Below are positions 1-38,815 of a DNA stretch of 38,815 bases, piece by piece; positions within the stretch are counted from its first letter, which is position 1, and each line of letters begins with the position of its first letter. The notes under the pieces are model-generated. The model had not been told where the DNA came from. It worked only from the letters and a program-made list of their open reading frames with translations, and did no database searches. Made by a program: the position numbers and the translations under genes. The stretch comes from an uncultured SAR86 cluster bacterium (GTDB lineage: Bacteria > Pseudomonadota > Gammaproteobacteria > Magnimaribacterales > Magnimaribacteraceae), in assembly GCA_938075195.1 (NCBI GenBank), contig CALJGK010000062.1:1-38815 (forward strand), written 5' to 3'.

Positions 1-689
1 AAAACTGATCCTTGTTCATCTGTTCTGATGTTAAAGATTGAAGAACCTCTTCCATCTGCAAATGAAGCACCAAAAGTTAATGATGCAAGTTTAGTATCAC
101 CGTCACCAGCGTCATAACCGCCTTCCATAACTTCAAGTGACATTCCTTCAAAGTCATCTTTAAGAATGATGTTCACAACACCCGCAATAGCATCTGAGCC
201 ATATACTGACGAAGCACCACCCGTTATCACTTCAAGCTTTTGAATTAAATCTGTAGGGATAGAGTTAAGGTCAACATATCCTTCACCAGGCTGTCCACCT
301 ACCCATCTTCTGCCATTAACAAGTGTTAAAGTTCTTCCAGAACCTAAACCTCTAAGGTTTACGGTTTGAACTCCTGAACTACCAACTGTAAAGTTTGTAT
401 TACCTCTTGATAAGGCATCACCAGCTTGTGGTAACTCGTTCAGAATGTCATAAACGTTAACAGAACCAGTATTTTCAATCTGATCTTCTCCTAATGTCAC
501 CATAGGTGTCGGAGAGCTAATATTATTAGCACGTTTAATTCTGGAACCTGTAACAACAATTTCTTCAGCAACTTCAGCAGAATCTTCTTCGTCCTCTGCA
601 GAAATTGAGAAAACTGAACCAAAACTTAGTAATGCAACAAGTGCAAATCCTAGTCCTGATTTGGAATGAAATAATATTGAATTATTCAT
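1..689 (-). CDS. TonB-dependent receptor, N-terminal part (3' end outside window)
   Basis: This outer-membrane receptor fragment is absent from the ORF track because its stop lies outside the window. I read it from the ATG at 689 on the minus strand through about 229 codons. It opens with a signal peptide (MNNSILFHSKSGLGFALVAL then a Ser/Ala-rich cleavage region), an acidic stretch, and the usual EEIVVTGSRIKR entry to the plug domain. Plug motifs follow: NVYDILNELPQ, VNLRGLGSGRTLTLVNGRR, and LEVITGGASSVYGSDAIAGV, then the start of the barrel. Such receptors import siderophores, cofactors, glycans or other large solutes using ExbBD-TonB energy; the substrate cannot be told from this part. The SD is GGGGA about 7 nt before the ATG. 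It is divergent from fabI. Family call is secure; substrate unknown. Confidence 0.93.
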   Translation of the reverse strand, partial: MNNSILFHSKSGLGFALVALLSFGSVFSISAEDEEDSAEVAEEIVVTGSRIKRANNISSPTPMVTLGEDQIENTGSVNVYDILNELPQAGDALSRGNTNFTVGSSGVQTVNLRGLGSGRTLTLVNGRRWVGGQPGEGYVDLNSIPTDLIQKLEVITGGASSVYGSDAIAGVVNIILKDDFEGMSLEVMEGGYDAGDGDTKLASLTFGASFADGRGSSIFNIRTDEQGSV

Positions 690-743
690 AAATATCCCCA
701 AATAAATTATAAAATTAGAGGCACTAATAGTCCCTCACCCGCT

Positions 744-772
744 AGACTAAAGCAATTTTCACGTTTTGGCAA
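744..772 (-). promoter_or_regulatory. candidate sigma-70 promoter for the leftward TBDR gene
   Basis: On the minus strand TTGCCA (-35 like) is followed after 17 nt by TAGTCT (a poor -10, 3/6). The same short segment contains TTGGCA-N15-TAAAAT on the plus strand (766-792), which could serve fabI. The placement in the divergent gap is sensible, but the matches are weak and this is only a candidate. Confidence 0.3.
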
Positions 773-850
773 CATTTTAACCCCTTTAAAATTACATCGA
801 AATAATCATTTTATTTATAGAATTCTTAACAAAAGTAATAGAATAGATGC

Positions 851-1648
851 ATGAATTTACTTAAAGGAAAAAATGTACTTATTGTCGGAGTAGCCAACAA
901 GCATTCTATAGCAGCTGGAATAGCCAAATCCATGTCTGAAAATGGAGCGAATGTGGCCTTAACCTATCAAAATGAGCGCTTAAAGGATAATGTTGCAAAA
1001 TTAGGAGCAGAATGGGGAGTTGAGACTTATTTACCCTGTGATGTCTCTTCAGACGAAGAAATTAAGAAAACTTTTTCTGATTTAGGGTCAGAATGGTCTC
1101 ATCTCGATTCAGTCATACATGCTGTAGGATTTGCACCCAGGGAAGAGCTAGACGGTGAATTTGTTGATGTGACCACCAGAGAAGGCTTTCAAATTGCTCA
1201 TGATGTTAGCAGTTACAGCTTTATCGCCTTAGCAAAAGAGGCAAAACCGCTCATGCGTGAAAGAAACGGATCTTTGCTTACTCTGTCTTATTTAGGATCT
1301 CAAATGACACTTCCTAATTACAATGTAATGGGCCTTGCAAAAGCAAGCTTAGAAGCTAGTGTAAGATACCTGGCAGTCTCTATGGGAAAAGAAGGTCACA
1401 GAGTGAATGCAATTTCAGCCGGCCCTATCAAAACTTTAGCTGCTGCTGGGGTGAAGAACTTTCGTAAAATGCTCTCATACAACGCAGCAAGATCACCAAT
1501 AGGTAGAAATATTACAACTAAAGAGGTTGGCGATACCGCCACCTTTCTAACTTCTGATATGGCTAGTGGAATTAGCGGTGAAGTTCTTTACGTAGATGGG
1601 GGTTTTAATATAACTGCAATGGGATCTATTGAAGAAGCAGAAAATTAG
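851..1648 (+). CDS. fabI: enoyl-[acyl-carrier-protein] reductase (NADH)
   Basis: FabI catalyses the last reduction in each type II fatty-acid elongation cycle in the cytosol. The 265-residue length matches the family. The N-terminal nucleotide-binding segment [16 protein letters not shown] is the divergent FabI form of the SDR glycine motif. The catalytic region [21 protein letters not shown] holds Tyr147, Tyr157 and Lys164 in the FabI Tyr-x6-Lys spacing. The C-terminal [17 protein letters not shown] is also typical. The ATG at 851 is the first possible start, since an in-frame TAG lies at 839-841; the SD is weak. The gene converges on ppiD with overlapping stop codons (4 nt), so no terminator separates them. 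The fabI-ppiD neighbourhood matches the order I remember from Pseudomonas. Identification is secure. Confidence 0.97.
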
Positions 1649-3519
1649 TTGTATTGCTCTACAGTTAATCCTCTTTGGATAACTGTCTGTAGCTCGGTTA
1701 TTTCCGATATACCCTTTTGTTGGTTCAAAAAATTCTTGATACCTTCCATATCCTCTGCGTTCAATACATTTGAGCCTTGCCTGACCGAATCTAATCTATA
1801 AATTAAATAATCACCATTTTGAGCGATAGCGGATCCATAAGTATTTCCGCTTTGTGATCTTGGCATAGAAAACACACCATTAACTGCAGCTACTGGCAGC
1901 AATGAGCTATCTCTTTTAAGGTTTTTATAGACTTCTAGTTGAATATTTTCTTCAGTTGAAAGGGTTTCTAGGGCTTTACCAGCGACTAATTCTTCTATAG
2001 TTCTTTCAATGAATGCCTGAGAGGATCTTGAAGATTCCTCAGAGATGTACGCACTTTCTACAAGCATCTTCACTGTATCAAATGATAATTGAGTTTCTTC
2101 GACCATATCACCAACTTGTATCAATACTGCCGATAAAGGTGATATTTCTATAACTTCAGGGAAATTACCATCCATAGAATCGTTAAAAATAAAATCAATG
2201 ATGGAGTTCTGATTTAATAATTCTGGAACTGCATTGATACTAAAATAATCTGAAGTTACTAATTCTTGAGAAAAGTTTGGTGCGATATCAGCTATAGAAC
2301 CTGAACTGAAGGCTAATTCAGACACTTGATCTAATAAGCTAACAAAATTATCTTCTGATCTTCTGGTTATAAGATTTTCTTTTATACTGGCCGATCTTTG
2401 CTCAATAGTCTCTACAATCGGTTGAATAAGTTCGTCTAATTTGATGAGATGAACACTAGATAGTAGATCTATTGGACCGTATACCTCGCCTTCTTTCATT
2501 GAGGATAATGCCTCTTCAAATTCTGGAGGCAATAATGTTCCATCGGTTATACCTAAGCTGCCATTAAGATTCTTTGTACCTTCATCTTCCGAAATCTCTA
2601 AAACAAGATCTGAAAATTTTTCACCATTATTCAGTCTTTGCTTTACTTCTTGCAATTCATCACTGGCCTGTTGAACATTTCTCTCATCATTAATATTGAG
2701 CATAATATGAGAAACTGACTTCCTGGTCGTAGTGTCAAATCCACTGACATATTCTTCGTATTCAAAATTAATATCTTCATTTGAAATATCGATATCACTT
2801 TTTAGATCTTTCGCGTCAAAGTAAATATAGGACACCTTTGCCTTTTCTGGGCTTATGTAAGAACTCTTGTTAGTTTCGTAAAAATTTTGTAAATCCCCGA
2901 TGTCAAAGTTAACAGAGTTTCTAAATTTAGAAGAAGGAAATTTAATAAATGATATATCTCTTTCTTGTTCAGCTAATTCAAGTGAGTTTTTAGCTTCTGC
3001 TTCTGTTATGAAATTGGAGCCAGCTAAAGATTGACGCCAAATATTTATCAATAAATCTTCTTTTACCCTTTTAAGGTAATCAGAAGGAATAAATCCATTG
3101 CTCCTTGCGAAAGCCTCGAATCTTTGAATGCTAAATTTACCGTTTTCTAAAAATTGATCTTCAGATGCTAGTTGCTTGTAAACATACGTATCGGTCAAAG
3201 TCAGGTCATTCTTTTCTAAAAAATCAAGTACAGCAAATTTTCCAATAAGCACATTCGTAGAAAGGTTAAGAATCACCTCGTCTTCAATAGTTTGATCAGG
3301 AAATCTTTGACTTAAAGAAAATTGTTGAGCACTCAACTCAAAACTAAGGTCTGCATTAGTGATTTCCTGCGAACCTACTTTCGCAACGACATTAGTATTG
3401 CCTTGTGAAAAGAATCCCGCCCAACCCACTGAACCAATGAAAGTGATAATGATTGCTACAACGATTACTCTTGTTGTCTTACCTGACAATCCATCTCTTA
3501 TGCTTTGTATACCTGACAT
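1645..3519 (-). CDS. ppiD: SurA/PpiD-type peptidyl-prolyl cis-trans isomerase, inner-membrane anchored
   Basis: PpiD is a periplasmic chaperone anchored by one N-terminal helix that assists secreted proteins leaving the Sec translocon. Here a short cytoplasmic start ([15 protein letters not shown]) precedes a membrane segment, [20 protein letters not shown] (about residues 18-37). A SurA-N-like chaperone region follows, and then one parvulin domain at about residues 264-365 (SVSHIML near its start, [19 protein letters not shown] later). The 624-residue length is normal. It is the last gene of tig-clpP-clpX-lon-hupB-ppiD, as in E. coli. A strong hairpin terminator ends 15 nt before its ATG, leaving no room for a promoter after it, so expression must depend on read-through. 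The SD is a GGAAAA-like sequence. The parvulin domain may be catalytically poor, as in E. coli PpiD; that is inference. Confidence 0.93.
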
Positions 3520-3534
3520 ATTTGTTTTCCAATT

Positions 3535-3560
3535 AAAAAAAGCGCGCCTATTGGCGCGCT
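3535..3560 (-). terminator. Rho-independent terminator of hupB, inside the ppiD leader
   Basis: On the minus strand AGCGCGCC, a 4-nt loop AATA and GGCGCGCT form a perfect 8-bp GC-rich stem followed by a run of T. It lies 21 nt after the hupB stop and 15 nt before the ppiD start. It is one of the most GC-rich spots in an AT-rich window. Confidence 0.9.
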
Positions 3561-3581
3561 CTTTATAAGCAAATTAAAGGG

Positions 3582-3851
3582 TTAAAGACTTTCTTTAAGC
3601 GCTTTTCCTGCTTTAAATCCTACTGATTTAGAAGCAGATATTTGAATAGTAGCTCCTGTTTGAGGGTTTCTACCTTGTCTTGCAGCTCTATGTCTGACAT
3701 TGAAAGTTCCGAAACCAACTAGTGAGACACTATCTCCACCAGCTAGGCTTCCTGCTATTGCACTTAAAGTAGCTTCAACCGCTCTTCCGGCTTCTGCTTT
3801 TGAAGTATCAGTTGCTGCTGCTACAGCGTCTGTTAATTGGGCTTTATTCAC
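3582..3851 (-). CDS. hupB: DNA-binding protein HU (beta type)
   Basis: HU is a small dimeric nucleoid protein that bends DNA without strong sequence preference. The 89 residues match HU exactly in length. Family marks are MNKAQLTDAVA at the N terminus, VGFGTFNVRHRAARQGRNPQTG covering the beta arms with the intercalating RNP motif, and a final KAGKALKESL. The SD AGGAG sits 6 nt before the ATG. The gene lies between lon and ppiD, the position of hupB in E. coli and Pseudomonas. It has a near-consensus sigma-70 promoter, a hairpin at the predicted mRNA 5' end and its own terminator, which fits a very abundant, independently regulated protein. Confidence 0.96.
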   Translation of the reverse strand: MNKAQLTDAVAAATDTSKAEAGRAVEATLSAIAGSLAGGDSVSLVGFGTFNVRHRAARQGRNPQTGATIQISASKSVGFKAGKALKESL

Positions 3852-3876
3852 ATTAATCTCCTAGATTCTTGTTATG

Positions 3877-3900
3877 CTAACTTGAACCTATGCAAGTTAG
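3877..3900 (-). promoter_or_regulatory. 8-bp inverted repeat at the predicted 5' end of hupB mRNA
   Basis: CTAACTTG and CAAGTTAG form a perfect 8-bp stem with an 8-nt loop. The repeat begins about where transcription from the hupB promoter should start. There is no T run after it, so it is not a classical terminator of lon. It could be a 5' mRNA-stabilising hairpin or an operator; which one cannot be decided here. Confidence 0.55.
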
Positions 3901-3908
3901 TCACAGTG

Positions 3909-3937
3909 ATTAAAACCTTACGCTAAAGCCTTGTCAA
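3909..3937 (-). promoter_or_regulatory. sigma-70 promoter of hupB
   Basis: On the minus strand a perfect -35 TTGACA is followed by exactly 17 nt and a -10 TTTAAT (5/6). It lies in the lon-hupB gap, about 57 nt upstream of the hupB start codon. This is among the best promoter matches in the window. Confidence 0.8.
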
Positions 3938-3952
3938 GCTTATTTGGTTTAA

Positions 3953-6346
3953 TTAATGTGCTTCTGCGGAGCTTTTCTTTGACGAAGATTTCTTAGAAGT
4001 TGATTTCTCTGTTTCATCTTCTTTTTCCCAAGGAATAGGTTGTCTTGTCAATACGATGTCAAGAACTTCATCAATCCATCTTACAGGCTTGATATCTAAC
4101 TCAGCTTTAATGTTCTCCGGTATCTCTTTTAAATCTCGAACATTACCTTCTGGAATTAACACCACCTTAATGCCGCCTCTTTTTGCAGCCAACATTTTTT
4201 CTTTTAAACCGCCAATTCTTAAAATCTCTCCTCTTAAAGTTATCTCTCCCGTCATAGCTACGTCTGCTCTTACCGGTATCTTGGATAATACAGAAGTTAA
4301 AGCAGTTGCCATAGCTGCTCCAGCGCTAGGGCCATCTTTTGGGGTTGCTCCTTCTGGTACATGAATATGTATATCTTGATCTTCATAGAATTTTGGGTCT
4401 ATGCCTAGAGACTCAGATCTAGACCTTACAACCGATAAAGCTGCTTGAATTGATTCTTGCATTACATCACCTAATGAGCCTGTTTTGATAATCTTGCCCT
4501 TACCTGCAAAACTAGAAGCTTCAATGGTTAAAAGCTCTCCGCCCACTTGAGTCCAGGCAAGACCGGTCACTTGACCGATTTGATCATCGTCTTCCGCTTG
4601 ACCAAAATCAAACTTTCTTACACCACAGAAATCTTCTAATGTGTCAGGTTTAACGGTTATTTTCTTAGGCTTAGTAAGGTCTGCATTTTTCTTAACTACC
4701 TTTCTACAAATTTTTGCAATTTCTCTTTCTAGAGATCTTACTCCCGCTTCCCTTGTGAAATATCTAATTAAATCTTTGATAGTATTTTTAGATAAACTTA
4801 ATTCGTCTTTACCTAATCCATTATTCTTCTTTTGTTTATCTACTAAGTATTTATCTGCAATGCTGACTTTCTCATCTTCTGTGTAGCCAGGAAGAGTAAT
4901 AATCTCCATTCTGTCCAGTAATGCTGTGGGGATATTCAAGCTGTTAGCTGTGCAGACAAACATGATGTCTGATAAATCATAATCCACTTCTAAATAGTGA
5001 TCATTGAAAGTATGGTTCTGCTCAGGATCAAGAACCTCAAGTAAAGCTGAAGCAGGATCGCCTCTGAAGTCCATGCCCATCTTATCTATCTCATCAAGCA
5101 GGAAGAGTGGATTTTTAACCCCTGTTTTTGAGAGTTTTTGTAAAATCCTTCCAGGCATTGAACCGATATAAGTTCTTCTGTGGCCTCGAATTTCAGCTTC
5201 ATCTCTTACTCCTCCTAGAGACATTCTTACAAACTTTCTGTTTGTGGCGCGAGCTATAGATTCCCCTAAAGAAGTTTTTCCAACTCCTGGAGGTCCAACC
5301 AAACAAAGCACGGGGCCTTTAAGTTTTTTTACTCTTTTTTGAACAGCCAGATACTCTAATATTCTTTCTTTCACTTCTTCTAAGCCAAAATGGTCTTCAT
5401 TCAAGACATCACTTGCTTTGTTCAAGTCTGCTCTAATTTTACTTTTCTTTTTCCAAGGAATATTTAACATCCAATCTATATAGCCCCTAACGACTGAAGC
5501 TTCAGCAGACATGGGAGACATCATCTTATATTTTTGCAACTCACTTAATGTTTTTTCTTGGGCTTCTTTGGTCATACCCGCTTCATTAATCTTGGCCTCT
5601 AATTGATCGGCATCTTCAGCTTCATCAATCTCGCCTAACTCCTTCTTAAGAGCTTTCATTTGCTCATTTAAGTAGTATTCCTTTTGACTTTTTTCCATTT
5701 GGCTTTTAACTCTGCCACGAATTTTCTTCTCAACTTTTGATAGATCTAGTTGAGAATCTAGATGTTCTAGTATGCGTTTTGCTCTGTCAGCCAAGCTAAC
5801 CATCTCGAGTATGTCTTGCTTTTGACCGATATCAATCGATAAATGACCTACTAAGGTGTCTGTAAGCCTAGATAGCGAATCAATCGCATTAACTGTGTTG
5901 AGGACTTCAGGCGTTGCCTTTCTAGTAAGTTTTACATATTCCTGGAATTGTTTCTTTAAAGAAGGTAAGAAATGTTTGAGTTCATCAGTGTCGGTCTCCT
6001 CTTCTAAAGTGTTTACTTTAACTGACATAAATTCATCAGTAGATTCAATCGATTCAATTGAAGCTCTTTTGTTACCTTCTACTAAAACTTTAAGAGTGCC
6101 ATCTGGAAGTTTTATTAACTGGAGAATTGTAGAAAGCGTTCCTATGGAATAAAGATCGCCTAATTTTGGATCGTCTTGCTGTGCACTTTTTTGAGCAACT
6201 AGCATAATTTGTTTATCACCAGCCATTGCTGCCTGTAAGGCAGTTATAGATTTTTCTCTACCAACAAACAGAGGAGTAACCACCGACGGGAAGATGACTA
6301 CATCTCTTAAAGGGAGTAATGGGATATTTAAATTTTTATCAGACAT
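3953..6346 (-). CDS. lon: ATP-dependent protease La (Lon)
   Basis: Lon is a cytosolic homohexameric AAA+ serine protease that degrades misfolded and regulatory proteins. The 797-residue protein has the LonA order: N-terminal substrate domain (LPLRDVVIFP at about 11-20), coiled-coil linker (about 200-290), AAA+ module with Walker A GPPGVGKT (351-358) and Walker B LFLLDEIDK (414-422), and the protease domain with Ser674 in PKDGPSAGAA and Lys717 in GGLKEKMLAA. The C terminus carries a Lys/Ser-rich tail (STSKKSSSKKSS) of about 25 residues beyond the conserved end. A GAGGT SD precedes the ATG. A sigma-32-like promoter lies just upstream, after the clpX stop, so heat-shock induction is likely. Identification is secure. 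Confidence 0.98.
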   Translation of the reverse strand: MSDKNLNIPLLPLRDVVIFPSVVTPLFVGREKSITALQAAMAGDKQIMLVAQKSAQQDDPKLGDLYSIGTLSTILQLIKLPDGTLKVLVEGNKRASIESIESTDEFMSVKVNTLEEETDTDELKHFLPSLKKQFQEYVKLTRKATPEVLNTVNAIDSLSRLTDTLVGHLSIDIGQKQDILEMVSLADRAKRILEHLDSQLDLSKVEKKIRGRVKSQMEKSQKEYYLNEQMKALKKELGEIDEAEDADQLEAKINEAGMTKEAQEKTLSELQKYKMMSPMSAEASVVRGYIDWMLNIPWKKKSKIRADLNKASDVLNEDHFGLEEVKERILEYLAVQKRVKKLKGPVLCLVGPPGVGKTSLGESIARATNRKFVRMSLGGVRDEAEIRGHRRTYIGSMPGRILQKLSKTGVKNPLFLLDEIDKMGMDFRGDPASALLEVLDPEQNHTFNDHYLEVDYDLSDIMFVCTANSLNIPTALLDRMEIITLPGYTEDEKVSIADKYLVDKQKKNNGLGKDELSLSKNTIKDLIRYFTREAGVRSLEREIAKICRKVVKKNADLTKPKKITVKPDTLEDFCGVRKFDFGQAEDDDQIGQVTGLAWTQVGGELLTIEASSFAGKGKIIKTGSLGDVMQESIQAALSVVRSRSESLGIDPKFYEDQDIHIHVPEGATPKDGPSAGAAMATALTSVLSKIPVRADVAMTGEITLRGEILRIGGLKEKMLAAKRGGIKVVLIPEGNVRDLKEIPENIKAELDIKPVRWIDEVLDIVLTRQPIPWEKEDETEKSTSKKSSSKKSSAEAH

Positions 6347-6366
6347 ATTGTTTACCTCTACATCTA

Positions 6367-6395
6367 ATATTGGGGTTTTAGTTTAAAAAAACAAG
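6367..6395 (-). promoter_or_regulatory. sigma-32 (heat-shock) type promoter of lon
   Basis: The minus strand reads CTTGTT, 14 nt, then CCCCAATAT. This is close to the sigma-32 consensus CTTGAA-N13/14-CCCCATNT. The site lies wholly between the clpX stop and the lon start, with a predicted leader of about 15 nt that contains the SD. E. coli lon is also a sigma-32 gene. Confidence 0.65.
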
Positions 6396-6397
6396 TC

Positions 6398-7675
6398 TTA
6401 ACCTGTTTTAGTTTTAGAAGACTTCTCATAAACCATTAGAGGTTCAGATTCTCCTTTCACAACCGACGCATCCAATACCACTTTGTTGAGTGATTCTTCT
6501 GATGGGACTTTATACATAGTCTCCATCAATATGCTTTCAAGTATTGATCTAAGGCCTCTCGCACCTGTCTTTCTTTCGATGGCTTTTTTAGCTATCTCAG
6601 AAAGTGCATCTTCTCTAATATCTAATTCAACATCTTCCATTTGAAAGAGCTTAGAGAATTGTTTTGTTAAAGAATTTTTAGGTTGGGTCAATATCGTCAT
6701 TAACGCCTCCTCATCTAACTGCTCTAGTGTAGTTATAACGGGCAATCTCCCTATAAATTCAGGAATTAATCCAAATTTAATTAAATCTTCAGGTCTTACT
6801 TGCTTGATGAGCTTATCTGAATCATTTTCAGATTTAATAGATGTCACGTTAGCTCCAAAACCAATACCAGTTTCTTCGCACCTTTGTTGTATAACAGATT
6901 CAAGTCCAGAAAAAGCACCTCCGCAAATGAAGAGAATATTTGAAGTATCGACTTGAAGGAATTCTTGTTGTGGGTGTTTTCTTCCGCCTTGAGGTGGTAC
7001 AGATGCAACTGTGCCCTCTATCAGCTTCAACAAAGCTTGTTGTACCCCTTCTCCAGAAACATCACGAGTAATGGAAGGGTTGTCTGATTTTCTTGCTATT
7101 TTGTCGATCTCATCAATATATACAATACCTAATTGGGCTTTTTCAATATCGTAGTCGCATTTTTGTAAGAGTTTTTGAATAATATTCTCAACATCCTCTC
7201 CTACATAGCCTGCTTCAGTTAATGTGGTGGCATCGGCAATAGTAAAAGGAACATCCAATAATCGCGCCAAGGTTTGAGCAAGTAGTGTTTTCCCAGAACC
7301 AGTAGGACCTAAAAGTAAAATATTACTTTTTGTTAACTCAACGTCATCTTCAGAATCAAGACTCTTTCCACCTTTTAATCTTTTGTAATGATTATAAACA
7401 GCAACTGATAAATTTTTCTTAGCCTCTTCTTGGCCTATGACATATTCATCTAAAGTCTCTTTAATTTCTTTTGGAACAGGAAAATGTTCATCATCAACCT
7501 CTTTGGTTTCTGCTATCTCTTCTTTAATGATGTCATTGCATAAATCTATACATTCATTGCAAATATAAACCGAAGGACCCGCAATAAGCTTTCTGACCTC
7601 ATTTTGATTTTTACCACAAAACGAGCAATATAAAAGCTTGTCATCTCCGTTATCTGTGTTGTCTTTATCAGACAT
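6398..7675 (-). CDS. clpX: ATP-dependent Clp protease ATP-binding subunit ClpX
   Basis: ClpX is the hexameric AAA+ unfoldase that feeds tagged proteins into ClpP and also works alone. The 425 residues match the family. The N-terminal zinc-binding domain has Cys17, Cys20, Cys39 and Cys42 (CSFC and CNEC). Walker A is GPTGSGKT (123-130) and Walker B is VYIDEIDK (about 185-192). The AAA+ segment [14 protein letters not shown] and the arginine-finger region EFIGRLPVI are present. It starts 11 nt after clpP on the same strand, with SD AGGAG, so the two should be co-transcribed from the heat-shock promoter ahead of clpP. Confidence 0.98.
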
Positions 7676-7686
7676 AAAAACTCCTG

Positions 7687-8307
7687 TTATTTTTTGATTG
7701 AGCGACTATCAACAACTCCATCAATTAAACCATACTTTACTGCATCATCGGGAGACATAAAATTATCTCTGTCACTATCTTTGGCAATTTTGTCAACCTT
7801 TTGACCTGAGTGACTCGCTAGAATTTCATTAAGCTTTTTCTTTATTGATAAAATCTCTTTGGTATGTATTTCAATATCACTTGCTTGACCTTGAAATCCA
7901 CCGAGTACTTGATGGATCATTACTCTTGAATTTGGCAGAGACTGTCTCTTGCCTTTAGCTCCACCGCAAAGCAATACAGCACCCATACTTGCGGCTTGAC
8001 CAATGCAAAGAGTTGAAACATCTGGTTTGATGAACTGCATAGTATCGTAAATAGATAGACCGGCCGTTACAGACCCACCTGGAGAATTAATATATAAATG
8101 AATATCCTTGTCAGGATTCTCAGCTTCCAAATAAAGCATTTGAGCAACAATTAAATTAGCACCGTAATCTTCTACAGGTCCAGTAAGAAATATCACCCTC
8201 TCTTTGAGCAATCTTGAATAAATGTCATAGGCCCTTTCTCCTCTTGGTGTTTGTTCCACAACCATTGGTACCAACTGATTAGTTGGATTTATGTTTTCTT
8301 TATTCAT
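7687..8307 (-). CDS. clpP: ATP-dependent Clp protease proteolytic subunit ClpP
   Basis: ClpP forms the tetradecameric serine-protease barrel used by ClpX. The 206-residue protein shows the catalytic triad Ser107 (GQAASMGA), His132 (RVMIHQ) and Asp181 (DSDRDNFMS). YINSPGGSV (72-80) is the substrate-binding strand region. A short N-terminal propeptide of roughly 14 residues is likely, as in E. coli. SD is AAGGA. The tig-clpP gap carries an excellent sigma-32 promoter, so clpPX can be induced by heat apart from tig. Confidence 0.98.
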
Positions 8308-8327
8308 TTAATTATTCCTTATTTATT

Positions 8328-8356
8328 AAGATGGGGTTAATCCAAAGATTTTCAAC
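8328..8356 (-). promoter_or_regulatory. sigma-32 (heat-shock) promoter of clpPX
   Basis: The minus strand reads GTTGAA, 14 nt, then CCCCATCTT. The -10 element matches CCCCATNT fully and the -35 differs from CTTGAA by one base. The -35 overlaps the TGA stop of tig. E. coli clpP is a sigma-32 gene, which supports the reading. Confidence 0.75.
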
Positions 8357-9656
8357 CATAAGTTCCTGAAACACAATCTTCATATGAAATGCTCTCTTCT
8401 GAAGATTTTGCTTCAGTTAGCAAGGCTTCTACTACTTGTTCCTCTAACGAAATTGATTCTATATTTCTAAGTTGCTCTTCATCAGAATAAAAATAATTAA
8501 TAACCTGTTGTGGATCTTTATAGTTTTTTGCCCTTTCTTCTATAATTTCTTTTACCTTATCTGCATCTGGTTTTAATTCTTTATCTTCTATTATTTTGTT
8601 GAGAAGGATACCTACCTTTACTCTTTTTGTGGCTTCATCCGAAAAAGTTTCATTTGGAAACAAGTCTTCTTTAATTTCTTTAGGATCCATTCCCATTCTT
8701 CTTGCTGTATCTTGTTTCATATTGGAAATTTCAGAATCAATCATTGCAGAAGGAACTTCAAATTCGTTAACTTCAATCAAAGCATCAAAAAGACTTTGTT
8801 TGACCTTCCCTTTAAGAATGTTTTCTAAATCTTCTTCTAGTTTAGTGCGAACTTCTTTTTTATAAGAATCTACATCTTCAGCCTCTATTCCTGTGCTCTT
8901 GAAAAACTCTTCATTAAGTTCAGGCAATTTAGGAGACAAAACTTCATTTACTTCTGTGTCAAAAGACACGGGTTTTGAAGCAAGCTCTTTCTTTCCGTAA
9001 TCTTCAGGAAAATTTAACTCTAAAATCTTTTTATCACCTTTCTTAAGTCCAATTAGTCCCTCTTCAAAACCTTTAATCATCGACTTCGATCCTATTTCAA
9101 CAGAGAAGTCTTCAGCCGTCCCTCCTTCAAATTCTTCTCCTTCTATTCTTCCTACAAAATTAATTTTGATCTGATCACCATCTTTAGAAGCTTCATCTAC
9201 GGGCTCCCATTGACTCATTCGTTTCTGGAGGTTATTGATAGTTTTATCTAAATCTTCATCAGTTATGTCACAGAGGAAATTAGTAAAAGAAATTTTACTG
9301 ATCTTAGCTAAAGAAACTTCTGGATATACTTCGAAAGTTGCTTTGAATTTAGCATCCTTGCCCTCATCAAGTGATTCTGGAATTAGGTTAGGCCTGCTAA
9401 CAATCTTGAGATCTTTTTCTTGAGCAAGTTTCGAAAACGTCTTACTTGCCAAATCCCAGATCACTTCTTGCCTTATTTCAGGTCCGAACATGCTAGATAC
9501 TACATCCATAGGGGCTTTTCCCTTTCTGAAACCTTTAAGCTTCGAATCTTTTTGCGCGGCCTTAAGTTTTGTTGATACTTGTTCTTCAATGTCTTTATTG
9601 GGAACCACTATATTCAAGCTTTGATTTATTTCAGCTTTTGATTTGAAAAATTTCAT
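8352..9656 (-). CDS. tig: trigger factor, ribosome-associated chaperone and prolyl isomerase
   Basis: Trigger factor binds ribosomal protein L23 at the exit tunnel and shields nascent chains. The 434 residues match the family. The ribosome-binding signature LKGFRKGKAPMDVV is at about residues 39-52. The FKBP-type isomerase domain spans about 150-245 (GDQIKINFVGRIEGEEFEGG, then FPEDYG). The helical C-terminal chaperone arms follow. The start codon lies only 13 nt after the CCA end of tRNA-His, with a poor GGAT SD-like sequence between, so the mRNA leader is probably created by tRNA 3' processing or by a promoter inside or before the tRNA. It is followed by clpP. Confidence 0.96.
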   Translation of the reverse strand: MKFFKSKAEINQSLNIVVPNKDIEEQVSTKLKAAQKDSKLKGFRKGKAPMDVVSSMFGPEIRQEVIWDLASKTFSKLAQEKDLKIVSRPNLIPESLDEGKDAKFKATFEVYPEVSLAKISKISFTNFLCDITDEDLDKTINNLQKRMSQWEPVDEASKDGDQIKINFVGRIEGEEFEGGTAEDFSVEIGSKSMIKGFEEGLIGLKKGDKKILELNFPEDYGKKELASKPVSFDTEVNEVLSPKLPELNEEFFKSTGIEAEDVDSYKKEVRTKLEEDLENILKGKVKQSLFDALIEVNEFEVPSAMIDSEISNMKQDTARRMGMDPKEIKEDLFPNETFSDEATKRVKVGILLNKIIEDKELKPDADKVKEIIEERAKNYKDPQQVINYFYSDEEQLRNIESISLEEQVVEALLTEAKSSEESISYEDCVSGTYG

Positions 9657-9669
9657 ATTTTATCCATTT

Positions 9670-9746
9670 TGGGGTGGACGATGGGGCTCGAACCCACGAC
9701 CACTGGAATCACAATCCAGGGCTCTACCAACTGAGCTACGCCCACC
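9670..9746 (-). tRNA. tRNA-His (anticodon GTG)
   Basis: The minus strand gives a complete cloverleaf with GGTGGGCG at the 5' end, including the extra G-1 typical of tRNA-His, anticodon stem CTGGA/TCCAG with loop TTGTGAT, T-arm GGTTCGAGCC and an encoded CCA. One G-T pair lies in the acceptor stem. It directly precedes tig. Confidence 0.97.
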
Positions 9747-9792
9747 AAAAAAATGCTACTTTAACATTTTATAAAAAGAGAGGATGATTATT

Positions 9793-10062
9793 TTAATAAA
9801 TTTCAAATGCTTTTATAGATTCATCACTACTGGCATCTTGAACTAAAACATCTTCAACATGGGAAAAAGAAGGGCCATCCCAACAAAGCGATATAAAACT
9901 ATTGACTGCTTCTATTTCTCCTTGGATAAAAATCTCAATAGAACCATCTGAAGCCTTTCTAGTCCAACCAGTTAGATTGAGTTTAGTACTTTGATCTTTA
10001 GCCCATGATCTGAAACCAGAACCTTGAACTTCGCCGTAGATTGAAATATGAGAACCTATCAT
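9793..10062 (-). CDS. acylphosphatase-like protein with substituted catalytic Asn
   Basis: Acylphosphatases are small ferredoxin-fold enzymes that hydrolyse carboxyl-phosphate bonds. The 89-residue length fits. GEVQGSGFRSWA (10-21) is the phosphate-binding loop with Arg18, normally VQGVGFR. LTGWTRKASDGSIEI (30-44) is the second signature. In the enzyme family the residue after Arg or Lys in this second signature is the catalytic Asn (GWVRN or GYAKN); here it is Lys36. The phosphate-binding Arg is kept. The protein may therefore be inactive, altered or a binding protein. It lies between tRNA-His and the lipoprotein gene on the same strand. The start is the ATG at 10062, preceded by a very AT-rich leader with no clear SD. 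Confidence 0.85.
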   Translation of the reverse strand: MIGSHISIYGEVQGSGFRSWAKDQSTKLNLTGWTRKASDGSIEIFIQGEIEAVNSFISLCWDGPSFSHVEDVLVQDASSDESIKAFEIY

Positions 10063-10130
10063 TTGAAAATAAAAAAAATAACTCGAATATTCTATCCCTG
10101 TATTTTAATGTCTTCAAGCACAAGAACTAA

Positions 10131-10964
10131 CTAAAATTTAGGTCTAAAACCTATGTCCTTTTGATCATATAAAACCCAAGAATCAAATATATCAGGATTT
10201 TCTAAACAAGAACCTATCTCATTAAACTCTGCAAATACATTTTGAAAGTTATTTGTAAAATTCTGATTTTGAACCTCCATAGCTTCTGCCGATAGCGCCC
10301 ATTCCCCCCATATATGACTTGCAGCAACATCAGAATGTGAAGCATCTCCAGACCTTCGATCAAAATAAACACCATAATGATAGCCGGTCCCTTCTAGCTT
10401 TGAAGCTTTAATCTTAGCCGTATGCATTGGAATAAAATTCTCTAAATCATTTCTTCCAGCTGAATTCTTATAACTGCAAGTCGAGTATTGACTATAAAAA
10501 TACCCTGAATCATTGGCTTTACCGAAATGTTTAGAGCTTATTGGAATAAGAATATCCCAGGCATTTCTGCCTTCGCCATCACATGCCATAACATTTTGGT
10601 ATTTCTCTGACCATGCTGCAACAGAATCGTCTTGTGACCAGTCACTCCAGGCTTCGTTGGCCGAATCTTTTGAATTCCATTCGAGTTCCCACCACATACT
10701 TGGACCAAACGCATTATCCTCTTTTAAAGGATCATATAAATAGGAACCTCTTAGCTCTTTAGACTTAGGGAGATCTCTCCACGCTTCAATCATATTAGAA
10801 AGATTTAATTTGCTGTATTCACTGCCTTTGGTGCATGAAACGAATTCAATGTAGAAAGGCCCTGGGTTATGCTCTTGATCAGCAATAGATTGAGTCTCTT
10901 CTGAGCAAGAAAGTAATGCCCCCAAAAATAGAAATGAGAGTAAGGCTTGATAGATATTTTTCAT
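10131..10964 (-). CDS. predicted lipoprotein with two tandem homologous domains, function unknown
   Basis: I do not recognise this family. The N terminus MKNIYQALLSFLFLGALLSC is a lipoprotein signal with lipobox LLSC, so Cys20 is probably lipidated. The mature part seems to hold two copies of a domain of about 105 residues. Copy 1 starts at FYIEFVSC (about 38) and ends at ACDGEGRNAWDILI. Copy 2 starts at FYSQYSTC (about 155) and ends at SCLENPDIFDSWVLY. Each has an early and a late Cys, a GSYLY or GTGYHY strand and a Trp-rich WELEW or WGEWAL segment. The pattern suggests a dimeric alpha/beta-barrel fold made in one chain, but that is inference. The SD AAAGGA is good. Its 5' neighbour is tRNA-Arg, 66 nt away. 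Confidence 0.8.
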   Translation of the reverse strand: MKNIYQALLSFLFLGALLSCSEETQSIADQEHNPGPFYIEFVSCTKGSEYSKLNLSNMIEAWRDLPKSKELRGSYLYDPLKEDNAFGPSMWWELEWNSKDSANEAWSDWSQDDSVAAWSEKYQNVMACDGEGRNAWDILIPISSKHFGKANDSGYFYSQYSTCSYKNSAGRNDLENFIPMHTAKIKASKLEGTGYHYGVYFDRRSGDASHSDVAASHIWGEWALSAEAMEVQNQNFTNNFQNVFAEFNEIGSCLENPDIFDSWVLYDQKDIGFRPKF

Positions 10965-11030
10965 AAGATGATCCTTTATTTCTCAGGTCATCATAAACCA
11001 TGAATAGTGATTGTGTATATGAAATGGAAG

Positions 11031-11108
11031 TGGCCTCCTCGGCAGGACTCGAACCTGCGACCCACTGCTTAGAAGGCAGTTGCTCTAATCCAACTGAGCT
11101 ACGAGGAG
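11031..11108 (-). tRNA. tRNA-Arg (anticodon TCT)
   Basis: The minus strand folds with acceptor stem CTCCTCG/CGAGGAG, D-arm GCTCAGTTGGATTAGAGC, anticodon stem ACTGC/GCAGT with loop CTTCTAA, T-arm CAGGTTCGAGTCCTG, discriminator G and an encoded CCA. The TCT anticodon reads AGA/AGG, codons heavily used in this AT-rich window. Confidence 0.97.
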
Positions 11109-11116
11109 ACGGGCGA

Positions 11117-11122
11117 ATTATA
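11117..11122 (-). promoter_or_regulatory. -10 element of tRNA-Arg with GC-rich discriminator
   Basis: A perfect TATAAT on the minus strand lies 8 nt before the tRNA 5' end, followed by TCGCCCGT. A GC-rich discriminator after the -10 is typical of stringently controlled stable-RNA promoters. The -35 is poor (TTTTTA-like at 17 nt). Confidence 0.6.
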
Positions 11123-11151
11123 TAGCAAGCAATAGGATTAAAAATATTTTT

Positions 11152-12423
11152 TTAAAGTGATCGTGAAGCTAGATAAGGTTTTATATCAATTTCAGATTGA
11201 ATGGCCTGAACTTCATCAGCGAGTAAACTTGCGGAGCCCATAGCCAAAGTCCAACCGAGGTGTCCTTGGCCGCAATTGACATACAAACCATCTATTTTAG
11301 TTTTTCCAATAAATGGGAGGCCATCAGAACTCATAGGCCTAAATCCATGCCATATTTTTCCTTCATCTACATCGATTTGTGAATATAGATTAGGATAAAC
11401 ATTTTTTAGCATTTCATTCAGATAAGTTACTCTCTTTTGGTGAATAGAATCATCAAAACCAACAAATTCAGCTGTTCCTGCTACTCTAATTCTATTTTGA
11501 AAAGGCGTGATAGCTGTATGAATACTTTCGTCAACAATAGAATGGCTCGGTTTGTTATTGAGGCCTGCAGTATCAAAGGTTAAAGAATAGCCTTTCACTG
11601 GCCTAACCGACAAATTAAGTCCAGTGTTTTTTAAAAGGTCTCTAGACCAGCTGCCCGCACAAACAACTACTCTTTTTGTTTGAAGAATGGCCCTGTCTGT
11701 GACAATGCAATTCACTTTTCCTTTATTCACTAAAATCTTATTAATTTTAGTATTGGTAAGAATCCTTCCGCCATTTTTTCTAATTAAGTCTTCTAAGTGC
11801 TTACAGAATTTATAAGCATCTCCAGTTTCGTCACCCGGAAAGTGCATACCCCCTATAAGTTGATCTTCAATATCTTTCAGTTGAGGTTCTTTCTCTATTA
11901 ACTGATGAGTATCTAATATTGATATTGGATTTGAATTATTAAAAATCCTTTCTTGAAGTGAAATAGCTTTATCCAAATTTTCTTGGCTTCTATAAATCTT
12001 AATAGTTCCTATTTCTGTTTCATCATAAGAAAGGTCAAACTTAGCCCTGAGCTCTTTAGTAATTTCTTTACTATAAGTACCTAATGAAAATAAGTTCTGA
12101 GTTATTCTGTCAAAATTCTTAGGTGTAGAGTTGTATAGAAATTTCATTCCCCAAAAGAACAGCGAAGGTAAAGCTGATGGACTGAGAGTCATAGGAGAAT
12201 CTTTTTTTCCTAAACCTGAAAGGATTTGAAGGATATCTGAAGGTGAATTCCAGGGCATAGATTGAGAAGGAGTGAGCATTCCTGCGTTGGCAAAACTTGC
12301 AGAACTAGCCACATCGGCATCTCTTTCTAAGATAAGGACATCTTCGCCTCTAGACATCAAAGTATAAGCGGTGGCTAATCCTTGAAGACCTCCGCCGACT
12401 ATTACAATTTGATCTTTGTTCAC
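11152..12423 (-). CDS. DadA-like FAD-dependent amino-acid dehydrogenase/oxidase (copy 1)
   Basis: This belongs to the DAO superfamily, which oxidises D-amino acids or other secondary or primary amines to imino acids and passes electrons to the respiratory chain. The FAD-binding motif VIVGGGLQGLATAYTLMSRG starts at residue 7, followed by ILERD. The DadA-like end motif GLYVNCGQGHLGWTLAMGSA is present, as is HGFRPMSSDGLPFIGKT. The length is 423 residues. The start is a GTG at 12423, only 6 nt after the CCA end of tRNA-Pro, and no SD fits in between. A later start would remove the FAD loop, so the GTG must be used or be very close to it. True substrate is unknown. A diverged paralogue lies at 33469-34656. 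Confidence 0.88.
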   Translation of the reverse strand: MNKDQIVIVGGGLQGLATAYTLMSRGEDVLILERDADVASSASFANAGMLTPSQSMPWNSPSDILQILSGLGKKDSPMTLSPSALPSLFFWGMKFLYNSTPKNFDRITQNLFSLGTYSKEITKELRAKFDLSYDETEIGTIKIYRSQENLDKAISLQERIFNNSNPISILDTHQLIEKEPQLKDIEDQLIGGMHFPGDETGDAYKFCKHLEDLIRKNGGRILTNTKINKILVNKGKVNCIVTDRAILQTKRVVVCAGSWSRDLLKNTGLNLSVRPVKGYSLTFDTAGLNNKPSHSIVDESIHTAITPFQNRIRVAGTAEFVGFDDSIHQKRVTYLNEMLKNVYPNLYSQIDVDEGKIWHGFRPMSSDGLPFIGKTKIDGLYVNCGQGHLGWTLAMGSASLLADEVQAIQSEIDIKPYLASRSL

Positions 12424-12429
12424 TTTAAG

Positions 12430-12506
12430 TGGTCGGGGCAGCAGGATTTGAACCTGCGACCACCTGCTCCCAAAGCAGGTGCGCTACCAGGCTGCGCTAT
12501 GCCCCG
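12430..12506 (-). tRNA. tRNA-Pro (anticodon TGG)
   Basis: The minus strand gives acceptor stem CGGGGCA/TGCCCCG, D-arm GCGCAGCCTGGTAGCGC, anticodon stem CCTGC/GCAGG with loop TTTGGGA, T-arm CAGGTTCAAATCCTG, discriminator A and an encoded CCA. The 3' end is 6 nt from the GTG of the DadA-like gene. Confidence 0.97.
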
Positions 12507-12516
12507 AAAAAGTTGA

Positions 12517-12545
12517 ATTATACAGATATAAAAAAAAGGTGTTGA
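12517..12545 (-). promoter_or_regulatory. sigma-70 promoter of tRNA-Pro (and probably the DadA-like gene)
   Basis: The minus strand shows TCAACA (4/6), a 17-nt spacer and a perfect TATAAT, ending 10 nt before the mature tRNA 5' end. It sits right after the terminator of the upstream TBDR gene. The downstream oxidase has no other visible promoter. Confidence 0.7.
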
Positions 12546-12557
12546 GGAATTTTAAGC

Positions 12558-12584
12558 AAAAAAAAGGCTCCTAAAATAGGAGCC
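12558..12584 (-). terminator. Rho-independent terminator of TBDR gene 2
   Basis: On the minus strand GGCTCCTA, a 3-nt loop and TAGGAGCC are followed by eight T residues. It lies 17 nt after the TBDR stop codon and isolates that gene from tRNA-Pro. Confidence 0.93.
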
Positions 12585-12600
12585 CTTCTTTTCATATTCT

Positions 12601-15384
12601 TTAGAAAGAATATTTAAATGCCATTGTAGTCACTCTTCCTAGTGGAGAATGTGCAAAAGCATCATATCCTTGCTCATGAGGAGCTAAAGGCGGATCTTCG
12701 TCAGCTACGTTGACCATTGATAAAGATAAATCTACTTCATCATTTAGTGCATAAGTGTAGTGTAAATCAACCGTTATCATGTCATCTACTGAAGATGCAT
12801 CATAACCTTGTGGTGAAGCAGCCCATAGTCCGGCATTCGCAAAACTATCAGCAACATCATAGTCACTCACATATCTTACGAAAGCTCTCATGAAATGAGG
12901 CCCATTAAACAAACTTGCCATGAAGTTCATTTTGAGTTCAGGCATAGATCTGAGTCTAATAGGACTTCCACTAGCTCTAGTGTTATATTTTCCAGCTGCA
13001 TCATATGTATCACAACCAGCAGATAAACATCCGCCAACATCATAAGACAATAGATAAACACCGTTAACTCCAACCTGAGCTTGACCCATAGAAGTATCGA
13101 AGTCGTACATGACTTGGAAATCTAATCCATCAGTCTCAATACCTTCTCCGTTAATAGAATTGGTAGTGATGTTAACCAAGTTACAGCTATCTGGCTTAGC
13201 TAAAGGCGGACTATAAGAAGTTCCATCAGCACAGTTATAGACAGCTAGCGGGCTAGTTGTAGACACCTTGCCAATTGGATCGACCATATCTAATGAATAA
13301 TAATCTAGATTCACTTTCATTCCTTCAACAGGAGTCCATATCAGACCAATATTGATGTTATCTGAACTTTCAGGCTCAAGATTAGTAGGAATTGGAGTTT
13401 GAACTTCGTAGTACTCTCCATAAACTCTTTCAAGAGAAGTATCTATTGAGCTAGGCAGTACAGGGGATCTAAACACCTCTTCATAAGATGCTCTAATTGC
13501 TAAAGTTTCTGTAGCTTTAAAGAAAGCAGATGCTTTAGGCACTACAATATCATCAGCTTCATAGTCTTCGTATCGAACACCAAAGTCCACATCAAGTCTT
13601 TCAGAAATAGGTAGTGAGACCTCACCAAAGAATGCAAAGTTTTTACCTTCATTCTCAGAATCATATGTCATAGGTAAGAAATGCATTTCTGGTTCACAAG
13701 GCTTGTTATCAGCACATCTTGCATCGCCATAGTTTTTATTGCTTACATCGTCTTGACGGTATTGCATACCAGCAGCAAATGCAACAGCATTTCCATCGAT
13801 TTCAAAGTCTAAATCTCCATTCACTATCATGTCGAATACAAGCAATGATCTTGAAGTATTAGCTCCCATATCACCTGTGATGTAGTCAATTTCGTCAGCA
13901 CTATTAGCTAAAGCAGATCCTGGAGCTGCACTCAAGTGACTTCCAAAAACATTGTAGTAATAACAACCTTTAGAAGCATCACCAGCGTCAGCAGCATTTC
14001 TGGTACATTGAGTTCCACCCAGACCGTTTACAGCATTTACCCATCTTTTAGACATTATGTCGTAGTAACTGTATTTGTTATTCATAGTTGAATAAGTTAC
14101 AGATGTATCGAATCCATAATCTGTTCCGGGAAGATTTCCTCTGGCTCCAACAGCCCAACGAGAAGTATCATTTTGGTTTTGAAATATAGCCGAAGGTCCT
14201 TCAATGGCCTTAGCTCTACCCCACCAATAAACAGAACCAGCAGAAGCTTCTCTAGCATTGTATGCAGCTTGCATATCTGCAGATAGTGTTGGTAATGAAT
14301 TTGTTTTCCAGTCTTGATAACCAGGAGAAGCAGTAGGAACTACAGTAAAGTATCCAGCGTTCGTTGGAGGATAAGATGGAGAACCATAGTAGTCAGCTCT
14401 AAGCTGTGTATGAAGTGCTTCTGCATAAAGCTCAACATCATCACTGATTTCCATAGTCATACTAGCAAAAAACTTATGTCTTTCTTGAGGATCAATATAA
14501 TTTCCAAAAGGAACATAATTATATCCACATTTACTATAACCATTAATATTAGCTGCTATAGAAGCTGCACCGCCAGCTACGCCCTGAGCAGGAAGTACTA
14601 CTCCGCAAGCAGGGTCGGCTACAACATTTGCAGCAGGAGTGGTTTGGAAAGTTCCTGGGTTACCAAAGCTAGATGGTCCTAATGGCCATCCACCCGCCAT
14701 ATTTACAAATGGTTTTTCAGGTACAGCTAGAGGATTATGGTTTTGCCACTCAGCACCAAAGACTAAATTAGCTCCACCGTTTCCAAATCCGGCGATAAAT
14801 GCCATTTCCTGCACTCCATCAGATCCATCAATTTCTTGATGGCTAGCAGTGGCTTCAAAGCCTTCAAATTTATTTCTAGTAATGAAGTTAAAAACACCAC
14901 CCATAGCGTCAGTACCGTGAGATACCGCACCACCATTTTTTAGAACTTCAATTCGTTCCATGGCAATCATTGGAAAATTACCTACATCTACAAAAGCATT
15001 ACCTTCTTTAGTAGTTCCGGCACTATTTACAATTCTTTTACCATTGAATAAAACAAGCGTTCTAGGAATACCTAAACTTCTTATGTTTACGTTCTTCAAA
15101 CCAACAATAGTTCCACCACCATCACTGAATTGTTCAGATTGGTTAATAGTTCCTGATATTGCAGGCATATTTCTTAAAACTTCTCTCATATTAGGAGCAC
15201 CGGCTGCTCCGTACTCACCTCTGTCAAAAACATCGACAGGAATATCTATTTCTTCACGATCGGTTTTAATGTAACTACCCGTTACAACAACAGCATCTAC
15301 TTCTTCTTCATCGGCAGAAAATAGAAAAGAGTTGAATGTAACTAAAGGTAATAAAGTTAAAAAAGCGAAAATCTTTTTCTTCAT
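12601..15384 (-). CDS. TonB-dependent receptor (copy 2)
   Basis: This is an outer-membrane gated importer. I prefer the ATG at 15384 over the ORF-track start at 15396: the second Met begins a clean signal peptide (MKKKIFAFLTLLPLVTFNSF, then SADEEE), and GGGGAA just before it is the SD, which overlaps the first ATG. The plug domain starts at VDAVVVTGSYIK and includes MREVLRNMPAISG, NIRSLGIPRTLVLFNGKR and IEVLKNGGAVSHGTDAMGGV. The barrel ends in MAFKYSF, with the aromatic last residue expected for BAM recognition. Ten cysteines fall in five closely spaced pairs, probably loop disulfides. It is flanked by its own terminator and by the divergent folD. The substrate is not evident; length is 927 residues. 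Confidence 0.93.
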   Translation of the reverse strand: MKKKIFAFLTLLPLVTFNSFLFSADEEEVDAVVVTGSYIKTDREEIDIPVDVFDRGEYGAAGAPNMREVLRNMPAISGTINQSEQFSDGGGTIVGLKNVNIRSLGIPRTLVLFNGKRIVNSAGTTKEGNAFVDVGNFPMIAMERIEVLKNGGAVSHGTDAMGGVFNFITRNKFEGFEATASHQEIDGSDGVQEMAFIAGFGNGGANLVFGAEWQNHNPLAVPEKPFVNMAGGWPLGPSSFGNPGTFQTTPAANVVADPACGVVLPAQGVAGGAASIAANINGYSKCGYNYVPFGNYIDPQERHKFFASMTMEISDDVELYAEALHTQLRADYYGSPSYPPTNAGYFTVVPTASPGYQDWKTNSLPTLSADMQAAYNAREASAGSVYWWGRAKAIEGPSAIFQNQNDTSRWAVGARGNLPGTDYGFDTSVTYSTMNNKYSYYDIMSKRWVNAVNGLGGTQCTRNAADAGDASKGCYYYNVFGSHLSAAPGSALANSADEIDYITGDMGANTSRSLLVFDMIVNGDLDFEIDGNAVAFAAGMQYRQDDVSNKNYGDARCADNKPCEPEMHFLPMTYDSENEGKNFAFFGEVSLPISERLDVDFGVRYEDYEADDIVVPKASAFFKATETLAIRASYEEVFRSPVLPSSIDTSLERVYGEYYEVQTPIPTNLEPESSDNINIGLIWTPVEGMKVNLDYYSLDMVDPIGKVSTTSPLAVYNCADGTSYSPPLAKPDSCNLVNITTNSINGEGIETDGLDFQVMYDFDTSMGQAQVGVNGVYLLSYDVGGCLSAGCDTYDAAGKYNTRASGSPIRLRSMPELKMNFMASLFNGPHFMRAFVRYVSDYDVADSFANAGLWAASPQGYDASSVDDMITVDLHYTYALNDEVDLSLSMVNVADEDPPLAPHEQGYDAFAHSPLGRVTTMAFKYSF

Positions 15385-15555
15385 TTTGTTCCCCATTAAT
15401 TTTTAAAATTGTTTCATAACAAGTTGCCACGAAACACCCCTGTGAAAGACTATAAACCACTCGTGTTGAGATAACACTATTTTTTTAACTGTTTTTTTGT
15501 ATTCAGAAAATATTTAAATATTTCTTTTATAAATTTGTCATGAGAAAATCATTTT

Positions 15556-16389
15556 ATGGCACAAATAATGGATGGGAAAAAAGTTGCTCTTGATACTGAA
15601 GAATCATTAATCAACAGAGTTAAATCTCTTAAGAGTCAAAAAGGATATGTTCCCACTCTTGCTACGATTCTAGTTGGAAATGATCCAGCCTCCGCAACTT
15701 ACGTAAAAATGAAAGGCAATGCATGTGAAAGAATTGGCATGAAGTCAATGAAGGTAGAGCTGAACAGTGAAACAACTACAGACGAATTATTAGAACAAAT
15801 TAGTGAACTAAACAAGAACCCGCAAGTGCATGGAATACTCCTGCAACATCCTGTTCCTGATCAAATTGACGAAAGAAAATGCTTTGATGCAATAGATATT
15901 AAAAAGGATGTTGATGGAGTGACGTGTTTAGGTTTTGGCAATATGTCAATGAATGAAAAGGCCTTTGGGTCATGCACACCCCAAGGCATCATGAGACTGC
16001 TTGAAGCTTATGAAATAGAAATATCGGGAAAACATGCCGTTGTGGTAGGAAGAAGTCCTATTTTAGGAAAACCAATGGCAATGATGTTACTTAATAAGAA
16101 TGCTACTGTAACTATATGTCATTCAAAAACAGAAGATTTAAGACAACAAATTCTAGGAGCGGATATCGTTGTAGGAGCAGTAGGCATTCCAAGATTCATT
16201 AAGTCAGACTGGATAAAAGATAATGCAGTAGTGATTGATGCAGGCTATCATCCTGAAAAATGTGGTGATATAGACTTAGATCCGTTAATAGATAGAGTCT
16301 CAGCATATACACCTGTGCCTGGTGGCGTTGGACCGATGACCATCAACACGCTTATACTCCAGACAGTAGAAGCTTGTGAAAATTCATGA
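15556..16389 (+). CDS. folD: bifunctional methylene-tetrahydrofolate dehydrogenase/cyclohydrolase
   Basis: FolD interconverts 5,10-methylene-, methenyl- and 10-formyl-tetrahydrofolate in the cytosol and supplies one-carbon units for purines and fMet-tRNA. The 277 residues match the family. The active-site Tyr49 and Lys53 lie in [12 protein letters not shown]. The NADP-binding region [17 protein letters not shown] (about 167-184) and the C-terminal [14 protein letters not shown] are standard signatures. It is transcribed away from TBDR gene 2. Its position next to the tRNA-Pro/Arg/His and tig region matches the Pseudomonas gene order I remember. It is followed after 50 nt by the monooxygenase gene on the same strand. 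Confidence 0.97.
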
Positions 16390-16439
16390 TTCAATAGGCA
16401 CTTTAATGATATTTTTAAACAATTAGAAGGAACTTGAAT

Positions 16440-17894
16440 ATGAATCATATTGACGTTGTTGTAGTGGGGGCTGGAATCTCAGGCATAGGAGCTGCTTATA
16501 ATCTCAAAACACGCTGTCCCCAAAAAAGTTTTACCATTTTAGAAGGTCGATCAAATATAGGTGGCACTTGGGATTTATTTAAATATCCAGGTATCAGATC
16601 TGATTCTGATATGCACACAATGGGGTTTAAATTTAAGCCCTGGAGAAGCCCAAAAACAATCGCAGATGCCCCTTCTATCCTTAGCTATCTCAATGAAACA
16701 GTTGACGAGAATGATTTAAGAAAGAAGATTCAATTCAATAAAAAAGTTATTGCAGCCACTTGGTCGTCCATTGATGCCTTGTGGAATTTAAAAGTAGAAG
16801 ACCAAACAGATAATAGTATAGAAGAGACTACTTGTAATTTTTTGTACCTATGTGGAGGCTACTACAATTACGACGAAGGCTATACGCCTGAATTTAAAAA
16901 TGTTGAAGCCTTTGAAGGTCAAGTTATACATCCTCAAAAATGGCCAGAAGATTTAGACTATACAAACAAAGAGGTCATCGTTATAGGCAGTGGAGCGACC
17001 GCTGTAACTATTGTTCCGTCAATGGCTGAAAAGGTTAAACATATAACGATGCTACAAAGATCTCCCACCTATTATTTTGCTGCTCCAGATGAAGATAAAA
17101 TTGGTAATTTTATAAAGAAATTTACCAGTGATAGATTGGGTTATTTCTTAGTGAGATGGAAAAATATTCTTATGCAAAGAATCATGCTAAACAGACTCAG
17201 AAAGCATCCAGAAAAAACTAAAGAAATGTTAATCAATCATGTAAGGGAACATTTAGGTGAGGATTATGATGTAGATAAACACTTCACCCCTCGTTATATG
17301 CCTTGGGATCAGCGCCTATGCTTTGTGCCAAATGGTGATATGTTCCAGGCGATGAACAGCGGAAAAGCTACTGTTGTTACAGATACGATTAATGAATTTA
17401 CAAGCAAAGGTATTAAACTTGATTCTGGAGAAGAGCTTGAAGCAGACATCATAATTACTGCTACGGGTCTAAACATGAGGCTCCTCAATGGCATAGATAT
17501 AAAGATTGATAATGAAACTCTAGATATTTCACAAAAGACTCAATACAAAACAATGATGTTTAGCGATGTTCCAAATTTGATAGCAACTTTCGGATACACA
17601 ACTGCTTCTTGGACATTGGGAGCTGATCTTATTTCAGAATATGCTTGTAAGTTAATCAACTTATTAGACAAAAAAGATTGTGATTATTTTTGTCCTGAAA
17701 CGGGCGACGACGTAGTGGCTGAAACAGATTATTTAGATTTAAACTCAGGCTATATTGAAAGGGTTAAGCATCAACTGCCTAAGCAAGGATCAAGGGACCC
17801 ATGGATTAATAGTCAGAATTATCTAAGGGACATCACTCAGATTCGTTTTAAGAGCCTAGAGGATGATGATCTGAAATTTAAAAAGGCAGGTTAG
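16440..17894 (+). CDS. EthA-type flavin monooxygenase, probable Baeyer-Villiger monooxygenase
   Basis: Such enzymes use FAD, NADPH and O2 to insert oxygen next to a ketone, giving esters or lactones; some oxidise sulfur or nitrogen. I move the start from the track's TTG (16434) to the ATG at 16440, which has AGAAGGA 8 nt upstream. The FAD motif GAGISG is at residues 10-15. The type I BVMO fingerprint FEGQVIHPQKWP is at 158-169 and fits FxGxxxHxxxWP, with Trp-Pro rather than the Tyr/Phe of plain FMOs. The NADPH motif GSGATA is at 183-188. PGIRSDSDMHTMGFKF and LPKQGSRDPW resemble EthA-like enzymes. It converges on the next gene with a 4-nt gap. The natural ketone is unknown. Confidence 0.87.
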   Translation: MNHIDVVVVGAGISGIGAAYNLKTRCPQKSFTILEGRSNIGGTWDLFKYPGIRSDSDMHTMGFKFKPWRSPKTIADAPSILSYLNETVDENDLRKKIQFNKKVIAATWSSIDALWNLKVEDQTDNSIEETTCNFLYLCGGYYNYDEGYTPEFKNVEAFEGQVIHPQKWPEDLDYTNKEVIVIGSGATAVTIVPSMAEKVKHITMLQRSPTYYFAAPDEDKIGNFIKKFTSDRLGYFLVRWKNILMQRIMLNRLRKHPEKTKEMLINHVREHLGEDYDVDKHFTPRYMPWDQRLCFVPNGDMFQAMNSGKATVVTDTINEFTSKGIKLDSGEELEADIIITATGLNMRLLNGIDIKIDNETLDISQKTQYKTMMFSDVPNLIATFGYTTASWTLGADLISEYACKLINLLDKKDCDYFCPETGDDVVAETDYLDLNSGYIERVKHQLPKQGSRDPWINSQNYLRDITQIRFKSLEDDDLKFKKAG

Positions 17895-17898
17895 TTGT

Positions 17899-18558
17899 CT
17901 ATTGTTGATTTTCTTTAAAATCATCATAGTAGTAAAAGTTTACACCTTCTTTCGATCCCGAAAGATTAATCATGGCTCGAGCGAGAGTGCCTCCTTTTAT
18001 GCATCGATATCTTCTTAAGCTTCCCATCAAGAGTGGATTTAATAATAGTGGGTAAATTTTTTGCCCTATAAGCTCTGCAGTTCTTAGTTCATCTCTAGGT
18101 CCAATCAATAGGCCAGGTCTATGAATAGCAATGGAATCAAAATCCATAGCCGCAATCTTTTCTTCTATCACTCCCTTGGTTTTTATATAAAAATTTGACG
18201 CGGATGCATCAGATCCAACAGAAGTAATGATTGATATATTTTTCACTCCTTGGGTCTGAGCTTCTCTAGCAATTTCAAAACAATAATTAATATCGACTTT
18301 TTGAAAGGCTTCTTTAGACCCCGCTTTCTTAATTGTGGTCCCAAGACAAACGAATAAATCTTTTACGTCTGATAAAGCCTCATAAGGTAATTGAAGATTA
18401 TCAAAATCAATCTTTAAATATTCTAATAGAGGGTTTGTGCTTTCCTGATCATTCCTTACAAGAGCCCTAACAGGTTGGCCCGCTTCGATTAATTGAGATA
18501 CTAAAGATTTTCCTACTAACCCCGTTGAGCCCACAACCAGAGACTTACTTCTTAACAT
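17899..18558 (-). CDS. TIP30/HTATIP2-like NAD(P)-binding atypical SDR
   Basis: This 219-residue protein has the nucleotide-binding start SLVVGSTGLVGKSLVSQLIE (GxxGxxG) and a second conserved block SIITSVGSDASASNFYIKTKGVIEEKI, like the TIP30/HTATIP2 and NmrA-like atypical SDRs, with Tyr-x3-Lys in FYIKTKG. HRPGLLIGPR follows. No reaction is firmly known for the bacterial members. The ATG lies 3 nt after the stop of the acyl-CoA synthetase gene, which suggests translational coupling and a shared metabolic context. The C terminus is short and acidic (YYYDDFKENQQ). Confidence 0.8.
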   Translation of the reverse strand: MLRSKSLVVGSTGLVGKSLVSQLIEAGQPVRALVRNDQESTNPLLEYLKIDFDNLQLPYEALSDVKDLFVCLGTTIKKAGSKEAFQKVDINYCFEIAREAQTQGVKNISIITSVGSDASASNFYIKTKGVIEEKIAAMDFDSIAIHRPGLLIGPRDELRTAELIGQKIYPLLLNPLLMGSLRRYRCIKGGTLARAMINLSGSKEGVNFYYYDDFKENQQ

Positions 18559-18561
18559 CGC

Positions 18562-20097
18562 TTAAGGCCAATATTTATCTTTGAGCAATCTCTTATATAA
18601 TTTTCCGGTTGGGTGTCTAGGCAATTCCTCTTCAAAATCTATGCTTCTAGGACTTTTAATTGATGACATATTTTCTTTACAGTATGCAATCAGCTCAGCT
18701 TCTAGCGCAGGACCCGCTTCACTTAAATTAGCCGGTTGGACAACAGCCTTCACTTCCTCTCCCATTTCTTCATTGGGTACACCAAAAACTGCTACGTCTG
18801 CAACTTTAGGATGCATCACTAATAGATCTTCAGTTTCTTTAGGATAAATATTTACTCCTCCGGATATAATCATGAATGATTTTCTGTCTGTAAGGTAAAG
18901 GAAACCATCATCATCTAAGTAACCAACATCACCAAGCGAACTATATCCTTGCTCGGTCATAGCGCTTTTAGTCTTCTCTTCATCATTATGGTATTCAAAT
19001 GTTGTTGCGGTTTCACCTCCAAAATAGACTCCCCCTACTTCACCCATTGGCAGCTCAACACCCTCATCATCCAGAATATGCAGAGAACCAAATAAAGGTC
19101 TTCCCACGCTCCCTTTATGCTCCAACCATTCTTGAGAATTAATCATCGTAATGCCGTTATACTCCGTACCTGCATAATATTCATGAAGTATGGGACCCCA
19201 CCAATCTATCATCTGTTCTTTTACAGCAACCGGGCAAGGCGCTGCGGCATGTATAGCAACTTGATGACTAGATAAATCATATTGCGTTCTGATTGAAGGA
19301 TCCTCTTTTAAAAATCTTACAAACATAGTAGGTACCCATTGAGAATGAGTAACTTTATATTTTTCTATAGAAGATAAAGCTGTTTCTTCATCAAATTTTT
19401 CAAGAATAATTGACGTAGCGCCAGATGCTAAGAAACCCGTATTAAAATTTAGCGGTGCGGCGTGATAAAGAGGTGCAGGAGATAAATACACGCTATCCTC
19501 GCCTGCTCCGTATAACAAAAGCACTCTTCCAAGGCCTGGATCCTCATCTTCTATTTCATAAGGTAATGGTGTTAAAGGAAGCTCTCTTTTCACTCCTTTG
19601 GGTTTACCAGTAGTTCCTGACGAATAAAGCATGGATCCACCCTGACACTCGTCTTCAATAGCATCTGTGGGCATGTCCTGGATGGCCTCTTCATAAGACT
19701 CATAACCGGATGCAGTGCCATCAAGCATTAATTTGTCGACGCCATCAAGAGATGCATTAAGATCGTTGGCGGTCTGTTCTAAAAACTTTGAAGTAATAAG
19801 TACTTTAGCTTCACAGTCTTTGACTATGTACTCAACCTCTGAAGGTTGCAGTCTCCAGCTTATGGTTGTGTATCTTAATCCACTTCTCCAAGCCGCAAAA
19901 ACAATAGGGAAAAATAAATGATGGTTCTCCATCATAATTGCTATCGCATCGCCTGGTTTTAAACCTAAAGATCGAAATAAATGCGCACCTTGATTAGACA
20001 GCTCATTTAACTCTCCATGCGTAATCACTTTACCGCTGCCAGCCATAATTATTGCTGGTTTTTCAGGAAACTTTTTTCCATTCACTCCTGGATGCAT
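18562..20097 (-). CDS. AMP-forming acyl-CoA synthetase
   Basis: The enzyme belongs to the ANL adenylate-forming superfamily and activates a carboxylic acid with ATP and CoA. The 511-residue protein has the P-loop SMLYSSGTTGKPKGVKR (about 151-167), the adenine-binding YYAGTEYNG, the conserved Asp region GYSSLGDVGYLDDDGFLYLTDRKSFMI, and the C-terminal catalytic Lys in PRHPTGKLYKRLLKD. The start ATG at 20097 has a good SD, GGAGAAG. Chain length cannot be assigned; acids with polar groups are possible given the neighbours. It is divergent from the FabY-like gene and heads a two-gene unit with the TIP30-like protein. It could supply the CoA ester to the acyl-CoA dehydrogenase/kinase operon, by analogy with LvaE; that is inference. 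Confidence 0.92.
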   Translation of the reverse strand: MHPGVNGKKFPEKPAIIMAGSGKVITHGELNELSNQGAHLFRSLGLKPGDAIAIMMENHHLFFPIVFAAWRSGLRYTTISWRLQPSEVEYIVKDCEAKVLITSKFLEQTANDLNASLDGVDKLMLDGTASGYESYEEAIQDMPTDAIEDECQGGSMLYSSGTTGKPKGVKRELPLTPLPYEIEDEDPGLGRVLLLYGAGEDSVYLSPAPLYHAAPLNFNTGFLASGATSIILEKFDEETALSSIEKYKVTHSQWVPTMFVRFLKEDPSIRTQYDLSSHQVAIHAAAPCPVAVKEQMIDWWGPILHEYYAGTEYNGITMINSQEWLEHKGSVGRPLFGSLHILDDEGVELPMGEVGGVYFGGETATTFEYHNDEEKTKSAMTEQGYSSLGDVGYLDDDGFLYLTDRKSFMIISGGVNIYPKETEDLLVMHPKVADVAVFGVPNEEMGEEVKAVVQPANLSEAGPALEAELIAYCKENMSSIKSPRSIDFEEELPRHPTGKLYKRLLKDKYWP

Positions 20098-20182
20098 AAC
20101 TTCTCCATTGTTATAAACTTAAAAACTTTGTGAATATTGCCATACAATATAAAAATCTGTAAGAGTAAAATAATTAAATAGT

Positions 20183-21922
20183 ATGACTTCAAAATCTCTA
20201 GCATTAATAACTGGTTTCGGTGGAATAAATTCAGCCGGTAGGAGTTCTTCTTATCTGTCTTATAAAAATATGGTTTTTGATTCACTATCAAGTAAAGAGC
20301 AACTTGAAGTCCTTCAAGACTTAGCTGTTTTGCAAGGTAAAATAGAGCCGATCGGCAGGTCATGGGAGACTAGTTCTGGGGACACAATTGATTTAAAAAA
20401 ATACTTAATTGATAACAGTTCTAATATCAGATCTGACTCTATGGTTAGAAAATTAGATAGAGATCTTTATGACAAGGATGGTGTCATCCTTGACCAGATT
20501 GGGGCCAGTGCTGCCGGGCAATTACCTAAGGGCTTTGATCCTTCAAGTCTATATCCAGCTAGACAGCATCCAAAAGCACTACAAATGACTGTCTTTGGTA
20601 TGGGTGATGCACTTGGACAGCTTGGAATTGATTGGAAAAATATACAAGAGAAAATATCTCCAGATGAAGTGGCTGTTTTTAGTGGAGCAGCTATAGGTCA
20701 ATTAGATGGTTTTGGGTTTGGCGGCTTAATGCAGTCAAGATTAAAAGGCTCTAGAGCCAGTTCAAAAAATTTAGCTCTCGGTTTGGTTGAAATGTCAGCT
20801 GATTTTATTAATGCCTACATTTTGGGAAGTGTGGGAAGAACTGGACATGTAGTGGGGGCTTGTGCAACTTTTTTATACAACCTGCAAATGGGAAAAGAAG
20901 CAATAGAATCAGGCTCCGCAAGGTTCGTGGTTGTAGGTGGCGCTGAAGCCCCCATCACTCCTGAGATCGTTGATGGATTTTATGCGATGAGTGCGTTGTC
21001 TGACGACAAAAGAATGATGGAAATGCAAGCTCAACAAAATGAGAATCTGACTAATGGCCCTCATCAGGAAAGAGCTTGCAGACCCTTTGGTCAAAATGTT
21101 GGTATGGTTCTTGGTGAATCAGCCCAATTTGTAATCCTTATGGACGACGCCTTAGCTATAGAATTAGGTGCAGAAGTGTATGGATGCGTATCAGCCGTAT
21201 CTTCACATTCGGATGGTTTCAAAAGCTCTATTAGTGGACCTGGCGTCGGCAACTACATCACTATGGCTAAGTGTGTAGCTGAAGCAGAAAAAATTATAGG
21301 TTCCAAAAAACTTAGAACGAAAACTTTTGTGCACGCTCACGGAACTGGCACTCCTGCAAACAGAACTACAGAATCCCATATCCTGAATGAAGTAGCCAAG
21401 ACTTATGGTATCAAGTCATTACCAGTTACAGGGATTAAGTCCTACTTAGGTCATAGCATGGCACCGGCTTCAGGAGATCAATTGACGACTACATTGGGCA
21501 CCTGGGATAAAGGAATAATACCAGGAATACACTCAACTCACTCTGTGGCGGACGATGTTTATCAAGATAATTTAGACATTTTGTTGGATGACCAAATCCA
21601 AGAGAAAGACTTTTTTAGTGCTGCATTTTTAAACGCTAAAGGGTTTGGTGGAAATAATGCCTCTGCATTAATTTTATCTCCAGAAGAATCAATGAGTTTA
21701 TTGAACAAAAAGTATTCAGCTACCAAGATGAAGAATTATATTTCTGCAAATAAAGATGTCATTGCAAAAAGCATTAAACACAACAAGCAATGTCTCCGCG
21801 GAAATTATAATATTATCTATAAATTCAATGACAATGTTCTACAAGGGGAAGAAGATGTCATTATAGAAAAAGATAAGTTAAGTCTTAAAGGCTTTAAAAG
21901 ATCTATAAATTTAAAAAAATAA
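20183..21922 (+). CDS. FabY-like beta-ketoacyl-ACP synthase
   Basis: This is a condensing enzyme of the thiolase fold. The triad is visible: Cys227 in GHVVGACATF, His386 in HAHGTGTPANRTTE and His424 in SYLGHSMAPASGD. At 579 residues it is much longer than FabB/FabF (about 410) and begins ITGFGGINSAGRSSSYLSYKNM. That N-terminal segment and the long insertion resemble FabY of Pseudomonas aeruginosa, which starts fatty-acid synthesis by condensing acetyl-CoA with malonyl-ACP. I am confident of the KAS fold and fairly confident of the FabY-type subgroup. The SD is weak. It is the first gene of a rightward unit, 13 nt before the acyl-CoA dehydrogenase, an unusual pairing of a synthetic with a catabolic enzyme. 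Confidence 0.88.
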   Translation: MTSKSLALITGFGGINSAGRSSSYLSYKNMVFDSLSSKEQLEVLQDLAVLQGKIEPIGRSWETSSGDTIDLKKYLIDNSSNIRSDSMVRKLDRDLYDKDGVILDQIGASAAGQLPKGFDPSSLYPARQHPKALQMTVFGMGDALGQLGIDWKNIQEKISPDEVAVFSGAAIGQLDGFGFGGLMQSRLKGSRASSKNLALGLVEMSADFINAYILGSVGRTGHVVGACATFLYNLQMGKEAIESGSARFVVVGGAEAPITPEIVDGFYAMSALSDDKRMMEMQAQQNENLTNGPHQERACRPFGQNVGMVLGESAQFVILMDDALAIELGAEVYGCVSAVSSHSDGFKSSISGPGVGNYITMAKCVAEAEKIIGSKKLRTKTFVHAHGTGTPANRTTESHILNEVAKTYGIKSLPVTGIKSYLGHSMAPASGDQLTTTLGTWDKGIIPGIHSTHSVADDVYQDNLDILLDDQIQEKDFFSAAFLNAKGFGGNNASALILSPEESMSLLNKKYSATKMKNYISANKDVIAKSIKHNKQCLRGNYNIIYKFNDNVLQGEEDVIIEKDKLSLKGFKRSINLKK

Positions 21923-21935
21923 AAGTGGAAAGAAA

Positions 21936-23138
21936 ATGGAAAGAAATTGGAAAGAAGTAAGATCGGAAGTAAAACGATTTGTTGAAGAAGAAGTCTACCC
22001 AGCTGAGACTATATTGCAAAATGGTGGAGAAGAATCTAAGGATAAACTCTCTGAGCTCATGCAAAAAGCAAAAGATAATTCTCTTTGGGCTTTGGGTCAT
22101 CCTAAAGATATTGGTGGAGAAGGTATGCCTTTCATGGAATATGTATATATCAATGAAGTTGTCGGTAGATCATCCAGTGCAATGGTTGCGTTGGGCACTC
22201 ACTCTCTTCAAGACTCAATCATGTTGAGAGAATTTGCTCCAAAGAAATGGAGAGATGAGTACCTTGAACCCTTAGTGCAAGGTGAAATTTTTCCTAGCTT
22301 CGCTATGACAGAACCTGAAATTTCTAGTTCTGACCCAACACAATTACAAACTACAGCAGTGCTTGATGGTGACGAGTGGGTAATTAATGGAACGAAATGG
22401 TTTACAACTGGAGCAGCTAGAGCAGCTTATACAACTGTTATGTGTCGAACTGAGTTAGATGTTCCGAGTCACGGAGCGTTTAGCATGATAATTGTTCCGA
22501 CAGATAATCCTGGTTATAAAATTATAAGAGAAACACCCGTTTTGGGAATCAATGGAGGTCACTATGAAGTCAACTATGACAATGTCAGGGTTCCAAAAGA
22601 AAATCTCTTAGGACCTAGAGGACAAGGTTTCTTGATAGCACAAAGAAGATTAGGTCCGGGAAGAATATTTCACTGCATGAGATGGCTGGGACAGGCTCAA
22701 AGAGCCTTCGATCTAATGTGCGATAGACTTCATTCTAGAGAAACTTTTGGAACTCCCCTGGCAGAAAAACAATTACTACAAAAATTTGTTTTTGATAGTG
22801 CTTGCGAAATACAAGCTAGCAGACACCTTACTTTAGATGCCGCTAAGAGAATTGATCAAGGGGATGATGCGAGAATTGAAATAGGCATGATCAAGGTAGT
22901 AGGAGCTGAAATGGTCCATAACGTAATTGATCGAGCCATTCAGGTTCATGGAGCCAAAGGTCTGACTGATGATACTCCGCTTAGTCTGATGTATAGGCAT
23001 GCTAGAGAAGCAAGAATCTATGATGGTCCAGACGAGGTTCATGTTCAGTCAGTTGCAAAAAGGATACTAAAAAATTACCAAAACAACGGTGCAGGCTGGG
23101 ACTTTGGTGAAAGAGATGCAACTTTAGAATCTGAATAA
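21936..23138 (+). CDS. acyl-CoA dehydrogenase, ACAD10/11- or LvaC-like
   Basis: The protein (400 residues) has the ACAD order: helical N-terminal domain, beta domain with FAMTEPEISSSDPTQLQTTA and WVINGTKWFTTGAA, and C-terminal helices. Near the C terminus RIYDGPDEVHVQSVAKRIL (YDGPDEVH at 362-369) replaces the usual YEGT-x-x-IQ, so the position of the MCAD-type catalytic Glu is Asp363. This DGPDEVH form is what I recall from ACAD10/11 and related bacterial enzymes. In that route the enzyme acts on 4-phosphoacyl-CoA, removing phosphate to give an enoyl-CoA. The stop is immediately followed by the ATG of the kinase gene (zero gap). A GGAA-type SD precedes the start. Family is secure; the substrate is inferred from the neighbours. 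Confidence 0.9.
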   Translation: MERNWKEVRSEVKRFVEEEVYPAETILQNGGEESKDKLSELMQKAKDNSLWALGHPKDIGGEGMPFMEYVYINEVVGRSSSAMVALGTHSLQDSIMLREFAPKKWRDEYLEPLVQGEIFPSFAMTEPEISSSDPTQLQTTAVLDGDEWVINGTKWFTTGAARAAYTTVMCRTELDVPSHGAFSMIIVPTDNPGYKIIRETPVLGINGGHYEVNYDNVRVPKENLLGPRGQGFLIAQRRLGPGRIFHCMRWLGQAQRAFDLMCDRLHSRETFGTPLAEKQLLQKFVFDSACEIQASRHLTLDAAKRIDQGDDARIEIGMIKVVGAEMVHNVIDRAIQVHGAKGLTDDTPLSLMYRHAREARIYDGPDEVHVQSVAKRILKNYQNNGAGWDFGERDATLESE

Positions 23139-24122
23139 ATGACAGAAGAACTTTCAAAGGCTCTTCAAAATAAGCTTCTAGAAGTAAATATTGAAGGAAA
23201 AATATTAAATCTAGTACCTCTAACTGGAGGCGCTTCGAAAGAGATATGGAGATTTGAAGTTCAAACTAATCATGAGACAAATGAATACATTCTAAGAAAA
23301 GGTTCTGGAATTGAAGGTCCTTTAGCTATTAAGACTTCTGATGAAGCATTATTGCAGCAAGAGGTTAGAAAAATAAAAGCACCTGTTCCTGAAATTGTAG
23401 CGGTATCTTCTTTAAAAGAAGCATTAGGTGATAGCTATATTATGAAATTTGTTGAAGGAGAATCGATTCCAAGAAAAGTTTTAAGAGATGCTGAATTCAA
23501 AGATGCCCTGCCCTTATTAGCTTTTCAGTGCGGCGAAGCAATAGCAAAAATTCATGAAGTAGATGTTAGAAAGCTTGATTATTTACAAGAGAAAACTCCA
23601 ATTGATCAACTCAATGATCTTTATGCTACTTATGAATCTTTCAACCAACCCTCTCCAGTCTTCGAATACACTTATCTATGGCTAAAAGATCAAGATTTTG
23701 GCGATACGCAATCAAGTCTAGTTCATGGTGACTTCAGACTGGGTAATATCATAGTCTCTAATGAAGGATTAGAATCAATCATAGATTGGGAACTGGCCCA
23801 TATAGGCAATCCATTTCAAGACTTAGGTTGGATTTGCGGCAATTCTTGGAGATTTGGTCAAAATGAAAAAGTGGTAGGAGGTTTTGGAGAGTTAGAAGAC
23901 TTATTGAGGGGTTATAACTCAATCAGTCAGTTTCAAGTAGACGAAGATTTGGTAAGAACATGGCAAGTTTTTGGCACTTTTAGATGGGGTGTCATTTGTC
24001 TCATACAAGCCTCTGCGCATTTAAATGGTTCAGTTAATTCAGTTGAAAAAGCCGCAATCGGCAGAAGAGTTTCTGAAACCGAACTTGATATAGTAGATCT
24101 TCTATTCCTTGGAGGTAAATAA
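23139..24122 (+). CDS. APH-fold kinase, probable 4-hydroxyacyl-CoA kinase (LvaA-/ACAD11-N-terminal-like)
   Basis: This 327-residue protein has the aminoglycoside-phosphotransferase/choline-kinase fold: a nucleotide loop at LTGGASKEIWRFE (28-40), the catalytic loop LVHGDFRLGN (194-203, with His196, Asp198 and Asn203) and the metal-binding IDWELAHIGNP (215-225, Asp216). It is placed directly after an ACAD10/11-like dehydrogenase and directly before a DUF6285-like gene. In animals the same kinase and dehydrogenase domains are fused in ACAD10/11, and in Pseudomonas putida LvaA, with LvaB, phosphorylates 4-hydroxyvaleryl-CoA. I therefore propose phosphorylation of a hydroxyacyl-CoA rather than an antibiotic. 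The next gene overlaps its stop by 1 nt. Confidence 0.85.
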   Translation: MTEELSKALQNKLLEVNIEGKILNLVPLTGGASKEIWRFEVQTNHETNEYILRKGSGIEGPLAIKTSDEALLQQEVRKIKAPVPEIVAVSSLKEALGDSYIMKFVEGESIPRKVLRDAEFKDALPLLAFQCGEAIAKIHEVDVRKLDYLQEKTPIDQLNDLYATYESFNQPSPVFEYTYLWLKDQDFGDTQSSLVHGDFRLGNIIVSNEGLESIIDWELAHIGNPFQDLGWICGNSWRFGQNEKVVGGFGELEDLLRGYNSISQFQVDEDLVRTWQVFGTFRWGVICLIQASAHLNGSVNSVEKAAIGRRVSETELDIVDLLFLGGK

Positions 24123-24484
24123 TGATTTTTGATAAACCTACTAGTGTTGATTTACTTGCAGCAATAAGCCACTTTCTAGATACAAAAATTAAATCTGAAG
24201 TACCACCTCATTTAGCTTTCAAATTAAGAATTGTAAAAAATGTTTTGAATATAGTGATCCGAGAAATAGAAAAAGGAGAAGAGCTTTCTAATGAAGTTAT
24301 CAGTCTATTACAAAGCTTAATGGAGTCAGATACGCCAAGTATTGAAACATTGGCTTTGCTGATAAAAGATAAAAAAATTGATCTAGAAGATCAGAATTTA
24401 AAAGACCTACTTGTTACTTTATCTAAGAATAAAATTGCAGTTGATAATCCAAATTATTCAACTTTCAAGAAGCTAATCAAGTGA
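24122..24484 (+). CDS. DUF6285-like small protein, probable LvaB-type partner of the kinase
   Basis: The 120-residue protein begins FDKPTSVDLLAAISHFLDTKI and continues PPHLAFKLRIVKNVLNIVIREIEKG, a pattern (PT-x-x-ELL-x-A...F, then LAF-x-x-RVA-x-N-x-L-x-I-x-x-RE) that I recognise as the DUF6285 family that accompanies these kinases. LvaB of Pseudomonas is a small protein of this kind that is needed for LvaA activity; its biochemical role is not well defined. The ATG overlaps the kinase stop (TAATG) with GGAGGT 5 nt before it, the best SD in the operon, which argues for tight stoichiometric expression. Its last 12 nt overlap the 3' end of the convergent SDR gene. DUF assignment is from memory of the pattern. 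Confidence 0.78.
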   Translation: MIFDKPTSVDLLAAISHFLDTKIKSEVPPHLAFKLRIVKNVLNIVIREIEKGEELSNEVISLLQSLMESDTPSIETLALLIKDKKIDLEDQNLKDLLVTLSKNKIAVDNPNYSTFKKLIK

Positions 24485-25378
24485 TTTTAATGGCTTCTTA
24501 TCTCTAAAAATCATCAAAAGGGGCATAAATAGAGCCCACGTTTTATGATAATGCTTAGGGAATATCCTTTGAGAGAGATCAAGGAGCTTGGCATCTAGTC
24601 CTATAAAAATTCTAGTCTTATTCTTCTTAACTCCATTCAGTATAATTTCTGCTGCTTTGCTTGGATGCATTCCACCTTCCCTAAATAAGTCTCCCATTTC
24701 TTTTTGAGATTTTGGAGCATTTCTTGTGAAGATTGAGTTACTGACCTGAGTTTCATCTTGATTAAAATTTTCTTCATCAAATCGTGCATCAGCCGCAATA
24801 TTAGTTCCGATATGGCCAGGGTGAACACAATGAATTTGTAGATTAGGATTTGTTTCCTTCATCTCCATAGCTAAACTTTCAGTAAAGCCTCTAACAGCAA
24901 ACTTAGTTGCGTGATAGACAGTCTGACCAGGGACAGCAACCATTCCGAATATAGAAGAAGTATTTACAATAGCAGCCTCAGGACTGTCCACCATATGAGG
25001 TATAAAGGCTCTAGTACTATTGATGACACCATCAAAGTTAATTCCCATGACCCAATCCCAATTATTCTCGTCCATATCTTTGAAGTGAGTTCCTGTAGTG
25101 ACTCCAGCATTATTGAACACCATATCTACCTTACCGTGCTGTTCTATAACTTTCCCCGGAAGAGCCTCAATGGCTTCCTTATCCGAAACATCCAATAAAT
25201 GTGATGAAACGGAAACATTGTATTTCCTGAGCATCTCAACTGTTTCATTTAATGTCTCTTCATTAACATCGCAAACAGAAACGTCAGCACCATCTTTGGC
25301 TAATAAAACAGCAAGATATCTTCCCATCCCAGAACCTGCTCCTGTAATTACCGCAACCTTGTCTTTAAAGCTCTTCAT
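24473..25378 (-). CDS. classical short-chain dehydrogenase/reductase, probably NAD-dependent (SDR 1)
   Basis: This 301-residue SDR has the cofactor motif TGAGSGMG (12-19), Asp37 at the end of beta-2 (VSVCDVNEE), which predicts NAD over NADP, NNAG (89-92), Ser141/142 and the active pair Tyr155-Lys159 in VYHATKFAVRGFTESLA. The last 60 residues (KTRIFIGLDAKLLDLSQRIFPKHYHKTWALF) form an extension shared in style with SDR 2. The SD GAGGA is good. It overlaps the convergent DUF6285 gene by 12 nt. A hydroxy/keto acyl step next to the kinase operon (compare LvaD) is plausible but unproven. Confidence 0.9.
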   Translation of the reverse strand: MKSFKDKVAVITGAGSGMGRYLAVLLAKDGADVSVCDVNEETLNETVEMLRKYNVSVSSHLLDVSDKEAIEALPGKVIEQHGKVDMVFNNAGVTTGTHFKDMDENNWDWVMGINFDGVINSTRAFIPHMVDSPEAAIVNTSSIFGMVAVPGQTVYHATKFAVRGFTESLAMEMKETNPNLQIHCVHPGHIGTNIAADARFDEENFNQDETQVSNSIFTRNAPKSQKEMGDLFREGGMHPSKAAEIILNGVKKNKTRIFIGLDAKLLDLSQRIFPKHYHKTWALFMPLLMIFRDKKPLKSLD

Positions 25379-25406
25379 TTTTTGTCCTCATTTCTTAAAG
25401 TTATAT

Positions 25407-26366
25407 CTAATTGTCATTTTCGTTTCGTTTTTCTAAATTAAATGAAATATTATAAGCATCTTCAGGAGACTCCCTAACCCACTTATCAAGAGCCTTAGCA
25501 TCTTCGCCTACAAGAATTCTCCATTTGTTTTCTTTCACACCATCTAAAATAACTGTTGCAGCTTCGCCAGCTGTCATTGGCGCCTCTTCTTTGAATGAGT
25601 TTGCACGTTCTTTTATAATTTCTCTAATCTGATCGAGGGATTGATTATGAACAGGCGCGCCTAGCTTAATCATATTTTCTTTTACCTTTTGCATTTCTTC
25701 ATCAGTACGTTCAGCAGAAGCTCCGGAGGCATTCATAGTAATGATCTTCCCTGTATTTATAGCTATAGAAGTTCCTATATGACCAGGCATAACCACAGAA
25801 ACACCCACATGAGGAGCATTGATTCTAAAATCATCCAATAAAGCTTCACTGAAACCTTTAACTGCAAATTTTGCTGCAGAATAAGCTGTATGCGGTGTTC
25901 CTCCTAGACTTGCCCAAAAACCATTTACGCTACTCGTATTGATTAGATGCCCTTCAGAGCTTGCAACTATCAAAGGCATGAAAGCTCTTGAACAGTAGTA
26001 CACTCCATACCAGCAAACTGCAAAACACCTCTCCCATTCTTCTCTAGAAGAGTCGACGAAACTACCTCCTCCGCCAATACCTGCATTATTAAAAAGTAAA
26101 TTGATTGTTTCTGTCTTGTGCTCTGATAGAACCTGGTCTCTAAAACGGTTTACTTGCTCTTCGTTGGATACATCGCAAACATGCTTTGTGATGGTTATAT
26201 TTGGAGATTCTTTAGATACAATTTCATATGTTTCTAGCATGTTATCTTCAATGACATCACACATAGCTACATGACAACCTTCTTTTGCAAGTTGTCTGAC
26301 AAGCTCTCTGCCCATGCCAGTTCCACCACCTGTCACGACCGCTATTTTATTGTTGAAGTTTTCCAT
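25407..26366 (-). CDS. classical short-chain dehydrogenase/reductase, probably NAD-dependent (SDR 2)
   Basis: The 319-residue protein has TGGGTGMG (12-19), Asp37 (VAMCDVIED) favouring NAD, NNAG (93-96), Ser146 and Tyr162-Lys166 in TAYSAAKFAVKGFSEALL. A longer C-terminal region (NKWRILVGEDAKALDKWVRESPEDAYN) matches the end of SDR 1 in layout, so the two are probably diverged tandem duplicates. The gap to SDR 1 is 28 nt, on the same strand, so they should form one transcript with SDR 2 first. The substrate is unknown. Confidence 0.9.
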   Translation of the reverse strand: MENFNNKIAVVTGGGTGMGRELVRQLAKEGCHVAMCDVIEDNMLETYEIVSKESPNITITKHVCDVSNEEQVNRFRDQVLSEHKTETINLLFNNAGIGGGGSFVDSSREEWERCFAVCWYGVYYCSRAFMPLIVASSEGHLINTSSVNGFWASLGGTPHTAYSAAKFAVKGFSEALLDDFRINAPHVGVSVVMPGHIGTSIAINTGKIITMNASGASAERTDEEMQKVKENMIKLGAPVHNQSLDQIREIIKERANSFKEEAPMTAGEAATVILDGVKENKWRILVGEDAKALDKWVRESPEDAYNISFNLEKRNENDN

Positions 26367-26397
26367 CCTGAAAGACCTTTTGTAATTTAAATTTTAG

Positions 26398-26748
26398 TTA
26401 TTCGCTTTCGTTCGTATCTTGAGATTTAGGAAATTCACTGAACGGAAATGGCTTCTCTCCAGAATGGTAAGTTAAGTAATCTAGGATTTGGACCATATAG
26501 TCCCTGAATCCTATAGAAACTTTTGAAATATTTTCACTTCTATTGTCAGTAATTAAAACAAAAAGAAACTGAGTAAATACTATTAACCAAAGTACTGTCA
26601 TAGAAAGGTAGTAAACAAAAGAGAATGCCAGCATCCAAAAAAGCCTAATCCATTTTCCTTGTTTTAAAAAATTATCCTTCCACTCATCGCTATCAATGAA
26701 TTCTTCGGAACCAACATCGATTATCTTTTCTTCTTCAATTTCTGACAT
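26398..26748 (-). CDS. DUF4389 family inner-membrane protein
   Basis: The 116-residue protein has an acidic cytoplasmic start, a basic patch KQGKWIRLFW, then two close hydrophobic stretches (MLAFSFVYYLSMTVLWLIVF and QFLFVLI) and the conserved tail VQILDYLTYHSGEKPFPFSEFP. The LTY-x-S-E-x-PFPFS ending and the membrane layout match DUF4389 proteins, which I recall as common near gpsA in gammaproteobacteria. It starts 7 nt after gpsA and should be co-transcribed with it. No function is established. Confidence 0.85.
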   Translation of the reverse strand: MSEIEEEKIIDVGSEEFIDSDEWKDNFLKQGKWIRLFWMLAFSFVYYLSMTVLWLIVFTQFLFVLITDNRSENISKVSIGFRDYMVQILDYLTYHSGEKPFPFSEFPKSQDTNESE

Positions 26749-26755
26749 TATTTTT

Positions 26756-27763
26756 TTATTTTATAAATTCCACATCTTTAATCATATCCTGACCCAATAC
26801 ATTTTGAATTGACCCATCTAGATTAATACCTTTATAGATGATTTTGTAAAGAGAATCCACTATCGGCATTTCAACACCATGCTTATCAGAGATATGTTTT
26901 ACAACTTTTAAGGTCTTTAAGCCCTCAATTGTTTGTCCTATTTTTTGCTTGGCTTCTTCTACAGAAAGACCTTCGCCGATATATTTACCAAATTGATGAT
27001 TTCTACTCAGGGGAGAAGCACAAGTTGTAATAAGGTCACCTACTCCGGCCAGACCAAGAAATGTTTGTGGGTTTGCACCTAAATCTGTTGCTAAACGACT
27101 CATCTCACCCAAACCTCTAGTCATTATCATACCGATGGTATTTTCTCCTGAGTTCAAGCCATCTGCTATACCGCAGGCAATAGCATAAATATTTTTTAAG
27201 GCCCCTCCCATCTCAACCCCATAAGGGTCATCATTCTCGTAGATTCTAAAAAAATCTGTCGATAAATTTTGAATTACCTCATCTCTTAAAATTTTGTGTT
27301 TACTGGCAATCACCGTTCCGGATAAGTGATGATTGGCAATTTCTTCTGCTAAATTAGGACCACTTAAAATACCGATAAGATTTTTAGAATAGTACTCTTC
27401 TAAAATTTTGCTCATCAAACTAAAGTCGTCTTTTTCAACTCCTTTGGTTGCAGTTACCAAAAATGTGTTTTCATTTATACATGAAGAAGCCAAAAGAGAG
27501 ACGTCTCGAAAAGCATCACTAGGGACACAGAAAATAATTAAATCAGATTCTTTAATATCCTCTATGTGCGAAGTGGCAGTGATATTTTTTCCAAGACCTA
27601 AATTAGGTAAATACCTCTTATTTACCCTTGTGCTGTTGATTGCTTCGGCTAAGTTATTATCCCGCATCCATAAATTAACTTGATTTCCATTCAATGAAGC
27701 AAGATAGGCTAAAACTGTTCCCCAGCTTCCTCCCCCCAGCACCGATATGTTTTTTCTATTCAT
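26756..27763 (-). CDS. gpsA: NAD(P)-dependent glycerol-3-phosphate dehydrogenase
   Basis: GpsA reduces dihydroxyacetone phosphate to sn-glycerol-3-phosphate for phospholipid synthesis in the cytosol. The 335-residue length is normal. The N-terminal Rossmann motif VLGGGSWGTVLAYLAS (about 6-21) and the conserved TKGVEKD, LSGPNLAEEIA and EMGGALKNIYAIACGIADGL segments are diagnostic; the Lys in GALKN is the catalytic one of the family. The gene is divergent from the glutamine-synthetase-family gene with a gap of about 80 nt. Confidence 0.97.
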   Translation of the reverse strand: MNRKNISVLGGGSWGTVLAYLASLNGNQVNLWMRDNNLAEAINSTRVNKRYLPNLGLGKNITATSHIEDIKESDLIIFCVPSDAFRDVSLLASSCINENTFLVTATKGVEKDDFSLMSKILEEYYSKNLIGILSGPNLAEEIANHHLSGTVIASKHKILRDEVIQNLSTDFFRIYENDDPYGVEMGGALKNIYAIACGIADGLNSGENTIGMIMTRGLGEMSRLATDLGANPQTFLGLAGVGDLITTCASPLSRNHQFGKYIGEGLSVEEAKQKIGQTIEGLKTLKVVKHISDKHGVEMPIVDSLYKIIYKGINLDGSIQNVLGQDMIKDVEFIK

Positions 27764-27842
27764 TTAAAGTTATGAAGTTACAATTCACAAAGAATTCTAA
27801 CATTTTGAGTTTGTTTTATACTAAAACCTTAGAGTCTAGATA

Positions 27843-29243
27843 ATGAAAATTAGAAAATTAAAATCTGCTGAAGACATCAAAAAATTTTTAGAGTCATCTA
27901 AAACAGAATACGTCAAAGTTGCGATTACAGATATCGACGGTATTCTCCGTGGTAAATACATGCATGTTGATAAATTCATCAAATCTTCAAAAAAAGGTTT
28001 TGGGTTCTGTGATGTGATATTTGGATGGGATAGCAATGATGAATTATATGAATTTAGTAACACATCGGAAGAAGAGCTTGTCACTGGATGGCACACTGGT
28101 TTCCCTGATGCCAAAGCATCTATCGTCCCAGGATCAGGAAGAGTAATACCCTTCGAGGAAAATACACCTCTTTTTTTAGCTGAGTTATCAGACGATTCAG
28201 TGTGCCCAAGAGGAGTGTTAAAGAAAATTCTTGGGACTTTAAAAGAGAATGGCATCCAATCAAAGTCAGCATTTGAGTATGAATTCTTTCTTTTTGATGA
28301 AACCCCACATACGATTCGGGAGAAAAAATTTAAAAAGTTAAAAAATTTCACACCTGGCATGTATGGTTACTCTGTTTTAAGAAGCAGTACACATTCAGAT
28401 CTTTATCAACAATTACTCAACCTTTGTGTAGACATGGATATGCATTTGGAGGGTCTGCATACTGAAACCGGTCCTGGAGTTTTGGAAGCAGCAATCATGG
28501 TTGATGAGTCAATTAATTCAGCAGATAAGGCAACTCTATTTAAGACTTTTTCAAAAGTACTGTTTCAAAAAAATAATTTAATGGCGAACTTTATGGCGAA
28601 ATGGTCTGGACAATATCCAGGACAGTCAGGACATATTCATGTGTCTCTTCAAGACCTAGAAGGCAAATCCTTATTCAGCTCCACTAAAGAGAATCAACTA
28701 CCTAAAGACTTCACTTATTTTATAGGTGGCTTGCAAAAATATATGCGAGAATTTTCTGTAATGATTGCTCCAACAGTCAATTCCTATAAAAGACTTTGTC
28801 CTGGAGCTTGGGCTCCTATAAATATGACTTGGGGAGTTGAGAATAGAACAACAGGCTTTAGGGCGATAACGGGTGATGCAGATAGTCAACGTATTGAGAA
28901 TAGGTTACCGGGCGCGGACTCTAATCCTTATCTAGCCTTGGCTGCTACTCTTGGAGCAGGGTATCTTGGCATTAAAGAAAAAATAGAACCCACTCCTGAA
29001 ACACAAGGCGGTGCATATGACCTAAAACTTGATAGAAAATATCAAGTCCCTTCCGATTTAGGTGAAGCTGCAAAATTATTCAAACAATCTGAATCTGCAA
29101 AAAATTTATTTGGTGAGACTTTTGTAAATCATTTTGCAAATACGAGAACATGGGAATATGAAGAATTTAAAAAAAATAAGAATCCTTTTGATTCTTCTAT
29201 TATTTCAACGTGGGAACTCGAAAGATATTTTGAAATTATATAA
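27843..29243 (+). CDS. glutamine synthetase family ligase, possibly gamma-glutamylpolyamine synthetase-like
   Basis: The 466-residue protein has the GS beta-grasp start (YVKVAITDIDGILRGKYM), the ATP/metal segment FEYEFFLFDE, GLHTETGPGVLEAAIM, GQSGHIHVSLQD, the NRTTGFRAI loop and RIENRLPGADSNPYLALAA. These belong to GS-like ligases that join glutamate to an amine other than ammonia (PuuA, GlnA3/4 type), and I see no adenylylation-site motif of housekeeping GlnA. The next gene, 8 nt away, encodes an HDAC/acetylpolyamine-amidohydrolase-like enzyme, which makes polyamine or other amine catabolism a fair inference. A DadA-like oxidase (compare PuuB) lies at 33469-34656. The SD is weak. Confidence 0.85.
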   Translation: MKIRKLKSAEDIKKFLESSKTEYVKVAITDIDGILRGKYMHVDKFIKSSKKGFGFCDVIFGWDSNDELYEFSNTSEEELVTGWHTGFPDAKASIVPGSGRVIPFEENTPLFLAELSDDSVCPRGVLKKILGTLKENGIQSKSAFEYEFFLFDETPHTIREKKFKKLKNFTPGMYGYSVLRSSTHSDLYQQLLNLCVDMDMHLEGLHTETGPGVLEAAIMVDESINSADKATLFKTFSKVLFQKNNLMANFMAKWSGQYPGQSGHIHVSLQDLEGKSLFSSTKENQLPKDFTYFIGGLQKYMREFSVMIAPTVNSYKRLCPGAWAPINMTWGVENRTTGFRAITGDADSQRIENRLPGADSNPYLALAATLGAGYLGIKEKIEPTPETQGGAYDLKLDRKYQVPSDLGEAAKLFKQSESAKNLFGETFVNHFANTRTWEYEEFKKNKNPFDSSIISTWELERYFEII

Positions 29244-29251
29244 ATAAGACT

Positions 29252-30352
29252 ATGAAAACTGGATTAGTATTTCACGAACTTTATCTCTGGCACCATACGG
29301 GCAATCACGCAGATTATGTCCCTTATGGTTTTCCTGTAGAACCTCTCCATCATTCTGAAAGCCCTGATTCAAAAAGAAGGATAAAGAATTTAATGGAAGT
29401 CTCTGGACTCTACGACAAACTTATAAAGATAAAACCTAGAAAGGCAACCAAGGAGGAAATTCTCTTATTTCATACCGAAAAACATTATAACCACATGAAG
29501 TCTTTAAATGATTCGATAAGTGTTAATGCTGGAATAAGCACACCAACAGGTATTGGAAGTTTTGATATAGCCCTACTTTCCACTGGTGGTGTTATTGAAG
29601 CCTTGGACCATATCATTGAAGGAAAGGTTGATAATGCCTATGCCTTAGTCAGGCCACCTGGTCATCATGCCATGCCTAATAAAGCAATGGGTTTTTGCTT
29701 GTTTGGTAACGCCGCCATAGCAGGTAAGCATGCTTTAAAGAATAAAGGTCTTAATAAGATCGCATTCGTAGACTGGGATGTTCATCATGGTAATGGAACT
29801 CAAGCAGCTTTTTATGATGATCCTAATGCCCTAACGATATCCATTCACCAGGATCGTAACTTTCCTTCTAACTCAGGACTGGTGTCAGAGAATGGTGAAG
29901 GTTTAGGAAGTGGTTACAATATTAATATACCCCTTCCGCCAGGTTCGGGGGTAGGAGCTTACGAAGCCGCCTTTGATAGAGTTGTGATACCAGCCATTGA
30001 ACAATACAAACCCGAATTAATTATTGTTCCATCAGGATTTGATGGGGGTGCCGGTGATCCTATTGGTAGGCAAATGCTTACCAGCGAAGGATTTAAGTCG
30101 TTAACTAAAAAAATTATGAAGTCAGCTCAAGAGCTTTGCAATGGGAGAATTCTTATGACCCATGAAGGTGGTTATAGTGCTGCTACAGTGCCATTTTTTG
30201 CACATGCTGTTATTGAAACTCTAGCTGAAGAAAATATGGGTATTGAAGATCCCTTTCAAGCAATAATAGGGAATCTTGGTCAACAAGAACTCCAACCTCA
30301 CCAGGATAATCTAATCAAAGAAGTTGAATTACTTCTGCAAAACATTAAATAG
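29252..30352 (+). CDS. histone-deacetylase family zinc amidohydrolase (acetylpolyamine-type)
   Basis: These are Zn-dependent deacetylases; bacterial members deacetylate acetylpolyamines or other small N-acyl amines. The 366-residue protein has the arginase/HDAC core: RPPGHHAMPNKAMGFCLFGN with His138-His139, the Zn ligands in AFVDWDVHHGNGTQ (Asp176 and His178), and the third ligand Asp in PSGFDGGAGDPIG. The N-terminal MKTGLVFHELYLWHHTG is class-II-like. It stands between the GS-like ligase and an SDR with gaps of 8 and 2 nt, so all three are probably one transcript. The exact substrate is unknown. Confidence 0.92.
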   Translation: MKTGLVFHELYLWHHTGNHADYVPYGFPVEPLHHSESPDSKRRIKNLMEVSGLYDKLIKIKPRKATKEEILLFHTEKHYNHMKSLNDSISVNAGISTPTGIGSFDIALLSTGGVIEALDHIIEGKVDNAYALVRPPGHHAMPNKAMGFCLFGNAAIAGKHALKNKGLNKIAFVDWDVHHGNGTQAAFYDDPNALTISIHQDRNFPSNSGLVSENGEGLGSGYNINIPLPPGSGVGAYEAAFDRVVIPAIEQYKPELIIVPSGFDGGAGDPIGRQMLTSEGFKSLTKKIMKSAQELCNGRILMTHEGGYSAATVPFFAHAVIETLAEENMGIEDPFQAIIGNLGQQELQPHQDNLIKEVELLLQNIK

Positions 30353-30354
30353 CT

Positions 30355-31113
30355 ATGCAAAAAATTTTTAATCTAGATGGCAAAACAGCCGTTGTCACAG
30401 GAGCCTCTTCCGGTCTCGGAAAACATTTCGCCAAGACTCTTTCTGCCGCGGGCGCAAATTTGGTCATATGTGCAAGAAGAATGCAGAATCTTGAAGAACT
30501 CAAAGATGAGATCGATGGGGAAGTTCTTGTCCTGCCCTTAGATGTGACTTCCGAAGATAGTGTTAAAGAGCTATTTTCAGAGATAAATAATTCTGTCGGT
30601 GCTCCAGATATATTAATTAATAATGCCGGCACATCTGATCCTAGAAGATTCAAGGATTTAGATGAGGAGAGCTGGAATTATGTTCTAGACACAAACCTTA
30701 ATGGTGCTTACAGAGTCGCCAAGAGTTTTACAGACTCTCTACTTGAAGAGAATAAACCAGGAAGTATAGTAAATATTGCTTCCATTTTAGGGCTGCGGGT
30801 AGGATTAAATCTTGCAAGCTATGCAACAGCTAAAGCTGGATTAGTTCAACTTACTAAAAGTATGGCCTTAGAGCTTGCACGATCAAATATCAGAGTTAAT
30901 GCTATAGCCCCTGGCTATATCTTGACGGAAATTAATAATGAGTTTTTTGCAACTGAAGAAGGCCAAAGCTATATAAGAAATATCCCTATGAACAGATTAG
31001 GTCTTGAATCAGACCTTGATGGAGTGTTGTTGTTACTGGCAAGCGAGGCCTCGGCATTTATGACAGGTTCAATTATTCCTGTAGATGGCGGACATCTTAT
31101 TAATCCCCTATAG
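30355..31113 (+). CDS. classical short-chain dehydrogenase/reductase, probably NADP-dependent (SDR 3)
   Basis: At 252 residues this is a standard SDR with TGASSGLG (15-22), basic residues after beta-2 (ICARRMQN, Arg41-Arg42) that favour NADP, NNAG (89-92), Ser143 and Tyr156-Lys160 in ASYATAKAGL. The C terminus FMTGSIIPVDGGHLINPL is the usual tetramer interface. It begins 2 nt after the HDAC-like gene, and its stop is 1 nt from the stop of the convergent M48 gene. It may reduce or oxidise a product of that operon; nothing in the sequence fixes the substrate. Confidence 0.92.
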   Translation: MQKIFNLDGKTAVVTGASSGLGKHFAKTLSAAGANLVICARRMQNLEELKDEIDGEVLVLPLDVTSEDSVKELFSEINNSVGAPDILINNAGTSDPRRFKDLDEESWNYVLDTNLNGAYRVAKSFTDSLLEENKPGSIVNIASILGLRVGLNLASYATAKAGLVQLTKSMALELARSNIRVNAIAPGYILTEINNEFFATEEGQSYIRNIPMNRLGLESDLDGVLLLLASEASAFMTGSIIPVDGGHLINPL

Positions 31114-31114
31114 A

Positions 31115-32539
31115 TTATTTAACAATCTTAATCACTCTTCCAATCGATAAGAGTTTGTCAGGGTAATCTCCGTTTATGAGACGTAATTGATCTTCAGCAT
31201 CATTAGCTATGCTGCTTCTCAAGGCTAAGGATTTGTAGGTGTCTTCTTTCTTTACTTTATAAGAAGACAATCTTAAAGGTTTGGCTAATTTCTTCTCTCC
31301 TTCTTTTAATGTTCTAAATGAATTGATGATCTTCAAGAAGTTAGTGTCAAATTGAGAAAGGTTTGTATTTTCATTTTTTAAATAACCAATGAATTGAAAG
31401 ACCTGATCTTGTTTAAATATAACCGCCATCCTAGTCATTCTTCCAGATTTAATAGCTTTTGTTGTGAAGGCTTCAAAACCATTTATTGTCAGGATTTGGT
31501 CATCATATGTATCAGAGGCGAAACGCCTCATGTACTCTTCGGGCGTTTCTTTATAGTTAAGGTCTTCAATAGTCATTTGTAAGATTGCCTCACCAAATGG
31601 CGAACTGAATACTAAAGTATTAGGCGTATTAATAATCTCCCAACTTGGAGGAGAAGACAGAAAGAGATCAAGTGATCCATGAAAGAATTCATCACCTCTT
31701 CTTACACCTGACTGTTCGGAATCTCCAAAAACCATTCCTTCAATCTTTTTGAGGAAAATATCATTATTAGTTTTTTCACCTTGCTTGTATGAAACACTAA
31801 CATTATTCAAAACTTCCTGAAGTCTTTGATCGTTTGAGGGGTGACTAGCAAATACGCCATGATAGCTTTTGGGTTCTTGTCCTCTTTGTTCGGCGATTTT
31901 TTTTGAGTAAACCTCTTGGTCCTTGAGAACAGATAATACTTCATACATACCTTGAGCCGAATATCCTTCTTGATAAATATATTGTGCTCCCAAGTCATCA
32001 GCCTCAAGCTCCATGTCTCTGCCATAACCTGACAACAGTGCTCCAGAAGCAAGATTAGCTAAGTTTCCTGCTGTTCTTCCTGAATTTATCTCAATCGCTG
32101 TTGATAAGACTCCCATAAGTTGAGATTGGGAATACTGCCTTACGCTATGCCTTGCTGTAACGTGACCTATTTCATGACCTAAAACAGCTGCAAGCTCCTC
32201 TTCACTGGATAGATAAGCCATCAATCCTCTATTGATATATATGTAACCTCCTGGAAGAGCAAAAGCATTTATGTCAGGGCTATCTAAAACAGTAAACCTA
32301 TAAATTAAGTTAGGCCTATGACTATTTGCTGCAAGAGATTCTCCTATAGACTGAACATAATCTTGAAGAGACTGATCTTGGTAAATAGGATTTTGTTTTA
32401 GAACTTGAGCATTATATTTTCGTCCCATCTGGATTTCTTGACTCTCACTAATCATTACAAAATCTTGTTTGCCAGTTACGGGATTTACAGAACAATTTGA
32501 TAAGCAAATAATAAATAAAGATAAAAATAAGTGTTTCAT
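31115..32539 (-). CDS. M48 family metallopeptidase, lipoprotein (BepA/LoiP-like)
   Basis: I place the start at the ATG at 32539, 15 codons inside the track ORF. It gives the lipoprotein signal MKHLFLSLFIICLSNC (lipobox LSNC, Cys16), and its ATGA overlaps the patatin stop by 4 nt, a common coupling arrangement. The zinc site is HEIGH (122-126), with the third ligand in MELEADDLGAQY. NAFALPGGYIYINRGL is the conserved substrate-side strand. The C terminus YKVKKEDTYKSLALRS...LSIGRVIKIV is LysM-like, which could bind the cell wall. Such periplasmic enzymes (BepA, LoiP) clear misassembled outer-membrane proteins, a useful role in a cell rich in TBDRs; that link is inference. Confidence 0.92.
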   Translation of the reverse strand: MKHLFLSLFIICLSNCSVNPVTGKQDFVMISESQEIQMGRKYNAQVLKQNPIYQDQSLQDYVQSIGESLAANSHRPNLIYRFTVLDSPDINAFALPGGYIYINRGLMAYLSSEEELAAVLGHEIGHVTARHSVRQYSQSQLMGVLSTAIEINSGRTAGNLANLASGALLSGYGRDMELEADDLGAQYIYQEGYSAQGMYEVLSVLKDQEVYSKKIAEQRGQEPKSYHGVFASHPSNDQRLQEVLNNVSVSYKQGEKTNNDIFLKKIEGMVFGDSEQSGVRRGDEFFHGSLDLFLSSPPSWEIINTPNTLVFSSPFGEAILQMTIEDLNYKETPEEYMRRFASDTYDDQILTINGFEAFTTKAIKSGRMTRMAVIFKQDQVFQFIGYLKNENTNLSQFDTNFLKIINSFRTLKEGEKKLAKPLRLSSYKVKKEDTYKSLALRSSIANDAEDQLRLINGDYPDKLLSIGRVIKIVK

Positions 32540-33432
32540 TCTGATAATAATTTTACGGCCCTTTCTCCAAATTGATCCCACCAATCTTCGCCCATCTTTG
32601 TAATTCTCTCTATATTTGATTTACTTCTATCATCTAATCTTCTATTGACAGAATCAATTGGGGAATTGACTCTTAAGTAATACTCACCTATCAGTTCACC
32701 GGCTAATTCATGATCCAAACTACTTTCTACCATTAATCCGAATAAGTCATGCATCAGCCATCCTACGATACCCCATTTCATCGATGCCTCTCCGTTAAGA
32801 GATCTCTTACTTAAACCAGTTCCAATACTTAAAACCCTAATTTCCGTATCTGGAAAAAGCTTCTTGGCCTCGACATAACCGTGCAGAACAGGATGATTCG
32901 CAACTATTGCTCCATCAATAAGATATCTATCTCCTACTTTTGCAGTAGGATAATAAATTGGAGCTGCACTGGTAGCATCTGCAGCATCTACTAAAGAAAT
33001 ATTCTGATCTTCGGCGACATAAGAACGCAAGAGAACAGGATTCCTTTTTTGAATGTCATAACTCAGAACGGCAACAGGCTTATTTGATTCTCCTAAAGTA
33101 GATTGTCCAAAATAACTGGATAGCACTTCTCGTTTGCCAACGCTCGTATACTTAGGGTTACTTTGTAACAATCCTAACCTCAACTCCCAAGATGAAGACT
33201 GCATGGTTTTCTTTAAATTACTAGGAGCCCAGATATCCTCTAGATCTATTGTTGAAAAGCTTTTGGCTGCAAGAGCCAAACAAGATATTGCACCTGCTGA
33301 AGTGCCTACAAAATAATCAAATTTTTCATGGATTTTAACTCCCATTTCTTTTTCAAGGAGTCTTAGAAATCTTATAGAGGCGAGCGTTCTTACACCACCA
33401 CCATCCATAGAGAGAATATACTTAACTTTCAA
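32536..33432 (-). CDS. patatin-like phospholipase
   Basis: Patatins are Ser-Asp dyad lipid acyl hydrolases. The 298-residue protein shows the oxyanion-hole loop DGGGVR (10-15), the nucleophile elbow GTSAG (43-47, Ser45) and the Asp of LIDGAIVANHP (Asp173 in DGA). No signal peptide is visible, so it should be cytoplasmic or peripheral. ADATSAAPIYYP before the Asp is also typical. It overlaps the M48 gene by 4 nt and lies 36 nt after the second DadA-like gene on the same strand. The substrate could be phospholipid or storage lipid. Confidence 0.93.
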   Translation of the reverse strand: MKVKYILSMDGGGVRTLASIRFLRLLEKEMGVKIHEKFDYFVGTSAGAISCLALAAKSFSTIDLEDIWAPSNLKKTMQSSSWELRLGLLQSNPKYTSVGKREVLSSYFGQSTLGESNKPVAVLSYDIQKRNPVLLRSYVAEDQNISLVDAADATSAAPIYYPTAKVGDRYLIDGAIVANHPVLHGYVEAKKLFPDTEIRVLSIGTGLSKRSLNGEASMKWGIVGWLMHDLFGLMVESSLDHELAGELIGEYYLRVNSPIDSVNRRLDDRSKSNIERITKMGEDWWDQFGERAVKLLSE

Positions 33433-33468
33433 ATTAAACTTGGTTTATTGTAGAAAGTTTAAAGCAAG

Positions 33469-34656
33469 TTAAAAGTAATTTGAAATTATTTTTCCTGAAG
33501 CAAAAGAAAGCGTCCAACCATAGAATCCATGCCCAGAATTTATATATACGCCTTCTAAATTAGATGGGCCGATAAAAGGAATGCTTGAAGGGGTTAGAGG
33601 TCTGTCACCTGACCATGAATCTATTTTTACTGGATTATAATCTGCAAGATCTGGTGCTACTCTTTGTGCCAACTCTATAAGTTCTTGGATTCTTTTATGA
33701 TCATTAGTGTTGTTTCGAAAAAAATCGGCAAAGCCTGTTATTCTTATTTTCTTACCAAGTTTAGTAAAGAGTACCTTTTGATCTGATAGAGTTAGACTCA
33801 TATCAAAACTAACCTTTCCTCTTGGCAATGTTAAGCTGTAACCCCTTGCAGGGGTTATAGGAGATGGAGATTCAACTATATTCTCTGTTGATGACCCTCC
33901 GCAAACTATTATCTTTTCTGTTTCAATGAAGCCTTCATCAGTAGTCAAGCCTACTACTTTTGAATTATTATTTTTCAGTCCTTTTACATAAGTTTTAAAA
34001 TGGAAATTAGTTCCATTTTCTATAAGCCAATCTTTAAGACCTCTGCAAAAGAGAAGTGTATCTCCAGCTTCATCTGATTCTGAAAATATTGCTCCCGCAT
34101 ATCTATTATTCAGGGTTCCTATCGCTGGCTCTAAGGAGATCGCTTCTTCAATAGACATTGCCCTATTATCATTACCAAGGTTTTGTTTAAGCTTTAAATA
34201 TTTTATCTCATTCTTAAAATCCTTCTCTTTTTCAAAAAGCGCTATTTTTGAACTCCTCTGATGATCAAATTTTAGATTTAAGTGATCTTTCATTTCCTTA
34301 AGTAAAGACATAGAGGACAGAGACAGTTCAGCAAGCTGTAATTGATTTTGGTTATGCTTTTTTCTAGTGCAGTTAGCAGCGAAATGCTTTAGCCATTTTA
34401 AAGAGTTATGGTTAGGAGGGAGGTTAAAGCGGATACCTAAATCTCTATTCAAGACTATATTAAGAAGCTTTGGTAAAAGGCTTGGCTTCCCAAGTGGATC
34501 AGAGAAGCAATAAGAGAGCTGACCCCCATTTGCAAAACTAGCTCCACAAGCAACATCATGCTCTTTTTCAATGATTGTTACTTTATGACCTTTTTTGCAC
34601 AGATAATAGGCTGTGGTTAATCCAACAACTCCCGCTCCTATGATGTGAATGTGCAT
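33469..34656 (-). CDS. DadA-like FAD-dependent amino-acid/amine dehydrogenase (copy 2)
   Basis: This 395-residue member of the DAO superfamily starts HIIGAGVVGLTTAYYLCKKGHKVTIIEKE, the FAD-binding fold at the extreme N terminus. The conserved ACGASFANGGQLSYCFSDPLG and the end motif GVYINSGHGFYGWTLSFASG are DadA-like, as is SGDRPLTPSSIPFIGPS. It resembles copy 1 (11152-12423) in layout but differs in most positions and is about 28 residues shorter. It follows the LysR regulator gene by 54 nt and is probably controlled by it. A D-amino acid, or a gamma-glutamyl-amine as in PuuB, are the likeliest substrate classes; the sequence does not decide. Confidence 0.88.
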   Translation of the reverse strand: MHIHIIGAGVVGLTTAYYLCKKGHKVTIIEKEHDVACGASFANGGQLSYCFSDPLGKPSLLPKLLNIVLNRDLGIRFNLPPNHNSLKWLKHFAANCTRKKHNQNQLQLAELSLSSMSLLKEMKDHLNLKFDHQRSSKIALFEKEKDFKNEIKYLKLKQNLGNDNRAMSIEEAISLEPAIGTLNNRYAGAIFSESDEAGDTLLFCRGLKDWLIENGTNFHFKTYVKGLKNNNSKVVGLTTDEGFIETEKIIVCGGSSTENIVESPSPITPARGYSLTLPRGKVSFDMSLTLSDQKVLFTKLGKKIRITGFADFFRNNTNDHKRIQELIELAQRVAPDLADYNPVKIDSWSGDRPLTPSSIPFIGPSNLEGVYINSGHGFYGWTLSFASGKIISNYF

Positions 34657-34710
34657 TGTAAGAATTCTAGCTAGCGCCGTAAGAATATAAAATTCTATTG
34701 TTAGTGAAAT

Positions 34711-35583
34711 CTATAACTTATAGTTATGGCTTAGCGTAAAAGAAATAAAATTTTCTTGAATATGTGACTTTGATATTTTTTTTGGTACGACCAAATAAAC
34801 ATCGCAGGAAGGTGCATCTTTTAATCTCCATATAAATTCAGACGAATTAAGTGAAGAGGCAGAAATTTGATCTAAAACAGATATGCCTAGACCTTTTTTT
34901 ACGCATGAAGCTGCCATAAGATATGAATCTGTTTTTGTAATAAAATTAGGTGTAAATTTTTTTTGAGAAAAATACGAATAAAGCTTTTCAGATAAGGGGC
35001 CTTCAATGCCAACAAAAGGTATGTTTTTTAAATCCTTAAGAGTTAAAATATTTTTTGAAAAAAGGTAATCCTTTGACCCCAGTACGACAAAGTTTCCTTC
35101 AAGTATTCTTATGCACTCCACATCCTCATAATCCTTAGCTTCAAAAGCTATTCCAAAATCAATGCTTCCATCTCTTAGGTGGTCTATCATTTCATCAAAA
35201 TGGTAAGCGTGAGTTTCAAATCTAGCACCAGGATTAATTGAAGAAAAATCTGAGACCAAAGTTGGTATGAGATCTAGACCTAATGTCGGTGCGCATCCAA
35301 GCCTTATTAGTCCTGATGGCTTAGAAGACATATTTTCTGTTAATTCTTTTAAATGATTCAAATCAGTATTTATCTTGTCCGCCTTCAAAAATATAGCATC
35401 TGCCTCAGGAGTAGGAAATAATCTTCCCTTAATTCTTGAGAATAATAAAAAACCTAACTGACTTTCTGTGTGAGCAAGTACTTTACTTATTGATGGTTGA
35501 GAGACATTAAGAAACGTTGCTGCTTCTGTTATAGTGCCTTTTGTGTAGATGGCATGGAATACTTCTAATTGTCTAGTTTTCAT
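34711..35583 (-). CDS. LysR family transcriptional regulator
   Basis: The 290-residue protein has the N-terminal winged helix-turn-helix (residues 1-60: MKTRQLEVFHAIYTKGTITEAATFLNVSQPSISK, quoted in parts as typical) and a periplasmic-binding-like effector domain beginning near GLIRLGCAPTLGL (about 90). LTTRs usually control an adjacent or divergent gene in response to a small molecule. Here the divergent gene is TBDR 3 (116-nt gap) and the gene behind it is the DadA-like oxidase copy 2. One or both are plausible targets, so the inducer may be the compound imported or oxidised by them. Confidence 0.95.
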   Translation of the reverse strand: MKTRQLEVFHAIYTKGTITEAATFLNVSQPSISKVLAHTESQLGFLLFSRIKGRLFPTPEADAIFLKADKINTDLNHLKELTENMSSKPSGLIRLGCAPTLGLDLIPTLVSDFSSINPGARFETHAYHFDEMIDHLRDGSIDFGIAFEAKDYEDVECIRILEGNFVVLGSKDYLFSKNILTLKDLKNIPFVGIEGPLSEKLYSYFSQKKFTPNFITKTDSYLMAASCVKKGLGISVLDQISASSLNSSEFIWRLKDAPSCDVYLVVPKKISKSHIQENFISFTLSHNYKL

Positions 35584-35699
35584 AGAATTAAAAAAAATAG
35601 AGTATAACCTTAGTCTATGGATTTAAATAAAACAAGAATTAGACTTCATTTGTCTTATCGGTAAAGTTAAAATCACTTATATTAAATTTTGGGGTAAAA

Positions 35700-38645
35700 A
35701 TGAAAAAAATAACATTGTTAATAATCTTTAGTTTATTAAATTCTTTCAATTTATTTTCTGCAGAAGAAGATGTTGAAGAAATAGTCATAATTGGTTCCCA
35801 GATCAAGGGAGCTAAAATTACAGGGGCTCTTCCGGTTACAGTTATCTCTTCAGAAGATATTGATGTAATTGGAGCTGCAGATGGTGACGAGCTCATTGAT
35901 AATCTTGTTGAGCAAGGAATGAATTTCTTTAATGAAAATGAGCAAGTGTCTGGTGGTGTAAATGCAGCACGTGGTGATGTGGGTGCTTATAACCTGAGAA
36001 ACATGGGTGTAGGTAATACTCTCTCTTTGCTTAATGGAAGAAGATTAGTCAACAATGCAGGTTATCAGACTGAGTATATTGGTGGTGACTTTGTACCTAC
36101 TTTAACCGTTAACACTAATTCCATTCCTGTGAATGGTCTTGATCGTCTTGAGGTCCTTAAAGATGGTGCTTCCGCTTTGTACGGTGCTGATGCTGTTGCA
36201 GGTGTTGTCAATAATGTTTTAGACAATGATTTTGTAGGAACCAGAATGCAATTTAGAAGTGGTGGAATAGAAAGCCTTGATGCCAAGGACAACACATTTA
36301 GTGTTAAACATGGCTTGGATTTAAATGGTGGAAAGACAAATGTATCTGTTTTTTTTAGTCATCGAGATAGAGATGGCATAGCTTTATCAGAAGATCCTAA
36401 ATGGGCGATTGGGGATTATAGATATAACTATCCTGGTGGAAAAGAAGCATACGATGCATCAGTATGGTCTTCAGATACAAACTTAAGAAATTTATACACT
36501 TATCAAATGCCTCAACTTGATATGAGTGGAACGGCTGGCTTTACTGATAGCAGAGGAGAAACTCAATTGGTAGCAACGGGACACCCTGGTTGTTTAAGAA
36601 CAGGGGCTATAGATTCAGGGTTCGGTTCATGCCTCGTTCCCGATTTTGAAACACGAACCATAAATACAGGAGCCGCTCCTCAAATGCTTAGAGATTATAG
36701 AGGTGACCTGGAGAGAACTAATTTATTCGTCTATATCAATCATGAACTAGACAATGGAAACGACTTCTTCTCAGAAATATCTATGTACTCAGCAGAATCG
36801 GAAAGACAAGACAATAATGGCTCTTTCCCTGCAGGAAATATAGCTATTGCAAGTGATTATTATTGGTCGCAACAAATCCCAGGTATGGAAGGGAAAAAAT
36901 TGAGAATAGATGGATGGAGACCTAATACTCTTCCTAGAACTGTTAACGTAGATAAAGATAGTTACAGATTCTTAGCAGGGTTAAGAGGAACAACTGACTC
37001 AAATTGGGATTGGGAAACAGCTTTAGTTTTTTCTAAGTCTGAATCAAGTGATGCTACTAGTAATAGAATTAATTTAAATGCACTTAAAACAGAATTAAAC
37101 AGTACTGATTCTTCTGCTTTTAATATCTATAATCCTGATTTCTCAGCGAATAATAGTCAAAATATATTAGCAGTTATTAACAGAGATGATGAAAGTGAAC
37201 TCACAATGTTCGACGTTAAATTTAGCAATGATAATATTTTGGAACTTCCTGCTGGGCCTGTAGGAGCACTAATAGGGTTTGAGTATAGAGAGGAAACTTA
37301 TTCTGATGATAGGGACCCTTTACTTGATGGAACTATACCTTTCAATACAGATTCTAGTTTAGCAACAAATACGCATCCTTACAGATCTGCTGTTATGGGT
37401 TCAAGCGCTACAGAAGATGTGTATGGAGAAAAAGAAGTTAATTCAATTTTTGCTGAATTCCAAATTCCTCTAACAGAGAAAATTAATGCTCAACTGGCTT
37501 TAAGACACGAAGATTTCTCTGACTCTAAGTCAGCTACTGTAGGAAAATTTGCTTTAGGCTATGAAGTTAATAACTCATTATTCCTTAGAGCATCAGCTTC
37601 AACTGCCTTTAGAGCTCCTAACTTGGTTCAAGTGAATCAGTTAAGAGTTGCAAGAACTGGAACTAGAATAGACTCTGTAATGCAATATGTTGCATCTGTG
37701 AATGGACTAGCTAAATCTGGAACAATTGGAGATTACGATTTTACTGTCTTACGATTTTCTGAAGGTGCTAAGGATTTAGAGCCTGAAGAATCTGATAATA
37801 CTTCATTTGGTCTAGTCCTAACCCCAGAAGCATTTGAAGGCCTGACTATTACTCTAGATGCATGGGAGATTGAAAAAGAAAATACCATAGGTTTATTCGG
37901 AAGAAATAACAACGGTGTTATGGACCTATTGCTTAGATTGCAAGCAGGTAATTCTAATTGTACAGGTGCCATAGGCAATTCAGCAGTCTCTAGAGATGAT
38001 TTATCAGACTTAGATGAAGACGAACTAGGCTATTTTGCTAATGCTGGATTATGTCCTGTAGGAAGATCACTAGTAGTTAAAGATGAATATTTAAACATGG
38101 CTACACGAACAATAGAAGGTAGAGACGCGGTAGTTTATTATGATTTTGAAACTGATCTTGGTGACTTTGCATTAACTTATGCTGATTCAAGAACTACAAC
38201 TTTTGAACAAACACCAACAGGTTCTTTTAATACTCTTCAAGCTGCTATCGATGATGGAACTCTTCCTTCTTACACAGTGCTTGATGGGTTTGGTGATTTA
38301 CTAGGAAGGGATGGTAATTACGAAAGAAAATCTTCCTTCAGAATCAACTATTCCAAAGGAAATTATGGTGCGATGATCTCTGCTCTTAAGATTGGTTCTT
38401 TCTATCAAGCTAAAATTAGCAAATCATCGGATGGATCTAAATGGATTTTACCTGCTATGACTACTGTCAATGCTTCTATTCACTATAAATTCAAATTAAT
38501 GGAGAATAATGCAAGAGTGAAGCTTGGTATTAAAAATTTAAATGACAAAAGAGCACCTTTAGCAGATGGATATAATGGATTCTTTTCTGATGTTCATTCA
38601 GACTTAGGAAGAAATTATTATCTAGACTTTAGAGTGGATTTGTAA
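35700..38645 (+). CDS. TonB-dependent receptor (copy 3)
   Basis: This 981-residue outer-membrane importer starts with the signal peptide MKKITLLIIFSLLNSFNLFS, cleaved before AEEDVEE. The plug begins EEIVIIGSQIKG, with DELIDNLVEQG, YNLRNMGVGNTLSLLNGRR and LEVLKDGASALYGADAVAGV. The barrel end is RNYYLDFRVDL, so the last residue is Leu, where an aromatic residue is more usual. Cysteines appear as two spaced pairs in predicted loops. The SD is GGGG, 8 nt before the ATG, much like the other two TBDR genes. It is divergent from the LysR gene and ends at its own strong terminator. No substrate can be named; a regulator and oxidase next door suggest an amino compound, which is a weak inference. Confidence 0.95.
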   Translation: MKKITLLIIFSLLNSFNLFSAEEDVEEIVIIGSQIKGAKITGALPVTVISSEDIDVIGAADGDELIDNLVEQGMNFFNENEQVSGGVNAARGDVGAYNLRNMGVGNTLSLLNGRRLVNNAGYQTEYIGGDFVPTLTVNTNSIPVNGLDRLEVLKDGASALYGADAVAGVVNNVLDNDFVGTRMQFRSGGIESLDAKDNTFSVKHGLDLNGGKTNVSVFFSHRDRDGIALSEDPKWAIGDYRYNYPGGKEAYDASVWSSDTNLRNLYTYQMPQLDMSGTAGFTDSRGETQLVATGHPGCLRTGAIDSGFGSCLVPDFETRTINTGAAPQMLRDYRGDLERTNLFVYINHELDNGNDFFSEISMYSAESERQDNNGSFPAGNIAIASDYYWSQQIPGMEGKKLRIDGWRPNTLPRTVNVDKDSYRFLAGLRGTTDSNWDWETALVFSKSESSDATSNRINLNALKTELNSTDSSAFNIYNPDFSANNSQNILAVINRDDESELTMFDVKFSNDNILELPAGPVGALIGFEYREETYSDDRDPLLDGTIPFNTDSSLATNTHPYRSAVMGSSATEDVYGEKEVNSIFAEFQIPLTEKINAQLALRHEDFSDSKSATVGKFALGYEVNNSLFLRASASTAFRAPNLVQVNQLRVARTGTRIDSVMQYVASVNGLAKSGTIGDYDFTVLRFSEGAKDLEPEESDNTSFGLVLTPEAFEGLTITLDAWEIEKENTIGLFGRNNNGVMDLLLRLQAGNSNCTGAIGNSAVSRDDLSDLDEDELGYFANAGLCPVGRSLVVKDEYLNMATRTIEGRDAVVYYDFETDLGDFALTYADSRTTTFEQTPTGSFNTLQAAIDDGTLPSYTVLDGFGDLLGRDGNYERKSSFRINYSKGNYGAMISALKIGSFYQAKISKSSDGSKWILPAMTTVNASIHYKFKLMENNARVKLGIKNLNDKRAPLADGYNGFFSDVHSDLGRNYYLDFRVDL

Positions 38646-38658
38646 TTATTTAAGCTTT

Positions 38659-38685
38659 AAAAAAGGGAGCATTGCTCCCTTTTTT
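38659..38685 (+). terminator. Rho-independent terminator of TBDR gene 3
   Basis: AAAAAAGGGAGC, loop ATT and GCTCCCTTTTTT form a 12-bp stem with a GC-rich half and a T run. It begins 13 nt after the TBDR stop. The A and T runs make it able to work in both directions. Confidence 0.92.
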
Positions 38686-38701
38686 ATTTTAGAATTTAGA
38701 A

Positions 38702-38815
38702 ATGGCGTTTTTTACTAATAATAAAGGTTTTGTCCTAGGAGTCTTGACTGCCTTATTAGTGCTTACCCTCCCTACTCCTGAGTCACTATCAATAGAAGCA
38801 CACAGAACAGCTGCT
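38702..38815 (+). CDS. N-terminal fragment of a probable DASS-family anion:sodium symporter
   Basis: From the ATG at 38702 the frame is open to the window edge (38 codons; absent from the ORF track because it is cut). It reads a short polar start, a hydrophobic helix GFVLGVLTALLVLTL, then PTPESLSIEAHRTAA. The P-x-P-E-x-LS-x-EA-x-R ending after the first helix is what I know from SLC13/DASS carriers of dicarboxylates, sulfate or similar anions. Only 38 residues are visible, so family is probable and substrate unknown. The SD is poor and the start lies 16 nt after the TBDR terminator. Confidence 0.6.
   Translation, partial: MAFFTNNKGFVLGVLTALLVLTLPTPESLSIEAHRTAA

Follow-up and report, generated by a model that had tools for sequence, protein, structure and literature searches.

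The tRNA-Pro(TGG) gene and a DadA-like oxidase gene of this SAR86 genome probably form one unit, at odds that we put at roughly 60%, in which excision of the tRNA would leave a near-leaderless oxidase mRNA, and this tRNA punctuation appears to recur across the SAR86 family. The basis for this reading is the gene order, conserved short spacers free of SD motifs, a conserved -10 box, a genome-wide leaderless signature and the presence of RNase E. The window (the whole stretch of DNA that was analysed, 38,815 nucleotides) is contig C62 of a 67-contig, 1.39 Mb SAR86 assembly. On its minus strand a TonB receptor gene is followed by a terminator-like hairpin, TATAAT, tRNA-Pro(TGG), the hexamer CTTAAA and the GTG of the oxidase gene; 3' of the oxidase gene lie tRNA-Arg(TCT), genes for a 277-aa protein and an acylphosphatase, tRNA-His and trigger factor. 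The features used below are as follows (window coordinates).

12558..12584, minus strand: terminator-like hairpin GGCTCCTATTTTAGGAGCC with a run of 8 T after it; end of the upstream TonB-receptor transcript
12540..12545, minus strand: possible -35 box TCAACA, from the promoter scan
12517..12522, minus strand: -10 box TATAAT, 10 nt 5' of tRNA-Pro, from the promoter scan and relatives
12430..12506, minus strand: tRNA-Pro(TGG) with CCA encoded in the gene (RF00005, 70.9 bits)
12424..12429, minus strand: 6-nt spacer CTTAAA, SD-free; predicted 0-6 nt 5' leader of the processed mRNA
12421..12423, minus strand: GTG start codon of the oxidase gene
11152..12423, minus strand: DadA-like FAD-dependent oxidoreductase, GTG start, 423 aa (PF01266, E=1.1e-66)
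11117..11122, minus strand: TATAAT -10 box of the tRNA-Arg(TCT) unit
11031..11108, minus strand: tRNA-Arg(TCT), 43 nt 3' of the oxidase gene
9670..9745, minus strand: tRNA-His(GTG), 13 nt 5' of tig
8352..9656, minus strand: tig (trigger factor), used as a comparison junction

An earlier note on this DNA had placed the GTG 6 nt after the tRNA-Pro CCA with no SD motif in between, and both points hold: the spacer CTTAAA runs from 12429 to 12424, directly before the GTG at 12423..12421, and is SD-free. Within the oxidase ORF (12423..11152) this GTG is the only in-frame ATG, GTG or TTG back to the preceding stop. The note had named translation from a point further downstream as a threat to its own reading; a start far downstream is unlikely, since the FAD-binding glycine motif VIVGGGLQG already starts inside the first ten residues. 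An in-frame start inside tRNA-Pro was ruled out, as no ATG, GTG or TTG occurs there and the 7-nt spacer of locus L011 breaks the frame. Around the oxidase start, tRNAs were the sole Rfam matches and no special RNA structure was detected, the 5' part of the mRNA folding no better than shuffled sequence. The nearest named relatives of the protein come from SAR86 cluster or uncultured Gammaproteobacteria genomes. It scores 377 bits against NF001933 (D-amino acid dehydrogenase), short of the cut-off of 383; it is thus predicted to be DadA-like and is not classed as DadA proper.

The promoter proposed for the unit, TCAACA-N17-TATAAT, stood up in part. When 3 kb were scanned and matches were counted as positions of 12 in the -35 and -10 boxes, this element (12545..12517) was the only 10-of-12 match, while matches overall were at the level of chance (8 found, 8.5 expected). 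TATAAT lies shortly 5' of tRNA-Pro in every own-genus relative whose upstream sequence is readable, and the -10 box is therefore real. TCAACA is found in the four closest genomes only, in one of which (L003) its spacer to the -10 box is 14 nt, so the -35 assignment is not secure. The terminator-like hairpin (12584..12558), which has counterparts at the equivalent position in the majority of relatives of the genus, separates the tRNA-Pro/oxidase unit from the TonB-receptor gene. Thus a promoter lies 5' of tRNA-Pro, and neither promoter nor terminator was found between the tRNA and the coding sequence.

The earlier note had suggested looking at this junction in related genomes, and our comparison covered 24 SAR86-family genomes that have tRNA-Pro ahead of a dadA-like gene. 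Spacers of 3-12 nt are found in 22 of the 24, drawn from several genera, and 15 genomes have exactly 6 nt; no SD motif occurs in any of these 22 spacers of 12 nt or less. Spacer letters vary between genomes (CTTAAA, GTTATC, GATAGA, TTTCAGAAA), as does the dadA start codon (GTG, TTG or ATG across the family, with GTG or TTG in most own-genus genomes). Since the spacers differ in sequence yet remain short, the junction goes beyond chance. The two exceptions have spacers of 26 nt, with AGGA 5' of the start, and of 74 nt (genome G020), with TATAAT 8 nt before the ATG; a further genome, G024, has a dadA-like gene with no upstream tRNA, and CATAAT lies 8 nt 5' of its probable ATG. The E. coli counterpart tRNA-Pro(UGG), proM, lies 146 nt 5' of the next gene.

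A tRNA census of the window's genome and of the single-contig relative G004, with the junctions then followed family-wide, found tRNAs abutting coding-sequence starts at several genes, comprising three conserved junctions plus tig. tRNA-Arg(CCT) precedes an acyl-CoA carboxylase gene at 28 of 28 loci with a spacer of 4-13 nt, mostly 5-7, and tRNA-Lys(TTT) precedes crcB at 27 of 27 loci with a spacer of 7-12 nt, mostly 7. Both of these junctions have ATG starts, and an SD motif is very rare at them, the exception being L180 (12 nt, AGGA). Ahead of tig, tRNA-His is found in 28 of 28 cases at 11-22 nt and an SD-like AAGGAT, GAGGAT or TAGGAAA is mostly kept; the 16-nt spacer between tRNA-Gln and prs in G004 contains AGGAG. 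Longer spacers (at least 11 nt) thus tend to carry an SD motif, and the three shortest junctions are without one. The pairing of tRNA-Arg(CCT) with the carboxylase gene is not ancient in the order, as the carboxylase gene follows another coding sequence in family f3. As side observations on this tRNA, its encoded CCA reads CTA in several SAR86 genomes (L132-L137, L141), and 3' repair or CCA addition would therefore be needed after the cut; the start of contig C10 and the end of contig C63 in G000 share the same tRNA-Arg(CCT) junction, so these contigs probably overlap.

Start-site statistics point to leaderless expression well beyond these junctions. Among 371 unambiguous starts in 1.2 Mb of G004, 26% have an SD motif versus 8% in shuffled sequence. 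In 19 genes a -10-like hexamer has its first base exactly at -12, versus 3.0 expected per position (Poisson 5.6e-10), and only 1 of these 19 has an SD motif. Order-level statistics (genomes G004, G026 and G030) gave the same -12 peak in two other families (10 versus 1.45 and 8 versus 1.6), where SD use falls to 9% and 17% of starts. In TA-led genes, a -10 box some 12 nt 5' of the start codon gives rise to leaderless bacterial mRNA (PMC3160421). Weak SD use together with the -12 peak suggests that many genes in the SAR86 order may be transcriptionally leaderless.

Leaderless mRNAs are defined by a leader under 10 nt (PMC4681348), and with a spacer of 6 nt any cut 3' of the CCA would leave 6 nt or less. 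The start codons bear on this reading in both directions. Leaderless GUG and UUG are translated poorly in E. coli (PMC9031893), and by E. coli rules the GTG and TTG dadA starts of most own-genus genomes count against a near-leaderless message. GTG is enriched among the G004 leaderless candidates (7/26 versus 20/345, Fisher p 0.001), and leaderless starts in P. acnes are 68% AUG, 29% GUG and 3% UUG (PMC3848588). TTG is absent among the G004 candidates, and the dadA start of G004 itself is TTG.

From this anatomy we infer the single transcript, its cutting, the cutting enzyme and the translation of the product. Transcription would begin just 5' of tRNA-Pro and run on into the oxidase gene. The folded tRNA, ending about 10 nt 5' of the start codon, would probably bar the 30S subunit until the tRNA is removed. 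RNase P would generate the tRNA 5' end, and the 3' cut would have to fall in the spacer if both tRNA and mRNA are to be used. RNase Z (TIGR02651) was found above the cut-off in none of 35 genomes; the best matches, considered as candidates for the 3' cutter and rejected, are proteins of 300-352 aa with N-terminal signal or membrane segments that resemble exported metallo-beta-lactamase-fold proteins. RNase E was found in 24 of the 35, including all four of high completeness, and with no RNase Z found it is the most likely cutter. Cuts at tRNA 3' ends in E. coli fall within a few nucleotides of the tRNA (PMC4681348), and an E. coli RNase E site lies 2 nt downstream of metU (PMC4191395). An endonuclease, most likely RNase E, would then cut the unpaired A/U-rich spacer and free the tRNA, exonucleases would trim its 3' tail, and the oxidase mRNA would be left with a leader of 0-6 nt and translated without an SD motif in a leaderless-type mode. 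The earlier note's central proposal, a shared transcript giving a near-leaderless mRNA, is thus well supported by the conserved anatomy and by the clade-wide leaderless signs; its placement of the mRNA 5' end directly after the CCA appears less likely than a cut within the spacer, given that RNase E is present and RNase Z was not found. Oxidase translation may be controlled by tRNA processing, or the arrangement could be constitutive.

Against this reading stand the 26- and 74-nt spacers, the one tRNA-less genome and the fact that short gaps are common in compact genomes. The main rival is accordingly genome compaction with an uncut message: the oxidase gene would have slid against the tRNA and be read through, translation would proceed without an SD motif from uncut RNA or decay products, and spacer length would be functionless. 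SAR86 is indeed dense: ORFs of 100 aa or more cover 89% of the sequence sampled. SD motifs are used sparingly throughout, and the gaps between tRNAs and coding sequences come in all lengths. The f3 carboxylase gene begins about 3 nt after a coding sequence and is SD-free, so this gene does without an SD motif even where no tRNA precedes it. We nevertheless consider compaction rather unlikely, as most spacers at three loci and in several genera remain within 3-12 nt despite sequence change, the SD motif tends to appear once spacers reach 11 nt, and the folded tRNA, lying at about -10, ought to impede the loading of ribosomes on uncut RNA.

Alternatively, the oxidase mRNA could start from a separate promoter within the tRNA gene, which would provide it with a short leader. 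An 8-of-12 match, TTGGGA-N16-TCAAAT, is readable inside tRNA-Pro, and the -10-like hexamers 8 nt before the ATG in G020 and G024 also speak for such a start. The internal match is dictated by the tRNA sequence and falls below the scan threshold, and tRNA-Pro is nearly invariant, leaving no visible selection for a promoter. We regard an internal start as improbable. A true switch, in which competition between maturation and readthrough or starvation-dependent processing sets oxidase output and couples amino-acid oxidation to tRNA-Pro supply, is permitted by the anatomy and by an oxidase gene resembling those of amino-acid catabolism but is very improbable, as no conserved regulatory element was seen in the spacer and the unrelated genes for CrcB and acyl-CoA carboxylase have the same layout, which suggests a general mode of making mRNA ends and not a dedicated circuit.

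Production of near-leaderless mRNA by tRNA excision invites comparison with mitochondria, where tRNA punctuation (Ojala, Montoya and Attardi 1981, as cited in PMC10941002) is the textbook source of leaderless mRNAs. As in mitochondria, tRNAs lie between genes, and their excision would set the 5' ends of mRNAs that are all but leaderless. Mitochondria free all RNAs from genome-length transcripts with RNase P and RNase Z, whereas in SAR86 just a subset of the tRNAs takes part, every unit has a -10 box to itself and the 3' cutter is probably RNase E. TA-led leaderless mRNAs (PMC3160421) are likewise SD-free and begin at the start codon or close to it, as in the -12 signature of SAR86; unlike theirs, the 5' end at the tRNA junction would arise by RNA processing and not by transcription start. 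MazF-made leaderless mRNAs (PMC9031893) also lose their leader to a nuclease, but MazF is a stress toxin whose role is disputed by later work, whereas housekeeping tRNA maturation would act at the SAR86 junction.

We tentatively propose that SAR86 may use a mitochondria-like tRNA punctuation, in which housekeeping tRNA maturation would make near-leaderless mRNAs for conserved metabolic genes and license their translation by the leaderless route. In known bacterial tRNA-mRNA co-transcripts of the E. coli thrT-tufB type, a tRNA and the protein gene 3' of it share a single promoter, and these messages have long leaders with an SD motif, unlike the SAR86 junction. A non-exhaustive literature search returned no precedent for bacterial leaderless mRNAs made by tRNA excision or for leaderless genes in SAR86. 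SAR86 is an abundant free-living bacterial group and a major gammaproteobacterial lineage of the ocean; if the proposal is true, some of its genes need tRNA maturation in order to be translated, and a leaderless mode of translation that is rare in E. coli is routine in such a lineage. The SAR86 tRNA junctions also offer a clean, testable set of natural constructs.

Beyond the oxidase gene, the gene after tRNA-Arg(TCT) is preceded by a leader of 66 nt that contains the SD motif AAGGA. The 277-aa protein between tRNA-Arg and acylphosphatase (10131-10964, minus strand) has no Pfam or NCBIfam match and is possibly a lipoprotein, judging by its N-terminus; in several relatives only some 400 nt separate tRNA-Arg from tRNA-His, which leaves no room for it. 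The Pro, Arg and His tRNAs of the window are separated by protein genes, whereas argX-hisR-leuT-proM of E. coli is a single tRNA cluster. In G004, tRNA-Arg(TCT) has an internal deletion of about 34 bp (L008 at about 2817-2860; G004:C1:595634-595676) and a second Arg(TCT) gene was not detected among the G004 tRNAs; the deletion is most likely an assembly error, and AGA decoding would otherwise have been lost. A second DAO-family protein in the window (33478-34650, minus strand) shares 30% identity with the oxidase.
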